DNA from: Ralstonia sp. NFACC01
GTDB lineage: Bacteria; Pseudomonadota; Gammaproteobacteria; Burkholderiales; Burkholderiaceae
DNA: 64,000 nucleotides
Assembly (NCBI RefSeq): GCF_900115545.1
Contig: NZ_FOWV01000001.1
Location: 620,001 to 684,000 of the forward strand
Direction: 5' to 3'
In this document: piece by piece, positions 1 to 64,000 of the stretch
Layout of the letters: every line of letters starts with the position of its first letter
Numbering within the stretch: position 1 is the first letter of the stretch
Translations under genes and position numbers: made by a program
Notes under the pieces: model-generated
The model's database searches: none
Seen by the model: the letters and a program-made list of their open reading frames with translations, nothing else
What the model was told of the DNA's origin: nothing

Positions 1-1
1 T

Positions 2-1012
2 GTCCGCCCGCTGCTGTTTTCGATGGATCCTGAAGACGCGCATCACTTCACGCTGAACCAACTCAAGCGGGCACACGCGATGGGGCTTTCGGGCTGCATT
101 GGCGGACGCGTAGCCCCGCAGCCGCGCACGGTGATGGGCGTGAGGTTTCCCAATCCAGTCGGGCTGGCTGCTGGCCTGGACAAGGATGGCGCGTATATCG
201 ATGCGCTCGGCGCGCTCGGCTTCGGCTTCATTGAAGTTGGCACGGTCACGCCGCGTGCGCAGCCGGGCAACCCGCGCCCGCGCATGTTCCGCTTGCCGGC
301 GGCCAACGCGCTCATCAATCGCATGGGTTTCAACAACGGCGGTGTCGATGCGTTTATCAATAACGTAAAGGCGTCAAAGTGGCGCGAGGCAGGCGGCGTG
401 CTCGGCTTGAACATCGGCAAGAACGCCGACACGCCCATCGAGCGCGCTGTCGACGATTACCTGCATTGCCTCGAGCGTGTGTATCCGCATGCGAGCTACG
501 TGACAGTCAACATTTCATCGCCGAACACGAAGAACCTGCGTCAACTGCAGGGCGCGAGCGAGCTGGACAGCCTGCTCGGTACGCTGCGCGATGCGCAGCA
601 GCGTCTGGCAGACCTGCATAAGCGCTACGTGCCGGTGGCATTGAAGATTGCGCCGGACCTGGATGACGACCAGATTGCCAACGTTGCCGACGCGCTGTTG
701 CGCCACAAGATGGATGGCGTGATTGCGACCAACACCACAATCAGTCGTGAGGCCGTCGCCGGCCTGGCGCATGCGGAAGAGGCGGGCGGACTGTCCGGCC
801 AGCCGGTGCGTGAAGGCTCGACGCGGGTGATTCGCGCATTGCATAGCTTGCTGGGCGATGCAGTGCCCATCATCGGCGTGGGCGGCATCCTCGCTGGCGA
901 GCACGCCCGCGAGAAGGTCGACGCTGGCGCGCAGTTGGTACAGCTCTATACGGGATTGATCTATCGCGGCCCGGCGCTTGTGGCGGAATGCGCTCGCGCA
1001 CTCGCGCGTTGA
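2..1012 (+). CDS. pyrD: Dihydroorotate dehydrogenase (quinone), 5' end cut by window
   Basis: Oxidises dihydroorotate to orotate in pyrimidine synthesis, passing electrons through FMN to the quinone pool at the inner membrane. The reading frame is open from base 2 (VRPLLFS before the first internal Met at base 23), so the true start lies left of the window and only a few residues are missing. Class 2 signatures are visible: the [13 protein letters not shown] glycine-rich stretch, [14 protein letters not shown] with the catalytic-loop serine region, KIAPDL, and the FMN phosphate site GVGGI near the C-terminus. The length of about 336 residues is normal for the family. It ends 9 bases before a convergent small membrane protein gene. 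Confidence 0.97.
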
Positions 1013-1021
1013 CGGTCGTGC

Positions 1022-1261
1022 TTAGCGGCGAAGCAGGAAGATGATGATCGCGCTGGTGGCCACCACCGCGGCTGCCATGTCGTACGGGCCAGCGTAATCG
1101 GCCCACACCGTGGGATCGAGCTGCTGCACGAAGGCCGATTGCGCCCAGGGCAGGATCATGCGCGGAATCGCAAACAATAGGGCAGCCACGACCAGCAGCA
1201 CAATCAGTGCGGTCAGCGAAGGCTTGGAACGCCCCAAGATGCGAATAGATGAGTGGGGCAA
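1022..1261 (-). CDS. Small inner-membrane protein, unknown function
   Basis: A 79-residue protein read toward pyrD. It has two clear hydrophobic segments, about residues 15-37 (TALIVLLVVAALLFAIPRMI) and 60-77 (MAAAVVATSAIIIFLL), with a basic N-terminus (RILGRSK) and a dibasic C-terminal end. This predicts a two-pass inner-membrane protein with a short periplasmic loop containing QQLDPTVWADY. I recognise no named family. The hydrophobic pattern and tight fit behind pyrD support a real gene, but there is no catalytic motif and no operon partner. Confidence 0.6.
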   Translation of the reverse strand: MPHSSIRILGRSKPSLTALIVLLVVAALLFAIPRMILPWAQSAFVQQLDPTVWADYAGPYDMAAAVVATSAIIIFLLRR

Positions 1262-1563
1262 GGCCGTCCCCGAGTCAGAAGCGTTGGGCTAGCCGGGTGC
1301 TAGCCACTCAACGTTATTTTGCAATAAAGGTTTGTCAGGCATTTTCCTACAAAGTTCTGTCGGCTGCAGTCCTACTTTCGGCTATGTGCAGCACAGCAAG
1401 CACGACATGTTGCCAGCGCACCAAGGCGGCCGCCCGGCGCTGCACAATGTGCTTCATTCGGGGATGTGCATGCCTGGGCAACGTTCTTTCAGCCTTGCAG
1501 AATGCTTTACCAATATGGCTGTGCATCGTGATGCACTGCGGCAACGAATGCCCGTTTGAGGGG
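1262..1563. other. Gene-free stretch upstream of kup
   Basis: About 300 bases between the divergent small membrane gene and the kup promoter. Short open frames on both strands lack convincing starts, family signatures or membrane pattern. It is somewhat less GC-rich than its flanks around 1310-1390. I see no tRNA, riboswitch fold or repeat that I can support; it may hold regulatory sequence for kup. Confidence 0.4.
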
Positions 1564-1591
1564 TTGGCGTGATGGAGGCGGGGAGTACAAT
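1564..1591 (+). promoter_or_regulatory. Candidate sigma70 promoter of kup
   Basis: TTGGCG (1564-1569), a 16-base spacer and TACAAT (1586-1591), 63 bases before the kup start. Both hexamers are close to consensus. This is inferred from sequence only. Confidence 0.5.
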
Positions 1592-1654
1592 CCGCCCTCA
1601 TTGTGCAATGCACGATTTTTTGAGCGGCCAGCAATTCGGCCGATTTCCAAGTTC

Positions 1655-3556
1655 ATGAGTCAAGCTCTTACAGCAACAGGGTCGCCCCAGACCAACGTGA
1701 ACCTGCGCGCCATGGTGATTGGTGCCGTGGGTGTGGTGTTCGGAGACATCGGCACCAGCCCGCTGTATTCGCTCAAGGAGTGCTTCAGCCCCGAGCACGG
1801 CATTCCCTTTTCCAGCGGGGCGGTGCTCGGCATCATCTCCATGCTGTTTTGGGCGATGGTGATCGTGGTGTCGCTCAAGTACGTGCTGTTCGTCATGCGT
1901 GCCGACAACAACGGCGAGGGCGGCATCCTCGCGCTGATGGCGCTGTCGCTGCGTACGGCCAATACCAATTCCAAGCGCATGTCGCTGCTGATGATGCTGG
2001 GCGTCTTCGGTGCGTGCATGTTCTACGGCGATGCGGTGATTACGCCGGCCATCTCGGTCCTCTCCGCCATGGAAGGACTTGAAATCGCCGCGCCCGCCTT
2101 GTCGCCGTTCGTATTGCCGATCACGCTCGTGATCCTGGCAGTGCTGTTCCTCATCCAGCGCAGCGGCACGTCGGTGGTCGGCAAGCTGTTCGGTCCGGTG
2201 ATGCTGCTGTGGTTTGCTGCGCTGGCCGCGCTGGGCATGATGAATCTGGTGAAGGCGCCGCAGATCCTCGGGGCCGTCAACCCGATGTATGCGATTTCGT
2301 TCCTGCACGACCATGCGCTGCAGGCGTTCATCGTGCTGGGTTCGGTGTTCCTGGTACTGACCGGTGCTGAAGCGCTGTACGCCGACATGGGCCACTTCGG
2401 CGCCCGCCCGATCCGCTGGGCGTGGTTCTTCATCGTGGCGCCGAGCCTGTTGCTGAACTACTTCGGCCAAGGCGCGATGCTTTTGACCGATCCGAGCACC
2501 ATCGAAAACCCGTTCTACCGTTCGGTGCCAGAAGCGCTGCAACTCCCCATGGTCGTGCTTGCTGCAGCGGCAACCGTCATTGCCTCGCAGGCTGTGATTT
2601 CGGGCGCGTTCTCGCTGACGAGCCAAGCAATTCAGCTTGGCTTTGTGCCGCGCATGCGCATTCGCTACACCTCGGAAGCCGAGATCGGCCAGATCTACGT
2701 GCCGATGGTCAACTGGATGCTGCTGATCCTAGTGGTGGGCGTGGTGCTGGCGTTCAAAAAGTCCGACAACCTGGCCGCCGCCTACGGCATTGCCGTGACC
2801 ACAACGATGGTCATCACGACAGTGCTGGCGGCAGTGGTGATGCGCTCAGTCTGGCGTTGGCATCCGGTGCTGGTGACGCTTGTCAGCCTGTGTTTCCTGG
2901 TGGTCGACATGGCGTTCTTCTCGGCCAACCTCTTGAAGATCCGCGATGGCGGTTGGTTCCCGCTGACGCTGGGCGCCGGTGTGTTCTTCCTGCTGATGAC
3001 CTGGTACAAGGGCAAGAAACTTCTGCGCGCTCGCAGCCTGGAGGACGGCATCCCGCTCGAGCCGTTCCTGGCCGGATTGCTGGCGCATCCGCCGCATCGT
3101 GTCGAGGGCACGGCCGTTTTCCTCACCGGCAATACAGAGTTCGTGCCGGTGTCGTTGCTGCATAACCTGAAGCACAACCGCGTGCTCCACGAGCGCGTGA
3201 TCTTCATCAGCTTCGTCACGCGCGATATTCCCTACGTGGACGACAAGCGCCGCGTGTCCGTGCGCGACTTGGGCAGCGGCATCTACATCGTCAAGGCGGA
3301 GTACGGCTTCAAGGAAACGCCGGACGTGTACCGTGTGCTCGAACTGGGTCAACCGCAGATTGGCACGCGCTGCGAGCTGATGGATACGTCGTTCTTTATT
3401 GCGCGTGAATCGGTGGTGCCGTCCAAGCTGCCGGGCATGTCGATGTGGCGCGAGCGTCTGTTTGCGTGGATGCATCAGAACGGCGCCAAGCCGTCGGACT
3501 TCTTCCACATCCCTGCAAACCGCGTGGTGGAGTTGGGCACGAAGGTCGAGATCTGA
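1655..3556 (+). CDS. kup: Kup/Trk-type potassium uptake permease
   Basis: Low-affinity K+:H+ symporter in the inner membrane. The N-terminal signature [34 protein letters not shown] and [16 protein letters not shown] are diagnostic of the KUP family. About 12 hydrophobic segments span residues 20-440 and are followed by a soluble C-terminal domain ([18 protein letters not shown]). The protein is 633 residues, as usual for the family. An in-frame upstream start at 1556 exists, but it would add a non-family leader and lies upstream of the predicted transcription start. I therefore use ATG 1655, where the family homology begins (MSQALTATG). A strong terminator follows at once, so the gene is probably monocistronic. 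Confidence 0.96.
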
Positions 3557-3579
3557 CCGATCGTATCGCTGCATAACAG

Positions 3580-3614
3580 ACGGCCCGTGCGAGAGAGACG
3601 CACGGGCCGTTTTG
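3580..3614 (+). terminator. Rho-independent terminator after kup
   Basis: Perfect 11-bp stem (ACGGCCCGTGC with GCACGGGCCGT), a 9-base loop and then a TTTTG tract. It lies between the convergent kup and the charged repeat protein. Confidence 0.85.
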
Positions 3615-3638
3615 TTTGGATGTCAGGCGATGTCCGGG

Positions 3639-4097
3639 TTAGATCTTCGAGGCATCGCGGTCGCGTTTGTGCACTTCGTGGTTGCGGGCGTGTATGTCGT
3701 GGTTGCGATCCTTGACGTCGGCGTGCAGGTCCTTGCGGTCCTGGTGCAAGTCACGGCGGTCGGCGTTGACCTGATGCTGATCTTGAGCGCGTTGCTTGCT
3801 CCAGTATTCGGCACCCTTGACGTTGCCATTTGCCAGATCGCGGTTTTCGCGGCGTTGCGCGGTATTGCGCTCGGCGCGTTCGTCAGCCAGGGCAGCCTTG
3901 TCTTTGCCGATATCGGCGCGGTCGTGGCGAATGTCGCGGTTATCGTGACGGATGTCACGGTTGTCCTGATGAATCTTCTGATTGTCTTGCTGGACTTGCG
4001 TAACAGGCGACACAGGAGCGGGCGGCGTGGTCTGTGCGAAAGCGGCGGTACCGGCAACAGCAAGCAGGGCAGCGATCAGGGTGTGGCTCGTCTTCAT
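3639..4097 (-). CDS. Periplasmic highly charged Asp/His/Arg repeat protein
   Basis: 152 residues with a clean Sec signal peptide (MKTSHTLIAALLAVAGTAAFA, cleavage before QTTPP). The mature part is almost entirely degenerate 7-residue repeats of the type RDIRHDN, DLHQDRK and DLHADVK. It has very high Asp, His, Arg, Lys and Asn content and no predicted hydrophobic core. A central piece (GNVKGAEYWSKQRAQDQHQ) breaks the repeats. Small secreted proteins like this occur in Ralstonia and Burkholderia without assigned function; metal binding or an extended helical rod is only a guess. RBS-like GGAGAAAC precedes the start on the minus strand. It sits alone between two terminators. Confidence 0.8.
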   Translation of the reverse strand: MKTSHTLIAALLAVAGTAAFAQTTPPAPVSPVTQVQQDNQKIHQDNRDIRHDNRDIRHDRADIGKDKAALADERAERNTAQRRENRDLANGNVKGAEYWSKQRAQDQHQVNADRRDLHQDRKDLHADVKDRNHDIHARNHEVHKRDRDASKI

Positions 4098-4231
4098 GGA
4101 GTTTCTCCTCGTGGGTGCCAGGCGGTGTGTGCCTGTGTCTCCATAACGGGCGGAAAAGACGTGGCGCCGACGCGCGAGTGTTAGAAAATATCCATGCGCG
4201 TAAGGATGTGTAACGGGCGCGCCCAGCCATG

Positions 4232-4265
4232 AAAAAACCCGCCGAGTCTGAAAACCGGGCGGGTT
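4232..4265 (-). terminator. Rho-independent terminator after tex
   Basis: On the minus strand AACCCGCC and GGCGGGTT form a stem with a 14-base loop, followed by a run of T. It lies 20 bases beyond the tex stop. Confidence 0.75.
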
Positions 4266-4284
4266 CCGCTAAACAGAATCTGCG

Positions 4285-6618
4285 TTAGCGCTTGAGCTTG
4301 GCGAAGGCTTCCGCCATGGCGCCGGACGGTTCCGGCGCGCGACGCTGCTGGCCGCCGTGGCGATTGCCGCCACTACTCGGGCGATCGCCGCCGCTGGTAC
4401 GCGCAGGCGCTTGGCCGGGCTCGTCGGATAAGCGCATGGTCAGACCGATACGGTTGCGCTTCACGTCCACTTCCATCACCTTGACCTTGACGATCTGGCC
4501 GGGCTTGACCACCTCGTGCGGGTCGCGCACGAACTTGGTCGACAGCGCCGACACGTGTACCAGTCCATCCTGATGCACGCCGATATCGATGAACGCGCCA
4601 AACGCTGCCACGTTCGTCACCACGCCTTCGAGCACCATGCCGGGCTGCAGATCCTTGATGTCTTCTACGCCGTCCTGGAATGTCGCCGTCTTGAACTCGG
4701 GGCGCGGGTCGCGGCCGGGCTTCTCCAGTTCCGAGAGGATGTCGACCACGGTCGGCAGGCCGAACTTCTCGTCGGTGAAGTCGCGCGCGGTCAGGCCGCG
4801 CAGCGCCTCGCAGTTGCCGAGCACGTCGCCGATGCCTTTCTTGATGCTGTCCAGGATGCGCTTGACCACCGGATACGCTTCCGGGTGCACCGAGGAGCGA
4901 TCGAGCGGATTGTCGCCATCATTGATGCGCAGGAAGCCGGCGGCCTGCTCGAACGTCTTGTCACCCAGGCGCGGTACTTTCTTGAGCGCGTCGCGGTTGG
5001 TGAATGCGCCGTTGGCATCACGATATTCGACGATGTTCTTGGCGAGGATCGAGTTCAGACCCGATACACGCGCCAGCAGCGGGGCAGAGGCCGTGTTCAC
5101 ATCCACGCCGACCGCGTTGACGCAATCCTCGACGATGGCGTCCAGCGCGCGGGCCAGTTCGCGCTGGTTCACGTCATGCTGATACTGGCCGACGCCGATC
5201 GACTTCGGGTCGATCTTCACAAGTTCGGCCAGCGGGTCTTGCAGGCGACGCGCGATCGACACCGCGCCACGCAGCGACACATCCAGCTCCGGGAATTCCT
5301 TGGCCGCCAGTTCCGACGCTGAATACACCGACGCGCCGGCCTCGCTCACCACGATCTTGGTCAGCTTCAGCTCCGGAGCGTTACGCATGAGGTCTTGCAC
5401 CAGCTTGTCGGTCTCGCGGCTTGCTGTGCCGTTGCCGATGGAAACCAGTGCCACGCCGTGCTGCTTGGCCAGACGGGCCATCGTTGCGAGCGAACCGTTC
5501 CAGTCGCGGCGCGGTTCGTGCGGGTAGATCGTGGCGGTTTCGAGCAGCTTGCCGGTGTGGTCCACCACTGCGATCTTGCAGCCCGTGCGGATGCCCGGGT
5601 CGACGCCCATTACCGCCTTGGGGCCAGCCGGCGCGGCCAGCAGCAGGTCGTGCAGATTGCGACCGAAGATCTTGATGGCCTCGGCCTCAGCGGATTCGCG
5701 CAGTTGCGTGAGCAGTTCGGTTTCGATATGCGGCTGGACCTTTACGCGCCAGCACCAGCGGCACACGTCCGACAGCCACTTGTCCGCCGCGCGGCCTTTG
5801 TTTTCGATGCCGACATGGCGCGCGATCATGACTTCGCACGGGTGGGGGATTAACGCGTCCTGTTCTTCGCCCAACCCGAGCTTGACGAACAGCACGCCCG
5901 CGTTGCGGCCGCGGAACAGCGCCAGCGCGCGGTGCGACGGTACGTTGCGGATCGGCTCGCTGTATGCGTAGTAATCGCGGAATTTTTCTTCTTCGGCGCT
6001 TTCCTTGCCTTCGACCACCGTCGACGAAACCTGGCCCTGATTCCAAAGGTGGTCGCGCACCTTGCCCAGCAGCTCCGCCGTCTCGCCAAACTGCTCGGAG
6101 AGGATGTCGCGCGCGCCGTCCAGCGCGGCCTTCACGTCCGGCACGCCGCCATCGGCAGTCGGATTGCCGTTGACGAACTTGGCGGCTTCGGTTTGAGGGT
6201 CGAGTGTCGGGTCGGCCAGCAGTGCCTGGGCCAGCGGCTCCAAGCCGCATTCGCGAGCGATCTGAGCGCGCGTGCGGCGCTTCGGCTTGTAGGGCAGGTA
6301 GAGATCTTCCAGCACCTGCTTGGTCTCGGCCGCCTCGATGGCGGTACGCAGGGCATCGGTCAGCTTGCCTTGCTCTTCAATGGAAGCCAGGATGGCCGCG
6401 CGGCGGTCTTCCAGTTCGCGCAGGTACAGCAGGCGTTCTTCCAGGTTGCGCAGTTGCGTGTCGTCCAGGTTGTCCGTCACCTCCTTGCGGTAACGCGCAA
6501 TAAAGGGCACGGTGGCGCCTTCGTCCAGCAGTTGCACGGCGGCGGCAACCTGCTGCGGCCTGACCGCCAGTTCAGTGGCGATGCGGGAGACGATCTTCTG
6601 CAACACGGAATCAGTCAT
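4285..6618 (-). CDS. tex: Tex-type S1 RNA-binding transcription accessory protein
   Basis: Conserved cytoplasmic nucleic-acid-binding protein linked to transcription and RNA handling. The domain order matches Tex: an N-terminal helical region ([20 protein letters not shown]), a YqgF/RuvC-like domain with GVDPGIRTG near residue 338, a helix-hairpin-helix region around 500-560 ([14 protein letters not shown]), and an S1 domain around 655-725 ([21 protein letters not shown]). A low-complexity Gly/Arg/Ser tail follows. Start MTDSVLQ at 6618 is chosen over an upstream Met at 6651 because family homology begins there. The length is then 777 residues, as expected. It is divergent from the secreted coiled-coil gene. 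Confidence 0.95.
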
Positions 6619-6724
6619 TGCTTCCAGAGAGTGCGATGGAAAGCCGCGCATTTTGCCACAACGCGAACCCTGTTCCTGAGCGTAAATCCGTGGCCGCGCG
6701 GCGTTTGCCGCACAGGCGCGGTGA

Positions 6725-6730
6725 TAAAAT
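6725..6730 (+). promoter_or_regulatory. Candidate -10 box overlapping the start of the coiled-coil gene
   Basis: TAAAAT ends inside the first possible start codon. A transcript from it would begin near 6737-6738, at the second ATG, which would be a leaderless message. No good -35 is seen at 16-18 bases. Confidence 0.35.
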
Positions 6731-7493
6731 GCGCGTTATGCCTACGCTCCTGTTTTCTGCCCGTCGCCGCGCTGCTGCGCGCCGCGCCTCCCAGCTGGTT
6801 CTGCCGGCGTCCGTGCTCAGTGTTGCGCTGCTTGCCACGCCTGCATGGAGCCAGTCCCAGCCGGTCGCTGCGCCGGCTGCCGCTGTGCCCGCCACCCCGC
6901 CCGACTTTGGCGCCGAGCACGATCGCATCAACAACGCCAAAGCGTGGGCTGAATACCGGTACGCCGAGGCCGAACGCGCTTGCTACGACAAATTCCTCGT
7001 CACGCGCTGCATCGACAAGGCCAAGGATGTGCGCCGCACGGAACTGCACACCATCCGCGAGCGCGAGCTTGCGCTGGACGAAGCCGAGCGTGCCGACCGC
7101 GCTGCCCGCCGCGACCAGGAACGCGCCATCCGCGAGGCTCAGTACAACGCCGAACGCCCCCAGCGTGAAGCCGCCGAGCAGAAGAACCGCACCGATTTCT
7201 CGAACAAGCAGGAGCAGCAGCGCCTGAATGAAGCGCAGCGCCAGGCCGAAGCGCCGCAGCGTACCGCCAACGCGCAGGCCGCGGCCAAGAAGCAGGCGGA
7301 TTACGACGCCAAGCTGAAGGCCGCGCAGGAGCAGGGCGCTGCAAACGCCGCCAAGCGTGCCGAAAGCGCGAAGCAGTTCCAGGAAAAGCAGCAAGACGCC
7401 GTGAAGCGCCAGAAAGAACTGGAAGAGCGCCGCGAACAAACCAAGCGCCGCAACGAGCAAAACCAGAACAACACCAGTCCGCTGGGGTTCTAA
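6729..7493 (+). CDS. Secreted Ala/Glu/Gln-rich coiled-coil protein
   Basis: A signal peptide (basic n-region [10 protein letters not shown], hydrophobic core [17 protein letters not shown], cleavage after AWS) precedes about 210 residues of strongly charged helix. That part is rich in Ala, Glu, Gln, Arg and Lys and should form a coiled coil. A pair of Cys ([11 protein letters not shown]) near residue 85-95 could form a periplasmic disulfide. It has no enzyme motif and I do not recognise a named family; it is presumably periplasmic. The start is uncertain. ATG 6729 (MRVMPTLL) has only a weak GGTG upstream, and ATG 6738 sits where transcription from the TAAAAT box (6725-6730) would begin. The next gene is ydcH-like, 35 bases downstream. 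Confidence 0.8.
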
Positions 7494-7528
7494 ACTTCAG
7501 CCAAGGCCGGGTTTCCGGGAGGAAAGCG

Positions 7529-7732
7529 ATGGACAGCGATCTGAATACGATCTCGCGTCGCATCATTGAGTTGCAGATCGAGCACCGCGATCTCGATTTT
7601 CTGATCGACCGGCTGGCGGCTACAGCCGATCACGACGAGTTGCAGCTGCGCCGTCTCAAGAAACGTCGCCTGAAACTCAAGGACACCATCACCCTGCTAC
7701 AGTTGCAGCTTGAGCCGGACGTGCCGGCCTAG
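7529..7732 (+). CDS. YdcH family (DUF465) small protein
   Basis: 67 residues, all helical and charged. It has the family pattern: a short N-terminal helix (ISRRIIELQIEHRDLDFLIDRL) and then the basic core LQLRRLKKRRLKLKDTITLLQ. YdcH/DUF465 proteins are small cytoplasmic helical-hairpin proteins without a firmly assigned role. A strong RBS (GGAGGAAAG, 7518-7526) fixes the start. It lies 35 bases after the coiled-coil gene and 48 bases before the helicase, so it may share a transcript with either. The hairpin before the helicase start could terminate or attenuate that transcript. Confidence 0.85.
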   Translation: MDSDLNTISRRIIELQIEHRDLDFLIDRLAATADHDELQLRRLKKRRLKLKDTITLLQLQLEPDVPA

Positions 7733-7766
7733 CGCCTGCCCAAAGTTGGTTCGATTTTCATTCCGA

Positions 7767-7790
7767 GAGGCCGCAATCACGTGCGGCCTC
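7767..7790 (+). promoter_or_regulatory. Perfect hairpin covering the helicase RBS region and start codon
   Basis: GAGGCCGCA (7767-7775) pairs with TGCGGCCTC (7782-7790) around a 6-base loop. The left arm overlaps the GAGAGG ribosome site and the right arm begins inside the GTG start at 7781. It could restrict translation, or terminate the upstream transcript (no T tract follows). Confidence 0.5.
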
Positions 7791-9958
7791 CGTCATTTGA
7801 CTCCACGGATTCCGCGTTGACTTCGCTTTCCCCGCTGGCCGAGCCGTCGGCTGATTCCGACGCCGATACCAGCGACGCTTCGGCTCCCGCCGCCTCGCTA
7901 CCTGCCGATGCCCATCATGTTGAACTGGCGACGCTCTTTGCCGATGACGGCACGCTGGCCAAGGGTATCGATGGCTACCGGCCCCGCAGTGCGCAGCTGA
8001 CGATGGCGCAGGCCGTTGCCAACGCCATCGAAGCCGCCGATTCGATCATCGTCGAGGCCGGTACGGGCACGGGCAAAACGTACGCCTACCTTGTTCCCGC
8101 GATGCTGTGGGGTGGCAAGGTGATCGTCTCCACCGGGACGAAGAACCTGCAGGACCAGCTCTTCCTGCGCGACATCCCGACGGTGCGCAAGGCGCTGAAT
8201 GCGCCGGTGTCGGTGGCGCTGCTCAAGGGGCGCGCCAACTACGTCTGCCATTACCACGTGGAGCGCACGTCGCAGAACGGGCGCCTTTCTTCGCGCCAGG
8301 ACGCCGCGTGGCTGCGCCAGATCAACCTCTTCCTGAAGACAACGAAAACCGGCGACAAGGCCGAACTTGCCAGCGTGCCCGAGAACGCGCCGGTGTGGAA
8401 CCTCGTCACGTCCACGCGCGACAATTGCCTGGGTTCGGACTGTGCGTATTACAAAGACTGCTTCGTCATGCGCGCCCGCAAGGAGGCGCAGCAGGCCGAC
8501 GTGGTCGTGGTGAACCATCACCTGTTCTTCGCAGACGTGATGTTGAAGGACACCGGCATGGCTGAACTGCTGCCTGCCGCCAACACGATCATCTTCGACG
8601 AAGCCCACCAGCTGCCCGAAACCGCCACGTTGTTCTTTGGCGAGACCATCTCGACGAACCAGATTCTCGAGCTTGCGCGTGACAGCGTGGCCGAAGGCCT
8701 TTCGCATGCCCGCGATGCGGTGGATTGGGTTGCGATTGCCGCGCCGCTGGAGCGTGCTGCGCGTGATCTGCGCCTGGTCTTCCGCCAGGACGGTTCTCGC
8801 CTGTCTATCAAGCAGATCGACAATGATGCGGCACTCGCCAAGCCGTTCTACGAGGTGTTGTCGAAGCTGGAGCAGGCACTTTCCGACTTTACCGGCGCGC
8901 TGGAAGCCCAGGCTGAGCGCGCCGAAACCATCGAGCAATGTCATCGCCGCGCCGTGGCGCTGTGTGAAAAACTTGAGGCGTGGGTCGATCCAAAACCGCC
9001 CAAGGCGCCAAAGAAAGAAGGGGATGACGCGGGCGCGGACAGCGAAAGTGCGGCCCCCGTTGACGAGCATGTGCGCTGGGTCGAGGTATTCGCCAATTCC
9101 GTGCAGTTGCACCTGACACCGTTGTCGATCGCGCCGATTTTTTCGCGCCAACGTGCGGGCCAGCCGCGCGCGTGGGTCTTTACCTCGGCCACGCTTTCGG
9201 TGCGCGGCAACTTCACGCACTACGCTGCGCAGTTGGGCTTGGATCGTGATCGCTCCATGACGCTCGACAGCCCGTTCGACTACGCATCGCAAGGCTTGCT
9301 GTATGTGCCGCGTGATCTGCCGCAGCCGAGCGATCCGCGTTTTACCGATGCGGTGCTCGACGCCACCTTGCCGCTGATTGAAGCGGCGGGCGGCAAGACG
9401 TTCCTGCTGTGCACAACGCTGCGCGCCGTGAATCGCGCCGCCGAGCGGTTGGGAGATGAATTCGCCCAACGCGGCTGGGATTTCCCGCTGCTCGTGCAGG
9501 GCCAGGCCAGCCGTACGGAATTGCTGGACCGCTTCCGGGCGCTGGGCAACGCCGTGCTGATCGGCAGCCAGAGCTTCTGGGAGGGCGTGGATGTACGCGG
9601 CGAGGCGCTCTCGCTGGTCGTCATCGACAAGTTGCCGTTTGCCCCGCCCGATGATCCGGTGCTGAGCGCGCGCATGGAGGCGCTTGAAAAAAAGGGGCTG
9701 AGCCCGTTTGCCGTGCACCAACTGCCGCATGCAGTCATCACGCTCAAGCAAGGCGCAGGGCGATTGATTCGTTCGGAGACCGATCGCGGTGTGCTGATGA
9801 TCTGCGACCCGCGGCTCGTTGAGAAGAACTACGGTCGCCAGATCTGGCAGAGCCTGCCGCCGTTCAAGCGTACGCGCGAGGCCGAGACGGCTGCCGATTT
9901 TCTGCGTTCGCTGCGGCCAGATTCGGAAGAGGCGGCTGCCGGCGGGTCTGAAGACTGA
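7781..9958 (+). CDS. dinG: DinG/YoaA-type ATP-dependent Fe-S DNA helicase (XPD-like)
   Basis: Superfamily 2 5'-3' DNA helicase of the XPD/DinG class, acting on structured or damaged DNA. Walker A AGTGTGKT is at about residues 93-100, with Lys99. Four cysteines placed for a 4Fe-4S cluster are at Cys156, 216, 221 and 227 (YVCHYH; NCLGSDCAYYKDC). The DEAH box is at 273-276 (IIFDEAHQLPE), and motif VI is QGAGRLIRSETD near the C-terminus. The length is 725 residues. An acidic disordered N-terminus of about 45 residues precedes the helicase core. The start is taken as GTG 7781, because no ATG occurs before the core; the RBS GAGAGG lies in a hairpin. DinG and YoaA cannot be separated by eye. Confidence 0.9.
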   Translation: MRPPSFDSTDSALTSLSPLAEPSADSDADTSDASAPAASLPADAHHVELATLFADDGTLAKGIDGYRPRSAQLTMAQAVANAIEAADSIIVEAGTGTGKTYAYLVPAMLWGGKVIVSTGTKNLQDQLFLRDIPTVRKALNAPVSVALLKGRANYVCHYHVERTSQNGRLSSRQDAAWLRQINLFLKTTKTGDKAELASVPENAPVWNLVTSTRDNCLGSDCAYYKDCFVMRARKEAQQADVVVVNHHLFFADVMLKDTGMAELLPAANTIIFDEAHQLPETATLFFGETISTNQILELARDSVAEGLSHARDAVDWVAIAAPLERAARDLRLVFRQDGSRLSIKQIDNDAALAKPFYEVLSKLEQALSDFTGALEAQAERAETIEQCHRRAVALCEKLEAWVDPKPPKAPKKEGDDAGADSESAAPVDEHVRWVEVFANSVQLHLTPLSIAPIFSRQRAGQPRAWVFTSATLSVRGNFTHYAAQLGLDRDRSMTLDSPFDYASQGLLYVPRDLPQPSDPRFTDAVLDATLPLIEAAGGKTFLLCTTLRAVNRAAERLGDEFAQRGWDFPLLVQGQASRTELLDRFRALGNAVLIGSQSFWEGVDVRGEALSLVVIDKLPFAPPDDPVLSARMEALEKKGLSPFAVHQLPHAVITLKQGAGRLIRSETDRGVLMICDPRLVEKNYGRQIWQSLPPFKRTREAETAADFLRSLRPDSEEAAAGGSED

Positions 9959-9973
9959 TCTGCGTGCACAAAC

Positions 9974-10003
9974 AAAAAGCCCGGCCAATCGACCGGGCTT
10001 TTT
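9974..10003. terminator. Bidirectional terminator between dinG and bamD
   Basis: AAAAAGCCCGG and CCGGGCTTTTT form an 11-bp symmetric stem with an 8-base loop. The A and T runs on each side serve both converging genes. Confidence 0.9.
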
Positions 10004-10024
10004 GCTGTGCTGTTCAAGCCTTGC

Positions 10025-10882
10025 TTACCACCATTGGTACCAGGGCTTGTCTTTCTTGCGCTGGCCGTAGGCGAGGAAATCGCTCTTCGGGTAGTTCTGC
10101 TTGATGATGCGTTCGGTGTCGTCGCGCATGTCTTTCATGCCCAGCGCTTCATACGACTTCATCATGATGTACAGCGCTTCTTCCACTGCCGGGGCGCGGT
10201 CGTAATCCTTGATGGCGTCCTGCGCGCGGTTGACGGCAGCCAGGTAGGCGCCGCGGCGATAGTAGTAGCGTGCGGCGCCCACTTCATGCTCGGCCATCGC
10301 GTTGACAATGTACTGCATGCGCTGGGTGGCGTCCGGCGTGTACTTGCTGTTCGGGAAACGCGTGATCAGCGTCTTGAACGCGTCGTAGGCTGCGCGTGCC
10401 GCCTTCGGGTCGCGCTCGCTCAAGTCCTGGTTCGAGAAGCGGCCGAGCCAGCCCAGGTTGTCGTTGAAGTTGATCAGGCCCTTGAGGTAATAGGCGTAAT
10501 CGACGCTCGGGTGATTCGGGTGCAACTGGATGAAGCGATCCACCGCGGCCAGCGCGGCAGCCGTCTCGCCATCCTTGTAGTTGGCGTAGGCGGTTTCGAT
10601 CTGGGCTTGCTGGGCGTACGGCCCGAACGGATAGCGGCTTTCGAGCTTTTCGTAGTACTTGACCGCCTTGGCGTAGTCGCCGCCGTCGAGCGAATCCTTC
10701 GCTTCCGAATATAATTTGTTGGCTGACCAGCCAGCAGTTTCGTCTTGCTGTTCCGGCAGGATGCCGCAGGCCGAGATAGTCAGACATGTAACGCCTGCCA
10801 CCAACACTGCTCCGATTTGTGCGCGGATTCGACTGCCGATTCGACTGCCAATACGCGCCTGCTTTACGCTCGTGACCGACAT
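10025..10882 (-). CDS. bamD: Outer-membrane assembly lipoprotein BamD
   Basis: Essential partner of BamA in the complex that inserts beta-barrel proteins into the outer membrane. It has a lipoprotein signal ending in the lipobox ISAC (Cys about residue 39), then TPR-like repeats from SANKLYSEAKDSLDGGDYAKAVKYYEKLESRYP onward, as in the BamD/YfiO family. The start is MSVTSVKQA at 10882; an upstream Met at 10918 would add a non-family leader and would lie on the -10 box. The signal-peptide n-region contains a tandem GSRI-GSRI repeat. The length is 285 residues. It is divergent from rluD with only 15 bases between start codons. Confidence 0.95.
   Translation of the reverse strand: MSVTSVKQARIGSRIGSRIRAQIGAVLVAGVTCLTISACGILPEQQDETAGWSANKLYSEAKDSLDGGDYAKAVKYYEKLESRYPFGPYAQQAQIETAYANYKDGETAAALAAVDRFIQLHPNHPSVDYAYYLKGLINFNDNLGWLGRFSNQDLSERDPKAARAAYDAFKTLITRFPNSKYTPDATQRMQYIVNAMAEHEVGAARYYYRRGAYLAAVNRAQDAIKDYDRAPAVEEALYIMMKSYEALGMKDMRDDTERIIKQNYPKSDFLAYGQRKKDKPWYQWW
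10826..10849 (-). repeat. 12-bp perfect tandem duplication in the bamD signal peptide
   Basis: Two identical copies of gattcgactgcc abut each other and encode Gly-Ser-Arg-Ile twice on the minus strand. It is in frame and probably arose by slippage. Confidence 0.85.
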
Positions 10883-10897
10883 GGGCACCTTTTCTGA

Positions 10898-12010
10898 ATG
10901 AAAAATCGCATCAAGCATTATAGCCCAAGCCCTGTGTCAGACGACGCACTGGCTGACGTTTCCCTCGCTGCGCCGGAGACGGAAGACGCCCTCGATGATG
11001 AGGCGCTCGATTTGCCTGCCGCCGATGCGGCACCGGCTGCCGAACCGATCATCGTCGAGATTCCCGAAGCCATGCACGGCGAACGCCTGGACAAGGCGCT
11101 TGCCAAGCTGCTGCCTGACTATTCGCGCAGCCGCCTGCAGCAATGGATTGACGCAGGTGCGGTGCGCCTGCGGGGGGAAGTCGTGCGCCCTCGCGCGGCC
11201 ATCTCCGGTGGTGACCGCATCGAAGTCGTCCCGCAACGCGCGGCAGACGAAAGCGCCTTCGTTGCCGAGCCCATCGATCTTGATGTGGTGTACGAAGACG
11301 ACACGCTGCTCGTCATCAACAAGCCTGCCGGGCTGGTGGTGCATCCGGCCGCCGGCAACTGGAGCGGCACGGTGCTCAACGGCCTGCTGCACCGCTATCC
11401 CGACGCGGTGGAGTTGCCGCGCGCCGGTATCGTCCACCGCCTTGACAAGGACACTTCCGGCCTGATGGTGGTCGCCCGCACGCTGCCCGCACAGACGGAC
11501 CTCGTCCGCCAACTTCAGGCACGTACTGTCAAGCGGACTTATCTCGCACTCGTGTGGGGCGAAACGCCCGAAGAGGCCACGATTGACGCTCCGATCGGCC
11601 GCGACCCGCGTGACCGCACGCGCATGGCGATCATCGAGACGGCCAGCGGCAAGCCGGCGCGCACGCATTTCAAGACGCTGGACGTGGTGGACCTCGGGCG
11701 GGCGCAGGTATCTCTGGTGCGCTGCCAGCTTGAGACCGGTCGTACACACCAGATCCGTGTGCACTTTGAATCGGAGGGGCATCCGCTGCTTGGCGATCCT
11801 GTATACACGCGCAATTTCCGCCGTGGCAAGCCGCAGACGATCAAGGCGCCGCTACCGGTGCCATTTACACGGCAGGCGCTGCACGCGGTGCGCCTGGGGC
11901 TCGTACATCCTGCATCGGGCAAATCAGTGCACTGGGAAGTTGGCGTGCCGGATGATTTCGCCGATCTGCTGGAAGCCCTGGACCTGGATCCCGATGCCGA
12001 TATCAACTGA
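10898..12010 (+). CDS. rluD: Ribosomal large subunit pseudouridine synthase D
   Basis: Makes the pseudouridines of helix 69 in 23S rRNA. An S4 RNA-binding domain ([24 protein letters not shown], about 61-84) is followed by the RluA-type catalytic domain with the active-site motif [11 protein letters not shown]; the catalytic Asp is probably Asp183. [12 protein letters not shown] is also visible. The protein is 370 residues, with an acidic N-terminal extension of about 50 residues compared with the E. coli enzyme. A later start at the Met of MHGERLD (11075) is possible, particularly as the bamD -10 box lies in the first rluD codons. The pgeF start overlaps its 3' end by 17 bases, so the two are an operon. 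Confidence 0.93.
10917..10922 (-). promoter_or_regulatory. Consensus -10 box for bamD
   Basis: TATAAT on the minus strand, 34 bases upstream of the bamD start. No clear -35 at 17 bases (a CTGACA is only 12 bases away). It overlaps the first codons of rluD. Confidence 0.5.
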
Positions 12011-12803
12011 CTGGATCGTCCCCAACTGGCCCGCGCATCCGCATGTCAAAGCGCTGGCCACGACCCGCCTGGGTGGCGTCAGCGCAGGGCCTTACGGATT
12101 GGCGGGTGGCTTGCCCGGTGGCCTGAACCTTGGCCGGCATGTCGGTGATGCGCCCGAAGCCGTTGAACAGAATCGCCGCATCTTGCGTGCAGCGCTACCC
12201 GTCGAGCCGACGTGGATGGAGCAAGTGCACGGCACCGGCGTGGCGGATCTTGATCAGCTCGTCGGCACGTCTGCGCCTGTGGTTGCCGACGCGGCGGTGG
12301 CGTCGTGGCGGGATCGCGTCTGCGTGGTCATGACGGCCGATTGCCTGCCTGTCTTGCTGAGCGACGCTCGCGGCGTAACCGTGGGTGCGGCGCATGCGGG
12401 CTGGCGCGGTCTATGCGGGGGCGTCATCGAGCGCACGCTGGATGCGATGCTGCAACGGTTGCGCGCCAGCGGCCAGGAAGCTGATCCAACGTGGCTGGCA
12501 TGGCTGGGGCCGGCCATTGGGCCATCGTGTTTTGAAGTGGGTGCGGAAGTGCGCCAGGCGTTTATCGACGCCGCTCAGCCCGGTGAATTACCAGCCACCC
12601 AGGCGGCTTTCTTGGAAGGCGCATCCGCCGACAAGTTCTTTGCTGACCTGTATGCGCTGGCCCGGCTGCGGCTGGCACGCGTTGGCTGTACCGACGTGTA
12701 CGGCGGCGGCCTGTGCACAATGAGGGACGCCGAGCGCTTCTATTCGTACCGCCGGGAGCGCACCACCGGCCGCATGGCGACGCTGATCTGGCGCGCAGAG
12801 TGA
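11994..12803 (+). CDS. pgeF: Purine nucleoside phosphorylase / laccase-domain protein (YfiH, PgeF family)
   Basis: Member of the YfiH/LACC1 family, known to have purine nucleoside phosphorylase or adenosine deaminase activity and a role in editing peptidoglycan precursors. Conserved motifs are MEQVHGTGV, the Cys-containing [10 protein letters not shown] and [13 protein letters not shown], and the C-terminal [21 protein letters not shown]. These carry the Zn-binding Cys/His set. The 269 residues are typical. Start ATG 11994 overlaps rluD by 17 bases and gives the family N-terminus ([20 protein letters not shown]). Its position upstream of phaC is shared with Cupriavidus necator, from memory. 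Confidence 0.92.
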
Positions 12804-12807
12804 GCGC

Positions 12808-13044
12808 TCAGGCGGCGCCGTCGCCTGTGTCGCTGCTCAGTGTGGGGGTGGTGTCCGCTTTGTCGTGCGCGGCTTCCTGGGCTTTTCGGCGTCGTCTGCG
12901 TGCCGGCGTGCCGACAATCCACAGGAAGAGCGATAACGGGGCCACGCCGTAGAAGACAAATGTGCCGATGCCTGCAATCCAAGATTGCTCAGTCAAGGAC
13001 ATCATCAGTACGACGTAGAGCCAGGCGATGGCGACGATATACAT
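12808..13044 (-). CDS. Small two-pass membrane protein, unknown function
   Basis: 78 residues with hydrophobic segments at about 3-17 (IVAIAWLYVVLMMSL) and 23-45 (IAGIGTFVFYGVAPLSLFLWIVG). A very basic stretch (PARRRRRKAQ) and an acidic/Thr-rich tail follow. It is predicted to be an inner-membrane protein with a cytoplasmic basic C-terminus. No family is recognised. It ends 5 bases from the pgeF stop, convergent, and diverges from phaC with 270 bases between. The hydrophobic pattern with a positive-inside tail supports a real gene. Confidence 0.65.
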   Translation of the reverse strand: MYIVAIAWLYVVLMMSLTEQSWIAGIGTFVFYGVAPLSLFLWIVGTPARRRRRKAQEAAHDKADTTPTLSSDTGDGAA

Positions 13045-13215
13045 GAGAAAAAGCGGTGCCCGGCATTGGCGTAATGCGGCAGTCTCGCACGAAATCGCGC
13101 AAATTGGACCATAGCCCCGGCTCTGCGCTTAGCCATTCGGTCGGAGTCATTTTCGGCGAATGTGCCAAAACCCGCGCTGGCTGGGCGTTTCCGGCCGACC
13201 ATTAACTAACTCCGA

Positions 13216-13245
13216 TTGACAGCCTTGAAACGGCAAGGCAACAAT
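13216..13245 (+). promoter_or_regulatory. phaC promoter, sigma70 type
   Basis: A perfect TTGACA (13216-13221), an 18-base spacer and AACAAT (13240-13245). The same boxes and the flanking AAGGCAACAATG are, from memory, the phaC1 promoter of Cupriavidus necator. Transcription should start near 13252. Confidence 0.8.
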
Positions 13246-13263
13246 GCCCCGCAATACTACGAG

Positions 13264-13294
13264 TTGCGCCGCCGTTCCAACCGGAGCGGCGCAA
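13264..13294 (+). promoter_or_regulatory. Stem-loop in the phaC leader
   Basis: TTGCGCCGC (13264-13272) pairs perfectly with GCGGCGCAA (13286-13294). An inner TCC/GGA extension closes an AACC loop, with a 3-base bulge. It ends 20 bases before the phaC start and 10 before its GAGGG ribosome site. Confidence 0.65.
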
Positions 13295-13313
13295 TCGTCG
13301 GATCGAGGGCACT

Positions 13314-15107
13314 ATGGCATCGCGTCAATCGACATCATCCAAAGCATCTAGCGCCCACACTCAAGCTCCCTGGCAGAGCTTGTCGGACCCTACGCAGTGG
13401 GCAGAGCAGTTCAAGCAATGGCAGGCCTTTGCGGGCGCCTTCGCACAACCCGGTGCTGCGGCGCAGGGTCTTGGCCAGTTCAACGGCGCAGCGATGGGCG
13501 AAGGCGCAGTTCCCTTCGCGCTGATCCCGCATGATCGGCTGGCCGAAATCCAGCAGAAATATCTCGAAGAGTGGCTCCAGATCTGGCGCCACATGAGCAC
13601 CGGCGAAAGCGCCGAGGCCGTGGCGCCGTCTGATCGCCGTTTCTCGAACGACGCGTGGCGCAAGAGCCCGCTGTACGGCTACGCCGCTGCGTTCTACGTG
13701 CTCAACGCCCGCACCCTGATGGAAATGGCCGACGCCGTGCAAGCTGACACCAAGACCCGCGAGCGCGTTCGTTTTGCCGTGTCGCAATGGACGGCCGCCA
13801 TGTCGCCGTCCAACTTCCTTGCGACCAACCCTGAGGCGCAGAAGCATCTGATTGAATCGCGTGGCGAATCCCTGCGTACCGGCATCCTGAACATGCTGCA
13901 GGACATGGAGCGCGGCAAGATCTCGCAGACCGACGAAACGGCGTTCGAGATCGGCCGCAATGTCGCCAACAGCGAAGGCGCCGTCGTCTTCGAGAACGAC
14001 TATTTCCAGCTCATCCAATACAAGCCGCTGACAGCCAAGGTGCATGCGCGCCCGCTGCTGCTGGTGCCGCCGTGCATCAACAAGTTCTACATCCTGGACC
14101 TGCAGCCGGCCAATTCGCTCGTGCGCTATGCGGTGGAGCAGGGCAATACCGTTTTCCTGGTGTCATGGCGCAATCCGGACGCGAGCATGGCGTCCCGCAC
14201 GTGGGATGACTACATCGAAGGCGGCGCGATCGAGGCCATCCGCGTAGCGCGCGAAATTTCTGCGCAGGACCAGATCAATGTGCTGGGCTTCTGCGTGGGC
14301 GGAACGATCCTGTCGACGGCCCTGGCCGTGCTGGCGGAGCGCGGCGAGCATCCGGCCGCAAGCCTGACGCTGCTGACCACGCTGCTCGACTTTACGGACA
14401 CCGGCATTCTCGACGTGTTCGTCGATCAGGCCCAGGTGGAAATGCGTGAGAAGACCATCGGCAGCAATGCGCCGACCGGCCCGGGCCTGCTGCGTGGCGT
14501 GGAGCTGGCAAACACGTTCTCGTTCCTGCGTCCGAACGATCTGGTCTGGAACTACGTTGTCGAGAATTATCTAAAGGGCAAGACGCCCGCGCCGTTCGAC
14601 CTGCTGTATTGGAATGGCGACTCGACCAACCTGCCTGGCCCGTGGTACTGCTGGTACCTGCGCCATACGTATCTGCAGAACGACCTCAAAACGCCAGGCA
14701 AGCTGAAGGTGAACGGCACGCCGGTGGATTTAGGCAAGATCGACGTGCCGGTCTACATCTACGGATCGCGTGAAGACCACATCGTGCCGTGGAAGTCCGC
14801 TTATGGCTCTGTGCCGCTGCTTAAGGGCAAGCGGCGTTTCGTGCTGGGCGCCTCGGGACATATCGCAGGCGTGATCAACCCGCCCGCGGCCAACAAGCGT
14901 TCGCATTGGATCAATGCCAAGCTGCCCGATACCGCCGATGCGTGGTTCGAGGGTGCCAAGGAGCATCCGGGCAGTTGGTGGCCGGATTGGTCAACATGGC
15001 TGGCATCACACGCCGGTGCGCAGAAGAGTGCACCCAAGAGCTATGGCAATGCGGATTACCCGGCCATCGAGCCGGCGCCTGGCCGCTACGTCAAACAGAA
15101 AGCGTAA
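13314..15107 (+). CDS. phaC: Class I poly(3-hydroxyalkanoate) synthase
   Basis: Polymerises 3-hydroxyacyl-CoA into storage polyester at the granule surface. This is a class I enzyme of 597 residues with the lipase-like box GFCVGG carrying nucleophile Cys327, Asp488 in REDHIVPW and His516 in GASGHIAGVINPP. The spacing equals that of the Cupriavidus enzyme plus 8. The N-terminal domain (DPTQWAEQFKQWQAFAGAF) is as expected. Start ATG 13314 follows GAGGG (13305-13309). It is first in the phaCAB operon; phaA begins 89 bases downstream with no terminator evident. Confidence 0.98.
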   Translation: MASRQSTSSKASSAHTQAPWQSLSDPTQWAEQFKQWQAFAGAFAQPGAAAQGLGQFNGAAMGEGAVPFALIPHDRLAEIQQKYLEEWLQIWRHMSTGESAEAVAPSDRRFSNDAWRKSPLYGYAAAFYVLNARTLMEMADAVQADTKTRERVRFAVSQWTAAMSPSNFLATNPEAQKHLIESRGESLRTGILNMLQDMERGKISQTDETAFEIGRNVANSEGAVVFENDYFQLIQYKPLTAKVHARPLLLVPPCINKFYILDLQPANSLVRYAVEQGNTVFLVSWRNPDASMASRTWDDYIEGGAIEAIRVAREISAQDQINVLGFCVGGTILSTALAVLAERGEHPAASLTLLTTLLDFTDTGILDVFVDQAQVEMREKTIGSNAPTGPGLLRGVELANTFSFLRPNDLVWNYVVENYLKGKTPAPFDLLYWNGDSTNLPGPWYCWYLRHTYLQNDLKTPGKLKVNGTPVDLGKIDVPVYIYGSREDHIVPWKSAYGSVPLLKGKRRFVLGASGHIAGVINPPAANKRSHWINAKLPDTADAWFEGAKEHPGSWWPDWSTWLASHAGAQKSAPKSYGNADYPAIEPAPGRYVKQKA

Positions 15108-15196
15108 GATCGCGCGCATGAACCCCCGTTGCCGTCGCGGCTTCGGCTGCTGACGGCGTCCAACGACCCTCTCTTTCGACAGTGGAAGGTAAGCAA

Positions 15197-16378
15197 ATGA
15201 CCGATGTTGTGATCGTATCGGCGGTACGCACCGCCGTGGGCAAGTTTGGTGGCTCGTTGGCGAAGATCGCTGCGCCCGAGCTTGGCGCGGCCGTTATCCG
15301 CGAAGCGCTGGCGCGCGCCAAGGTGTCACCCGACCAGGTGAGCGAAGTCATCATGGGGCAGGTGCTGACTGCCGGCTCGGGCCAGAATCCGGCGCGTCAG
15401 GCCGTCATCAAGGCTGGGCTGCCGAACATGGTGCCCGGCCTGACCATCAACAAGGTGTGCGGCTCGGGCCTGAAGGCCGTAATGCTGGCCGCCAACGCCA
15501 TCATCGCGGGCGATGCCGAGATCGTCGTGGCCGGTGGCCAGGAAAACATGTCCGCCGCGCCGCACGTCCTGCCGGGCTCGCGCGATGGTTTCCGCATGGG
15601 AGATGCCAAGCTGATCGATTCGATGATTGTGGACGGGCTGTGGGACGTCTACAACCAGTACCACATGGGCATCACGGCCGAGAACGTCGCCAAGGAATAC
15701 GGCATCACGCGTGAAGCGCAGGACGAGTTTGCCGTGGCATCGCAGAACAAGGCTGAAGCTGCGCAGAAGTCGGGCCGTTTCAATGACGAAATCGTTCCGA
15801 TCCTGATCCCGCAGCGCAAGGGTGATCCGATTGCCTTTACGCAGGATGAGTTCGTCCGCCATGGCGCCACGCTCGAATCGATGGCAGGGCTGAAGCCTGC
15901 CTTCGACAAGGCCGGCACCGTGACGGCTGCCAATGCCTCGGGTCTGAACGATGGCGCCGCCGCTGTTGTGGTGATGTCGGCCGCCAAGGCCAAGGAGCTG
16001 GGCCTGACGCCCCTGGCAACGATCCGTGCGTACGCGAGTGCTGGCCTGGACCCGAAGGTCATGGGCATGGGGCCGGTACCGGCATCGAAGCGCTGCCTGT
16101 CGCGCGCCGGCTGGTCGGTGGCCGACCTGGACCTGATGGAGATCAACGAGGCGTTTGCCGCTCAGGCGCTGGCCGTGCATCAGCAGATGGGCTGGGATAC
16201 GTCCAAGGTCAACGTCAATGGTGGTGCGATTGCGATCGGCCACCCGATCGGCGCGTCGGGCTGCCGCATCCTGGTCACGCTGCTGCACGAAATGCAGAAG
16301 CGCGATGCGAAGAAGGGCTTGGCCTCGCTGTGTATCGGCGGCGGCATGGGCGTGGCGCTGGCGGTTGAACGTCCGTAA
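15197..16378 (+). CDS. phaA: Acetyl-CoA acetyltransferase (beta-ketothiolase)
   Basis: Condenses two acetyl-CoA to acetoacetyl-CoA, the first step of poly-3-hydroxybutyrate synthesis. Thiolase catalytic residues are Cys88 ([10 protein letters not shown]), His349 ([14 protein letters not shown]) and Cys379 ([11 protein letters not shown]). It has 393 residues, the standard length. Start ATG 15197 is preceded by GGAAGGTAAG; an in-frame GTG 15 bases earlier is rejected because it would add a non-family VEGKQ. It is in the operon between phaC and phaB. The bktB gene about 5.7 kb downstream encodes a second thiolase with broader chain length in homologues. Confidence 0.97.
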
Positions 16379-16391
16379 GTCTTTTGCAGTG

Positions 16392-16442
16392 GGATTGGCG
16401 TGGGGTGGAACGAATACCGTACACGCCAATCCGAGAAACCTG
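16392..16442 (+). repeat. 11-bp perfect inverted repeat between phaA and phaB
   Basis: GGATTGGCGTG (16392-16402) and CACGCCAATCC (16432-16442) flank a 29-base loop in the intercistronic mRNA. There is no T tract, so it is more likely an mRNA-stability or processing element than a terminator. Confidence 0.65.
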
Positions 16443-16500
16443 AGCATCCGCTGCCCGGCAAGAGGCCTGGCAGTTCTAACAACAAGGACTAGGAGTGGAC

Positions 16501-17241
16501 ATGACCAAACGCATCGCATACGTCACCGGTGGCATGGGCGGTATCGGAACGGCGATTTGCCAGCGCTTGGCGCGCGACGGCTTCACCGTTGTCGCAGGCT
16601 GCGGCCCGAACTCGCCGCGCAAGGCGAAATGGCTCGAACAGCAAAAGGCGCTTGGTTTCGATTTCGTGCCGTCCGAGGGCAACGTCGGCGATTGGGAGTC
16701 CACCAAGGCCGCGTTCGACAAGGTCAAGGCCGAAGTGGGCGAGGTGGATGTCCTGATCAACAACGCCGGCATCACGCGCGACGTGGTGTTTCGCAAGATG
16801 ACCCGCGCCGACTGGGATGCGGTGATCGACACCAACCTGACTTCGCTGTTCAACGTGACCAAGCAGGTTATCGACGGCATGGCTGATCGCGGCTGGGGCC
16901 GTATCGTCAACATCTCGTCGGTGAACGGCCAGAAGGGGCAGTTTGGTCAGACCAACTACTCCACGGCCAAGGCCGGCTTGCATGGCTTCACGATGGCGCT
17001 GGCGCAGGAAGTCGCAACCAAGGGTGTGACGGTCAATACCGTGTCGCCGGGCTATATCGCCACCGACATGGTGAAAGCGATTCGTCAGGATGTGCTCGAC
17101 AAGATTATTGGCACCATCCCGGTCAAGCGCTTGGGCGAGCCGACGGAGATCGCCTCGATCTGCGCATGGCTGGCATCTGAAGAGTCTGGCTTCTCCACAG
17201 GCGCGGACTTCTCCCTCAACGGCGGCCTGCACATGGGCTGA
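16501..17241 (+). CDS. phaB: NADPH-dependent acetoacetyl-CoA reductase
   Basis: Reduces acetoacetyl-CoA to (R)-3-hydroxybutyryl-CoA, the monomer used by PhaC. Short-chain dehydrogenase with the Rossmann glycine motif TGGMGGIG near residues 10-17, NNAG at about 87, and the catalytic Ser140, Tyr153 and Lys157 (NISSVNG; TNYSTAK). It has 246 residues and is nearly identical in pattern to the Cupriavidus PhaB. Start ATG 16501 is set by AGGAG at 16491-16495. It is last in the operon, followed by a strong terminator 70 bases on. Confidence 0.97.
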   Translation: MTKRIAYVTGGMGGIGTAICQRLARDGFTVVAGCGPNSPRKAKWLEQQKALGFDFVPSEGNVGDWESTKAAFDKVKAEVGEVDVLINNAGITRDVVFRKMTRADWDAVIDTNLTSLFNVTKQVIDGMADRGWGRIVNISSVNGQKGQFGQTNYSTAKAGLHGFTMALAQEVATKGVTVNTVSPGYIATDMVKAIRQDVLDKIIGTIPVKRLGEPTEIASICAWLASEESGFSTGADFSLNGGLHMG

Positions 17242-17310
17242 CGCTCAATGCCCGTGCTGCGGCGATGCTGCAGCATGGGTGCAGCAATTTTTCCCTTGCC
17301 TTTACCTGCA

Positions 17311-17346
17311 TGCTGCGATGCTCGATTGCATCGCAGCAGGCTTTTT
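17311..17346 (+). terminator. Terminator of the phaCAB operon
   Basis: TGCTGCGATGC (17311-17321) pairs perfectly with GCATCGCAGCA (17328-17338) around a 6-base loop, followed by GGCTTTTT. Confidence 0.88.
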
Positions 17347-17645
17347 GCGTCCTCTCCGGACACTGTCCGAGTGCATGAGCCGCATCAAAATGCTGCGGGT
17401 TTTTACCGGGGGAGGTCGCCTTTTCTTTGCAGGGCGATCCGCATAGAATCCAGTCACGGAGGCGCTCCGCAGGGAGACACGGGGCGTCCGATCATAACCG
17501 GATGCATCTGCGCTGCTCTTGAATGCAGCATTTGCGCGCAGATCGGAACAGCCGGGCAACCGCGTATTTTGCTGCATCGCTCGGTGCAGTCATTTCGCAC
17601 TGCATCGGCTGCACCGCAGCAGCATCGCCAACACGGAAAGGCACG
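17347..17645 (+). promoter_or_regulatory. phaR upstream region rich in TGCAG/CTGC elements
   Basis: About 300 bases without a gene ahead of phaR. A TAGAAT box (17444-17449) may be a -10, with no convincing -35. From 17520 to 17624 the sequence is crowded with GCAG and CTGC half-sites. These include CTGC-ACC-GCAG at 17609-17619, matching the CTGC-N3/4-GCAG motif reported, from memory, for PhaR of Paracoccus. Autoregulation by PhaR would fit; this is inference. Confidence 0.45.
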
Positions 17646-18200
17646 ATGGCCACCAGCAAGAAGGGCACCGAACGGCTGATCAAGAAATATCCCAACCGCC
17701 GGCTCTACGATACCCAAACCAGCACGTACATCACGCTGGCAGACGTCAAGCAACTCGTGATGGAAACCGAAGAGTTTCGCGTCGTCGATGCGAAATCCGG
17801 TGAAGACCTGACCCGCAGCATCCTGCTGCAGATCATCCTGGAAGAGGAAACCGGCGGCGTGCCGATGTTCTCCGGCGCGATGCTCGCTCAGATCATCCGT
17901 TTCTATGGAAACGCCATGCAGGGCATGATGGGCACGTACCTGGAAAAGAACATCCAGGCGTTTGTCGACATCCAGAGCAAGCTGGCCGAAAACTCGAAGG
18001 ATCTGTACAGCGGCAACTCCTTCAACCCTGACATGTGGTCGCAATTCATGAACATGCAGGGGCCGATGATGCAAGGCATGATGAGCAACTACATCGAGCA
18101 GAGCAAAAACCTGTTCGTGCAAATGCAGGAGCAGATGCAGAGCCAAGCCAAGAACATGTTCGGGACATTCCCGTTCAACCAGCCGCCCGAAAAGAAGTAA
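17646..18200 (+). CDS. phaR: Polyhydroxyalkanoate synthesis repressor PhaR
   Basis: DNA- and granule-binding repressor that releases the phasin gene and its own gene when polymer accumulates. The N-terminal domain is diagnostic (LIKKYPNRRLYDTQTSTYITLADVKQLV, PHB accumulation DNA-binding domain). It is followed by a second domain (DLTRSILLQIILEEE) and a Met/Gln-rich C-terminal region (MNMQGPMMQGMMSNYIEQ) typical of granule binding. It has 184 residues. Start ATG 17646 is at the family N-terminus (MATSKKGTERLI); an upstream in-frame Met at 17523 is rejected. It has its own upstream region and terminator, separate from phaCAB. Confidence 0.96.
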   Translation: MATSKKGTERLIKKYPNRRLYDTQTSTYITLADVKQLVMETEEFRVVDAKSGEDLTRSILLQIILEEETGGVPMFSGAMLAQIIRFYGNAMQGMMGTYLEKNIQAFVDIQSKLAENSKDLYSGNSFNPDMWSQFMNMQGPMMQGMMSNYIEQSKNLFVQMQEQMQSQAKNMFGTFPFNQPPEKK

Positions 18201-18221
18201 GTTCGGCGGGCTGGTAAAACG

Positions 18222-18251
18222 AGGCGAATCGCATGGCGGTTCGCCTTTTTT
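18222..18251 (+). terminator. Terminator after phaR
   Basis: AGGCGAA (18222-18228) pairs with TTCGCCT (18240-18246), leading into six T. It lies 21 bases after the phaR stop. Confidence 0.8.
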
Positions 18252-18281
18252 GTTGGGCGGGCGTGGGTGAGGGCGGCAAGG

Positions 18282-18287
18282 TAAAAT
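18282..18287 (+). promoter_or_regulatory. Candidate -10 box for dusC
   Basis: TAAAAT 113 bases upstream of the dusC start, with no clear -35. A small GAGGC-ATAC-GCCTC hairpin follows at 18303-18316. Confidence 0.35.
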
Positions 18288-18400
18288 ACGTGTCTTTCAG
18301 GTGAGGCATACGCCTCTCCGACGATCACGATTCCCCCCTTCGGTCTCCCCATGTTCGATGTCCGCTCCCGGCCTGTGCGCCGGCCGTCTTCCGTTTTCGC

Positions 18401-19381
18401 ATGAGCCGCCTGTTGCTTGCCCCGATGGAAGGGGTCGCGGATTACGTCATGCGCGACGTGCTGACCCAAGCTGGCGGCTACGACGGATGCGTCTCGGAGT
18501 TCGTCCGGGTGACGGGCTCGCTGCTGCCGGCGCGCACGTACGAACGTGAGGCGCCCGAGATCCGCAACGGCGGCTATACCGCCAGCGGCACACCGATGAC
18601 CATCCAGCTCCTCGGCAGCGATCCGGAATGGCTGGCACGCAATGCGGCATACGCGGCGTCCCTCACGCCGCACGGCATCGACCTTAACTTCGGTTGCCCG
18701 GCCAAGGTCGTGAACCGACACGGCGGCGGCGCCATGCTGCTCGCTACGCCGGAAGTGCTGTACGACATCGTCCATGCCGTGCGGGCCGCCGTGCCGGGCA
18801 ATATTTCGGTGACGGCCAAGATGCGGCTCGGCGTTTCCGATACTTCCCGTGCGATTGACTGTGCGACGGCCCTGGCGGAAGGCGGTGCCGAATCGCTCGT
18901 GGTGCATGCCCGCACGCGCGACCATGGCTACCGTCCACCCGCCCATTGGGATTGGATTGCACGCATCGCCGACGCCGTGAGCATTCCGGTGACGGCCAAC
19001 GGCGAAGTCTGGACCGTGGCTGATTGGGAGCGCTGCCGGGCCGTCAGCGGCTGCAATGACGTGATGATCGGGCGCGGCGCCGTGTCTGACCCGTTCCTGG
19101 CTCAGCGCATTCGCGGGCAGATGGATCAAACGCCGTCTGCGGCGGAATGGCCGGTTGTGCTGGGCTACCTCGCCGATTATCTGAAAAAGCTGCATGCGCG
19201 CATCTCGGCCAAACATGAGCATGGCCGCGTCAAATTGTGGCTCAGCTATCTGAAGCGGACGTGGCCGCAGGCCTCGGAACTGCACGATGCGATCCGCAGA
19301 CTGCAAGACGCGCTGGAAATCGAGTGCGTGATCGAACAGATGCAGCTTCGGCTTGGCCGCCCCGGCGCGGCGAACGGTTAA
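18401..19381 (+). CDS. dusC: tRNA-dihydrouridine synthase, DusC type
   Basis: FMN enzyme reducing a specific uridine in tRNA (U16 for DusC). It has the Dus N-terminal signature [20 protein letters not shown], then [13 protein letters not shown], the FMN/substrate region [19 protein letters not shown] with the catalytic Cys, the KMRLG motif, [10 protein letters not shown] and NGEVW. The 326 residues and the [10 protein letters not shown] pattern favour the DusC branch over DusA or DusB. No good ribosome site precedes ATG 18401. The rimO -10 box begins in its last codons. Confidence 0.9.
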
Positions 19382-19384
19382 AAT
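19379..19384 (+). promoter_or_regulatory. Candidate -10 box for rimO
   Basis: TAAAAT spanning the dusC stop, 63 bases before the rimO start. A possible TTGGCC lies 20 bases upstream, a long spacer. Confidence 0.35.
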
Positions 19385-19446
19385 ACGCAACCGCGCGGCA
19401 CATCCACGTGCGCAGCGCAAATCCTCTCCCACATCAGGTTGTTCCC

Positions 19447-20808
19447 ATGTCCGACGTCAGTACCCAGAGCCCCAAGGTGGGGTTCGTCAGTCTCGGTTGC
19501 CCCAAGGCCTTGGTCGATTCCGAGCAGATCATCACCCAACTGCGCGCGGAGGGGTATGAGATCTCCGGCACGTACGGCGGGGCGGACCTGGTGGTCGTCA
19601 ACACCTGCGGCTTTATCGACGAGGCTGTGCAGGAAAGCCTGGATGCGATTGGCGAGGCGCTGGCCGAGAACGGCAAGGTGATCGTCACCGGCTGCCTGGG
19701 TGCCAAGAAGGACGCCGCTGGCCAGGACATCATCACGAGCGTGCACCCGAAGGTGCTGGCTGTGACGGGCCCCCATGCGCTGGGCGAGGTGATGGAAGCG
19801 GTGCATACGCACCTGCCCAAGCCGCACGATCCGTTCATCGATCTGGTGCCGCCGCAGGGCATCAAGCTCACGCCCAAGCACTACGCGTATCTGAAGATTT
19901 CCGAGGGCTGCAACCACCGTTGCAGCTTCTGCATCATCCCGTCGATGCGCGGCGATCTCGTCTCGCGCCCGGTGGCCGAAGTGATGCTGGAGGCTGAAAA
20001 CCTTCTGAAGGCCGGCGTAAAGGAGCTGCTCGTCATCTCGCAGGACACCAGCGCTTATGGCGTCGATGTCAAATTCCGCATGGGCTTCTGGAACGGCCGC
20101 CCGCTGAAGACGCGCATGACCGAACTGGTGGGTGCGCTTGGCGAGTTGGCGTCGCAGTACGGCGCCTGGGTGCGCCTGCATTACGTGTACCCGTACCCGA
20201 GCGTCGATGAGGTGATGCCGTTGATGGCCGAAGGCAAGGTCCTGCCGTATCTGGACGTACCCCTGCAGCACGCCCACCCCGACGTGCTCAAGCGCATGAA
20301 GCGCCCGGCCAACGCCGAGAAAACGCTGGACCGCATCCGTGCCTGGCGCGAGGTGTGCCCCGAGTTGACTATCCGCAGCACATTCATCGCAGGCTTCCCG
20401 GGTGAAACGGAGGAAGAGTTCCAAACGCTGCTCGACTTCATCGCCGAGGCAGAGCTGGACCGCGTGGGTTGCTTCGCGTATTCGCCGGTCGAAGGTGCCA
20501 CCGCCAACGATCTGCCGGGCGCGCTGCCCGATGAGGTGCGTGAGGAGCGCCGCGCGCGCTTCATGGAAGTCGCCGAGCGCGTGTCTGCACGCCGTCTGCA
20601 GCGCAAGGTGGGCAAGTCGCTGCGTGTGCTCGTGGACGAGGTGAATCAGGACGGTGGCATTGGCCGTTCGTCGGCGGATGCCCCGGAGATCGACGGCCTG
20701 GTCTATATCGCGCCGCCGTCGAAGCCTTACAAGCGCTACAAGGCGGGCGATTTCGTGTCGGTCAAGATTACCGGCGCGGACGGCCACGACCTGTGGGGCG
20801 AGGTCTGA
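19447..20808 (+). CDS. rimO: Ribosomal protein uS12 methylthiotransferase RimO
   Basis: Radical SAM enzyme adding a methylthio group to an aspartate of ribosomal protein S12. It has the N-terminal UPF0004 domain with cluster cysteines Cys18, Cys54 and Cys83 (SLGCPK, NTCGFI, TGCLG). The radical SAM motif CNHRCSFC has Cys155, 159 and 162, and a C-terminal TRAM domain ends in DLWGEV. It has 453 residues. Start ATG 19447 ([21 protein letters not shown]) fits the family; longer in-frame versions run into dusC. Same strand as dusC, bktB follows 87 bases on. Confidence 0.96.
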
Positions 20809-20813
20809 CCCAC

Positions 20814-20859
20814 TTAGGTAGTCGTACCTAAATTTTGCGAACGGTCGTGCGTTTATACT
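20814..20859 (+). promoter_or_regulatory. bktB promoter region with operator-like inverted repeat
   Basis: TTAGGTA (20814-20820) and TACCTAA (20825-20831) form a perfect 7-bp inverted repeat around GTCG. TATACT (20854-20859) is a good -10; the best -35 (ATTTTG, 20832-20837, 16-base spacer) is weak. The repeat lies just upstream of that -35, where an activator or repressor could bind. Confidence 0.5.
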
Positions 20860-20895
20860 GGCCGCCATCCAATTTCGATGGCTCAGGAGACAGCA

Positions 20896-22080
20896 ATGGC
20901 ACGTGAAGTGGTGGTGGTGAGTGGCGTTCGTACCGCAATCGGGACGTTTGGCGGCAGCCTGAAGGATGTGGCGCCGTGCGAACTGGGCGCCCTCGTCGTG
21001 CGCGAGGCGCTGGCCCGCGCAGGCGTGAAGGGTGAGGAGGTCGGCCACGTGGTGTTTGGCCACGTGATCAACACCGAGCCGCGCGACATGTATCTCTCGC
21101 GCGTGGCCGCCGTGAACGGTGGTGTGTCGGCCGAAACGCCTGCATTCAACGTGAACCGCCTGTGCGGCTCGGGCTTGCAGGCTGTGGTGAGCGCCGCGCA
21201 AACCGTTCTGCTGGGCGACGCCGACGTTGCCATTGCCGGCGGTGCGGAAAGCATGAGTCGTGCGCCGTACCTTGCGCCCGCCGCCCGCTGGGGTTCGCGC
21301 ATGGGCGACGCCAAGATGGTCGACATGATGCTGGGCGCGTTGCACGACCCGTTCCACGCGATCCACATGGGGGTGACGGCGGAGAACGTCGCCCGCGAAT
21401 TCGGCATCAGCCGCGAGCAGCAAGACCAGACGGCGCTGGAATCGCACCAGCGTGCATCGCGCGCCATCCAGGCCGGCTACTTCAAAGACCAAATCGTTCC
21501 GGTGACGATCAAGTCGCGCAAGGGCGATATCCAGTTCGATACCGATGAGCACGTCCGCCACGACGCGACCATCGACGATATGACCAAGCTCAAGCCGGTC
21601 TTCACGAAAGAGAACGGCACGGTCACGGCAGGCAACGCTTCGGGCCTGAATGACGCGGCTGCCGCGCTGGTGCTGATGGAGCGCTCGGAGGCAGAGAAGC
21701 GCGGGCTCAAGCCGTTGGCGCGGCTGGTGTCGTACGGCCACGCTGGCGTGGATCCGAAGATCATGGGTATCGGCCCGGTGCCGGCCACGCGCAAGGCGCT
21801 GGAGCGCGCAGGCCTGTCGGTCAAGGATCTGGATGTGATCGAAGCCAACGAGGCATTTGCCGCCCAAGCCTGCGCGGTGACGAAGGAACTCGGCCTGGAC
21901 CCGGCCAAGGTCAACCCGAACGGTTCGGGCATTTCGCTCGGCCACCCGATCGGCGCAACGGGTGCGCTTATCACGGTCAAGGCGCTGCACGAGCTGCAGC
22001 GCATCGGTGGTCGCTACGCGCTGGTGACCATGTGTATTGGTGGAGGACAAGGCATTGCGGCGGTGTTCGAGCGCATCTGA
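20896..22080 (+). CDS. bktB: Beta-ketothiolase BktB
   Basis: Thiolase condensing acetyl-CoA with acetyl- or propionyl-CoA, giving C4 and C5 precursors for copolymer PHA. The catalytic set is Cys90 (LCGSGLQAV), His350 (ISLGHPIGATG) and Cys380 (TMCIGGGQGIA). The N-terminus (MAREVVVVSGVRTAIGTFGGSLKDVAP) and AESMSRAPYLAPAARWG match Cupriavidus BktB closely rather than PhaA. It has 394 residues. Start ATG 20896 follows CAGGAGA; an in-frame ATG 18 bases upstream is rejected. Its closeness to phaCABR, separated by dusC and rimO, mirrors Cupriavidus. It has its own promoter with an inverted repeat. Confidence 0.95.
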   Translation: MAREVVVVSGVRTAIGTFGGSLKDVAPCELGALVVREALARAGVKGEEVGHVVFGHVINTEPRDMYLSRVAAVNGGVSAETPAFNVNRLCGSGLQAVVSAAQTVLLGDADVAIAGGAESMSRAPYLAPAARWGSRMGDAKMVDMMLGALHDPFHAIHMGVTAENVAREFGISREQQDQTALESHQRASRAIQAGYFKDQIVPVTIKSRKGDIQFDTDEHVRHDATIDDMTKLKPVFTKENGTVTAGNASGLNDAAAALVLMERSEAEKRGLKPLARLVSYGHAGVDPKIMGIGPVPATRKALERAGLSVKDLDVIEANEAFAAQACAVTKELGLDPAKVNPNGSGISLGHPIGATGALITVKALHELQRIGGRYALVTMCIGGGQGIAAVFERI

Positions 22081-22798
22081 ACCCATTTTTTCGATTGAAC
22101 GCCTGATTTGGCCCACCGGCGCGCTGCTTGCGCTGGTGCTGGCTGCAGGCGTGGCGCCGGTGTCCGCGCAGACGCCGGCCGCCAACAACGGCTACGACGT
22201 ATCGACCGGCAGCACCAACGTGCAGCCAGGTGACCTGGGCCTGAACCGCGCCATTGCCGATGGCGACCAGCGCCGCGCTCAGGCCAGGAAGGGAGACAAC
22301 GGGTTCTCGGCGCAGACCCCACCGCTCCGTGTGCTGCAACCCCAGCCCGACTACGCAAAATATCCCGTCTATACCGGCGTGATCGGCGACATGCCGATCC
22401 GCATGCGTCTTGGCCGCAAGTCCGGTGAGATCGACAGCGTCCACGGCGAATACGTCCCGGGCAATGCGGCGGGCGTGCGCCTGGTGACCGGCGAATATGA
22501 AAACGGCGGCTTTCTCATGGAGGAATCCGATGACGGTACGCACGTCACCGGCGCATGGGAGGGCGCCATCGACGGTCACGGCGTCGTGCGCGGCACGTGG
22601 ACGGACGTCGCGCACGACGGCCGTACGCTGCCGTTTGTGCTGCGGCCCGTCGCGGTGGTCGTGATTCCGCCGTACGATGCCGCAGCCAACAGCAATGCGG
22701 CGACGCCAGCCACGCCAATGACGCCGCTGGTTCCGGCCGGGCCGGGTCAGATCGCACCGCCAGCCGGCAATCCAACACGATCAAGCGCGCATTGGTAA
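22055..22798 (+). CDS. Exported protein of unknown function, non-ATG start
   Basis: About 247 residues. The signal sequence (LIWPTGALLALVLAAGVAPVSA, cleavage before QTPAANN) is followed by a soluble domain with the run YPVYTGVIGDMPIRMRLG and a short beta-rich stretch (VRLVTGEYENGGFLMEESDDGTHVTGAWEGAIDGHGVVRGTW). A Pro/Ala-rich tail ends it. There is no ATG upstream of the signal peptide in this frame. The best start is TTG 22055, 7 bases after TGGAGGA (22041-22047), inside the last codons of bktB, an overlap of 26 bases. I do not recognise the family. It is probably translationally coupled to bktB. Confidence 0.65.
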   Translation: MRRCSSASEPIFSIERLIWPTGALLALVLAAGVAPVSAQTPAANNGYDVSTGSTNVQPGDLGLNRAIADGDQRRAQARKGDNGFSAQTPPLRVLQPQPDYAKYPVYTGVIGDMPIRMRLGRKSGEIDSVHGEYVPGNAAGVRLVTGEYENGGFLMEESDDGTHVTGAWEGAIDGHGVVRGTWTDVAHDGRTLPFVLRPVAVVVIPPYDAAANSNAATPATPMTPLVPAGPGQIAPPAGNPTRSSAHW

Positions 22799-22839
22799 GC
22801 CGCCCGAAGCCGCTCATACGCCATCCAACAGGAAACCAC

Positions 22840-24054
22840 GTGACCGACGACACCAAGCTCCCGCCAATGTTTCCCGCGACCCAGGCCGTGCATCCGGACC
22901 TGCATATTCCGCCGGGTTTCACGGCGTTCTCGCATGCCACGCATCGTGCGTCGACAGTGGTGTTCAAGAATCTTGCCGACATGCGTGCCTTCGGTAGCGG
23001 CAGCGTGGTGCACTGGCGCTATGGGCTGCATGCGACGCCCACTTCCGACACGCTGTGCCAGGCCCTGGCGCAGATCGAAGGCGGTTCGCATACCTTGCTG
23101 CTGCCTTCGGGGCTAGCAGCGATTTCGCTGGTGTACTTCTCGCTCATCAAATCCGGCGACGATGTGCTGATTCCGGACAACGCCTACGGCCCCAACCGTG
23201 ACCACGGCGAATGGATGGCACGCCAGTTTGGCATCACCGTGCGCTATTACGACCCGATGATCGGCGCCGGCATTGCCGACCTGATGCGCCACAACACCAA
23301 GCTCGTGTGGCTCGAAGCGCCCGGATCCGTAACGATGGAAGTGCCCGACTGCACGGCCATCGCCGAGGTGGCGCGCAAGGCCGGCGCCATCACCGCCATC
23401 GACAACACCTGGAGCGGCGGCGTGTACTACCAGCCGTTCGAGCACGGCATCGACATCTCCGTGCAGGCGCTGACCAAGTACCAATCAGGCGGCAGCGATG
23501 TGCTGATGGGTGCCGCTATCACGAACGACGAAGCGCTGCACCACAAGCTGCTTGCCACGCGAATGCGCATGGGCTGGGGCGTTTCGGCAGACGATTGCTA
23601 TTTCGTGCTGCGTGGTCTGCCGAGCCTGCTGACGCGCCTGGCCGCCCATGACGCGCATGCCCGCGAAGTGGCCGAATGGCTGGCGGACCGACCCGAAGTC
23701 GTGCGCGTACTGCACCCGGCGCTGCCCGATTGTCCGGGCCATGAAAACTGGAAACGCGACTTTACCGGCGCGAGCGGATTGTTCTCGATCGTGCTGCATG
23801 AACGCTATTCGCAGGCGCAGATCGATGCCTTTATCGAAGGCCTGCGCTACTTTGCGATCGGCTTTTCGTGGGGCGGGGCGCACAGTCTGGCGCTGCCATA
23901 CAACATCCCGTCGATGCGCACGGCGACTGCCTGGCCGCCAGCCGATTGGGAGAACGCGGGCGGTTTCGTGCGGCTGTATATCGGGCTGGAAGATCCGCGA
24001 GATCTGATTGCGGATTTGAAGCAGGCGATGGAGACGCACCTGCGGGCGGAATAA
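22840..24054 (+). CDS. metC: Cystathionine beta-lyase (PLP-dependent)
   Basis: Cleaves cystathionine to homocysteine, pyruvate and ammonia in methionine synthesis. Cys/Met-metabolism PLP family: YGLHATPTSD with the phosphate-contact residues, PSGLAAISL, IDNTWSGG with the cofactor Asp188, and the Schiff-base Lys213 in VQALTKYQSGGSD. It has 404 residues, starting at GTG 22840 after AGGAAACC. MetC, rather than MetB or MetZ, is favoured by the W/GG pattern after the Asp and by LLTRLAAHDAHA. It lies 41 bases after the exported protein and converges on serB. Confidence 0.88.
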   Translation: MTDDTKLPPMFPATQAVHPDLHIPPGFTAFSHATHRASTVVFKNLADMRAFGSGSVVHWRYGLHATPTSDTLCQALAQIEGGSHTLLLPSGLAAISLVYFSLIKSGDDVLIPDNAYGPNRDHGEWMARQFGITVRYYDPMIGAGIADLMRHNTKLVWLEAPGSVTMEVPDCTAIAEVARKAGAITAIDNTWSGGVYYQPFEHGIDISVQALTKYQSGGSDVLMGAAITNDEALHHKLLATRMRMGWGVSADDCYFVLRGLPSLLTRLAAHDAHAREVAEWLADRPEVVRVLHPALPDCPGHENWKRDFTGASGLFSIVLHERYSQAQIDAFIEGLRYFAIGFSWGGAHSLALPYNIPSMRTATAWPPADWENAGGFVRLYIGLEDPRDLIADLKQAMETHLRAE

Positions 24055-24087
24055 CGCGTTCCCGCAGGTGGGAATTCCCGTAGCGGC

Positions 24088-24945
24088 TTACTGCTGCGGG
24101 AACAGATTCAACAGCCCATCCAGGCCAACCACGTTGAACGCCACGTCGGCCTGCGCCTGCACGATGGGCTTGGCGCGGAACGCGACCGACAGACCGGCCA
24201 CGCCCATCATCTTCAGATCGTTCGAGCCGTCGCCCATGGCGATGGCGTTGTGCGGCGACACGCCCAGATCCTGGCAGAACGCCTTGAGCGTCTGCGCCTT
24301 CACATCTGCATTGACGATTTCGCCGAGCACGCGGCCGGTCAGCTTGCCGTCCACGATTTCCAGCGTGTTGGCGCGCGTGCGGTCCAGGCTCAGACGCTCC
24401 TGCAGGCGTGAAGTGAAGAATTCGAAGCCGCCCGACACCAGCAGCGTGCGGATGCCCAGCGCCTGCACGGCCTTGAGCATCTTTTCCGCGCCAAGGGAGA
24501 GCTGCAGGCGCTCGGCGTAGACCCGCTCCAGCACGCTTGCATCCAGGCCCTTGAGCAGTTCGACGCGGCGCGTCAGGCTCTCGTTGAAATCCTTGATTTC
24601 GCCGCGCATCGACGCTTCGGTGATGGCGGCGACTTGCGGTTTGAGCCCGCAGAAATCTGCGATTTCGTCGATGCACTCGATGGTGATGAGCGTCGAATCC
24701 ATGTCCATCGCGAGCACACGGAAATCGCCGAACGTCCATTCGTCGGGAATCCAAGCGTAGTCCAGCTTCAGGTTGGCGCAGATGGCATCAAGCTGGACGC
24801 GCAATTCGCTGGGCAGTTCGTGCACCCATTCGATGGCCGCGACGTTGGGCGCGCGCATCTCATAGGTGGCGCTGCCGAACAGGCTGCGGATGGATTCAAT
24901 GTCGCCGGTCGACAGCGGCGACAGGCTTTGCAGAATGACGGGCAT
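24088..24945 (-). CDS. serB: Phosphoserine phosphatase
   Basis: Last step of serine synthesis, hydrolysing O-phosphoserine. HAD-superfamily enzyme with DMDSTLI carrying nucleophile Asp81 and acid/base Asp83, the Ser/Thr motif LLVSGGFEFF and the Mg-binding GDGSNDLKMM. An N-terminal region of about 70 residues before the HAD core is usual for SerB. It has 285 residues. No Shine-Dalgarno is evident ahead of the ATG. A TACAAT -10 candidate lies on the minus strand at 24994-24999. Monocistronic; convergent with metC, with a GGGAATTCCC palindrome at 24070-24079 in the gap. Confidence 0.95.
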   Translation of the reverse strand: MPVILQSLSPLSTGDIESIRSLFGSATYEMRAPNVAAIEWVHELPSELRVQLDAICANLKLDYAWIPDEWTFGDFRVLAMDMDSTLITIECIDEIADFCGLKPQVAAITEASMRGEIKDFNESLTRRVELLKGLDASVLERVYAERLQLSLGAEKMLKAVQALGIRTLLVSGGFEFFTSRLQERLSLDRTRANTLEIVDGKLTGRVLGEIVNADVKAQTLKAFCQDLGVSPHNAIAMGDGSNDLKMMGVAGLSVAFRAKPIVQAQADVAFNVVGLDGLLNLFPQQ

Positions 24946-24993
24946 GGAGTGACAGGAGCGGGATGCGGCGGTTCGGCGCCGGGGAAGCCCGTT

Positions 24994-24999
24994 ATTGTA
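24994..24999 (-). promoter_or_regulatory. Candidate -10 box for serB
   Basis: TACAAT on the minus strand 49 bases before the serB start. The -35 region is not convincing. Confidence 0.35.
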
Positions 25000-25056
25000 G
25001 CGAACGCCCCGGGCGGCATGCGCCCCACCAAAAGGTGAGGCGTTGCTCTGTAAGCG

Positions 25057-26250
25057 TTAGGCGGACGCGGTCTCGGCCATGAGGCTGCGCGCCACCTTGG
25101 CGAGGAAGCGGTCGCAGGCGTCGAGCTGGGCCAGTTCGACGTATTCGTTGGCCTTGTGCGCCTGCTCGATGTTGCCCGGACCGCACAGCACGGCCGGAAT
25201 GCCGGCGCGCTGGAAGAGGCCGGCTTCGGTGCCATAGGCGACCTTGCGCTTGTCGTTGTCTTCGGTCAGTACACGCACAAGCTGCGTGATGGCGGCTTGC
25301 TCCGAGGCGTCCAGCGACGGCGCGGCTGCAATCTCGTCGAGTTCGATGCGGGCATCCGGGTGCTCGCGCTGCATGGCGGGCTCGATGGTTTCACGCACAT
25401 AGCGCTCGACGCGCGCGCGGATGGCCGGCGCATCCACGCCCGGCAGGTTGCGGAATTCGAATACCAGCTCGCACAGCGCGGGAATCGTGTTCAGCGCAAT
25501 CCCGCCGTTGATGAGACCCGTCGATGCCGTGGTGAAAGGCACGTCAAACGCGTCATCGAACGGGCCTTTGGCGCGGAATTCATCGGCCAGGTCACGCACG
25601 AAACAGATAATGCGCGCGGCGTATTCGATGGCGTTCACACCCTGCGGCGTGAGCGACGAATGCGCGGCGCGGCCGTGCACGCGGCAGCGGTAGGCGTTGA
25701 TGCCCTTGTGGGCGACGATCGGGCGCATGGAGGTGGGCTCGCCGACGATGCAGCCGGCGGGCTTGATACCGCGGGCGATCAGGTCTTCGATCATGCGCGG
25801 GGCACCCACGCAGCCGACTTCCTCGTCGTATGACAGTGCAAGATGCACTGGCTCGCGCAGCCTGGCCTGCAGCAACGATGGAACCAGCGCCAGCGACGCG
25901 GCGATGAACCCTTTCATGTCGCATGCGCCGCGCCCGTAGAGCTTGCCGTCGCGCACTTCCGGCGCAAACGGGTTGCTGTCCCATTTCTGGCCGTCCACGG
26001 GTACCACATCGGTATGGCCCGACAGCACAATGCCGCCTTGCATGCTGCCGTCCGCGGCCGGAATCGTGGCGAACAGATTGGCCTTGTTGCCATCGTCGTT
26101 ATGCGACAGATGCGATTCGACTCCGACGCCGCGCAGGTAGTCGCGCACGGTTTCGATCAGCGCCAGGTTCGAGCCGCGGCTCGTGGTGTCGAAGCTGACG
26201 AGCTTGTTCGTCCAGTCGAGGGTAGAGAACGGTGTGGGGGCGGTGCTCAT
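25057..26250 (-). CDS. argE: Acetylornithine deacetylase (ArgE, M20 family)
   Basis: Removes acetyl from N-acetylornithine in arginine synthesis. M20 metallopeptidase fold with metal ligands visible: His79 and Asp81 in SGHTDVVPV, the bridging Asp111 in RGACDMKG and the general-base Glu pair at 143-144 in YDEEVGC. HSSLTPQGVNAIEYA is in the dimerisation domain, and HKANEYV supplies the last His ligand. It has 397 residues. Start MSTAPTPFSTLDW at 26250, after AAGGAAACC on the minus strand; an upstream Met at 26310 runs into mfd. It follows mfd by only 37 bases on the same strand. Confidence 0.9.
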   Translation of the reverse strand: MSTAPTPFSTLDWTNKLVSFDTTSRGSNLALIETVRDYLRGVGVESHLSHNDDGNKANLFATIPAADGSMQGGIVLSGHTDVVPVDGQKWDSNPFAPEVRDGKLYGRGACDMKGFIAASLALVPSLLQARLREPVHLALSYDEEVGCVGAPRMIEDLIARGIKPAGCIVGEPTSMRPIVAHKGINAYRCRVHGRAAHSSLTPQGVNAIEYAARIICFVRDLADEFRAKGPFDDAFDVPFTTASTGLINGGIALNTIPALCELVFEFRNLPGVDAPAIRARVERYVRETIEPAMQREHPDARIELDEIAAAPSLDASEQAAITQLVRVLTEDNDKRKVAYGTEAGLFQRAGIPAVLCGPGNIEQAHKANEYVELAQLDACDRFLAKVARSLMAETASA

Positions 26251-26287
26251 GATGGTTTCCTTGTTCTGATCGGCGGATGCTACCGGA

Positions 26288-29200
26288 TCACGCCAATTGC
26301 CGCATGGCATGGCGAATGGTCTGCGTCAGCGCGGCGAATTCGGCGGGAATGTTTTCGATGCGCAGGCGATCCTGCCCTGCCAGCTTGATCTGCCGGTTCT
26401 TCTGCACGAGATCGATGATCTTGATGGCGTCGACAGGCGGGTTCGGTATGAACTGCAGCGTGACGGCATTCGCGCCCGTGTCGATCTTGCGGATGCCCAG
26501 CGGCGCGGCGGCAATGCGCAGCCGGTGCGTTTCGATGAGCGATTGCGCCTGCGGCGGCAGCTTGCCGAAACGATCGATCAGTTCCTCCTGGATGTTGTCG
26601 ATCGTCTCGCTGCTTTCGCAGTTGGCCAGGCGTTTGTACAGCGACAGGCGTTCCTGCACATCGCCGCAATAGTCTTGCGGCAGCAGGGCCGGCGTACCGA
26701 GGTTGATCTCGGTGGTCGCCGCAAGCGGCGCCATCAGATCGGGTTCCTTGCCGGCTTTGAGCGACTTCACCGCCTGGTTGAGCATGTCGGTGTAGAGCTG
26801 GAAGCCGATCTCGGAAATCTCGCCCGATTGCTTGTCGCCCAGAACTTCGCCGGCGCCACGGATTTCCAGATCATGCATCGCCAAGTAGAAGCCTGCGCCG
26901 AGCTCTTCCATCTGCTGAATGGCTTCAAGGCGGCGTTGTGCCTGCTTGGTCAGACCGTCTACGTCATGCACCAGCAGATACGCATACGCCTGGTGGTGCG
27001 AGCGCCCGACGCGGCCACGCAACTGGTGCAACTGCGCCAGGCCAAACTTGTCGGCGCGGTGGATCAGGATCGTGTTGGCGGTCGGCACGTCAATGCCGGT
27101 CTCGATGATCGTCGTGCACAGCAGGATGTTGGCGCGCTGGGCCACGAAATCGCGCATCACGCGCTCCAGTTCTCGCTCGTGCATCTGGCCGTGAGCGACC
27201 ACCACGCGCGCTTCCGGAATCAGCTCTTCAAGTTTGGCGCGCTTGTTCTCGATAGTCTCGACTTCGTTGTGCAGGAAATAGACCTGCCCGCCACGTTTCA
27301 ACTCGCGCAGGATGGCCTCGCGCAGCACGCCGTCTTCCTCGCGGCGCAGGAACGTCTTGATGGCCAGACGCTTTTGCGGCGCCGTGGCGATCACCGAGAA
27401 ATCGCGCAGGCCTTCCAGCGCCATGCCCAGCGTGCGCGGGATCGGTGTGGCGGTGAGCGTGAGCACATCCACCTCGGCGCGCAGCGTTTTGAGCGCTTCC
27501 TTCTGGCGCACGCCAAAGCGATGCTCTTCGTCGATGATGACGAGTCCCAGCCGGTCGAACTTCACATCCGGCGAGAGCAGCTTGTGCGTGCCGATCACGA
27601 TGTCGATGGTGCCGGCGTTGATGGCTTCGATCGCGGTGTCGATCTCTTTCTTGTTCTTGAAACGCGAGATCTCGGCTATGCGCACTGGCCAGTCGGCAAA
27701 GCGGTCGACCAGCGTCTGGTAATGCTGTTCGGCCAGCAGCGTGGTCGGCGCCAGGATGGCAACCTGCTTGCCGCCCATCACCGCAACAAACGCGGCACGC
27801 AGCGCGACTTCCGTCTTGCCGAAGCCAACGTCGCCGCAGACGAGGCGGTCCATTGGCTTGCCCGACGTCATGTCAGCGATTACGGCAGCGATGGCGGCGG
27901 CCTGGTCGGGTGTTTCGTCAAAGCCGAAGCTCTCGGCAAAGGTGGCGTAATCCTCGGGCGTGAGCGGGAAGGCGAAGCCCTGGCGCAACGCGCGTCGCGC
28001 GTAGAGATTCAGCAGTTCGGCTGCCGTATCGCGAATCTGCTGCGCCGCCTTGCGCTTGGCCTTTTCCCATTGACCGGAGCCTAGAGAATGCAGCGGCGCG
28101 GTTTCCGGATCGGCGCCCGAATACCGCGAAATCACGTGCAGTTGATGCACCGGCACGTAAAGCTTGCTGCCCTTGTCGTAGTCGAGGTGCAGGAATTCTT
28201 CCTCGCCGTTGCCCATGTCGATGGAGACCAGCCCCTGGTAGCGCCCGATGCCGTGTTCGCTGTGCACCACGGGGTCGCCGATCTTCAGCTCGGCCAGATC
28301 GCGCACCATCGAATCGACGGCGGTGGCCTGTTCCTGCTTGCGGCGACCAGTGCGACGCACGGTCTGGGCGTACAGCTCGGTCTCGGTGATCAGCGCGATG
28401 CGTTCGTCGCCGAGGATGAAACCCTGGTACAGCGGTGCCACGCCCAGCACGAACTTGGCATCGCCGCTCATCAGGTCGGCGAAGTCCGCGACGCCTTCGG
28501 GATGCAGACCGCTGGCGGCAAGCATTTGCGCAAGCGTCTCGCGACGGCCTGCGGATTCGGCGCAGATCATCACGCGGCAATTGCTGCGCATCAGGAACGA
28601 TTCGAGATTGACCAGCGGGTCTTCCGCGCGGCGGTTGACGGCAACGTTCGGCAACGGCAGCGAAAGCGGTGCATCGCCGGGCTCCGCGCGCAACACCAGA
28701 CGCGCGTGCGGCTTGGCCGCGACGAAGAACGCTTCTTCGTCCAGATACAGCGCTGACGGCTGCAGCAGCGGCCGTTCACGATCGTGGCGCATGAAGTTGT
28801 AGCGCTGCGTGGTGTCGGCCCAGAAGCGGCGCACCGCGCCTTCGATGTCGCCCACGAAGGCAAGGTGCGTGGCGCCGGGCAGGTAGTCGAACAGCGTCGC
28901 GGTCTCTTCAAAGAACAGCGGCAGGTAATACTCGATGCCGGCGCTGGGCACGCCGTTGCCGATGTCTTTGTAGATGGGCGAGCGCGTCGGGTCACCCTCG
29001 AACACCTCGCGCCAGCGTCCACGGAAGGCGGTGCGCGAGGCCTCGTCCATCGGAAATTCGCGGCCCGGCAGCAGGCGGACTTCGTTCACCGGGTAGAGAC
29101 TGCGCTGCGTATCCGGGTCGAACGAACGGATGGTCTCGATTTCGTCGCCAAACAGGTCGAGCCGATATGGCAGTGGCGAGCCCATCGGGAACAAGTCGAT

Positions 29201-29719
29201 CAGACCGCCGCGCACGGAGTATTCGCCTGGGCGCATCACCGCGCTGACGTGCTCATAGCCGGCCAGCGTGAATTGCGCTTTCAGCGCGGCCTCGTCCAGC
29301 TTTTCGCCCTTCTTGAAGAAGAACGTGTAGGCGGCCAGGAATGACGGGGGCGCTACGCGTTGCAGGGCCGTGGAGGCCGGCACCAGCAGGATGTCGCACG
29401 CACCGTTCTGCAGGTCATGCAGCGTCGCAAGCCGCTCGGAGATCAAATCCTGGTGCGGCGAGAAATTGTCGTACGGCAGCGTTTCCCAGTCCGGTAGCAG
29501 CTTCACGCGCGCCTGCGGGGCAAACCAGCGCAGCTCTTCCGCCAGGCGCTGGGCATCGACGGCATTGGCGCAGACCACCGCCAGCATCGGCACGGCGGCG
29601 CGATGCTGCTCCAGGTAGCGCGCAAGCAGCAGGGCGTCGGCCGCGCCCTGCAGGCCGCTGAAGACGAAGCGCGAGCCCGGTTTGACGGCGGGCAGGGCGG
29701 AGAGCGAAAAATCGGACAT
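26288..29719 (-). CDS. mfd: Transcription-repair coupling factor Mfd
   Basis: Dislodges RNA polymerase stalled at DNA lesions and recruits UvrA. At 1143 residues it has the full Mfd architecture: an N-terminal UvrB-homology region ([16 protein letters not shown]), a CarD-like RNA-polymerase-interacting domain around 480-550 ([17 protein letters not shown]), and RecG-like helicase motors. The motors carry Walker [10 protein letters not shown] (Lys635) and the DEEH box at 730-733. [17 protein letters not shown] and a C-terminal D7 domain follow. It diverges from ispD. The gap holds a 14-bp perfect hairpin. Confidence 0.96.
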
Positions 29720-29758
29720 GAGGTGTCAGGTTTTGTGGGGCACGACTGCAAGACAAAG

Positions 29759-29796
29759 CACGACACCCCGCCGGCATGTGCAGGCGGGGTGTCGTG
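29759..29796. repeat. 14-bp perfect inverted repeat between divergent mfd and ispD
   Basis: Left arm 29759-29772 (CACGACACCCCGCC) is fully complementary to the right arm 29783-29796, with a 10-base loop. There is no T run on either side. Between divergent starts it is not an obvious terminator; a REP-like element or protein site is possible. Confidence 0.8.
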
Positions 29797-29810
29797 ACGC
29801 AGACCGCTAT

Positions 29811-29818
29811 TATAAAAT
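29811..29818 (+). promoter_or_regulatory. Candidate -10 box for ispD
   Basis: TATAAAAT (29811-29818) 74 bases before the ispD start, within 14 bases of the inverted repeat. Confidence 0.45.
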
Positions 29819-29891
29819 CCGCGGCAATCGCGCGCTTGGCGAGGCCAAAACCCACGCAAATGCTGCGCCCACGTTCACTTTCCCGCCTGTC

Positions 29892-30650
29892 ATGTCGATC
29901 TCCCTCCCTGGCCGACGCCGTTTTGCGCTGATTCCCTCGGCTGGCACCGGCTCGCGTGCCGGCGGTGACCTGCCCAAGCAATATCAGGTGATCGCCGGGC
30001 GGCCGATGCTGTGGCACACGGCGCAGGCGTTCCTGGCCAGCCCCGAAATCGACACCGTGCTTGTGGTGACAACGCCCGGCGCACAACCGCTGGCGCAGCG
30101 ATTTCCCGACGGTGGTTTTGACGCGCCCGAGCTGGTGGAGGTCGATTGCGGTGGCGATTCGCGCCACGCATCCGTCGCCCACGGGTTGGCGGCGTTGCGA
30201 GGTCTGGGTGCACGCGATGACGATTGGGTGCTCGTTCACGACGCGGCGCGCCCCGGTTTGACGCCCGCCCTGATCGCACGTTTGGTTGCGGCTGTAGAGG
30301 CCGAAGGCACGCAAGCTGCGGGGGGCATCCTTGCACTGCCCGTGGCTGACACGCTCAAACGTGCTGATGCAGCACAGCACATCGGCGCGACCGTGCCGCG
30401 CGATGGACTGTGGCAAGCGCAGACGCCGCAGATGTTTCCGCTTGGTCTGCTGGAGCGCGCCTTGCGGGAAGCGCTGTTGCAACATCGCATCGTCACCGAC
30501 GAAGCCAGCGCGATTGAAGCCGCCGGCCATCCGCCGCTGCTTGTTCCGGGCGCGCTGCGCAACTTCAAAGTGACGTATCCCGACGATTTCGCGCTCGCCG
30601 AGGCCATCCTCGCGCAGAGCGCACAACCCGACGAGGCATCGCAAGCATGA
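29892..30650 (+). CDS. ispD: 2-C-methyl-D-erythritol 4-phosphate cytidylyltransferase
   Basis: Third step of the MEP isoprenoid pathway, coupling CTP to methylerythritol phosphate. It has the nucleotidyltransferase signature [19 protein letters not shown] with the catalytic Arg and Lys, the ribose-binding VHDAARPG motif near residue 115, and the Lys in ADTLKRAD. It has 252 residues. Start ATG 29892 ([18 protein letters not shown]). It shares ATGA with ispF, so the two are translationally coupled, as in most proteobacteria. Confidence 0.96.
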
Positions 30651-31153
30651 ACTGGATGGACATCCGCATTGGCCAGGGTTACGACGTGCACGCGCTGGTG
30701 GAGGGCCGCAAGCTCATCCTGGGCGGCGTGGAGATTCCGCACACCCGCGGCCTGCTCGGCCACTCCGATGCCGACGCGCTGCTGCATGCGATTACCGACG
30801 CGCTGTTCGGCGCCGCCGGCCTGGGCGATATCGGCCGGCATTTTCCCGACACGGACCCGGCGTTTGCCGGCGCCGACAGCCGCGTGCTGCTGCGCGAAGC
30901 CGTGCGCCGCGTGCACAAGGCCGGCTATGCGGTCGGCAATGTCGACGCGACCGTCATCGCGCAGAAGCCGAAACTCGCGCCACATGTGCCTGGCATGGTC
31001 GCCAACCTCGCTGAGGACTTGGGCATTGCGCCCGAGCGGTGCAACGTCAAGGCCAAGACCAACGAAAAGCTTGGCTTTGAAGGCAAGGAGGAAGGCATCG
31101 TCGCGCAGGCGGTGGTGTTGATCTATCGCGCAGAAGCCGCCGATCAGGACTGA
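30647..31153 (+). CDS. ispF: 2-C-methyl-D-erythritol 2,4-cyclodiphosphate synthase
   Basis: Cyclises CDP-methylerythritol phosphate in the MEP pathway. Metal ligands Asp13 and His15 (GYDVHAL) and His47 ([13 protein letters not shown]) are present, with the FPDTDP loop and the C-terminal [17 protein letters not shown]. It has 168 residues. It overlaps ispD by 4 bases and is followed by a strong terminator. Confidence 0.97.
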
Positions 31154-31179
31154 CTTCGCGTTGCCATCGCGCCCAGGCA

Positions 31180-31216
31180 AACGGCAGCACCGGAGCGAAC
31201 CGGGCTGCCGTTTTTC
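31180..31216 (+). terminator. Terminator after ispDF
   Basis: AACGGCAGC (31180-31188) with GCTGCCGTT (31204-31212), extended by CCGG/CCGG with a 6-base loop, followed by TTTC. Confidence 0.85.
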
Positions 31217-31234
31217 GTTTGTGCAATCGGCGCG

Positions 31235-31756
31235 TTACTCGGCGGCGATGACCTGCGCCGCCGCGTTGATGACAGCCGCAATGCGGCCGACATCGCGCAA
31301 TTGCTGCGCGCTCATGCCCTGGTGATTCTTCAGCAAGTCGTAGTGCGATTTGATGCAGAAATGGCATTTGCCGATGATGGACGCGGCCAGGGCGTACATC
31401 TCGAACCTGCGCTTGTCGACGCCGCCGTTGTTGGCGTAGGCGTTCATGCGCAACTCCGCTTTCTGCTGCGCGAGGTCGGAGTCGTCGGCCATCTCGACGT
31501 ACGGATACCAGACGTTGTTCATGCCCATGAGCGCGGCAGCGGTCAGCGCGCCGTTCACCTCTTCGGGTGAGAGCACCCCGGCATTGCGGATGGCATCGGT
31601 CAGCACTTTGCTCTTCGTGGCAAAAGCTGCAGCCAACGCGACGCCCACCGCGTCATTGCCCTCCAGCGAGGAGCGCGCGATCGTGCCGTCCAGGTTCAGG
31701 CGGATGTCTTTGGCGTAGTCCGGAATCCGGCTCTTGAGCGTCTGCAAAAATTCCAT
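31235..31756 (-). CDS. ahpD: Alkyl hydroperoxide reductase AhpD (CxxC carboxymuconolactone decarboxylase fold)
   Basis: Thiol reductase that recycles the peroxiredoxin AhpC. AhpD fold with the CHFC active site (Cys131 and Cys134) preceded by a proton-relay region (AASIIGKCHFCIKSHYD). It has 173 residues, matching mycobacterial-type AhpD. The RBS GGGAGGC lies ahead of the ATG on the minus strand. It is downstream of ahpC on the same strand, but a terminator-like hairpin separates them, so expression may be partly uncoupled. Confidence 0.93.
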   Translation of the reverse strand: MEFLQTLKSRIPDYAKDIRLNLDGTIARSSLEGNDAVGVALAAAFATKSKVLTDAIRNAGVLSPEEVNGALTAAALMGMNNVWYPYVEMADDSDLAQQKAELRMNAYANNGGVDKRRFEMYALAASIIGKCHFCIKSHYDLLKNHQGMSAQQLRDVGRIAAVINAAAQVIAAE

Positions 31757-31780
31757 GAATGCCTCCCGTCAGCGAGCACC

Positions 31781-31811
31781 GAAAAGGAAAGCCCGCAGCA
31801 AGGGCGGGCTT
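31781..31811 (-). terminator. Terminator between ahpC and ahpD
   Basis: On the minus strand AAGCCCGC and GCGGGCTT form a stem with a 7-base loop followed by TCCTTTTC. It lies 27 bases after the ahpC stop. Confidence 0.7.
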
Positions 31812-31837
31812 CGGCTGAGTAGGGCGCTGCGCGGCCG

Positions 31838-32386
31838 TTACAGCGTCGAGCCGCCAACCGCGCGATTGCACGGGCACAGCTCATCCGTTTGCAGGCCGTC
31901 GAGAATGCGTAGCACTTCGTCCGGATTGCGGCCCACGTTCAGGTTGTTGACCGACACATGCTGGATCACGTTGTCCGGGTCGACGATGAAGGTGGCGCGC
32001 AACGCCACGCCGGCCTCGTGCTCGCGTACGCCAAGCTGGTCGACCAGGGCGCCTGTCGAATCCGCAAACGACCACTGATTCAGCTTGTTCAAGTCTTTGT
32101 GCTCGCGGCGCCATGCGAGCTTGACGAATTCATTGTCGGTCGAGCCGCCGAGCACGACGGTGTCGCGGTCGGCAAAGTCATCGTTCAGTTTGGCGAAGGC
32201 AACGATTTCGGTCGGGCAGACAAAGGTGAAGTCCTTCGGATAGAAGAAGATGACTTTCCATTTGCCTGGGAACGAGGTCTCGGTGATGTCTTCGAACGCC
32301 GACTGGCCGTTCTCCTCGTGATTGTTGAACCCGGGCTTGACGCCGACGACCTTGAACGGTTCGAGCTTGTCACCAATGGTCTTCAT
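31838..32386 (-). CDS. ahpC: Alkyl hydroperoxide reductase AhpC (peroxiredoxin)
   Basis: Reduces peroxides using a peroxidatic cysteine. Cys57 lies in FTFVCPTEIVAF, and a C-terminal cysteine pair (DELCPCNRAVGG) provides the resolving thiol. It has 182 residues, of the AhpE/AhpC actinobacterial-like type usually paired with AhpD rather than AhpF, in agreement with the neighbour. Start ATG 32386 (MKTIGDKLEPFKV) after CCAGGAG on the minus strand; a longer in-frame version is rejected as a non-family leader. No OxyR gene lies in the window. Confidence 0.95.
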   Translation of the reverse strand: MKTIGDKLEPFKVVGVKPGFNNHEENGQSAFEDITETSFPGKWKVIFFYPKDFTFVCPTEIVAFAKLNDDFADRDTVVLGGSTDNEFVKLAWRREHKDLNKLNQWSFADSTGALVDQLGVREHEAGVALRATFIVDPDNVIQHVSVNNLNVGRNPDEVLRILDGLQTDELCPCNRAVGGSTL

Positions 32387-32537
32387 GAGCTTCTCCTGGA
32401 GTTGTGTGGCAATGGGTGCAGAACCCAAACGGGGATTTGCAAACACACGCTCACCGGCCGTCCGGTCCGGCTGAGGCGTTCGGACGGAGACGAAGAACGC
32501 GCAGGCGTGCAGCCTGGCGGCTGGAGTATTGGCGATG

Positions 32538-32567
32538 ATTTCAAAACCGGCCAATTGATATTCTCAA
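32538..32567 (-). promoter_or_regulatory. Candidate ahpC promoter
   Basis: On the minus strand TTGAGA, an 18-base spacer and TGAAAT. It is about 150 bases before the ahpC start, in an otherwise gene-free 294-base gap (32387-32680) in which I see nothing else. Confidence 0.35.
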
Positions 32568-32680
32568 CGCCAGCCATAGCGCTGCCTGCCGCCGCACCTG
32601 ATCGGCGACGCATGACAGCGGTGGGAAGCAGGGGGTGTGCCCGGATGTGCCGGGACGCGCCAGCCAGGCGGTGTGCCGGA

Positions 32681-34042
32681 TCAGGCGCGCGAGTAGCAGG
32701 CGCTCACGAGCAGCCCCGTTTCGGGCGGCGTGCGGTTCTCAAGCACGAGGCGACCGCCGCTGCGCTGCAAGATGCGATTGACGATCGACATGCCCAGCCC
32801 GGCGCCCTTGGCTTCGCTGCGTGCCGATTCGAGGCGGTAGAACGGCCGGGTGAGCAACGCAAGCTGATCCGTCGGCACACCCGCACCGCGATCAGCCACG
32901 CACAATACAACCTCGTTGCCTTGCAGGAAGGTGCTGACGGTAATCTCGGCGCGATTCGTGCCGGGGGTCTTGCCGTAGCGTCGTGCGTTTTCGATCAGGT
33001 TGTCGAGAATGCGCTGCGTTTCCATGCGGTTGCAGCGGGCGATGGCCTCGGGCGCGAGCTTGAGCGTCAGGTCGATATCGTCGTGTGCGGAGTAGACGGG
33101 CGCCGTGTCGCGCACGAGTTCGGTCAGGTCCACGTCTTCGAGCATCTCGCCGCTCGGGCGCGCGTAGTCCAGGAACTGGCCGATGATCGCGTCCATCTGC
33201 TCGATGTCGGCCACCATCAGTTCGCGCGTTTGCTCGTCGACGGGGCTCATCTCCGTTTCCAGGCGCAGGCGCGTAAGCGGCGTGCGCAGGTCATGCGAGA
33301 TGCCGGCCAGCATGACGGCGCGATCGGCCTCAAGCTGCTTGAGGTCGCGCACCATCTGGTTGAAGCTGTGATTCGCCTGCGCCACTTCGGTGCCGCCGCC
33401 TTCGGGCAGCGCCTTCGGATCATCCCCCGCGCTGATGGCGCGCGCCGTATCGGCCAGGCGCTTGAGCGGCTGGTTCACGCGTGACGTAATGAACGCTGCG
33501 CCAAGCACCGACAGCACCAGCGCCGCCATCGACCACCACAGCCATTGCAACCCAGGCACGTGCTCAAAACGGTCCGGGCTGATGGCAACCCAGTAGTCGT
33601 CGCCCTCGATCTGGAAGCTCACCCACACGCCCGGGATGTCATTGACGGCCGTGGCGATTACCGCATCTGCGCCGAGCCGGTTGCGGATTTCCTGCTGGAC
33701 GAGCTGTGTCAGATACGGATTGGTGTGAGGCTCGCGGTATTCGTCTTCCTTCTCGCGCGGGTAGACCTTGATGCCCTCGTTCTGCACGAGATCGAGTAGC
33801 AGGAAGCGGCGTCGCGACGGATCGGAATACAGCAGCGCCGCCCGCGTGAGCTTGACCACGCTGACCACCTGCATGGCGATCTGCTGCGCGCGCGGTTCGC
33901 GCTCGAAAATACGGAAGCTCTGGAACCACACGCCCAGAGAGATCGCGATGAGCAATGCGATCAGCATGAAGGTTCGCCAGAACAGCGAACCAAACACACT
34001 GATCAGCAGACGCCGCAACGCGGCCGGACGCGGGATGCGCAA
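32681..34042 (-). CDS. envZ: EnvZ-type osmosensor histidine kinase
   Basis: Inner-membrane sensor that phosphorylates OmpR. TM1 is at about residues 24-40, a periplasmic domain of about 125 residues follows, TM2 is at about 166-187, then HAMP (SRVNQPLKRLADTARAISAG), the H-box ISHDLRTPLTRLRLE with His250, the N-box (DNLIENARRYG) and G-boxes (DRGAGVP, GAGLGMSIV). It has 453 residues. The only possible start between the upstream in-frame stop and TM1 is TTG 34042; the next Met lies inside TM1. It follows ompR by 33 bases. Confidence 0.92.
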   Translation of the reverse strand: MRIPRPAALRRLLISVFGSLFWRTFMLIALLIAISLGVWFQSFRIFEREPRAQQIAMQVVSVVKLTRAALLYSDPSRRRFLLLDLVQNEGIKVYPREKEDEYREPHTNPYLTQLVQQEIRNRLGADAVIATAVNDIPGVWVSFQIEGDDYWVAISPDRFEHVPGLQWLWWSMAALVLSVLGAAFITSRVNQPLKRLADTARAISAGDDPKALPEGGGTEVAQANHSFNQMVRDLKQLEADRAVMLAGISHDLRTPLTRLRLETEMSPVDEQTRELMVADIEQMDAIIGQFLDYARPSGEMLEDVDLTELVRDTAPVYSAHDDIDLTLKLAPEAIARCNRMETQRILDNLIENARRYGKTPGTNRAEITVSTFLQGNEVVLCVADRGAGVPTDQLALLTRPFYRLESARSEAKGAGLGMSIVNRILQRSGGRLVLENRTPPETGLLVSACYSRA

Positions 34043-34075
34043 GTCGGATGCGGAAAAGAAAGGTTGCTCGGGTGC

Positions 34076-34798
34076 TTACTTGGCGCCGTCGGGAATGAAC
34101 ACGTAGCCCAGGCCCCACACGGTCTGGATGAAGCGGGGGTTGCTGGCGTCCGGTTCGATTAGCTTGCGCAGGCGCGAAATCTGCACGTCAAGGCTGCGGT
34201 CGAACACTTCGTATTCGCGGCCGCGCGCCATTTCCATCAGTTTTTCGCGCGATAGGGGTTGGCGCGGATGGCGTGCGAACACCTTCAGCACGGAGAATTC
34301 ACCCGTCGTGAGGGTGATCTCTTCGTCGTTTTTCTTGAGCGTGCGCGTGGCCAGGTTAAGGACGAAATCGCCAAAGGCGAAGGTTTCAGGCGTCTCCGAC
34401 GGCGCACCCGGGATTTCAGCCGGACCGCGGCGGCGCAGCACGGCGTGGATGCGGGCGATCAGCTCGCGGGGGTTGAAGGGCTTGGGCAGATAATCGTCCG
34501 CGCCCATTTCGAGGCCGACAATGCGGTCGACGTCTTCGCCCTTGGCGGTGAGCATGATGATCGGCGTCTGATCGTTTGCGCCGCGCAGGCGACGGCAGAT
34601 CGACAAGCCGTCTTCACCCGGCATCATCAGGTCGAGCACGAGCAGATCGAAGCGCTCACGCAGCCAGAGTTTGTTCATGGCCGTGGCATTTTCTGCCACC
34701 AGCACCGTGAAGCCCTGTTCCCCCAGGTAACGGCGCAGCAGGTCGCGTAGGCGAGGGTCGTCGTCGACGACGAGAATCTTTTGACCGGAATTTTCCAT
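34076..34798 (-). CDS. ompR: OmpR-type response regulator
   Basis: DNA-binding regulator partnered with EnvZ, controlling porin and envelope genes in the family. The receiver domain has the acidic pocket VDDD, phospho-acceptor Asp56 (LVLDLMMPGEDG), Thr (MLTAK) and Lys106 (YLPKPF). The C-terminal winged helix contains LTTGEFSVLKVFARHP and SRLRKLIEPDASNPRFIQTVWGLGYVF. It has 240 residues. First gene of the two-gene operon; the promoter was not resolved. Confidence 0.96.
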   Translation of the reverse strand: MENSGQKILVVDDDPRLRDLLRRYLGEQGFTVLVAENATAMNKLWLRERFDLLVLDLMMPGEDGLSICRRLRGANDQTPIIMLTAKGEDVDRIVGLEMGADDYLPKPFNPRELIARIHAVLRRRGPAEIPGAPSETPETFAFGDFVLNLATRTLKKNDEEITLTTGEFSVLKVFARHPRQPLSREKLMEMARGREYEVFDRSLDVQISRLRKLIEPDASNPRFIQTVWGLGYVFIPDGAK

Positions 34799-35090
34799 GG
34801 CGCTTATGGTAACGACAAAAACATGGGCCCAATCGACAACAGGAGGCAGTAAAAGCCCAATTGAAACAGACGGTTACATTATTTACCGAGTCACGCGAAC
34901 AGTCTGTAGGACGCGCAGCTACACTGCCTTGGCAGTTCCTCGCAACGGTTTGGGGTCTGTTTCCCCCTGCGGAGGGGACTGGCGTGCAATGCGGTTGCCT
35001 GTTATCGATTGTCGCGCAATGATGCATGGCGCATCGGTTTCCAGCAACAAAGACGTGGCTTCTCAACTCCCTTTTTCGAATCGCTCAGTG
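34799..35090. other. Divergent intergenic region ompR / glycine-rich protein
   Basis: About 290 bases with no supported gene. It includes a less GC-rich patch at 34850-34900 that probably holds promoters for one or both flanking genes, but no hexamer pair stands out. Confidence 0.35.
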
Positions 35091-35435
35091 ATGTTTCGGC
35101 GGCGCGCGGCGCTGTTGACCTGTGTTCTTGCCCTCTGTGCGGCCGGCTCGCAGGCGCACGCGCGCGGTGATCGCGGTGGCTTTGGCGGATTCGGCGGCTT
35201 TTTCGGCGGCGGGCATGCGATGCAGGCCGGCGCACAGGAAAAAAAGGGGGGGCAGGGTCCGGCGCGCGGGCATGGCGGCGATGAACGCAGCCGCCGTGCC
35301 GCCGCGATGGAAAACCGCCGTGGTGAGAATGCTGATCGTGGGTCTGGGCAACGCAAGCTGTCTCCCGAGGAGCGCAAGCAATTGCGTCAGAACATCTATG
35401 ACGTCACGCGGGATATCTACCACCGTGGCGGCTAG
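35091..35435 (+). CDS. Small secreted glycine-rich protein
   Basis: 114 residues: a signal peptide (MFRRRAALLTCVLALCAAGSQAHA), a glycine/phenylalanine stretch (GGFGGFGGFFGGGHAM), a charged Gly/Arg/Glu middle and a conserved-looking C-terminus (LSPEERKQLRQNIYDVTRDIYHRGG). The C-terminal helix motif occurs in other small exported proteins of Burkholderiaceae, from memory; function unknown. Start ATG 35091 is chosen because it gives a clean signal peptide; several in-frame starts up to 34797 are rejected. It is 69 bases upstream of the DUF1800 gene and may be co-expressed with it. Confidence 0.65.
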   Translation: MFRRRAALLTCVLALCAAGSQAHARGDRGGFGGFGGFFGGGHAMQAGAQEKKGGQGPARGHGGDERSRRAAAMENRRGENADRGSGQRKLSPEERKQLRQNIYDVTRDIYHRGG

Positions 35436-35504
35436 GTAGGGGCCGAGGAAAGGCGCACGAATCGCTGCCCCGGCAAAGCAGTAGGGTCGTTTCGGGGGAC
35501 CGAC

Positions 35505-37130
35505 ATGCGAATCTGTAGCACCACGATCTTCTTGGCGCTGGCCGCAGCCGGCGCGCTTTCACTGCAGCCCGCGTATGCGGCAACGCAGAACAAGCCACAT
35601 CGCCACAGCGCGCAAGCCAAGGCGCCCGCCGCCGACGAGCAGCGCCTAGACCGAGACGATGCGCGCTATTTCCTCACCCGCGTTGGCTTTGCGCCTTCCG
35701 AAAGCGAACTCGACGCCTATGCCGGACTCACGCACCGCGAAGCCGTCGACCGCGTCCTTGCCCAGACGGGCACCGTTGCCACGCAAGCGCCCCCAGCGTG
35801 GGTGAACGAGCCGATCATCCCGTACAACAAGCTGCCGGACGAAGACGCCCGCAAGGCGGCACGCCAAAAGAACGCTGCGCACGAGCTGGAGCTGCGCGCG
35901 TGGTGGATGGGCGAGATGATCAAGACGCCGTCACCGCTGACCGAGCGCATGACGCTGTTCTGGCACAACCATTTCGTTTCCAGTTCACAAAAGGTGCCGT
36001 TTGCGCAGTTGATGTACCGGCAGAACGTGCTGCTGCGGCAGAACGCGGTGGGCAACTTCGGCACGATGCTGCACGCCATCGGTAAAGACCCGGCGATGTT
36101 GATTTACCTGGATGGCGCCGAAAGCCGCAAGGGCAAGCCGAACGAGAACTTCGCTCGTGAGGTGATGGAGCTGTTCACGCTCGGCGAGGGCCATTACACC
36201 GAGCAGGACATCAAGGAAGCCGCGCGCACCTATACGGGCTGGAGCATCGACCGCGAGCACGATTTCGCCTACATCTGGCGGCCGCAGATTCATGACACGG
36301 GCGTGAAGACGGTGTTCGGCCAGAGCGGCGATTACGACGGTGACCAGATGCTCGACATCCTCCTGTCGCGCCCCGAGACGGCCAACTTCATCGTCACCAA
36401 GCTCTGGCATGAGTTCGTTTCGCCGGACGTTGATGCGGCACAGGCGCAGCGCGTGGCCGATGCCTTCCGGGCAAGCGGCTACGACATCAAAGTGGCATTG
36501 CGCGGGCTGTTCCTGACGCCGGCGTTCTGGGCGCCGCAATCGCACGCGACGCTGGTGAAGTCGCCGGTGGAGATGATTGTCGGCACGCTGAAGCAGTTCA
36601 ATGTGCAGTACACCGACCCGACGCCGTTTGCCATCAAGTCTGCGCAGTTGGGGCAGAACCTGCTGGCCCCGCCCAACGTGAAGGGCTGGCCCGGCGGCGA
36701 TGCTTGGATCAACTCGACCACGCTGCTGGGGCGCAAGCAGTTTCTTGATCAACTGTTCCGCTCGACCGAGATGAAGGCGCCCCCGGCCAAGCAACAGGCG
36801 CAACAGCAGAAGCCAGGCATGATGGTGGCCGCCATGCGCGAAGACCTGAAGCAGGGCGGCACCGTGCAGGGCCTGGGCCAGGCGCTCAAGGGCATGGGGC
36901 AGGAAGGTCGCTTCAAGCTGGCGCAGTCGCAGACGATGGTGTCGTTCAACTCAGCCAAGTGGCTTGCGCAGTTTGGCGCGGATGGAGATGACCCGCCGCA
37001 ACTTGCACCGCGCATCTCCATCCAGCGTGCGGTGTTGCCGATCGAGCCGACCGCGCCGATTCCCGTCAAGCTGGCCGGTACGGCGTACCTGCGCACGCTG
37101 ATGATGGACCCGGCTTACCAGTTGAAGTAA
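35505..37130 (+). CDS. Exported DUF1800 family protein
   Basis: 541 residues with a Sec signal peptide (MRICSTTIFLALAAAGALSLQPAYA). The body carries DUF1800 hallmarks: ARYFLTRVGFAPSESELDAYAGLT, MTLFWHNHFVSS, NENFAREVMELFTLGEGHYTEQDIKEAARTYTG (quoted in part; residues about 207-245) and PPNVKGWPGGDAWI. A Gln/Lys-rich segment lies near residue 430. DUF1800 proteins are periplasmic and almost always paired with a DUF1501 protein; the biochemical role is not established. It is 25 bases upstream of the DUF1501 gene, forming an operon. Confidence 0.9.
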   Translation: MRICSTTIFLALAAAGALSLQPAYAATQNKPHRHSAQAKAPAADEQRLDRDDARYFLTRVGFAPSESELDAYAGLTHREAVDRVLAQTGTVATQAPPAWVNEPIIPYNKLPDEDARKAARQKNAAHELELRAWWMGEMIKTPSPLTERMTLFWHNHFVSSSQKVPFAQLMYRQNVLLRQNAVGNFGTMLHAIGKDPAMLIYLDGAESRKGKPNENFAREVMELFTLGEGHYTEQDIKEAARTYTGWSIDREHDFAYIWRPQIHDTGVKTVFGQSGDYDGDQMLDILLSRPETANFIVTKLWHEFVSPDVDAAQAQRVADAFRASGYDIKVALRGLFLTPAFWAPQSHATLVKSPVEMIVGTLKQFNVQYTDPTPFAIKSAQLGQNLLAPPNVKGWPGGDAWINSTTLLGRKQFLDQLFRSTEMKAPPAKQQAQQQKPGMMVAAMREDLKQGGTVQGLGQALKGMGQEGRFKLAQSQTMVSFNSAKWLAQFGADGDDPPQLAPRISIQRAVLPIEPTAPIPVKLAGTAYLRTLMMDPAYQLK

Positions 37131-37155
37131 CGCCACCGCCGCAGGAGCACACATC

Positions 37156-38340
37156 ATGGAACGTCGCGATTTTCTGAAGGCAGGCGCCATGCTCGGCATG
37201 GGTGGCGCAGTACCGGGGATTGTCTTTGCGCAAGGGCAGGACAAGCGCAAGGGCTATGGCAACCTGCTCATCCTCATCGAACTCAAGGGCGGCAACGACG
37301 GGCTGAACACCGTGGTGCCGTACACAAGCGCGCAGTACTACGCGCTGCGGCCGCGCATCGCCGTCAAGCGGGAGCAGGTGCTGCAACTGGATGACCGCTA
37401 CGGGCTGCATCCGTCTTTGCAGGCAATGATGCCGCTGTGGCAGGCGGGTGAATTGTCGGTCGTGCAGGGGTTGTCGTATCCGCAGCCGAATCTCTCGCAC
37501 TTTCGCTCGATCGAGATCTGGGATACGGCCTCGCGCTCCGACCAATACCTGCGCGAAGGCTGGCTGACGCGTGCATTTGCCGCGAAGCCCGTGCCGCCAT
37601 CGTTCGGTGCCGATGGCGTAATCATCGGCAGCGCTGATCTTGGCCCCCTCGACGGCGGCGCACGTGCCGTGGCGCTGGCAAATCCCGATGCGTTCCTCAA
37701 TGAAGCCAAGCTGGCGATGCCTTCGCACGCGATGGGCAATGCGACGCTCGCACACGTGCTGAAAGTCGAGGCAGACATTGTCAAAGCCGCCGACGGTCTG
37801 CGTCCAAAGTCCGGCAAGTTTGCTTTCCAGACGCACTTTCCCGACGGCGGGTTCGGCAACTCGATCAAGGCGGCGATGCAGGTGGTGGCAGCGCCGGGCC
37901 ATGGCGGTGCGGATGTTGCCGTGGTGTGCCTGTCGCTCGGCAGTTTTGATACCCATACCAACCAGCAGGGCACGCAGGCGAACCTGCTGCGGCAGTTGGG
38001 CGAAGGCGTCGCTTCGCTCAAGAGCGCATTGACGGAGCTGGGCCGCTGGAATGACACGCTGATCGTCACGTATTCCGAGTTTGGCCGCCGCCCGCGCGAA
38101 AACCTGAACAACGGTACGGATCACGGCACGGCCGCCGCGCATTTCGTGGCCGGCGGCCGCGTCAAGGGCGGGCTGGCAGGGCAGGGGCCGGTGCTGGAAC
38201 GCCTGGACGGCGGCGGCAATCTCGACCCGTCGGTCGATTTCCGCTCGCTTTATGCCACGGTGCTGGAGCGCTGGTGGGGGATGGATTCGCAGCCGGTGCT
38301 GGCGGGACGGTTTGCGCCGCTGGATCTCATCAAAGCCTGA
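37156..38340 (+). CDS. Tat-exported DUF1501 family protein
   Basis: 394 residues. The twin-arginine signal RRDFLK at residues 3-8, followed by a hydrophobic AGAMLGMGGAVPGIVFA, points to export in folded form with a possible cofactor. DUF1501 signatures are KGGNDGLNTVVPY, LSHFRSIEIWD, VTYSEFGRRPREN and NGTDHGTAAAHFVAGGRV, with the Asp-His pair resembling alkaline-phosphatase/sulfatase-like metal sites. RBS GCAGGAG before ATG 37156. Its stop abuts the stop of the convergent squalene-synthase-like gene (TGATCA) with no terminator between. Confidence 0.9.
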   Translation: MERRDFLKAGAMLGMGGAVPGIVFAQGQDKRKGYGNLLILIELKGGNDGLNTVVPYTSAQYYALRPRIAVKREQVLQLDDRYGLHPSLQAMMPLWQAGELSVVQGLSYPQPNLSHFRSIEIWDTASRSDQYLREGWLTRAFAAKPVPPSFGADGVIIGSADLGPLDGGARAVALANPDAFLNEAKLAMPSHAMGNATLAHVLKVEADIVKAADGLRPKSGKFAFQTHFPDGGFGNSIKAAMQVVAAPGHGGADVAVVCLSLGSFDTHTNQQGTQANLLRQLGEGVASLKSALTELGRWNDTLIVTYSEFGRRPRENLNNGTDHGTAAAHFVAGGRVKGGLAGQGPVLERLDGGGNLDPSVDFRSLYATVLERWWGMDSQPVLAGRFAPLDLIKA

Positions 38341-39174
38341 TCAACCGCGGATCTGCGTCTTCCAGGCCAGCCACAGCTTGCGCAGCGGCGTCAGGTCCGT
38401 GCGCTGCGTGAGCACCCGGAAGCCGTCCGCTTCCACTTCGTCAAGCAGGCGCATGGCGAGCACGCCGCGAATCAGCGCCGAGCGCTGGGCGCGGCGATCT
38501 TCGGCTGGCAGCGCGGCGAGCGCTTCCTTGTACGTTGCCCGGGCGCGCTCGGCCTGAAAGGTCATCAACGGCTTGAAGCCTTCTGCATATCGGCGGTTGA
38601 ACAGATCGGCGGCCGGGACGTTGAAGCGCTGCAGCTCATCCACGGGGATGTAGATGCGGTTGTGCCGCACGTCTTCGCCCAGGTTCCGGATGAAGTGGAC
38701 AAGCTGTTCGGTCAGCGCCATCAGCCGCGCGAATTCAAGCGTGCGCGCATGCGCCTGTCCGGCAATGCGAGCCGTCAGCCGACCTGCCACGCCAGCCACC
38801 TGATCGCCGTGGCGGCGCAGATTGGGCCAATCCAGATAGCGGTTCTGCATGGCATCGGCCTCGACGCCGGCCAGCAATTCGCCCAGATGCACGGCGCCGA
38901 TATCGTAGCGGGCCAGATGCGGCAGCAATGCCTTGGCCGCCGGGTGCTCGGGGCGGCCGTCAAACAGCCGCGCCAGCTCTTGCCGCCACCACTGCAGCTT
39001 TGATTGCACGACCGCCGGATCGCTCGCATCGCGCACGGCGTCTTCCAGCTCGCGGCGCACGGCTTCCAGGGCGATGGTCGCGCGGCGGCGTTCGGGCGCC
39101 AGAAACAATACGCTGTAGTACACGTCGCTGCCGGGCGGTGCGGCCTTGTCGGCGCAGTAGTCGTCGGGGGTCAC
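38341..39174 (-). CDS. Squalene/phytoene synthase family protein (HpnD-like)
   Basis: 277 residues starting at GTG 39174 (TPDDYCADKAAPPGSDVYYSVLFL), where family homology begins; a longer in-frame start at 39279 adds a non-family leader. The fold is that of trans-isoprenyl head-to-head synthases, and the second motif is intact (NLGEDVRHNRIYIP). The first Asp-rich motif, usually REVDDVVDE, reads RELEDAVRD, so key Asp residues are missing or replaced. There are no hopanoid neighbours (hpnC, hpnE, shc). It may be a presqualene diphosphate synthase, or a non-catalytic relative; I cannot decide. Confidence 0.75.
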   Translation of the reverse strand: MTPDDYCADKAAPPGSDVYYSVLFLAPERRRATIALEAVRRELEDAVRDASDPAVVQSKLQWWRQELARLFDGRPEHPAAKALLPHLARYDIGAVHLGELLAGVEADAMQNRYLDWPNLRRHGDQVAGVAGRLTARIAGQAHARTLEFARLMALTEQLVHFIRNLGEDVRHNRIYIPVDELQRFNVPAADLFNRRYAEGFKPLMTFQAERARATYKEALAALPAEDRRAQRSALIRGVLAMRLLDEVEADGFRVLTQRTDLTPLRKLWLAWKTQIRG

Positions 39175-39297
39175 GGAAGGGCCGTCGTGTTGAGATTTGA
39201 AGCAGGGCGGCCATTCTACAGCGCGTTGCAGCGCAGCATGCCGCAAAGCCTTGCTTGAGCAGGTGCCAAGAAAAGTCAATCAGACGCGGCCGTGTCG

Positions 39298-39340
39298 TTG
39301 ACCCTGCGCATTGCCGTGGGTATATTACTGACCGGTCAGT
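39298..39340 (+). promoter_or_regulatory. RND operon promoter with palindromic TetR-like operator
   Basis: TTGACC (39298-39303), a 17-base spacer and TATATT (39321-39326). Directly after it is the perfect 14-bp palindrome ACTGACCGGTCAGT (39327-39340), covering the expected transcription start. This layout is typical of repression by a TetR-family protein. Confidence 0.75.
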
Positions 39341-39359
39341 TATTTACTGAGAGCGTGTC

Positions 39360-40568
39360 ATGCCAGCGTTGCGTTTGCCGTACCCGCATTCCGACTCCAC
39401 CGGTTTCTCCGACACGCGGTCTCGGCCGCGCACGCGTTCATTGCCGATGTTGACATCGGCCGCCTTGTTGATTGGCGCGGCACTGCTGGCCGGCTGCAGC
39501 AAGGAGGCGCCCAAGGTGCCCGAAGTGCGCCCTGTGCGCACCATGACGGTCACCAGCGAGCAGGGCGCCGGCACGGCGGAGTTCTCAGGCGACGTGCGCC
39601 CACGCATTGAATCGCGCCTGGGCTTCCGCGTGCCGGGCAAAATCGTCGCCCGCCTGGTGGATGTGGGCGCCACCGTCAAGAAAGGCCAGGTGCTCGCGCG
39701 GCTCGACCCGACTGATCTGGCCCTCGCCCAGCAATCTTCGCAGGCGCAGTTGTCCGCCGCCAAGACCGACCGCGATCTGGCTGCGGCGGATCTCAAACGC
39801 TATTCCGAGCTGTTCGCCAAGGGCTTCATCAGCGCGGCCGAACAGCAGCGCCATCAAGCCAACTATGACGCCGCCCAGGCTCGCTACGAGCAAGCCGGGG
39901 CCGGCTATCGCAACCAGGTGAACCAAGCCGGATATGCCACGCTTGAAGCCGACGCCGATGGCGTGGTGACGGGCGTCGATGCCGAAGTCGGGCAGGTGGT
40001 GTCGGCCGGTCAGCCGGTCGTGCGCGTGGCTCAGACGGCCGAGAAGGAAGTCGTGGTCGGCATTCCTGAGGACCAGGTCGATACGCTGCGCAAATCGCCC
40101 GAGGTAAGCGTCAAGTTGTGGGCCGACCAGTCGCGCAGCATTCCGGCCAAGGTGCGCGAGATTGCACCGGCGGCCGACCCGCTCACGCGCACGTACACCG
40201 TGAAGATTTCGGTACCGAATCCGCCGCCTGAACTGAGACTCGGCATGACGGCAGTGGCCACGTTTGTGCGGCCCGGCGGTGGCGCAGACAGCGGCGGCAT
40301 GGGCGTACGCGTGCCGATCAGCGCGCTGTTGCAGGATCAAGGCAAGAACGTGGTGTGGCTGTACGACGCCGCATCGCAAACGGTAAAGCCCGTGCCGGTG
40401 ACGGTGGGCGCGCCGCGCGACAACGTGCTGCTGGTGACGAGTGGGCTCCAGCCCGGCCAGACCATCGTGACCGCTGGCGTGCACCTGCTCAAGGCCGGCC
40501 AGAAGGTGATGCCGATGGCGCCGGCCGATCAGCCGTCGGCGCAGTCCGCCATCACGCCGCGCCGGTAA
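39360..40568 (+). CDS. RND efflux periplasmic adaptor (membrane fusion lipoprotein)
   Basis: 402 residues. A lipoprotein signal ends in LLAGC (Cys at about residue 46), then the HlyD/AcrA fold: a lipoyl half-motif (GFRVPGKIVARLVDVGATVKKGQVLARLD), a coiled-coil hairpin (QSSQAQLSAAKTDRDLAAADLKRYSELF) and a beta-barrel domain (YATLEADADGVVTGVDAEVGQVV). It links the inner-membrane pump to an outer-membrane channel. Start ATG 39360 follows GAGAG, 27 bases after the predicted transcription start; ATG 39447 would give a signal peptide with no basic n-region. It is 42 bases before the pump gene. No TetR gene adjoins. Confidence 0.92.
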   Translation: MPALRLPYPHSDSTGFSDTRSRPRTRSLPMLTSAALLIGAALLAGCSKEAPKVPEVRPVRTMTVTSEQGAGTAEFSGDVRPRIESRLGFRVPGKIVARLVDVGATVKKGQVLARLDPTDLALAQQSSQAQLSAAKTDRDLAAADLKRYSELFAKGFISAAEQQRHQANYDAAQARYEQAGAGYRNQVNQAGYATLEADADGVVTGVDAEVGQVVSAGQPVVRVAQTAEKEVVVGIPEDQVDTLRKSPEVSVKLWADQSRSIPAKVREIAPAADPLTRTYTVKISVPNPPPELRLGMTAVATFVRPGGGADSGGMGVRVPISALLQDQGKNVVWLYDAASQTVKPVPVTVGAPRDNVLLVTSGLQPGQTIVTAGVHLLKAGQKVMPMAPADQPSAQSAITPRR

Positions 40569-40610
40569 GCCGCATCCGGCTCCCGCCCCAACACGCCAAC
40601 CTTCGCGCGT

Positions 40611-43600
40611 ATGGAACATTCCCGTTTCAACCTGTCACGCTGGGCGCTTGAACATCAACCGCTCACGCGCTTCTTGCTGGTGGCGCTGTTGCTCGGCGGC
40701 ATCTTTGCGTATTCCAAACTGGGGCAGGATGAAGATCCGCCTTTCACCTTCCGCGCGATGGTCGTGCAGGCTTTCTGGCCCGGCGCCACGGCCGAGCAGA
40801 TGTCGCGCCAGGTGACCGACAAGATCGAGAAGGCGCTGCAGGAAGTGCCGTACGCCTGGAAGATCCGCAGCTACTCCAAGCCAGGCGAAACGCTCGTGAC
40901 CTTCCAACTGGCCGACACGTCGCCTGCCAAGGAAACGCAGCAGCTTTGGTACACCGTGCGCAAGAAAGTGGGCGATATCGCGCCCACGTTGCCGCAAGGC
41001 GTGCGCGGGCCGTACTTCAATGATGATTTCGGCGACGTGTATGGCTCGATCTATGCGCTGTCCGCCGATGGCTTTACATACCGGCAGCTCAACGACTACG
41101 CCGATGCGATTCGCCAGCAATTGCTGCGCGTGCCCAATGTCGCCAAGGTCGAATTGCTGGGCGACCAGGACGAAAAGATCTACATCGAGTTCCAGCAGGC
41201 CAAGCTGGCGCAGATGGGGATGGACATCAACAGCATCGCCACGCAGATCAGCCAGCAGAACAACATCGGCCCCAGCGGCGTGCTGGTCACGCCGACCGAC
41301 AACGTGCAGATCCGCCTGTCGGGCCAGTTCTCGGACATCCGCGATCTGGAGAACCTGACGCTGCGCGGCCCTGGCGGCACGACAAACATCCGCCTGGGCG
41401 ACATCGCCACGGTCAAGCACGGCTACGTCGACCCGCCGCACGCCAAGATGCGATTCAACGGCAAGGAGGTGATCGGCCTGGGCATCTCGATGACCAAGGG
41501 CGGCGACATCATTCAGCTTGGCAAGGACTTGCGCGCGACGGTTGACAAGATCCGCGCGAAGCTGCCGATGGGCATCGAGATGCAGCAGGTGCAGAACCAG
41601 CCGAAATCGGTGCAGAGTTCGGTGGGCGAGTTCGTGCATGTGCTGATCGAGGCCGTGGTGATCGTGCTGGGCGTGAGTTTCCTCTCGCTGGGTCTGCACA
41701 CCAAGCCGAAGCTGCGCATTGACGTGTGGCCGGGCCTGGTGGTGGGCCTGACGATCCCGCTGGTGCTGGCGGTGACGTTCCTGTTCATGAACATCTTCGA
41801 CATCGGGCTGCACAAGATTTCGCTCGGTGCGCTGATCATCGCCCTGGGTCTGCTGGTGGACGACGCGATCATCGCGGTGGAAATGATGGTGCGCAAGCTG
41901 GAAGAGGGCTTCTCCAAGATGGAGGCGGCCACCTTCGCGTACACCTCGACCGCCATGCCGATGCTGACCGGCACGCTGATCACCGCCACGGGGTTCCTTC
42001 CGGTGGGACTCGCGCGTTCGACGGTGGGTGAATACACGTTCGGCATCTTTGCCGTGACGGCATTGGCGCTGGTGCTCTCGTGGTTTGCCGCAGTGGTGTT
42101 TGTGCCGTATCTCGGCTTCCTGCTGCTGCGGACCAAATCGCATGTGGAAGGCGGTGGCCATCACGAGCTGTTCGACACGCCGTTCTACAACCGCTTCCGC
42201 GGCTGGGTGAACTGGTGCGTGGAGTATCGCAAGACGGTGATCGTGATCACGCTGGTGGCATTCGGTCTTGGCGTGTTCGGCTTCAAGTATGTCGAGAAGC
42301 AGTTCTTCCCCGATTCCAGCCGCCCCGAGCTGATGGTGGAGCTGTGGTTGCCGGAGGGCTCCAGCTTCAACCAGACCGAAGCCGAAGCGAAACGCTTTGA
42401 GGCGCTGATGCGCAAGGAGCAGAACGTTGACAGCGTGACGCTGTTCATCGGCTCCGGCGCGCCGCGGTTCTATCTGCCGCTGGACCAGATTCTTCCGCAG
42501 ACCAACGTGGCGCAGGCCATCGTGATGCCCACTTCGCTGGAGGCGCGCGAGGGCGTGCGGCAACACGTCATCGGGTTGCTCAAGTCGCAATTCCCCCATC
42601 TGCGTGGCCGCGTGAAGCTGCTGCCGAATGGGCCGCCGGTGCCGTATCCGGTGCAGTTCCGCGTGATGGGCCCGGACATTGGCGGCGTGCGCAAGATTGC
42701 CGATCAGGTCAAGGCCATCATGAGCGCCAACCCAAATACGGTGGGCGTGAACGACAACTGGAACGAAAACGTCAAGGTGCTGCGCCTGGACATCGACCAG
42801 GACAAGGCGCGCGCGCTGGGTGTGTCGACGGGGTCCATCTCGCAGGTCACGCAGACGGTGATGTCCGGTGCGCCCATCGCCCAGTACCGCGACGGCGACA
42901 AGCTGCTCGACATCGTGATGCGTCCGCAGGAGGACGAGCGCAACACGCTCGACGCACTGCAGCGCGTGCAAGTCCCGACCAGCAGTGGCCGTACGGTGCC
43001 CCTGACGCAAGTGGCGCGAGTTGGCTTCGCGTGGGAGCCCGGCGTGATCTGGCGTGAGAACCGCGACTACGGCATCACCGTGCAATCCGACGTGGTGGAC
43101 GGCGTGCAAGGCCCGACCGTGACAGCGCAGATCAACCCGCTGCTCGACAAGATTCGCGCCGACTTGCCGCCGGACTATCAGATCAAGATTGCCGGCGCGG
43201 AAGAGGAGAGTGCCAACGCGGGTGCGTCCATCGCTGCGCAGATGCCGCTGTGCATCTTCATCATCTTCACGCTGTTGATGCTGCAGCTGCACAGCTTCTC
43301 GCGCTCGGTGATGGTGTTCCTGACCGGGCCGCTGGGGCTGATTGGCGCGGCAGCCACGTTGCTGCTGCTGCGTGCGCCGATGGGCTTTGTTGCGCAACTC
43401 GGCATTACCGCGCTGATCGGGATGATCATTCGCAACTCGGTCATTCTGGTGGACCAGATCGAGCAGGACGTGGCGGCCGGCGTGCCGACGTGGAATGCCA
43501 TTGTCGAGGCGGCCGTGCGGCGCTTCCGGCCCATCATCCTGACCGCTGCGGCGGCGGTGCTGGCAATGATTCCGCTGTCGCGCAGCGTGTTCTGGGGGCC

Positions 43601-43730
43601 GATGGCGGCCGCCATCATGGGTGGCCTGATCATCGCCACGGTGTTGACGCTGCTGTTCCTGCCGGCGCTGTATGCGGCGTGGTTCCGCGTCAAGCGGCCC
43701 GAGGCGCAGGCGGCGGCGCCCGCAGCCTGA
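40611..43730 (+). CDS. RND efflux transporter permease
   Basis: 1039 residues, the AcrB/HAE1-type inner-membrane pump. Residues 15-35 form TM1, a large periplasmic pore domain follows, TM2-6 lie near 335-535, a second pore domain follows, and TM7-12 end near 1025. TM4 carries the proton-relay Asp pair (GLLVDDAIIAVEMM). Porter-domain signatures include FWPGATAEQMSRQVTDKIEKAL. The substrate cannot be read. No outer-membrane factor gene follows; the operon ends at the tRNA-Leu region, so the channel must come from elsewhere. Confidence 0.94.
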   Translation: MEHSRFNLSRWALEHQPLTRFLLVALLLGGIFAYSKLGQDEDPPFTFRAMVVQAFWPGATAEQMSRQVTDKIEKALQEVPYAWKIRSYSKPGETLVTFQLADTSPAKETQQLWYTVRKKVGDIAPTLPQGVRGPYFNDDFGDVYGSIYALSADGFTYRQLNDYADAIRQQLLRVPNVAKVELLGDQDEKIYIEFQQAKLAQMGMDINSIATQISQQNNIGPSGVLVTPTDNVQIRLSGQFSDIRDLENLTLRGPGGTTNIRLGDIATVKHGYVDPPHAKMRFNGKEVIGLGISMTKGGDIIQLGKDLRATVDKIRAKLPMGIEMQQVQNQPKSVQSSVGEFVHVLIEAVVIVLGVSFLSLGLHTKPKLRIDVWPGLVVGLTIPLVLAVTFLFMNIFDIGLHKISLGALIIALGLLVDDAIIAVEMMVRKLEEGFSKMEAATFAYTSTAMPMLTGTLITATGFLPVGLARSTVGEYTFGIFAVTALALVLSWFAAVVFVPYLGFLLLRTKSHVEGGGHHELFDTPFYNRFRGWVNWCVEYRKTVIVITLVAFGLGVFGFKYVEKQFFPDSSRPELMVELWLPEGSSFNQTEAEAKRFEALMRKEQNVDSVTLFIGSGAPRFYLPLDQILPQTNVAQAIVMPTSLEAREGVRQHVIGLLKSQFPHLRGRVKLLPNGPPVPYPVQFRVMGPDIGGVRKIADQVKAIMSANPNTVGVNDNWNENVKVLRLDIDQDKARALGVSTGSISQVTQTVMSGAPIAQYRDGDKLLDIVMRPQEDERNTLDALQRVQVPTSSGRTVPLTQVARVGFAWEPGVIWRENRDYGITVQSDVVDGVQGPTVTAQINPLLDKIRADLPPDYQIKIAGAEEESANAGASIAAQMPLCIFIIFTLLMLQLHSFSRSVMVFLTGPLGLIGAAATLLLLRAPMGFVAQLGITALIGMIIRNSVILVDQIEQDVAAGVPTWNAIVEAAVRRFRPIILTAAAAVLAMIPLSRSVFWGPMAAAIMGGLIIATVLTLLFLPALYAAWFRVKRPEAQAAAPAA

Positions 43731-43749
43731 CGTTTGCGTTCTTGGAGCA

Positions 43750-43775
43750 GGTGCGAGGGAGGGGACTCCAACCCC
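43750..43775 (-). repeat. Inverted partial copy of the tRNA-Leu 3' end
   Basis: Read on the minus strand, this 26-base stretch equals bases 43940-43965 of the tRNA-Leu gene (T-arm, acceptor 3' strand and most of CCA) with a single C-to-G mismatch in the T-loop. Weaker similarity continues a few bases into the variable loop. It lies upstream of the tRNA promoter, 20 bases after the RND pump stop. Confidence 0.85.
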
Positions 43776-43801
43776 TCTACCACGCCATGCGGGGTGGGGG
43801 A

Positions 43802-43830
43802 TGGAAACCCCCGGCCGACTGCGATATAAT
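43802..43830 (+). promoter_or_regulatory. tRNA-Leu promoter
   Basis: TGGAAA (43802-43807), a 17-base spacer and a perfect TATAAT (43825-43830), 50 bases before the mature tRNA. The -35 overlaps a GGGGG-ATGGAAA-CCCCC hairpin (43796-43812). Confidence 0.65.
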
Positions 43831-43845
43831 CGCGGGCTTCCTTTC

Positions 43846-43868
43846 CGGCGCCCTAGCTAGGGGCGCCG
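43846..43868 (+). other. Palindrome in the tRNA-Leu 5' leader
   Basis: CGGCGCCCTAG and CTAGGGGCGCCG form an 11-bp symmetric element with one bulged G, between the transcription start and the mature tRNA 5' end. It may guide leader processing. Confidence 0.55.
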
Positions 43869-43879
43869 CGATCCATCCG

Positions 43880-43966
43880 GCGAGGGTGGCGAAATTGGTA
43901 GACGCACCAGGTTTAGGTCCTGACGCCAGCAATGGTGTAGGGGTTCGAGTCCCCTCCCTCGCACCA
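43880..43966 (+). tRNA. tRNA-Leu, anticodon UAG
   Basis: A class II tRNA of 87 bases including an encoded CCA. Acceptor GCGAGGG pairs with CCCTCGC. The D-arm contains AATTGGTAGAC, the anticodon stem CCAGG/CCTGA (last pair weak) holds the loop TTTAGGT with anticodon TAG, a long variable arm follows, and the T-arm is GGGGTTCGAGTCCCC. It reads CUA and probably other CUN codons. Confidence 0.97.
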
Positions 43967-43989
43967 AAACTCCTTTGAAGATCAACGAT

Positions 43990-44017
43990 TTAGATTTTTA
44001 GGTCATTAAAAATCTAA
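43990..44017 (+). repeat. AT-rich 10-bp perfect hairpin downstream of tRNA-Leu
   Basis: TTAGATTTTT (43990-43999) and AAAAATCTAA (44008-44017) flank an 8-base loop. It is far more AT-rich than the surroundings. There is no T tract after the stem, so terminator function is doubtful. Confidence 0.65.
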
Positions 44018-44047
44018 CCGTTCTCTTGCCAGATTTACACTCGATTT

Positions 44048-44065
44048 GCCCCCATCTTTGGGGGC
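44048..44065 (+). repeat. GC hairpin
   Basis: GCCCCC-ATCTTT-GGGGGC, a perfect 6-bp stem in the stretch between tRNA-Leu and the CsbD terminator. No T run follows. Confidence 0.4.
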
Positions 44066-44115
44066 GACCTTGAGCCGTTGCGCGTGCGAGGGCAGCATAT
44101 CCGGCCCCCTGCGAG

Positions 44116-44157
44116 CCAAGAAAAAAGGGCGACCAACTCGTCGCCCTTTTTTCTTGG
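44116..44157. terminator. Strong symmetric terminator after the CsbD-like gene
   Basis: A 17-bp perfect inverted repeat (44116-44132 with 44141-44157) containing GGGCGA/TCGCCC flanked by runs of six A and six T, with an 8-base loop. It works for the leftward csbD-like transcript and possibly for rightward transcripts from the tRNA side. Confidence 0.88.
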
Positions 44158-44201
44158 TCATGCGCATCAGCGCCAGCGTCCCGCGCCCACGCGCACGCCA
44201 G

Positions 44202-44390
44202 TTAGCGGGACTTCTTCGCAATATCCTTCGCTGCTTCCTTGACGTCTCCCGCATCCTTGCGCGCTTGGCCGCCAGCCTGCTGAAGGTCGCCCTTCAATTC
44301 CCGCGCAGGATTGTTCGTCGCTTTACCCACGGCCTCGTTGACCTTGCCCTTCATTTTCTCGACAGTACCTTTCACTTGGTCCTTGTTCAT
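44202..44390 (-). CDS. CsbD-like stress response protein
   Basis: 62 residues: MNKDQVKGTVEKMKGKVNEA, then a Lys/Ala/Asp-rich helical body ending DIAKKSR. This is the CsbD family pattern (small hydrophilic general-stress protein, unknown molecular role). Start ATG 44390 after AGGAG on the minus strand; a longer in-frame start at 44423 is rejected. It ends in a strong terminator. Confidence 0.88.
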   Translation of the reverse strand: MNKDQVKGTVEKMKGKVNEAVGKATNNPARELKGDLQQAGGQARKDAGDVKEAAKDIAKKSR

Positions 44391-44462
44391 GATCCGCTCC
44401 TTTGAAAATGCGCCCTTGCGCACTGCGGATTGGTAGCAGCTGGCGTGCCCGGCGGCCAGGCG

Positions 44463-44903
44463 TTACGTGCCCAGTTGCTCGGCGAGCCCGAGAAGTATTC
44501 CCTCTGGTCCCCTGATGTAGCACAACCGATAGACGTCGCCATATTGGACGACGTCCCCGACAATGGTGGCGCCGCGTTTCTCGAGCCGGGCGAGCGTACC
44601 GTCGATGTCGTCGACGGTGAACATGATCCGCAGATAACCGAGTGCGTTGACAGGCGCGACGCGATGATCGGCGACCACGGGCGGGTTCAGAAAGCGAGAA
44701 ATCTCCACGCGGCTATGACCGTCCGGCGTGCGCATCATGGCGATCTCAACGCGCATGCCGGGCAATCCCGTGACGCCATCTGCCCAGTCGCCCTCGATCG
44801 GGGCGCGTCCCTCAAGTTCGAGGCCGAGTTCGGCGAAGAATTCTATGGCGGCATCGATGTCGGCAACGACAATACCGACGTTGTCCATACGCGTCACGGT
44901 CAT
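44463..44903 (-). CDS. VOC (glyoxalase/bleomycin-resistance fold) protein
   Basis: 146 residues with the two-module VOC fold: N-terminal RMDNVGIVVADIDAAIEFFAELGLELEG and C-terminal YLRIMFTVDDIDGTLARLEKRGATIVGDVVQYGD ending with GPEGILLGLAEQLG (quoted in part). The Glu of PEGI and the His or Glu positions typical of metal sites are partly present (RVEISRF). The substrate is unknown; it could be a dioxygenase, epimerase or binding protein. Start ATG 44903 after GAGGAAC. It is an isolated gene between the CsbD-like gene and an MFS gene, all on the minus strand. Confidence 0.8.
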   Translation of the reverse strand: MTVTRMDNVGIVVADIDAAIEFFAELGLELEGRAPIEGDWADGVTGLPGMRVEIAMMRTPDGHSRVEISRFLNPPVVADHRVAPVNALGYLRIMFTVDDIDGTLARLEKRGATIVGDVVQYGDVYRLCYIRGPEGILLGLAEQLGT

Positions 44904-45044
44904 GCGGGTTCCTCGGCCGCAAGTCTGACTTGCCAGCACTTTGCCAGTGTTTCAGTTCTTGGCGCATGGGCAAGCCAAACCATGGAGGATTCGAGCCCCC
45001 GCCGCGCCGCTCACCTCATTCTGAGATTTGTCCAGACAACGGCA

Positions 45045-46364
45045 CTACGCATCCGGCGTTCCGAGCGCCTTATTGATCCTCAGCGCCACCAACGTCCCAA
45101 CCACGCCTGAGAGCAGATACAGGCTCACCGCACCGAGCCCGAACAGCGACGACAAACCTAGCGCCACGAGCGGCGCGAATGCCGCACCGAACAGCCATCC
45201 AAAATCGGTCGTCAGCGCAGCACCGGTGTAGCGGAATCGACTTTCGAAGTTGGACGTCACCACGCCGGCCGCCTGTCCGTACGACAGCCCCAGCAGACCA
45301 AAGCCGACCAGAATGAAAATGTCCTGCCCAGCAACACCGCCATCGAGCAGCCACGGCGCGGCCAGGCTGAAGATGCCGATCAGCACGGCCATGGCCGCCA
45401 AGGTGGTGCGTCGGCCGAAACGGTCTGCGATCAGGCCGGAGACCAGCGTACCCACAAACGCAATCGCTGCGCCGATGATCTGGACGGTCAGCACGGCAGG
45501 CACCGTCTGTGTCTTGCGCAGCGACACCCATGACAGCGGAAACACGGTGACCAGGTGGAATAGCGCGTAGCTTGCCAATGCAGCAAAGGCGCCCAGGAAG
45601 ATATTGAAACCCTGGGCGTTCACCATCTGCAGAGTGCTGATGGGTTCCAGATCTTCTTCCTCAAGCAGTTGCGTGTATTCGTGCGTGACCACCAACCGCA
45701 GCCGCGCAAACAGCGCCACCACGTTGATGGCGAAGGCGACGTAGAAGGGATAGCGCCAGCCCCACTCGATAAATTCCTGAAAGTTCAGGCTGGTGTAGAG
45801 GAACAGGAACAGCGCGCCTGCAATGATGAAGCCGGTGGGGGCACCCAGTTGCCCAACCATGGCGTACCAGCCGCGCTTGTTCTCCGGTGCGTTCAGTGCA
45901 AGCAGCGATGGCAGGCCGTCCCACGAACCGCCAAAGGCGATGCCCTGCATGAAGCGGAACAGTGCCAGCAGATAGATTGCCGAATGGCCGATCGACGCAT
46001 ACGACGGCAAGAACGCAATGCCCACCGTGGCCGTGCCAAGCAGGAACAGCGATGCCGTCAGCTTGGTGCTGCGCCCCCATCGGCGCTGGATGCGCATGAA
46101 TAGCGCCGTGCCGAATGGGCGGCCGATAAAGGCGAACGAGAACACCGTGAAGCTGAACAACAGCCCAGCCAGTTCACTCGCAAACGGAAAGTACACGGTA
46201 GGGAAAACCAGCACCGAGGCAATGCCATAGACGAAAAAGTCGAAGTACTCCGACGCTCGCCCGATCACGACGCCTATGGCGATCTCTGCCGGTGCAACGT
46301 CATGGTGACCTGGTGCCGGAGGTGCAGTGGGCGACGCGCGATGCTGGTGGGTCAGACTTGCCAT
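45045..46364 (-). CDS. MFS transporter, metabolite:H+ symporter type
   Basis: 439 residues and 12 hydrophobic segments. The N-terminal pattern AIGVVIGRASEYFDFFVYGIASVLVFPTVYF is characteristic of the MHS branch (carboxylate and osmolyte symporters), and the cytoplasmic loop has IADRFGRRTTLAAM between TM8 and TM9. The His- and Pro-rich N-terminal tail is cytoplasmic. The substrate cannot be assigned. It is not adjacent to a catabolic gene; the next gene on the other side is the divergent cyo operon. Confidence 0.85.
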   Translation of the reverse strand: MASLTHQHRASPTAPPAPGHHDVAPAEIAIGVVIGRASEYFDFFVYGIASVLVFPTVYFPFASELAGLLFSFTVFSFAFIGRPFGTALFMRIQRRWGRSTKLTASLFLLGTATVGIAFLPSYASIGHSAIYLLALFRFMQGIAFGGSWDGLPSLLALNAPENKRGWYAMVGQLGAPTGFIIAGALFLFLYTSLNFQEFIEWGWRYPFYVAFAINVVALFARLRLVVTHEYTQLLEEEDLEPISTLQMVNAQGFNIFLGAFAALASYALFHLVTVFPLSWVSLRKTQTVPAVLTVQIIGAAIAFVGTLVSGLIADRFGRRTTLAAMAVLIGIFSLAAPWLLDGGVAGQDIFILVGFGLLGLSYGQAAGVVTSNFESRFRYTGAALTTDFGWLFGAAFAPLVALGLSSLFGLGAVSLYLLSGVVGTLVALRINKALGTPDA

Positions 46365-46523
46365 CGTGGAGTCTCCATCGAGATTTCGGGGGAGGGGGGT
46401 GTCGTACGGCGATCTAAAAGTCCGTCATCACAAGACCAGAATAGCGCCTAAACTGCAACGACAAGTCGAAAGATCGTTGGGCCATCCCAGCGCGACGTTA
46501 ACCAAACGCCACTTCCGAGACCC

Positions 46524-47576
46524 ATGCCACGCTTCAATGCAGTAGTGACACCCCTTGGAATTACGGGAAGGTCGCTTTGGCGAGGTGCAGCAATTGCCTT
46601 GTTGGTGACCCTTACAGGTTGTAGCCACGCCGTGCTGTTGTCGCCGGCTGGCGACATGGCGGTACGACAGCGGGACTTGATCATCATTGCGACATGCCTG
46701 ATGTTGCTGATCATCGTGCCCGTGATCTTTCTCACGCTGCTGTTTGCGTGGCGATATCGGGAAAGCGCTGAAAACGCGAACTACAACCCCGATTGGGACC
46801 ATTCCACCGTGCTGGAGCTGGCCATCTGGGCCGCGCCGCTGCTGATCATCATCACGCTGGGCGCCATCACCTGGGTCAGCACCCATCAACTGGATCCGTA
46901 TCGGCCGCTAACGCGGCTGGATCAGAATCGTCCGGTGCCTGCCGAGACCAAGCCACTCACCGTGGAAGTGGTGGCAATGGACTGGAAATGGCTGTTCGTC
47001 TATCCCGAGCAGGGCATTGCCACCGTCAACGAGCTGGCCGCCCCGGTCGACCGCCCCATTGCGTTCCGGATCACGGCTACCACGGTCATGAACGCGTTCT
47101 TCGTGCCGTCGCTGGCAGGCATGGTCTATGCGATGCCGGGCATGGAAACGAAGCTTCATGCGGTGATCAACCGGCCCGGCGTGTATGACGGGTTCTCTTC
47201 CAACTACAGCGGCGCAGGCTTTTCGCACATGCGGTTCAAGTTCCATGGGCTGTCGAACGAAGAGTTCGATCGGTGGGTCCAGCAGGTCAAGTCGTCGGGC
47301 ACGCCGTTGTCGAAGGACTCTTATCTGAAGCTGGCCAAGCCCAGCGAGAGCGAGCCCGTGCAGCGCTACGCCAGCGTGGCGCCAGACCTTTATGACCGCA
47401 TCCTGAACCGCTGTGTGGATGGCCAGGCATGCCTGGCAGACACCATGGCGAGCAACCGCAACGTAAGGCGCTTCGACCCGTCGGCTGAAATCTGTACCGC
47501 CAGCAATACGGCCGATGCCATGCCGATGTTTGCGCCGGATGCGGCCATCAACGACGGTCGAAGGCTGTTGCGGTAG
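46524..47576 (+). CDS. cyoA: Cytochrome bo3 ubiquinol oxidase subunit II
   Basis: 350 residues. The lipoprotein signal ends in LTGC, two transmembrane segments follow (about 55-77 and 95-115), then a periplasmic cupredoxin-like domain (VVAMDWKWLFVYPEQGIATVNELAAPVD, in part). The copper-A ligands of cytochrome c oxidases are absent, as expected for a quinol oxidase. The C-terminal extension is longer than in E. coli and contains four Cys residues (NRCVDGQACLADT, EICTASN). First gene of cyoABCD; the gap to cyoB is 115 bases. Confidence 0.94.
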   Translation: MPRFNAVVTPLGITGRSLWRGAAIALLVTLTGCSHAVLLSPAGDMAVRQRDLIIIATCLMLLIIVPVIFLTLLFAWRYRESAENANYNPDWDHSTVLELAIWAAPLLIIITLGAITWVSTHQLDPYRPLTRLDQNRPVPAETKPLTVEVVAMDWKWLFVYPEQGIATVNELAAPVDRPIAFRITATTVMNAFFVPSLAGMVYAMPGMETKLHAVINRPGVYDGFSSNYSGAGFSHMRFKFHGLSNEEFDRWVQQVKSSGTPLSKDSYLKLAKPSESEPVQRYASVAPDLYDRILNRCVDGQACLADTMASNRNVRRFDPSAEICTASNTADAMPMFAPDAAINDGRRLLR

Positions 47577-47691
47577 CCGAGGGCCCTGAGTCGTTCCGGC
47601 CCTTTGCGCTTTTCAGCTCTTTCAGTCCCTTTGACGTTTTTCGCCAACATTGATCGGCCAGAATTGGTCAATACAGGCCCAGGTGACATCC

Positions 47692-49695
47692 ATGCCCGAG
47701 CGTTCCGAACTCGCCAACATGATCTTTGGCCGCCTGACGTGGGAGGCCATTCCGTATCACGAGCCCATCCTGCTCGCTACCTTTGCGGTCGTCGCGCTTG
47801 GCGGCCTTGTGGTGGTTGGAGCGCTGACGTACTTCCGCGTCTGGGGCTACCTCTGGCGTGAATGGTTCACCAGCATCGACCACAAGAAGATCGGCATCAT
47901 GTACGTCGTGCTGGGCATCGTGATGCTGCTGCGCGGCTTTGCCGATGCCGTCATGATGCGGATCCAGCAGGCGATAGCGTTTGGCGACAACCTTGGCTAC
48001 CTGCCGCCGCATCACTACGACCAGGTCTTCACCGCGCACGGCGTGATCATGATCTTCTTCGTGGCCATGCCGCTGGTGACGGGGCTGATGAACTTTGTCA
48101 TGCCGTTGCAGATTGGCGCGCGCGACGTGGCGTTTCCGTTCCTCAACAACTTCAGTTTCTGGATGACCACGGGCGGTGCCGTCCTGGTGATGATGTCGTT
48201 GTTCGTGGGCGAATTCGCCCGCACCGGCTGGCTGGCTTATCCGCCGCTGTCGGGCATCCTTGCAAGCCCCGACGTGGGCGTCGATTACTACATATGGGCG
48301 TTGCAGATAGCGGGCGTTGGGACCGTGCTATCAGGCATCAACTTGCTGGTCACCATCGTCAAGATGCGTGCGCCCGGCATGACGCTGATGCGCATGCCGA
48401 TCTTCACGTGGACGGCGCTGTGCACCAACGCGCTGATCGTTGCAGCGTTTCCAGTGCTGACGGCCGCCGTGACGCTGCTCGCATTGGACCGCTATGTCGG
48501 CACCCATTTCTTTACGGTCGAGCAGGGCGGCAGCGCGATGATGTATGTGAACCTGATCTGGATCTGGGGCCATCCCGAGGTCTACATCCTGGTGCTGCCT
48601 GCATTCGGCATCTTCTCGGAAGTGGTGGCCACGTTCTGCCGAAAGCGTCTGTTCGGCTACGCGTCGATGGTGTACGCAACGGTCGTGATCACCGTGCTGT
48701 CTTACCTGGTCTGGCTCCATCACTTCTTCACCATGGGGTCGGGCGCCAGCGTCAACTCGTTCTTCGGGATCACGACGATGATCATCTCGATCCCGACCGG
48801 GGCCAAAATCTTCAACTGGCTGTTCACGATGTATCACGGCAAGATCCGCTTCGAGCCGCCGATGCTGTGGACTATCGGGTTCATGGTCACCTTCGTGGTG
48901 GGCGGCATGACCGGCGTGTTGCTGGCGGTGCCGCCCGCGGATTTCTCGCTGCACAACAGCCTGTTCCTGATCGCACACTTCCACAACGTGATCATTGGCG
49001 GTGTGCTGTTCGGTCTCATGGCAGGCATCACCTACTGGTTCCCCAAGGCATTTGGCTACCGCCTCGTGTCGTCGTGGGGCAAGGCTTCGTTCTGGTTTTG
49101 GTTTGTCGGCTTCTATTTCGCGTTCATGCCGCTGTACTGGCTTGGCATGCTTGGCGTGACACGCCGCATGAACCATTTCGACGATGCGTCGTTGCAGATC
49201 TGGTTCCAGATCGCCGCCTTTGGCGCGCTGCTGATCGCCATCGGCATCGCCTGCTTCCTGATCCAGCTTGTGATCAGCTTCCGGCGCCGCGAGGAACTGC
49301 GCGATACGACCGGCGACCCCTGGAACGGCCGCACGCTGGAGTGGTCGACCTCGTCACCGCCGCCGCAGTACAACTTCGCGTTCACGCCGCTCGTACATGA
49401 CGCCGATGCCTGGTGGCAGATGAAGCAGTACGGCTACCGGCGTCCGCAGGAGGGCTTCAAGCCCATTCACATGCCGAAGGGCACCGCCGCAGGGATCGTG
49501 CTCGCGGGGCTGTCCACGGTGTGCGGCTTTGCGCTGATCTGGCATATCTGGTGGCTGGCCATCCTGTCATTCGGGGCCACGATCGTCTCGGCAATCATTC
49601 ACACCTTCAACTACAAGCGCGATTACTACATCCCGACGGAAGAGGTGATCCGGACCGAAGCATCGCGCACCCAACTGATGGCAGGCCATGGCTGA
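47692..49695 (+). CDS. cyoB: Cytochrome bo3 ubiquinol oxidase subunit I
   Basis: 667 residues: the haem-copper oxidase catalytic subunit that reduces oxygen and pumps protons. All four ubiquinone-site residues known from E. coli are present with an offset of 10: Arg81, Asp85, His108 and Gln111 ([19 protein letters not shown]). The low-spin haem ligand is His116 ([10 protein letters not shown]), and the CuB/tyrosine motif is [20 protein letters not shown] and HFHNVIIGG carry further ligands. Start ATG 47692 after AGGTGA. It overlaps cyoC by 8 bases. Confidence 0.97.
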
Positions 49696-50353
49696 CACGA
49701 CCGCACCTCTGCATGTGACCGGCCCTACGGGTACCACCACGGTAGATGACGTACCGCCGGGCGGCTACCAGTTCCACGTCACCGAAGAACCGCATGTGCC
49801 AAATGGCACGCTGCTCGGGTTCTGGCTGTACCTGATGAGCGACTGCCTGATATTTGCGTGCCTATTTGCCGCGTATGGCGTGCTGGGCCGCGAGTATGCA
49901 GGCGGGCCCACCGGGGCAGAGCTGTTCGAGCTGCCACTGGTGGCGCTCAACACATCGTTCCTTCTGCTGTCGTCCATCACCTACGGCTTTGCGATGTTGC
50001 AGATGCAGCAGAACAAGGTCTCCGCCATGCAGATCTGGCTGGCCATCACGTGGGCCTTCGGGGCTGCGTTTCTTGCGGTGGAACTTTACGAATTTGCGCA
50101 CCTGATACACGAGGGCGCGGGGCCGACGCGCAGCGCGTTCCTGACCTCGTTCTTCTCGCTGGTCGGCACGCACGGGCTGCACGTAACGTTTGGCCTGATC
50201 TGGTTGATCGTGCTGATGCTGCAGGTGTCAAAGCACGGGCTGATCACAGCCAACAAGCGCCGGCTGATGTGCCTGTCGATGTTCTGGCACTTTCTGGACG
50301 TTGTCTGGATCGGCGTCTTTACCTTCGTCTACCTGATGGGAACGCTGCCATGA
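49688..50353 (+). CDS. cyoC: Cytochrome bo3 ubiquinol oxidase subunit III
   Basis: 221 residues with five hydrophobic segments; [23 protein letters not shown] and [16 protein letters not shown] are typical of subunit III. It stabilises the catalytic subunit. It overlaps cyoB by 8 bases at the start and cyoD by 4 bases (ATGA) at the end, so the three are translationally coupled. Confidence 0.95.
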
Positions 50354-50778
50354 GCGCGCAAGATCAAACGATGAACGGACATGGTGATGCCCACGATGGT
50401 CATCACCACGAAGAAGAGGTCGGACCGCACGCCACGCTGGGCGGTTACCTGACGGGTTTTGTGCTGTCCGTCTTCCTGACGGCAATTCCGTTCTGGCTGG
50501 TGATGGGGAACGTCTTCGACAGATCATCGACCACGGCGGTGGCGATTCTGCTCATCGGCGCGGTGCAGATCGTGCTGCACATGATTTACTTCCTGCACAT
50601 GAACGCCAAGTCCGAGGGCGGCTGGAACATGCTGTCGCTGATGTTCACGCTGGTGCTTGTGGTCATTACGCTCAGCGGTTCGCTCTGGGTGATGTACCAC
50701 CTGAACGCGAACATGATGCCGCATATGCGTCCGCCAGCGCAGTCGAGCCCCGTCAGCCTGCCGGCCCGAACACAGTAG
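50350..50778 (+). CDS. cyoD: Cytochrome bo3 ubiquinol oxidase subunit IV
   Basis: 142 residues. A His-rich cytoplasmic N-terminus ([17 protein letters not shown]) is followed by three transmembrane segments ([63 protein letters not shown], each in part). It aids CuB insertion in the family. The extended C-terminal Pro/Ser tail is longer than in E. coli. No cyoE follows. Confidence 0.94.
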
Positions 50779-50785
50779 GGCCGGT

Positions 50786-51211
50786 ATGCATGCTCCGGAA
50801 ATCATCGTCACCGACGCGGCGGATGATGAATCGATCCAGGTCATCGGCAAAGGGTTGAACCACTTCAACGATCAACACGTCGGCTATGGCGACCGGCAAC
50901 CGCTAGCGGTGCTGGTCCGCGATCCGCAGAGCGGCGACGTGGTGGGCGGCGCGAGCGGGCGGACATCGCTGGGGTTGCTGTTTCTCGATCTGTTCCATCT
51001 GCCCGAGACGTTGCGCGGCATGGGCATTGGCACCGAGGTGTTGCGCAGGTTTGAAGAAGAGGGCCGCCGCCGCGGCTGCCGCTCGGCGGTGGTCTATACG
51101 ATCAGCTTTCAGGCACCACAGTTTTACGAACGCAACGGCTGGGTACGGTTTGGAGAGGTCCCTTGCGACCCGCCCGGTACGAGCCGGATCTTCCTCTGCA
51201 AGACGCTGTGA
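50786..51211 (+). CDS. GNAT family N-acetyltransferase
   Basis: 141 residues. The GNAT core is visible: an N-terminal strand-helix, LLFLDLFHLPETLRGMGIGTEVLRRFEEEGRRRGCRSAVVYT (in part) containing the acetyl-CoA pyrophosphate loop RGMGIG, and FYERNGWVRFGEV. The substrate is unknown. It starts 7 bases after cyoD with no good separate promoter, so it is likely co-transcribed with cyo by position. Convergent with the LysR gene 9 bases away. Confidence 0.85.
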   Translation: MHAPEIIVTDAADDESIQVIGKGLNHFNDQHVGYGDRQPLAVLVRDPQSGDVVGGASGRTSLGLLFLDLFHLPETLRGMGIGTEVLRRFEEEGRRRGCRSAVVYTISFQAPQFYERNGWVRFGEVPCDPPGTSRIFLCKTL

Positions 51212-51220
51212 GTTAAGCCT

Positions 51221-52117
51221 TCAAGGCTTCACGTTCTCTTGCGCAGCGGCTTCGAGGTACTCGAGAAAGCGGCTTGCTACCGGCTCTGCATCGCCCGTGC
51301 GTCGCAATGACAGCACGGGCGATTCTTTTTTGCCGCCAGCCAGCGGAACAAAGCTGACGCGCGCGTCGCCGGCGTGCTGCAGCGTCTTGGGTACCAGCGC
51401 CACGCCCATGCCGAACCCCACCATCGTCACCACCGTTTGCCACAGCCGTGCCTCGTGACGAATCACGGGGCTGAAGCCAGCATCTACGCACAGCGCGATG
51501 ATCAGGTCGTGATAGTGCGGCGACACGGTGCGTGGAAAGAGGATGAACGGCTCTTGCGCAAGCGAGTCCAGCCCCACGCTCTTGCGACGCGCCAGCGCGT
51601 GGCCAGCGGGCAAGCAGGCGACGAAAGGTTCCGAGAAGATCGGCGTGGAAACGACTTCGGCGGGAAACGTGCCCCAGTACGCGCAACCCAGGTCGATCTG
51701 CTGGCGCTGGATCGCCTGGACCTGCTCGCCGGTGTTCATCTCGCGCAGGATGATCTCCACGGCGGGGTGATCGGCCTCGAAGCGCTCCACCGCGCGTGGC
51801 AGGCCGCGATACAGCATCGAATTGACAAAGCCGACACGAAGCCGCCCCGCCAGCCCGTGCGCGGAGCGCTGCGTGATGCGCTCGACTTCCGCCGCTTGCT
51901 GCAACAGCTTGCGGGCCTCGTCCAATAGCACTTGGCCGGCGTTGGTTAGCGCCACGCTCTTGTTGGTGCGCGCGAGCAATTGCACGCCCAGTTGATCCTC
52001 GAACTTGCGGATGTCGAAACTCAGCGCCGGTTGCGAGATGAACAGCCGTTGCGCCGCACGCCCGAAGTGCAGTTCTTCCGCCACGGCAACGAAGTAGCGC
52101 AGCTGTTTCAGGTCCAT
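51221..52117 (-). CDS. LysR-family transcriptional regulator
   Basis: 298 residues. The N-terminal winged helix (MDLKQLRYFVAVAEELHFGRAAQRLFISQPALSFDIRKFEDQLG, in part) and the effector domain (GRLRVGFVNSMLYRGLPRAVERFEADHP, in part) are typical of the CatR/BenM-like group. It is divergent from the acyl-CoA dehydrogenase operon; the 116-base gap carries paired GATAA/TTATC palindromes of LysR-box type. It is therefore the likely regulator of that operon and of itself, with an acyl or carboxylate inducer (inference). Confidence 0.92.
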   Translation of the reverse strand: MDLKQLRYFVAVAEELHFGRAAQRLFISQPALSFDIRKFEDQLGVQLLARTNKSVALTNAGQVLLDEARKLLQQAAEVERITQRSAHGLAGRLRVGFVNSMLYRGLPRAVERFEADHPAVEIILREMNTGEQVQAIQRQQIDLGCAYWGTFPAEVVSTPIFSEPFVACLPAGHALARRKSVGLDSLAQEPFILFPRTVSPHYHDLIIALCVDAGFSPVIRHEARLWQTVVTMVGFGMGVALVPKTLQHAGDARVSFVPLAGGKKESPVLSLRRTGDAEPVASRFLEYLEAAAQENVKP

Positions 52118-52131
52118 GGCGGCCTAGTTGA

Positions 52132-52183
52132 ACGATAAGAGATATTTATCGTACCGGATAAAACCTGTATTGGACGATTATCG
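52132..52183. promoter_or_regulatory. LysR-type operator region
   Basis: ACGATAA (52132-52138) and TTATCGT (52146-52152) form a perfect 7+7 inverted repeat with a 7-base spacer. A second palindrome CGAT-T-ATCG lies at 52175-52183, 31 bases centre to centre toward the operon. This resembles recognition and activation sites of LysR proteins. Confidence 0.65.
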
Positions 52184-52233
52184 ATGGCGTTTCTATGCTG
52201 GCCGGACAAAACAGGAGACAGCGAGGCCCCCGC

Positions 52234-53997
52234 ATGAACGACATCGCCCGCGAGCCGCTTATGATTCATCCCAGCGGCCATCAAAATATCCCCGACAGCC
52301 GGGGCATCAATTTCTTTCACGTCGATCCGGACCTCGGGCGTCTCTTGCGCCTGTATCTGGGCGACGCCCGATACCGCGAGCTGGAGCCCCAGCTTAACTC
52401 GCTCGGCCAGCGCGCTTCGGACGAACTTGACGCCTGGGCCATCAGCGCGGATCACAACCCGCCGCAGCTACGCCACCGCACCCGCCGCGGCGAAGCCTTG
52501 CAAAGCATCGACAAGCACCCCGATTACATTGCGCTCGAACGCGTGGCCTATGCCGAGCTTGGTCTCGCATCGATGAGCCATGCCGGCGACGCACCGCCGC
52601 CGCTGGTCAAATACGCGCTCACATATCTGTTCGTGCAGGCCGAGTTCGGCCTGTGCTGCCCCGTCAGCATGACGGATTCGCTCACGCGCACATTGCGCAA
52701 GTTCGGCGATCCGGCGTTGGTGGCGCGTTATCTGCCGATGCTGACTTCGCGCGACTTTGATGTGCTGTACCAGGGCGCGATGTTCATGACTGAACAGGCG
52801 GCCGGTTCGGACGTCGCACGCATCGCCACGCGTGCCGCCTTGGAAACCGCGCCCGACGGCACGCAAACGTGGCGCCTGTACGGCGACAAATGGTTCTGCT
52901 CGAACGCCGATGCCGATCTCGCCATGGTGCTCGCCAGACCCGACGGTGCGCCATCCGGCATCAACGGCTTGGCGCTGTTCCTGTTGCCCAAGACGCTGCG
53001 CGATGGCTCGCGCAACCACTACCGCATCGTCCGCCTGAAAGACAAGCTAGGCACCCGCTCGATGGCCAGCGGCGAGATCGTGCTTGAGGGCGCCACCGCA
53101 TACCTGATCGGCGAGATCGGCCGAGGCTTCCACCAGATGGCCGACATGATCAACATGTCGCGCCTGTCGAACGGCGTGCGCGCTGCGGGACTGATGCGCC
53201 GCGCCACCACCGAAGCGTTGCACATTGCGCGCAACCGCGAAGCCTTTGGCCGCAAGCTGATCGACATGCCGTTGATGCAGCGCCAGCTTTTGAAGATGCT
53301 GCTGCCGACGGAGCAGGCGCGGTCGATGTTCATGCAGATCGCGCAACTGCTGCCGCTGGCCGATGCAGGCGAGGCGCAAGCCGCCAAATGTGTGCGCATC
53401 CTGACGCCGCTCATCAAGTTCCGCGCGTGCCGCGATGCGCGCCGCGTAACCGGAGACGCGATGGAAGTGCGCGGCGGCACCGGCTACATCGAAGAGTGGA
53501 GCGATGCGCGCCTCGTGCGTGACGCCCATCTGGGCTCTATCTGGGAAGGTACAAGCAACATCGTCGCGCTTGACATTGCACGCGCTGTGAGGCGCGAAGG
53601 CGCGTTGGAGCCGTTGCGCGCTTATCTCATCGGCATGCTCGATGGCGTCACGCTGCCGCCGCAAAGCGATGAGTTGCTGCGCGCTATGCTCGACCGCGTA
53701 TGCCGCGCAATCGCCAAGGTGGCTGAAGACGGCAGCGACGAACTGGTGCGTCAGGCCGGCTCTGCGCTGTATCACATCACTACGGCTATCTTCATGGCGG
53801 TGGAAGGCGTGCGTCTGGCGCCGGACCATCGCCGGCTGGCGCTTGCGCATCTGGTGCTGCGTCATAAACTGCTGCCGGTCGATCCGCTGGCCTTGCCCGA
53901 GAACGATGACGCATTGCTGCTCGATGCGCTCGTCAAGCAGCGCGAGGTGTCATTTGCGCTCGCCGTGCGGGCCTTGCCGACAGGAGACGCGCAATGA
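52234..53997 (+). CDS. AidB-like acyl-CoA dehydrogenase family flavoprotein
   Basis: 587 residues, larger than ordinary acyl-CoA dehydrogenases (about 380) and of the AidB/large-ACAD type. The FAD region MTEQAAGSDVARIATRA, KWFCSNADADLAMVLAR, LGTRSMASGEIVLEGATAYLIGE (in part), RLSNGVRAAGLMRRA and the C-terminal VRGGTGYIEEW and IWEGTSNIVALDIAR are all present. A C-terminal helical extension of about 100 residues follows. Start ATG 52234 after GCGAGG. It shares ATGA with the CoA-transferase gene. The substrate is not predictable. Confidence 0.88.
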   Translation: MNDIAREPLMIHPSGHQNIPDSRGINFFHVDPDLGRLLRLYLGDARYRELEPQLNSLGQRASDELDAWAISADHNPPQLRHRTRRGEALQSIDKHPDYIALERVAYAELGLASMSHAGDAPPPLVKYALTYLFVQAEFGLCCPVSMTDSLTRTLRKFGDPALVARYLPMLTSRDFDVLYQGAMFMTEQAAGSDVARIATRAALETAPDGTQTWRLYGDKWFCSNADADLAMVLARPDGAPSGINGLALFLLPKTLRDGSRNHYRIVRLKDKLGTRSMASGEIVLEGATAYLIGEIGRGFHQMADMINMSRLSNGVRAAGLMRRATTEALHIARNREAFGRKLIDMPLMQRQLLKMLLPTEQARSMFMQIAQLLPLADAGEAQAAKCVRILTPLIKFRACRDARRVTGDAMEVRGGTGYIEEWSDARLVRDAHLGSIWEGTSNIVALDIARAVRREGALEPLRAYLIGMLDGVTLPPQSDELLRAMLDRVCRAIAKVAEDGSDELVRQAGSALYHITTAIFMAVEGVRLAPDHRRLALAHLVLRHKLLPVDPLALPENDDALLLDALVKQREVSFALAVRALPTGDAQ

Positions 53998-55181
53998 GCG
54001 CAATCCACGGCGCACTGCACGGCCTGAAGGTCATCGACCTGAGCCGCGTGCTCGGTGGCCCATATTGCACGCAGGCACTCGCCGATCACGGCGCGCAGGT
54101 TATCAAGCTCGAACCACCTGTTGGCGACGAGACGCGCACCTGGGGCCCGCCCTTCGACGAAAGCGATACCGCCTGGTACTTCAACGGCGTCAACCGCAAC
54201 AAGCTCGGTATCTCGGTCGACCTGTCGAACGAAGAGGGCCGCGCCGTGCTCTGGCAATTGCTGGAGGACGCCGACGTGCTGGTCGAGAACTTCAAGCCTG
54301 GCACGCTCGCCCGCTGGGGTATGGATTTCGAGCGCGACCTGCAACCGCGCTTTCCGCGCTTGATCCACTGCGCCGTTTCCGGCTTCGGCCCTGACGGCCC
54401 GCTCGGTGGGCTACCCGGCTACGACGCCGCCATCCAGGCCATGGCCGGCCTGATGAGCGTCAACGGCGAACGCGACGGCGGCCCCATGCGCGTCGGCTTG
54501 CCGATCGTCGACATGGTGACGGGGCTCAACGCGCTCGCCGGCATCCTGCTTGCGCTGGCCGAGCGCGAGAAGAGCGGGCGCGGGCAATCGATCGACATCG
54601 CGTTGTATGACTGCGGCGTATCGCTGCTGCATCCTCATCTGCCGAACTACTTCGGCTCGGGCAAGGTACCCCAGCGCAGCGGCAATGCGCACCCGAACAT
54701 CGCGCCGTACGACAGCTACCAGACTGGCACCGAGCCGATCTTTCTGGCGGTGGGTAACGATCGCCAGTTCGCCAAGCTGTGCGCGCATATCGGCGCGGCG
54801 GAACTGGCGCAAGACGCGCGCTTTGCCGACAACCGTAGCCGCTGCGCGCATCGGGCGGAGCTGAAGCACGCGCTGGAAGCACAACTGGCGGGCTTCGACT
54901 GCGAGACGCTTGCGCAAGACCTGGTCCATGGCGGCGTACCGTGCGGGCCCGTGTTGAGTGTCGATGTGGTCGCGCGCCATCCGCATACGCTGCACCGGCA
55001 GATGGTGGTCGAGTTGGGGACGTACCGTGGGATTGGATCACCCATCAAGCTGTCGCGCACGCCGGCAACGTATCGCAGCGCTCCGCCCGCACTCGGTGCT
55101 GATACCGATGCCGTGCTCGCGTCGCTGGGCATTGACGCAGACACCCGTCAGCGCTTGTTTCAGGCTGGTGTTCTGAAATGA
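53994..55181 (+). CDS. CaiB/BaiF (family III) CoA-transferase
   Basis: 395 residues. Family III signatures are LKVIDLSRVLGGPYCTQALADHGAQVIKLEPP (in part), NRNKLGISVDL, VLVENFKPG and the catalytic Asp173 in GLPIVDMVTGLNALAG. It transfers CoA between carboxylic acids, presumably activating the substrate for the neighbouring dehydrogenase. It overlaps the dehydrogenase by 4 bases; the MHS transporter follows 80 bases on with its own RBS. Confidence 0.92.
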   Translation: MSAIHGALHGLKVIDLSRVLGGPYCTQALADHGAQVIKLEPPVGDETRTWGPPFDESDTAWYFNGVNRNKLGISVDLSNEEGRAVLWQLLEDADVLVENFKPGTLARWGMDFERDLQPRFPRLIHCAVSGFGPDGPLGGLPGYDAAIQAMAGLMSVNGERDGGPMRVGLPIVDMVTGLNALAGILLALAEREKSGRGQSIDIALYDCGVSLLHPHLPNYFGSGKVPQRSGNAHPNIAPYDSYQTGTEPIFLAVGNDRQFAKLCAHIGAAELAQDARFADNRSRCAHRAELKHALEAQLAGFDCETLAQDLVHGGVPCGPVLSVDVVARHPHTLHRQMVVELGTYRGIGSPIKLSRTPATYRSAPPALGADTDAVLASLGIDADTRQRLFQAGVLK

Positions 55182-55261
55182 AATAAAGCAGGTTCACCAC
55201 AACAAGGCAGTCAGCCCAGCAGAGGCTGCGCCAAACCGGCAGTACCACCAAGGAGACAAAC

Positions 55262-56668
55262 ATGCTTCACCAGCCTGCGCCCCAGACCGACGCGGCCGCA
55301 AACCTGCAACCGCGCCGCGCTGCGGTGGCCGCGTTTATCGGCACCACCATCGAGTGGTACGACTTCTACATCTACGGCCTTGCTGCCGCACTTGTCTTCG
55401 GCAAGGTGTTCTTCTCCAAGACGCTGGACCCGGGCATCGCCACACTGCTGTCGTTCGTCACGCTGTGGGCAGGCTTTGCGGCACGGCCCATCGGCGGGAT
55501 CATCTTTGGCCATCTGGGCGACAAGATTGGCCGCAAGACCACACTCATCATCACGCTCATCCTGATGGGCTTGGCGACGATGGGAATCGGCCTGCTCCCG
55601 GGCTATGCGCAGATTGGCATGTGGGCGCCGGTGGGCTTGGTGGTGCTGCGCGTGATCCAGGGCGTGGCGGTGGGCGGTGAGTGGGGCGGCGCGGTGCTGA
55701 TCGCCAGCGAGAGCGCACCCAAGCGCAAGAGCATTCTGTACTCGGCGTTTGCCCAGCAGGGTTCGCCCACGGGCAACCTGCTGGCGACGCTGGTGTTCTT
55801 TGCCCTGAGCGCGTTGCCGACACCGCAGTTCATGCTGTGGGGCTGGCGCGTGCCGTTCCTACTGTCGGCGCTGCTGGTGATTGTCGGCATGGTCATCCGC
55901 CTGAAGCTGGAAGAGTCGGATGACATGAAGCGCGTGCTGGCGCAGAAGAAGACCGTCAAATTGCCGCTCAAAGACGTGGTGCGTGACCACTGGGGCCTCG
56001 TGCTGCTGAGTGCAGGCACGCTGCCGCTCATTCACGTGACGTACCTGAAGAGCAATTTCGCGCTCGCATGGGCGACGAAGGAACTCGGCTACGCGCAGGA
56101 CACTTTCCTCGGCATCATCGCGATTGCGTTGGTGGTCCAGTTCATCACGCAGCCAATCGGTGCATGGCTGGTTTCGCGCATGGACATGCGTCGAGCCATC
56201 TGCCTGATGGTGCTGCCTGAGTTCCTGCTCATGCCAGTGATGTTCTTTGCCATCGAGACCAAGCTGTATTGGATTGCGCTGCTCGGCATGTGCCTGGCAA
56301 CGATTCCGCATTCAATGTTCTACGGTGCTATCGGCGGCATTCTGGCGCGCGTGTTCCCGACGCGCATCCGCTATACAGGCCTGTCGCTGGCGTATCAACT
56401 GTGTTCGCTCGTGGTGGGTGGCGGCACGCCCGTGTTCGCGCAGTGGATGCTCAACAGCAGCGGCAATATCGTGGGCGTGGCGGTGTCGTCGGCGCTGTAT
56501 GCGCTGGTGTCGCTGGCGTGCACGCTGGTGCTGCTCAACCGCACGGGCTATCGCGCAGACGAGTTGTCCACCGCCGAACGCGCAGATGCGATGGACCTGG
56601 GGCAGGGTGATGCCGATGTCTCTCGGCGGCTCGCGGGCCCTGGGGCCAAGCCGGTCGCTGCTGTCTGA
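55262..56668 (+). CDS. MHS-family MFS carboxylate transporter
   Basis: 468 residues, 12 transmembrane segments. MHS signatures: AAFIGTTIEWYDFYIYGLAAALVF at the N-terminus, GHLGDKIGRKTTL in the loop between TM2 and TM3, and GVAVGGEWGGAVLIASE. It is probably a proton symporter for an organic acid used by the two upstream enzymes. RBS AAGGAGAC precedes ATG 55262. Same strand and no terminator after the CoA transferase, so it is in the same operon. Confidence 0.9.
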   Translation: MLHQPAPQTDAAANLQPRRAAVAAFIGTTIEWYDFYIYGLAAALVFGKVFFSKTLDPGIATLLSFVTLWAGFAARPIGGIIFGHLGDKIGRKTTLIITLILMGLATMGIGLLPGYAQIGMWAPVGLVVLRVIQGVAVGGEWGGAVLIASESAPKRKSILYSAFAQQGSPTGNLLATLVFFALSALPTPQFMLWGWRVPFLLSALLVIVGMVIRLKLEESDDMKRVLAQKKTVKLPLKDVVRDHWGLVLLSAGTLPLIHVTYLKSNFALAWATKELGYAQDTFLGIIAIALVVQFITQPIGAWLVSRMDMRRAICLMVLPEFLLMPVMFFAIETKLYWIALLGMCLATIPHSMFYGAIGGILARVFPTRIRYTGLSLAYQLCSLVVGGGTPVFAQWMLNSSGNIVGVAVSSALYALVSLACTLVLLNRTGYRADELSTAERADAMDLGQGDADVSRRLAGPGAKPVAAV

Positions 56669-56769
56669 GTTGCGGTGGGCACCGTGTCCTACACGAAATG
56701 TGCGGTGGCGCACCTGCCGCGCGTTCCCTACGATGGCAAGGCGAGCCATACGAAACGGGGAAGCGTGCC

Positions 56770-56964
56770 ATGTCCATCTTTGACGAGAACGAGCATCGCG
56801 AGGCCTTCTGGGAAACCGTGCGCCAGGCGATTGAGGCGCGCCACCAAGCCGATGAAGCCCGTCGCGCCGGGCGGTTGACTGGGCTGGCAATCGGCCTGTC
56901 GGTGGCTGCGCTGGCGGTTGCGCTTATGGCTTGGAGGCGCCGGTCCCCGGAGGATGTGGTCTAG
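56770..56964 (+). CDS. Small single-pass membrane protein
   Basis: 64 residues. A charged amphipathic N-terminal helix (FDENEHREAFWETVRQAIEARHQADEAR, in part) is followed by one transmembrane segment (LTGLAIGLSVAALAVALMAW) and a basic, then acidic tail (RRRSPEDVV). The family is unknown. ATG 56770 is preceded by GGGGAAG. It sits between the MHS transporter and the iron locus and could be the end of the former operon; there is no visible link to either. Confidence 0.6.
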   Translation: MSIFDENEHREAFWETVRQAIEARHQADEARRAGRLTGLAIGLSVAALAVALMAWRRRSPEDVV

Positions 56965-57016
56965 CGTCACGTAGCAGCCTCCCGCCGATTCTGAGCACTG
57001 CCTTTCGAATTCCCGT

Positions 57017-57062
57017 TTGCGAAGAGGGTTTTGCGCCCATAAAATGAGAATGATTCTCATTT
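57017..57062 (+). promoter_or_regulatory. Fur-controlled promoter of the siderophore sigma factor
   Basis: TTGCGA (57017-57022), a 17-base spacer and TAAAAT (57040-57045). A perfect 21-bp palindrome centred on G57052 (arms AAATGAGAAT and ATTCTCATTT, 57042-57062) overlaps the -10 and start point. The core matches the Fur box well, so iron-replete Fur should block transcription. Confidence 0.88.
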
Positions 57063-57119
57063 GTATGGACGCGATGCGTGCGTGTTCTGCGTGCGTCCGG
57101 TTAATTTCCGGGAGCCCGC

Positions 57120-57650
57120 ATGCCTGCCGTTCAGCCAGAGCCGCTGTACGACACCAATACGTCCATCGACGCGCTCTATATGCAGCACTGCGATTGGCTT
57201 TTTGCGTGGCTGCGCAAAAAGCTCGCGTGCGCGGAAGAAGCGGCGGACGTAATGCACGACACCTTCATGCGTGTGCTGGCTGCGCCCGACAAGCTGAACG
57301 AAGTACGCGAGCCGCGCGCGTATCTGACGACTACCGCCAAGCATTTGATGATCGACCGGGCGCGCCATCGACGCGTCGAATGCGCATGCCTGGACGAATT
57401 GACATTGAGGTCTGCGCAGTTCGAGCATGCACCGTCGCCAGAGCAACGCCTGGCGCAGGCGCAGGCGTTGCAGCACACAAGCGCGATGCTGGAAACGCTG
57501 TCGCCCAGTGCGCGCGAGGCGGTGCGGTTGCGCTACATCGAAGGGGAGTCCCATGCGTGCATTGCCGAACAGCTTGGCAAGTCAACGCGCATGGTGCGTA
57601 AGTATCTTGTGCAGGCCGTGGAGCGTTGTGCGACATGTGCGATGACCTGA
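57120..57650 (+). CDS. ECF sigma factor, iron-starvation (FecI-like) type
   Basis: 176 residues. The sigma-2 region is at about 18-85 (LYMQHCDWLFAWLRKKLACAEEAADVMHDTFMRVL, in part; YLTTTAKHLMIDRARHRR). Sigma-4 is at about 120-168 (MLETLSPSAREAVRLRYIEGESHACIAEQLGKSTRMVRKYL, in part). The FecI-like signature is the HCDWLFAWLRKKL opening. It is controlled by the Fur box upstream. No fecR-like anti-sigma gene adjoins; the receptor gene follows after 55 bases. It presumably directs the receptor and siderophore genes, as PvdS or OrbS do (inference). Confidence 0.92.
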   Translation: MPAVQPEPLYDTNTSIDALYMQHCDWLFAWLRKKLACAEEAADVMHDTFMRVLAAPDKLNEVREPRAYLTTTAKHLMIDRARHRRVECACLDELTLRSAQFEHAPSPEQRLAQAQALQHTSAMLETLSPSAREAVRLRYIEGESHACIAEQLGKSTRMVRKYLVQAVERCATCAMT

Positions 57651-57703
57651 TCGAAAGAAATTTCTCAAGCCAGTTCCGCTTTCGCAGTGTGGATCGTCGA
57701 TAG

Positions 57704-57718
57704 GTGTGGAGACCACAC
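57704..57718 (+). other. Inverted repeat at the receptor start
   Basis: GTGTGG-AGA-CCACAC, a perfect 6+6 hairpin with a 3-base loop. The putative GTG start of the receptor (57706) is in its left arm. Confidence 0.5.
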
Positions 57719-59940
57719 GCATCTTCCAACACACCATGCCAAAGCAAACGAACACAACAACGGTTTTTCCATCCGACACGATTTGCCATACGAGGCTGGG
57801 CCCGATAGCGCTTGCTGCACGGCTGAGTTGCGCAGTGCTGCTGGCGGGGGTTCTGCCACCGCAAGTGATGGCGCAGCGTACCACCGGCGAAATCAGTGCC
57901 ACGCTGCCCGCGACCACAGCAGTGGGGCGAGGCGAGACGGCGCAAAGTCCCGGCAAAGGCTTCGTTGCCAGGCAGAGCGCGGCGGGCACGAAGACCGATA
58001 CGCCGATCATCGAAACGCCGCAATCGATTTCGGTGGTGACGCAGCAGCAACTGGACGACCAGAAGCCGCGCGGCATTTCAGAGGCGCTCAATTACACGTC
58101 TGGCGCATTCACCGCACTGGTGGGCGCATCCAACCGCTACGACTACGTTGCGCTGCGCGGCTTTAGCGACAGCAGTGTCGACAACACCTTGCTCGATGGC
58201 CTGCGCCTGATGAGTGACCAGGGCAGTTACAGCTCGTTCCAGGTCGATCCGTATTTCCTCCAGCGCATTGACGTGCTTAAGGGGCCGGGTTCGATCCTGT
58301 ACGGTCGTGCGTCGCCGGGTGGCGTGGTGGCGCTGACGAGCAAGAAGCCGCTCTTCCAGCCGTACCACGAGGTGGAGCTCACGGTGGGCAATCGCAACCG
58401 TTTGGAAGGGGCGTTCGATATCTCAGGACCTATCGACCAGAACGGCGTGATGGCATTCCGCGTGACCGGCCTGGCGCGCGGCATGGACACGCAGTTCGAC
58501 CACGTGCGCGAGCAGCGTTTTGCGATTGCGCCGTCGCTGGCGATCAACTTCACGCCTGATACGCATCTGCTGCTGCAAGCGTATTTGCAGCACGATCCGG
58601 AGGGCGGCTATCACAGCGGTGTGCCGGCCGAAGGCAGCCTCTTCCCGCGCAACGGCCGCTACATCTCCCGCTACTTTTTCGATGGCGATCCAACCGTCGA
58701 AAAATATCGTCGTACTGAGCGCATGGTCGGCTATCAGTTTGAGCATGCGTTCAATGACCAACTGACTGTGCGCCAGAACTTCCGCTACGTGTTCGGCGAT
58801 ACGCGCCTGCGCCAGATTTACGGCTTCGGCTGGGCCAGTGCGGACGAACTGACGCGCTACTATTCGGGCGCCAAGGAAGCCACGCACGCATACACGGTTG
58901 ATAACCAGTTGGAGGGCAAGTTCGCCACGGGCGCGATGAAACACACGATGCTGTTCGGCCTCGATTATCAGAAGCGTCACGTCGATGGCTTCTGGGAATC
59001 CGGCAGCGCCGACCCGATCAATGCCTTCAATCCGGTGTATGGCAGCCCCGGCGTGACCGGCGTGACGGCTTCGCCCATCGACCGTTGGCTTGAGCAGACT
59101 GGCCTGTACTTGCAGGATCAGATTGCAATCGACCGCTGGCGCTTCACGCTCGGCGTGCGCGAGGACCACGCCAAGGCGTCCAATCTGTACGGTACTGGCA
59201 CGCCGTCGGAATGGAGCGGCTCGAAGTTCACCAAACGTGCGGGCGTGGTCTATCTGTTTGACAACGGTATCGCACCGTATTTCAGCTACTCGGATGGTTT
59301 CAACCCGAGCCTGCGCGCAGACCAGCGGGGCAATCTGCTGCAACCGGCCACCGCCCAGCAGTTCGAGACAGGCGTGCGTTATCAGCCGAAGGGCTCAAGC
59401 ACGCTGCTGGCAGCGTCTGTGTTCAACCTTGACCAGGAGAACGTGGCGACCAAGCCGGTGGGACAGATCTACTACGTGCCCAGCGGCAAGATCCGCACGC
59501 GCGGCGTCGAACTGGAAGCGCGCACGCAGGTGACGGACACCGTGTCGGTGCTGGCCAACTACACCTTCACCAACATGAAGTTCATCGAGTCGGCTGAGGG
59601 CTTCGTAGGCAACACGCCGTATCAGGTGCCGCGCCATATGGCGTCGGCCTGGGTGGACTGGCGCTTCATGCCGGGCTACACCGCCGGCATGGGCTTGCGC
59701 TACGTCGGCACAAGCTGGGGCGACAACGCCAACAGCTTCAAGGTGCCGCCGTATACGCTGGTGGACCTGATGTTGCGCATTGACCTTGCACGTTGGGATC
59801 CGTCGCTCAAGGGTGCCAAGCTGCAATTGTCTGCCAAGAATCTCTTTAATAAGAATTACGTGGCATCCTGCTTGAGCAATGCCTATTGTTATTGGGGTGA
59901 TGCGCGCAATGTGATGGCCACTATTTCTTATCAATGGTAA
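57706..59940 (+). CDS. TonB-dependent siderophore receptor
   Basis: 744 residues from GTG 57706, or 734 from ATG 57736; the start is uncertain as neither has a strong RBS. The signal peptide ends VMA-Q57. Plug-domain motifs IETPQSISVVTQQQLDDQ, YVALRGFSD and RIDVLKGPGSILYGRASPGGVV are typical of hydroxamate-type ferrisiderophore receptors (FhuE/FauA/FoxA-like), and the barrel ends SYQW with an aromatic last residue. Only about 45 residues separate the signal peptide from the plug motif, so no N-terminal signalling (STN) domain is present. It probably imports the siderophore made by the genes downstream. Confidence 0.93.
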   Translation: METTRIFQHTMPKQTNTTTVFPSDTICHTRLGPIALAARLSCAVLLAGVLPPQVMAQRTTGEISATLPATTAVGRGETAQSPGKGFVARQSAAGTKTDTPIIETPQSISVVTQQQLDDQKPRGISEALNYTSGAFTALVGASNRYDYVALRGFSDSSVDNTLLDGLRLMSDQGSYSSFQVDPYFLQRIDVLKGPGSILYGRASPGGVVALTSKKPLFQPYHEVELTVGNRNRLEGAFDISGPIDQNGVMAFRVTGLARGMDTQFDHVREQRFAIAPSLAINFTPDTHLLLQAYLQHDPEGGYHSGVPAEGSLFPRNGRYISRYFFDGDPTVEKYRRTERMVGYQFEHAFNDQLTVRQNFRYVFGDTRLRQIYGFGWASADELTRYYSGAKEATHAYTVDNQLEGKFATGAMKHTMLFGLDYQKRHVDGFWESGSADPINAFNPVYGSPGVTGVTASPIDRWLEQTGLYLQDQIAIDRWRFTLGVREDHAKASNLYGTGTPSEWSGSKFTKRAGVVYLFDNGIAPYFSYSDGFNPSLRADQRGNLLQPATAQQFETGVRYQPKGSSTLLAASVFNLDQENVATKPVGQIYYVPSGKIRTRGVELEARTQVTDTVSVLANYTFTNMKFIESAEGFVGNTPYQVPRHMASAWVDWRFMPGYTAGMGLRYVGTSWGDNANSFKVPPYTLVDLMLRIDLARWDPSLKGAKLQLSAKNLFNKNYVASCLSNAYCYWGDARNVMATISYQW

Positions 59941-60253
59941 TTACCTTTTCTTCACACAAGCATTCCGTTTTCTGTGTAGTATTGTGACTTAGCTTGTTGT
60001 CCGGCGATTGCTTGCATTGCATCGCCGGGCATTTCGAATATGTTCCCGATATCGCGCTTGCGATATTCATGATCATTCAGCGGCCGGCACGCATCGGCTG
60101 TGATCAAACCCCCACCTGAATTCACCCGGCCTAGGCACGGCCTCAAGCCGCCGGCCGACGGAGGGCGTGCGCGTTCGCTGCGCTTGCCCAGTCGCGTTCC
60201 TGGTGCTGTCGTTTGGTAAATGCAGTCTTTGCAAATCGGGAGGTTCAAGCGTG
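59941..60253 (+). other. Intergenic region between receptor and siderophore biosynthesis genes
   Basis: 313 bases. CCGGCGAT (60001-60008) and ATCGCCGG (60021-60028) form an 8-bp hairpin that may end the receptor transcript. ATATCGC-GCTT-GCGATAT (60049-60066) is a second hairpin. A Fur-like site overlaps it, and a GGGAGG ribosome site lies at 60238-60243. No gene is supported. The AT content is raised at both ends. Confidence 0.5.
60062..60080 (+). promoter_or_regulatory. Candidate second Fur box
   Basis: GATATTCATGATCATTCAG matches 13 of 19 positions of the GATAATGATAATCATTATC consensus. It lies 174 bases before the hydroxylase start. No clear promoter hexamers accompany it. Confidence 0.4.
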
Positions 60254-61633
60254 ATGAGGTCCGATGTTTATGATTTTATTGCAATTGGTTTAGGGCCATT
60301 CAATTTAAGTCTGGCCTGTCTGGCAGAGCCGATTGATGGTTTGGACGGTGTATTTCTGGAGCGCGCTGAAGAATTCAATTGGCACCCTGGCATGCTGATT
60401 GATAACACCACATTGCAGAACCCCTTTCTGGCTGATCTGGTGAGTCTGGCAGACCCGAAAAGCCGCTTCAGCTTTCTGAATTACTGCAAGCAGGAAGGCA
60501 AGATCTATTCGTACTACATCCGCGAGAACTTCTATCTGAGCCGCGCGGAATACAACCGCTACTGCAAATGGGTCATCGCACAACTCAGCAGCGTGCATTT
60601 CCACCACGACGTGGACGCGCTGGTTTATGACGCTCAACGTGATTGCTACGTCGTCACGGGCTTTCGCGGCGCAGAGCGGGAGCCGTTCGTACTGCGCGCA
60701 CGCAAGCTGGTGCTGGGCGTTGGATCATCACCGTCATTTCCCGCATGCGTGCCTCGCGATGGGCATCGCTATCTGCACACCGCCGACTACATCGACGTGC
60801 GGGAGGCGCTGCGCGAGAAACGCTCCATCACCATTGTCGGCAGCGGGCAAAGCGCGGCGGAGGTCTATTACGACCTGCTCAAGGAGCGCGACAAATACGA
60901 CTACAGCCTCGTCTGGATCACGCGTTCGCCGCGCTTCTTCCAGATGGAGAACACCAAGCTGACGCTGGAGATGATCTCTCCGGACTACATCGATTACTTC
61001 TTCAACCTGCCGGATGGTCGCAAGGAAAGCATCATCCGCAAGCAGGACAGCCTCTACAAAGGGGTCAATGCGAGCCTGATCAACCAGATATACGATCTCC
61101 TCGACGACAAGCGCAAGACGGGCGCGCTGCGCACGCACCTCATCACCAACTGCGAGTTGCAGGCCTGTCGGCACGATGCCGCGACCGGTACCTACGAGAT
61201 CGAGTTTCAGCAGCTCGACAGCGGCGCGCGCTATGCACATCGCACCGAAGGGCTCGTGCTTGCCACGGGCTATGAGCAGAACATCCCCGCGTTTATCGAT
61301 GGCATCCGACACCGCCTGCGCTGGGACGCCAAGGGTCGATATCAGCTTTCGCGCAACTACGCGGCCGATTTCAACGGCAATGAGGTCTACGTGCAGAACG
61401 CCGGCCTGCACACGCACGGCCTGACCAATCCTGACCTCGGGATGAGCTGCTACCGCAACTCCTGCATCATCCGCGAGCTGACAGGAGTGGAGCACTACAA
61501 GATCGAGCAGCGCATCGCCATCCAGGACTTTGCGATTCCGGCCACGCCCGATTTCATTCCGCTGGCTGCCAAGGGATCTGCCCAGGAGCACGTGCCGGAA
61601 ACGGTCGAGGAGACCGCCGGGGTGGCCGCATGA
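60254..61633 (+). CDS. FAD-dependent N-hydroxylating monooxygenase (siderophore biosynthesis)
   Basis: 459 residues. N-hydroxylating flavoprotein of the IucD/PvdA/AlcA family, which hydroxylates the terminal amine of lysine, ornithine, putrescine or cadaverine. The FAD motif GLGPFNL is at residues 12-18, NADPH motif VGSGQSAAEVYYDLL is near 194, and LATGYEQNIPAF is near 335. GGGAGG at 60238-60243 serves either GTG 60251 or ATG 60254. The first 55 codons are AT-richer than the rest. It shares ATGA with the MFS gene. With a single NIS synthetase nearby, a diamine substrate (alcaligin-like) is plausible but unproven. Confidence 0.92.
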   Translation: MRSDVYDFIAIGLGPFNLSLACLAEPIDGLDGVFLERAEEFNWHPGMLIDNTTLQNPFLADLVSLADPKSRFSFLNYCKQEGKIYSYYIRENFYLSRAEYNRYCKWVIAQLSSVHFHHDVDALVYDAQRDCYVVTGFRGAEREPFVLRARKLVLGVGSSPSFPACVPRDGHRYLHTADYIDVREALREKRSITIVGSGQSAAEVYYDLLKERDKYDYSLVWITRSPRFFQMENTKLTLEMISPDYIDYFFNLPDGRKESIIRKQDSLYKGVNASLINQIYDLLDDKRKTGALRTHLITNCELQACRHDAATGTYEIEFQQLDSGARYAHRTEGLVLATGYEQNIPAFIDGIRHRLRWDAKGRYQLSRNYAADFNGNEVYVQNAGLHTHGLTNPDLGMSCYRNSCIIRELTGVEHYKIEQRIAIQDFAIPATPDFIPLAAKGSAQEHVPETVEETAGVAA

Positions 61634-62868
61634 CATTGCGCCGCTACATCATTCTGATGACTGCGTTTGCCGTCATCAGCGATGCGATCCTGATTCCGTT
61701 CTATCCGCAATTCTTTGCATCGCGTTATGGGCTGGACAGCCCCGTACATGTGGGCGCGTACGTGGCCGCCATCTCCATCGCAGTGATGTGCACGTTGCCT
61801 GTCTGGGCGCGCGTAGCCAAGCGCGTGGAACCGCTGCACCTACTGGTCTACACGCAATTCGCGGCAGGCACGTTCAGTCTGCTGAGCGACTGGGCGCCCG
61901 ACGTGGTGACGTACTGGGTGCTGTCGATGCTGATGTTCATGTGCAAGAGCAGCTACTTGCTGATGTATCCGTACATGATGCGGCTCACTCCCAAGGCGCA
62001 GCACGCCGCCACGGTGGGCATCCTCTCCGTGGTGGTGCACTTTGGCGCCATCTTCGGCGCGGTGGTGGGCGGTTTCGTTCTGCAGACCTGGGGGCCGCGC
62101 GCAAGCATCGTCGCCATGGCGGCGGGCGATTTCTTCCAGATGGGCGTGTGCCTGTATCTGATCCGCAGCGGCAAGATCGTGCCCGTCAACTCGGGCGAGC
62201 ATGCGCAAGCTTCTGCCGATGAGCCGACTCGCACAAGTTGGCGTGATCGCCTGCCGATCCTGCGCCTGGCATTGGTGATGCTGGTGTTCGACTTCAGCGC
62301 GTACCTGATTCGTTCGTTCTTTGCCGTGTACTGGCAGCAGGTATCGGGCAGCGGCAGCGAGTTCGTTTCAGGCTTGGTCTTTGCCATACCGGGTGCGATG
62401 GCCATCATGGCGTTGCGCTTGCATGCCCGCATCCGGGCACGCGGCGGTCGGCTGCCCGACCATACGCTGGGCAATTTGCTGCTCGGCGCCGCCGGTTTGC
62501 TGCTGCAGGCTGCGCCCGACGCTGCGCTGATTGTTCTGGGTCGCGTGCTTTATGGCTGGGCGCTGTTCCAGATCATCGTCAAGCTCGATGTGAGCCTGTT
62601 CCGGCTTTCTACGCCGCAGCGCTATGCGCACGACTACAGCATCACCAATTTCTTCCAGAACCTGGGTGTGCTGCTGTCTTCGTTTGCGGCAGGGGCCATC
62701 GTCAGCCGCTACGGATTGCACGTGCCGTTCCTGCTGGCGGCCGGGGGCTTTGTGCTGACAGCGCTGCTAGATCGCCTGATCCTGAACGTGCCGAGTGCCG
62801 CGCGTGCGACCGAAGCAGGCAGGGCAGGCGAACCCGCCAACCTGGAGGCGCCCGCCCATGCCAATTGA
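61630..62868 (+). CDS. MFS transporter in siderophore operon (probable exporter)
   Basis: 412 residues with about 12 hydrophobic segments, beginning MTLRRYIILMTAFAVISDAILIPFYPQFF (in part). The topology and position between hydroxylase and acyltransferase genes suggest siderophore export, like AlcS of Bordetella in role; sequence alone does not prove direction. It overlaps the hydroxylase by 4 bases and the acyltransferase by 11, so the three are translationally coupled. Confidence 0.88.
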   Translation: MTLRRYIILMTAFAVISDAILIPFYPQFFASRYGLDSPVHVGAYVAAISIAVMCTLPVWARVAKRVEPLHLLVYTQFAAGTFSLLSDWAPDVVTYWVLSMLMFMCKSSYLLMYPYMMRLTPKAQHAATVGILSVVVHFGAIFGAVVGGFVLQTWGPRASIVAMAAGDFFQMGVCLYLIRSGKIVPVNSGEHAQASADEPTRTSWRDRLPILRLALVMLVFDFSAYLIRSFFAVYWQQVSGSGSEFVSGLVFAIPGAMAIMALRLHARIRARGGRLPDHTLGNLLLGAAGLLLQAAPDAALIVLGRVLYGWALFQIIVKLDVSLFRLSTPQRYAHDYSITNFFQNLGVLLSSFAAGAIVSRYGLHVPFLLAAGGFVLTALLDRLILNVPSAARATEAGRAGEPANLEAPAHAN

Positions 62869-63463
62869 TATGCGCGCCATCCACCGTCGCGCTGATGCGG
62901 CACACGTGCCGTACACGGATGCCGAGGGTTACACCTTCCGCCTGCTGCGTATTCCGGAAGACATTCCGATACTGCACCGCTGGTTCCAGCCGGAGCGCGC
63001 GTCGTTCTGGCTGATGCGCGACAAAACCGAAGCCGAGATCGGCCAGATCTATCGAGAGCTGATGGACTCCGGGCATGCCACTGCCTATCTGGTCTGGAAA
63101 GCAGGGCGCCCGGTCTTCCTGGCCGAGTGCTACGACCCCGCGCACGACCGCATCCGCGCGTTCTACGACGTGCTGCCCGGCGATTTGGGCATGCACATCT
63201 TCATCGGCCCATCGGATGTGCGCGTGCCGGGCTACACGCGCGTGGTGTTCTTCGCGTTGATGCGTTTCATGTTCGAACACCTCGGGGCGGCCCGCATCGT
63301 GGTCGAGCCCGACGCCAACAACGAGCGCATTCACGCCATCAACCGCGCCGCCGGCTTCGTCTACGACCGCAACGTCGCCTTTACCGAAAAGATTGCCAGC
63401 CTCGCTTTCTGCACCCGACGGGATTTTGAACAGGCTACCGTCCTTACCGCAGCCACCGCTTAA
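62858..63463 (+). CDS. Siderophore N-acyltransferase (IucB/AlcB-like GNAT fold)
   Basis: 201 residues. The pattern of the acyltransferase conserved in IucB, MbtK and AlcB is present: FRLLRIPEDIPILHRWF, LGMHIFIGPSDVRVPGYTRVVFFALMRFMFEHLGAARIVVEPDANNERIHAINRAAGF (in part). The His of HIFIG and the Asp of EPDANN are key family residues. It acylates the hydroxylamine, probably with a succinyl group if alcaligin-like. RBS GGAGG lies at 62843-62847 before ATG 62858; ATG 62870 is an alternative start. The synthetase gene begins 18 bases later. Confidence 0.9.
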   Translation: MPIDMRAIHRRADAAHVPYTDAEGYTFRLLRIPEDIPILHRWFQPERASFWLMRDKTEAEIGQIYRELMDSGHATAYLVWKAGRPVFLAECYDPAHDRIRAFYDVLPGDLGMHIFIGPSDVRVPGYTRVVFFALMRFMFEHLGAARIVVEPDANNERIHAINRAAGFVYDRNVAFTEKIASLAFCTRRDFEQATVLTAATA

Positions 63464-63481
63464 CAAGCCAAAGGATTCGCC

Positions 63482-64000
63482 ATGAATGTGACGCTTCAGA
63501 ACCAGCTTTCCCAGCACCCGGCACAGGCCGCCGCCCACCTCACGCCTGAAGTGTGGGCACAGGCCAATCGGCTGCTGCTGCGCAAAGCCATTGCCGAATA
63601 TGCGCACGAGATCATCCTGGAACCCGAACACGTGAAAGATGCGGCCAACGGCTTCGCGCTGTTTCAGGTGTTTTCCGACGACGGCAAGGTCTGCTACCAG
63701 TTCGAAGCCCAGCGGTTGGCGCTGCGCCATTGGTTCATCCGGTCGGAGTCGATTCGCCGCCTTGTCGATGGCGTTGAGCAACCGCTTGATGCATTGCAAT
63801 TCATCATCGAATGCCGCCAGCGTCTTGGCATCCGTGACGATCTGCTGCCCATCTACCTCGACGAAATCAGCAGCACGCTGTTCGGTAGTGCCTACAAGCG
63901 CATGAAGGCCGACGCCCCAAGCAGCGCACAACTGGCCGACGCCACCGACTTCCAGACCATCGAGGTCGCAATGATGGAAGGGCACCCAGGTTTTGTCGCC
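63482..64000 (+). CDS. NIS siderophore synthetase (IucA/IucC/AlcC family), 3' end cut by window
   Basis: The first 173 codons are present and the frame is open to the last base. The N-terminus (HLTPEVWAQANRLLLRKAIAEYAHEIIL, in part) and the closing MEGHPGFVA, the start of the EGHP-x-FVANNGR nucleotide-binding signature, identify an ATP-dependent NIS synthetase of the AlcC/RhbC-like branch. It condenses acylated hydroxamate units into the finished siderophore. Start ATG 63482 after AAAGG, 18 bases after the acyltransferase. Whether it is followed by more biosynthesis genes is outside the window. Confidence 0.9.
   Translation, partial: MNVTLQNQLSQHPAQAAAHLTPEVWAQANRLLLRKAIAEYAHEIILEPEHVKDAANGFALFQVFSDDGKVCYQFEAQRLALRHWFIRSESIRRLVDGVEQPLDALQFIIECRQRLGIRDDLLPIYLDEISSTLFGSAYKRMKADAPSSAQLADATDFQTIEVAMMEGHPGFVA

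Follow-up and report, generated by a model that had tools for sequence, protein, structure and literature searches.

The tRNA-Leu(UAG) gene of this Ralstonia genome is accompanied, between the end of an RND efflux pump gene and its own promoter, by a 33-nt inverted copy of its 3' part, hereafter called the stub. The stub is an inverted duplication found at one position in one genus, exact in one species and now decaying, and the tRNA gene itself points in opposite directions with respect to the same cluster of neighbours in different members of the family. From the position and the direction of the stub we infer, with a probability of about one half, that it is a remnant of the tRNA 3' end from a time when the gene faced the other way, left when the gene was inverted in place. 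It is very probably a relic of some kind, as had been suggested in an earlier, sequence-only reading of this DNA: it was detected in a single genus, it decays in a manner similar to fourfold-degenerate sites and 5 of the 16 genomes examined in that genus lack it.

The features of the locus are given below, with coordinates in the window, that is, the whole stretch of 64 kb of DNA that was analysed.

38341-39279, minus strand: squalene/phytoene synthase, an anchor gene (PF00494)
39360-40568, plus strand: membrane-fusion protein of the pump, in the syntenic cluster and beside the RND gene in the g3 loci and in g5 (PF16576)
40611-43730, plus strand: RND efflux pump gene, AcrB-type (PF00873, E 6.2e-170)
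43750-43782, minus strand: stub, inverted 33-nt copy of tRNA-Leu(UAG) nt 54-86 (inverted repeat, shuffles, genus alignment)
43802-43830, plus strand: tRNA promoter-like site, -35 TGGAAA and -10 TATAAT, between stub and tRNA
43880-43966, plus strand: tRNA-Leu(UAG) gene, anticodon TAG (ARAGORN; Rfam RF00005, 52.4 bits)
43933-43965, plus strand: 3' part of the intact tRNA-Leu(UAG) that matches the stub (ARAGORN, inverted repeat)
45045-46364, minus strand: MFS transporter, a conserved gene of Ralstonia loci that flanks the tRNA opposite the pump (PF00083, PF07690)

The stub (43750-43782) is the reverse complement of positions 43933-43965 in 30 of 33 bases (91%), with no gaps. A match of 26 bases with one mismatch, 43750-43775 against 43940-43965, had been reported before and is confirmed, and the inverted repeat extends beyond it to a full length of 33 nt, covering the T-arm, with the end of the variable arm before it and the 3' acceptor strand after it, minus the last A of CCA. 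The pump stop at 43730 lies 19 nt before the stub, and the two arms of the repeat are separated by 150 nt comprising first the promoter-like site and then the 5' part of the tRNA, which is the single tRNA called by ARAGORN in the whole window. Since the promoter-like site is located between stub and tRNA, the stub falls outside the predicted tRNA transcript, in agreement with the sequence-only reading; the -35 and -10 hexamers are the same or close in a 15-row alignment of the genus.

The stub match has a score of 24; when the 2 kb surrounding the tRNA were dinucleotide-shuffled 200 times the highest score was 11, and inverted matches elsewhere in the 64-kb window scored 10 or less. When the tRNAs of the same genome were searched for inverted matches (46 tRNA rows, with flanks of up to 1 kb on either side, within the limits of the loci), the second best scored 10. 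A generic repeat, the candidate for which a search of the genome itself had been proposed, was rejected: a query of 301 bases returned the locus, its two arms and two other tRNA-Leu genes, not many unrelated loci, and this result, together with the finding of nothing alike at the other tRNAs of the genome, rules it out.

Other elements were observed around the tRNA. About 1 kb (44046-45045) separates the tRNA from the MFS gene in the window, compared with ~33-39 nt in G009, G010 and G012, and this segment contains a 119-aa ORF with no Pfam match and a glyoxalase-like 158-aa ORF. Behind the tRNA there is a strong terminator-like hairpin (44116-44157), composed of a perfect 18-bp inverted repeat plus a T-run, which displays weak sub-threshold Rfam matches on the minus strand. 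Between the -10 and the tRNA lies a GC-rich hairpin-like leader (43846-43869, GGCGCCC...GGGGCGCC) that is alike across the genus, its loop changing. Moreover, a palindrome surrounds the -35 of the tRNA-Leu promoter (43797-43811), being GGGGATGGAAACCCC in many Ralstonia rows and broken in some, and many g3 loci have GGGGACTGGATTCCCC or near variants at a similar distance from the -10; it is possibly an operator or a structural element. That GGGGATGGAAACCCC could be a second tRNA-derived copy was rejected by eye; the g5 locus has an ACTGGAT stretch with no palindrome.

Within the genus the stub is present in 11 of 16 genomes (G000, G001, G005, G006, G007, G008, G009, G010, G014 and G015, plus a partial copy in G003, cut by a contig end) and absent in the other five (G002, G004, G011, G012 and G013), which is the outcome of the comparison with other Ralstonia genomes that had been proposed. 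This sample includes R. soli (G009), R. pickettii (G006 and G014), Ralstonia sp. A12 (G010), ASV6 (G004), UNC404CL21Col (G005) and SET104 (G012), Burkholderiaceae bacterium 26 (G001) and two metagenome assemblies (G002 and G013). In the alignment, pump end and tRNA adjoin in all 15 readable Ralstonia loci.

A pattern search allowing up to 3 mismatches matched 114 of 200 genomes drawn from the family, and among these 200 a second copy was detected only in the genus Ralstonia (G000, G001, G005, G008 and G010). A tolerant scan within 2 kb of tRNA-Leu(UAG) was carried out on 54 of the 99 genomes matched outside the genus (62 loci, all 21 genomes of g3 included); no stub was found in them, just chance scores of 11-12, and the longer g3 loci gave one score of 13, far from the tRNA. 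We designate the tRNA as "toward" or "away" according to its direction relative to the pump. In the "toward", uninverted relatives the tRNA 3' end occurs once, and it is also single in the non-Ralstonia "away" relatives, no stub being found in the latter either among the 54 genomes scanned.

In G005 the stub is identical to the tRNA (33/33), and the nine other full copies display 3 to 7 substitutions, three of the nine also having an indel; thus the ancestral copy would have been exact. Counted on the alignment, 14 nt lie between the stub and the promoter block GGG(G)ATGG in 10 of 10 full copies, and because of this constant spacing we take the ten as one event. Plain parsimony, evaluated on a weakly resolved tree and by hand on the full-length RND tree, prefers three separate gains (3 changes) over one gain with three or four losses; if the stub is the scar of an inversion about four losses are needed, namely in G013, in G004 with G011, in G012 and in G002.

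The rate of change of the stub was calculated on the weakly resolved tree, and statements on branching refer to the full-length RND tree. A total of 29 parsimony steps was obtained, compared with 38.3 expected for 33 fourfold-degenerate sites of the pump gene (P = 0.10), and when G009 and G010 were excluded the values were 20 and 25.3, respectively (P 0.20); the stub therefore changes roughly as fast as synonymous sites do. By parts of the stub, there were 7 steps in the 10 sites of the acceptor side, 9 in the 7 sites of the loop and 10 in the 6 sites of the 3' side.

The tRNA-Leu(UAG) gene is located at or near the end of a conserved cluster, formed by the genes at ~29.7-38.3 kb of the window and the squalene/phytoene synthase, to which the pump is added in g1, g3 and g5; in relatives with no pump at that place the synthase adjoins the tRNA. 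The direction of the tRNA varies between relatives. Relative to the pump, it is "away" in 15 of 15 readable Ralstonia genomes. The 21 genomes of g3, which we take to be Cupriavidus, include nine "toward", seven of them close (G147, G058, G040, G183, G171, G128 and G141) and two distant (G106 at ~8 kb, G165 at ~11 kb), and 11 "away", three of them near, at 229-254 nt (G089, G121 and G153), and eight at ~14-18 kb (G195, G189, G098, G114, G177, G159, G017 and G135), with no call for G080 (different contigs). The single g5 genome is "toward".

For genera with no pump at the locus, orientation was scored relative to an anchor gene at 34076-34798. By this measure g10 is "toward" (7), g14 and g8 are "away" (1 each), and so is g17 (1), with the synthase on the other side, while g21 has 8 "away" and 2 "toward", the synthase and the tRNA being turned as a unit in those two, and g11 has 6 "away" and 1 "toward", plus a second "toward" (L210) judged by the synthase only. 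Four loci lacking the anchor (L212, L215, L216 and L217) were left out of the count.

On the RND tree of 38 genomes, in which G003 and G080 have no orientation label, there are 4 changes of orientation, 3 of them forced by supported branches, compared with a mean of ~9 when shuffled. For the anchor gene, with 28 genomes, the best tree needs 4 changes, 2 of them forced, and the bootstraps need 3-4. In the g3 genome G147, pump and tRNA-Val keep their relative direction and the tRNA-Leu between them is reversed with respect to the window genome, the genes between pump and tRNA-Val differing from those of the window genome. As a control, flank matches in G147 were obtained for 36 of the 46 tRNA rows of the window genome (one of them only 49 nt long, and rows of one tRNA cluster sharing their flanks), the remaining 10 having none; tRNA-Leu(UAG) and tRNA-His(GUG) are the only tRNAs for which every flank match shown is reversed, whereas one Arg row and two Met rows are mixed. 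In the case of tRNA-His(GUG), it is the conserved neighbour that appears reversed between L065 (G000:C12:35898-35970) and L268 in G147.

The stub is oriented like the tRNA of the "toward" genomes. Its position and direction, together with those of the tRNA in these genomes, are most simply explained by an ancestral flip with a 33-nt duplication. In the ancestor of Ralstonia the tRNA transcription unit would have been inverted, or replaced in the opposite orientation, and a break inside the tRNA 3' end would have been repaired with an overlap of 33 nt; one 33-nt copy would have stayed behind facing the pump, and the other would have moved with the flipped, still functional tRNA. Afterwards the stub would have drifted and would have been lost in several species and, at most, its T-arm hairpin may have persisted in the pump mRNA as a weak hairpin of the 3'-UTR. 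Such an inversion need not harm the cell, since inverting the sequence in silico between the arms, both in the window and in G005, gave a tRNA-Leu callable by ARAGORN on the other strand. Among the traits looked for in an inversion that duplicates its ends, opposite orientation of the segment in relatives with the anchors kept and a single copy in the uninverted ones were found; as to a copy placed where the uninverted segment would end, the orientation agrees and the distance to the pump stop differs.

Three observations keep this reading at about one half. G013, which branches off first within the genus on the RND tree, is "away" and has no stub, which would mean that the stub was lost there or that the flip preceded it; no stub was found in the genomes scanned outside the genus; and roughly 0.7-0.8 kb separate the pump stop from the tRNA 3' end in those g3 genomes that are "toward" and close, compared with the 19 nt of the stub. 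The second duplication expected from two staggered breaks was not seen by eye, and among the genomes compared none displayed flip and stub before and after, so that the proposed link between the two is one of orientation and position.

The inverted duplication might instead have arisen at the tRNA by fold-back repair or template switching, unrelated to any flip, as a neutral relic, an origin that we consider rather unlikely. It would agree with an "away" G013 lacking the stub, with the result of the scan of 54 genomes, in which flipped and unflipped loci are equally devoid of it, and with the neutral-like decay; however, it leaves unexplained why the stub is placed behind the pump and in the "toward" orientation.

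Whatever its origin, the T-arm copy could have been retained as a hairpin in the 3'-UTR of the pump mRNA, a stabilising or transcription-ending stem, which seems unlikely to us. The stem of the self-hairpin accumulated 3 steps in 10 sites compared with 11.7 expected (P 0.009, or P 0.033 when sites are permuted within the copy), so the stub is perhaps not wholly neutral. In addition, 88.1% of 59 stem cells are paired compared with 83.4% in shuffles, a value reached by 11 of 500 of these, with slid controls giving at most 76.3%, and there is one double change, A-T to T-A, in G009. However, this double change is a single cell and is matched by 132 of 500 shuffles, the pump 3' regions of 15 genomes are not clearly better folded than their own shuffles (z from -1.14 to +1.49), there is no T-run and 5 of 16 genomes have no stub at all. 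A search for an intrinsic terminator (GC stem followed by a T-run) found no site at 43750-43800; accordingly the terminator considered in the sequence-only reading finds no support as an intrinsic one, and what remains is a weak signal suggesting that the self-hairpin is mildly protected.

The 3' end of tRNA-Leu(UAG) is used for integration in the genus, and in this respect the previous suggestion of an att-site relic fits. Tyrosine integrases (PF00589) are found directly beside the tRNA in G005 and G001, as a search for a nearby integrase was meant to reveal. A copy of tRNA nt 70-87 is located ~43 kb downstream in G005, at the end of the island, and copies of nt 71-87 and 61-87 are at island ends in G001, the latter on another contig and with its direction read from its neighbours. 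These att-like copies (17-27 nt), however, are direct and end at nt 87, whereas the stub is inverted and corresponds to nt 54-86; moreover, just 150 nt separate stub and partner, with no integrase or island in them. It is thus doubtful that the stub is the former attR of an island at the tRNA 3' end, turned by a later inversion.

Regarding these islands, they are apparently tandem in G001 (L125, L126), there is one of ~43 kb in G005 (L127, L128), and in G007 (L136) no native downstream gene was matched in the 18 kb behind tRNA-Leu, as if another island were present. A direct, att-like 21-nt near-copy of the 3' end (score 18) was also observed for tRNA-Pro(UGG) (L055, G000:C16:476316-476389), downstream and ~500 nt from the tRNA start.

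A further alternative is that tRNA-Leu(UAG) is a self-preserving invertible gene, in which, each time an inverted 3'-end copy arises upstream of the promoter, recombination between the copies flips the promoter and the tRNA body, leaving one intact tRNA and a stub. The Ralstonia stub would then be the fossil of a process that has repeatedly flipped the tRNA in the family, and the G005 copy perhaps could still be used. We find this improbable. The sample, with one genome per species, displays one orientation in the 15 readable Ralstonia genomes, and no recombinase was detected by Pfam among the ten window ORFs within 35505-47576.

It had also been proposed that pump mRNA reading through the stub pairs with the T-arm and acceptor end of the tRNA, as an antisense element or attenuator linking efflux to tRNA-Leu. 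Folding predictions for the joint transcript 43725-43970 do join the two arms (-139.2 kcal/mol, z -7.0), and the slow stem sites would also fit a protected pairing core, but any such inverted repeat would fold likewise. The tRNA sequence is the same in 15 aligned Ralstonia rows, against 32 substitution cells in the copies; of the 22 from A or C able to leave a G-U pair with the tRNA, 7 do so, equal to the random expectation of one third (these counts tally sequences, ten in number, and not events). Pairing-keeping changes being no commoner than random, antisense pairing is not being kept, and the double change of G009 breaks the pairing with the tRNA and retains the self-hairpin; considering also the five genomes with no stub, a regulatory link of this kind is highly improbable.

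With our analysis, what began as a guess about regulation becomes a matter of genome evolution: in a single bacterial family a tRNA gene has switched strand in place several times, and the stub may be the molecular footprint of one such flip. The tRNA containing the repeat has to remain intact, and so the exact ancestral sequence of the footprint is known. The change of orientation between relatives is what is new compared with the sequence-only reading, since it is invisible from the window alone. In the open-licence literature, neither inverting bacterial tRNA genes nor this repeat are described in the titles and abstracts among the matches listed. A caution also follows: an inverted piece of tRNA close to a tRNA gene is not necessarily an att site or a regulator.

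Among known systems, the attR sites and tRNA 3'-end copies of integrative elements resemble the stub in being a 3'-terminal fragment near an intact tRNA used for integration; the stub differs in being inverted, on the promoter side, longer on its 5' side and devoid of the last base, with no island between the copies. Invertons, i.e. promoters flanked by inverted repeats, share with this locus the inverted repeats around a promoter and the fact that the in-silico inversion leaves a callable tRNA-Leu, but here the neighbours searched by Pfam include no recombinase, all the readable Ralstonia genomes have one orientation and the arms are decaying. Inverted duplications at the ends of inversions, a footprint of staggered breaks or of repair, have been described in Drosophila (PMC7584159). 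The present case differs from those breakpoints in that it concerns a bacterium, a copy of 33 nt placed inside a still-functional tRNA gene and an inversion deduced from relatives, and what it shares with them is that short copies in inverted orientation bound the inverted segment.
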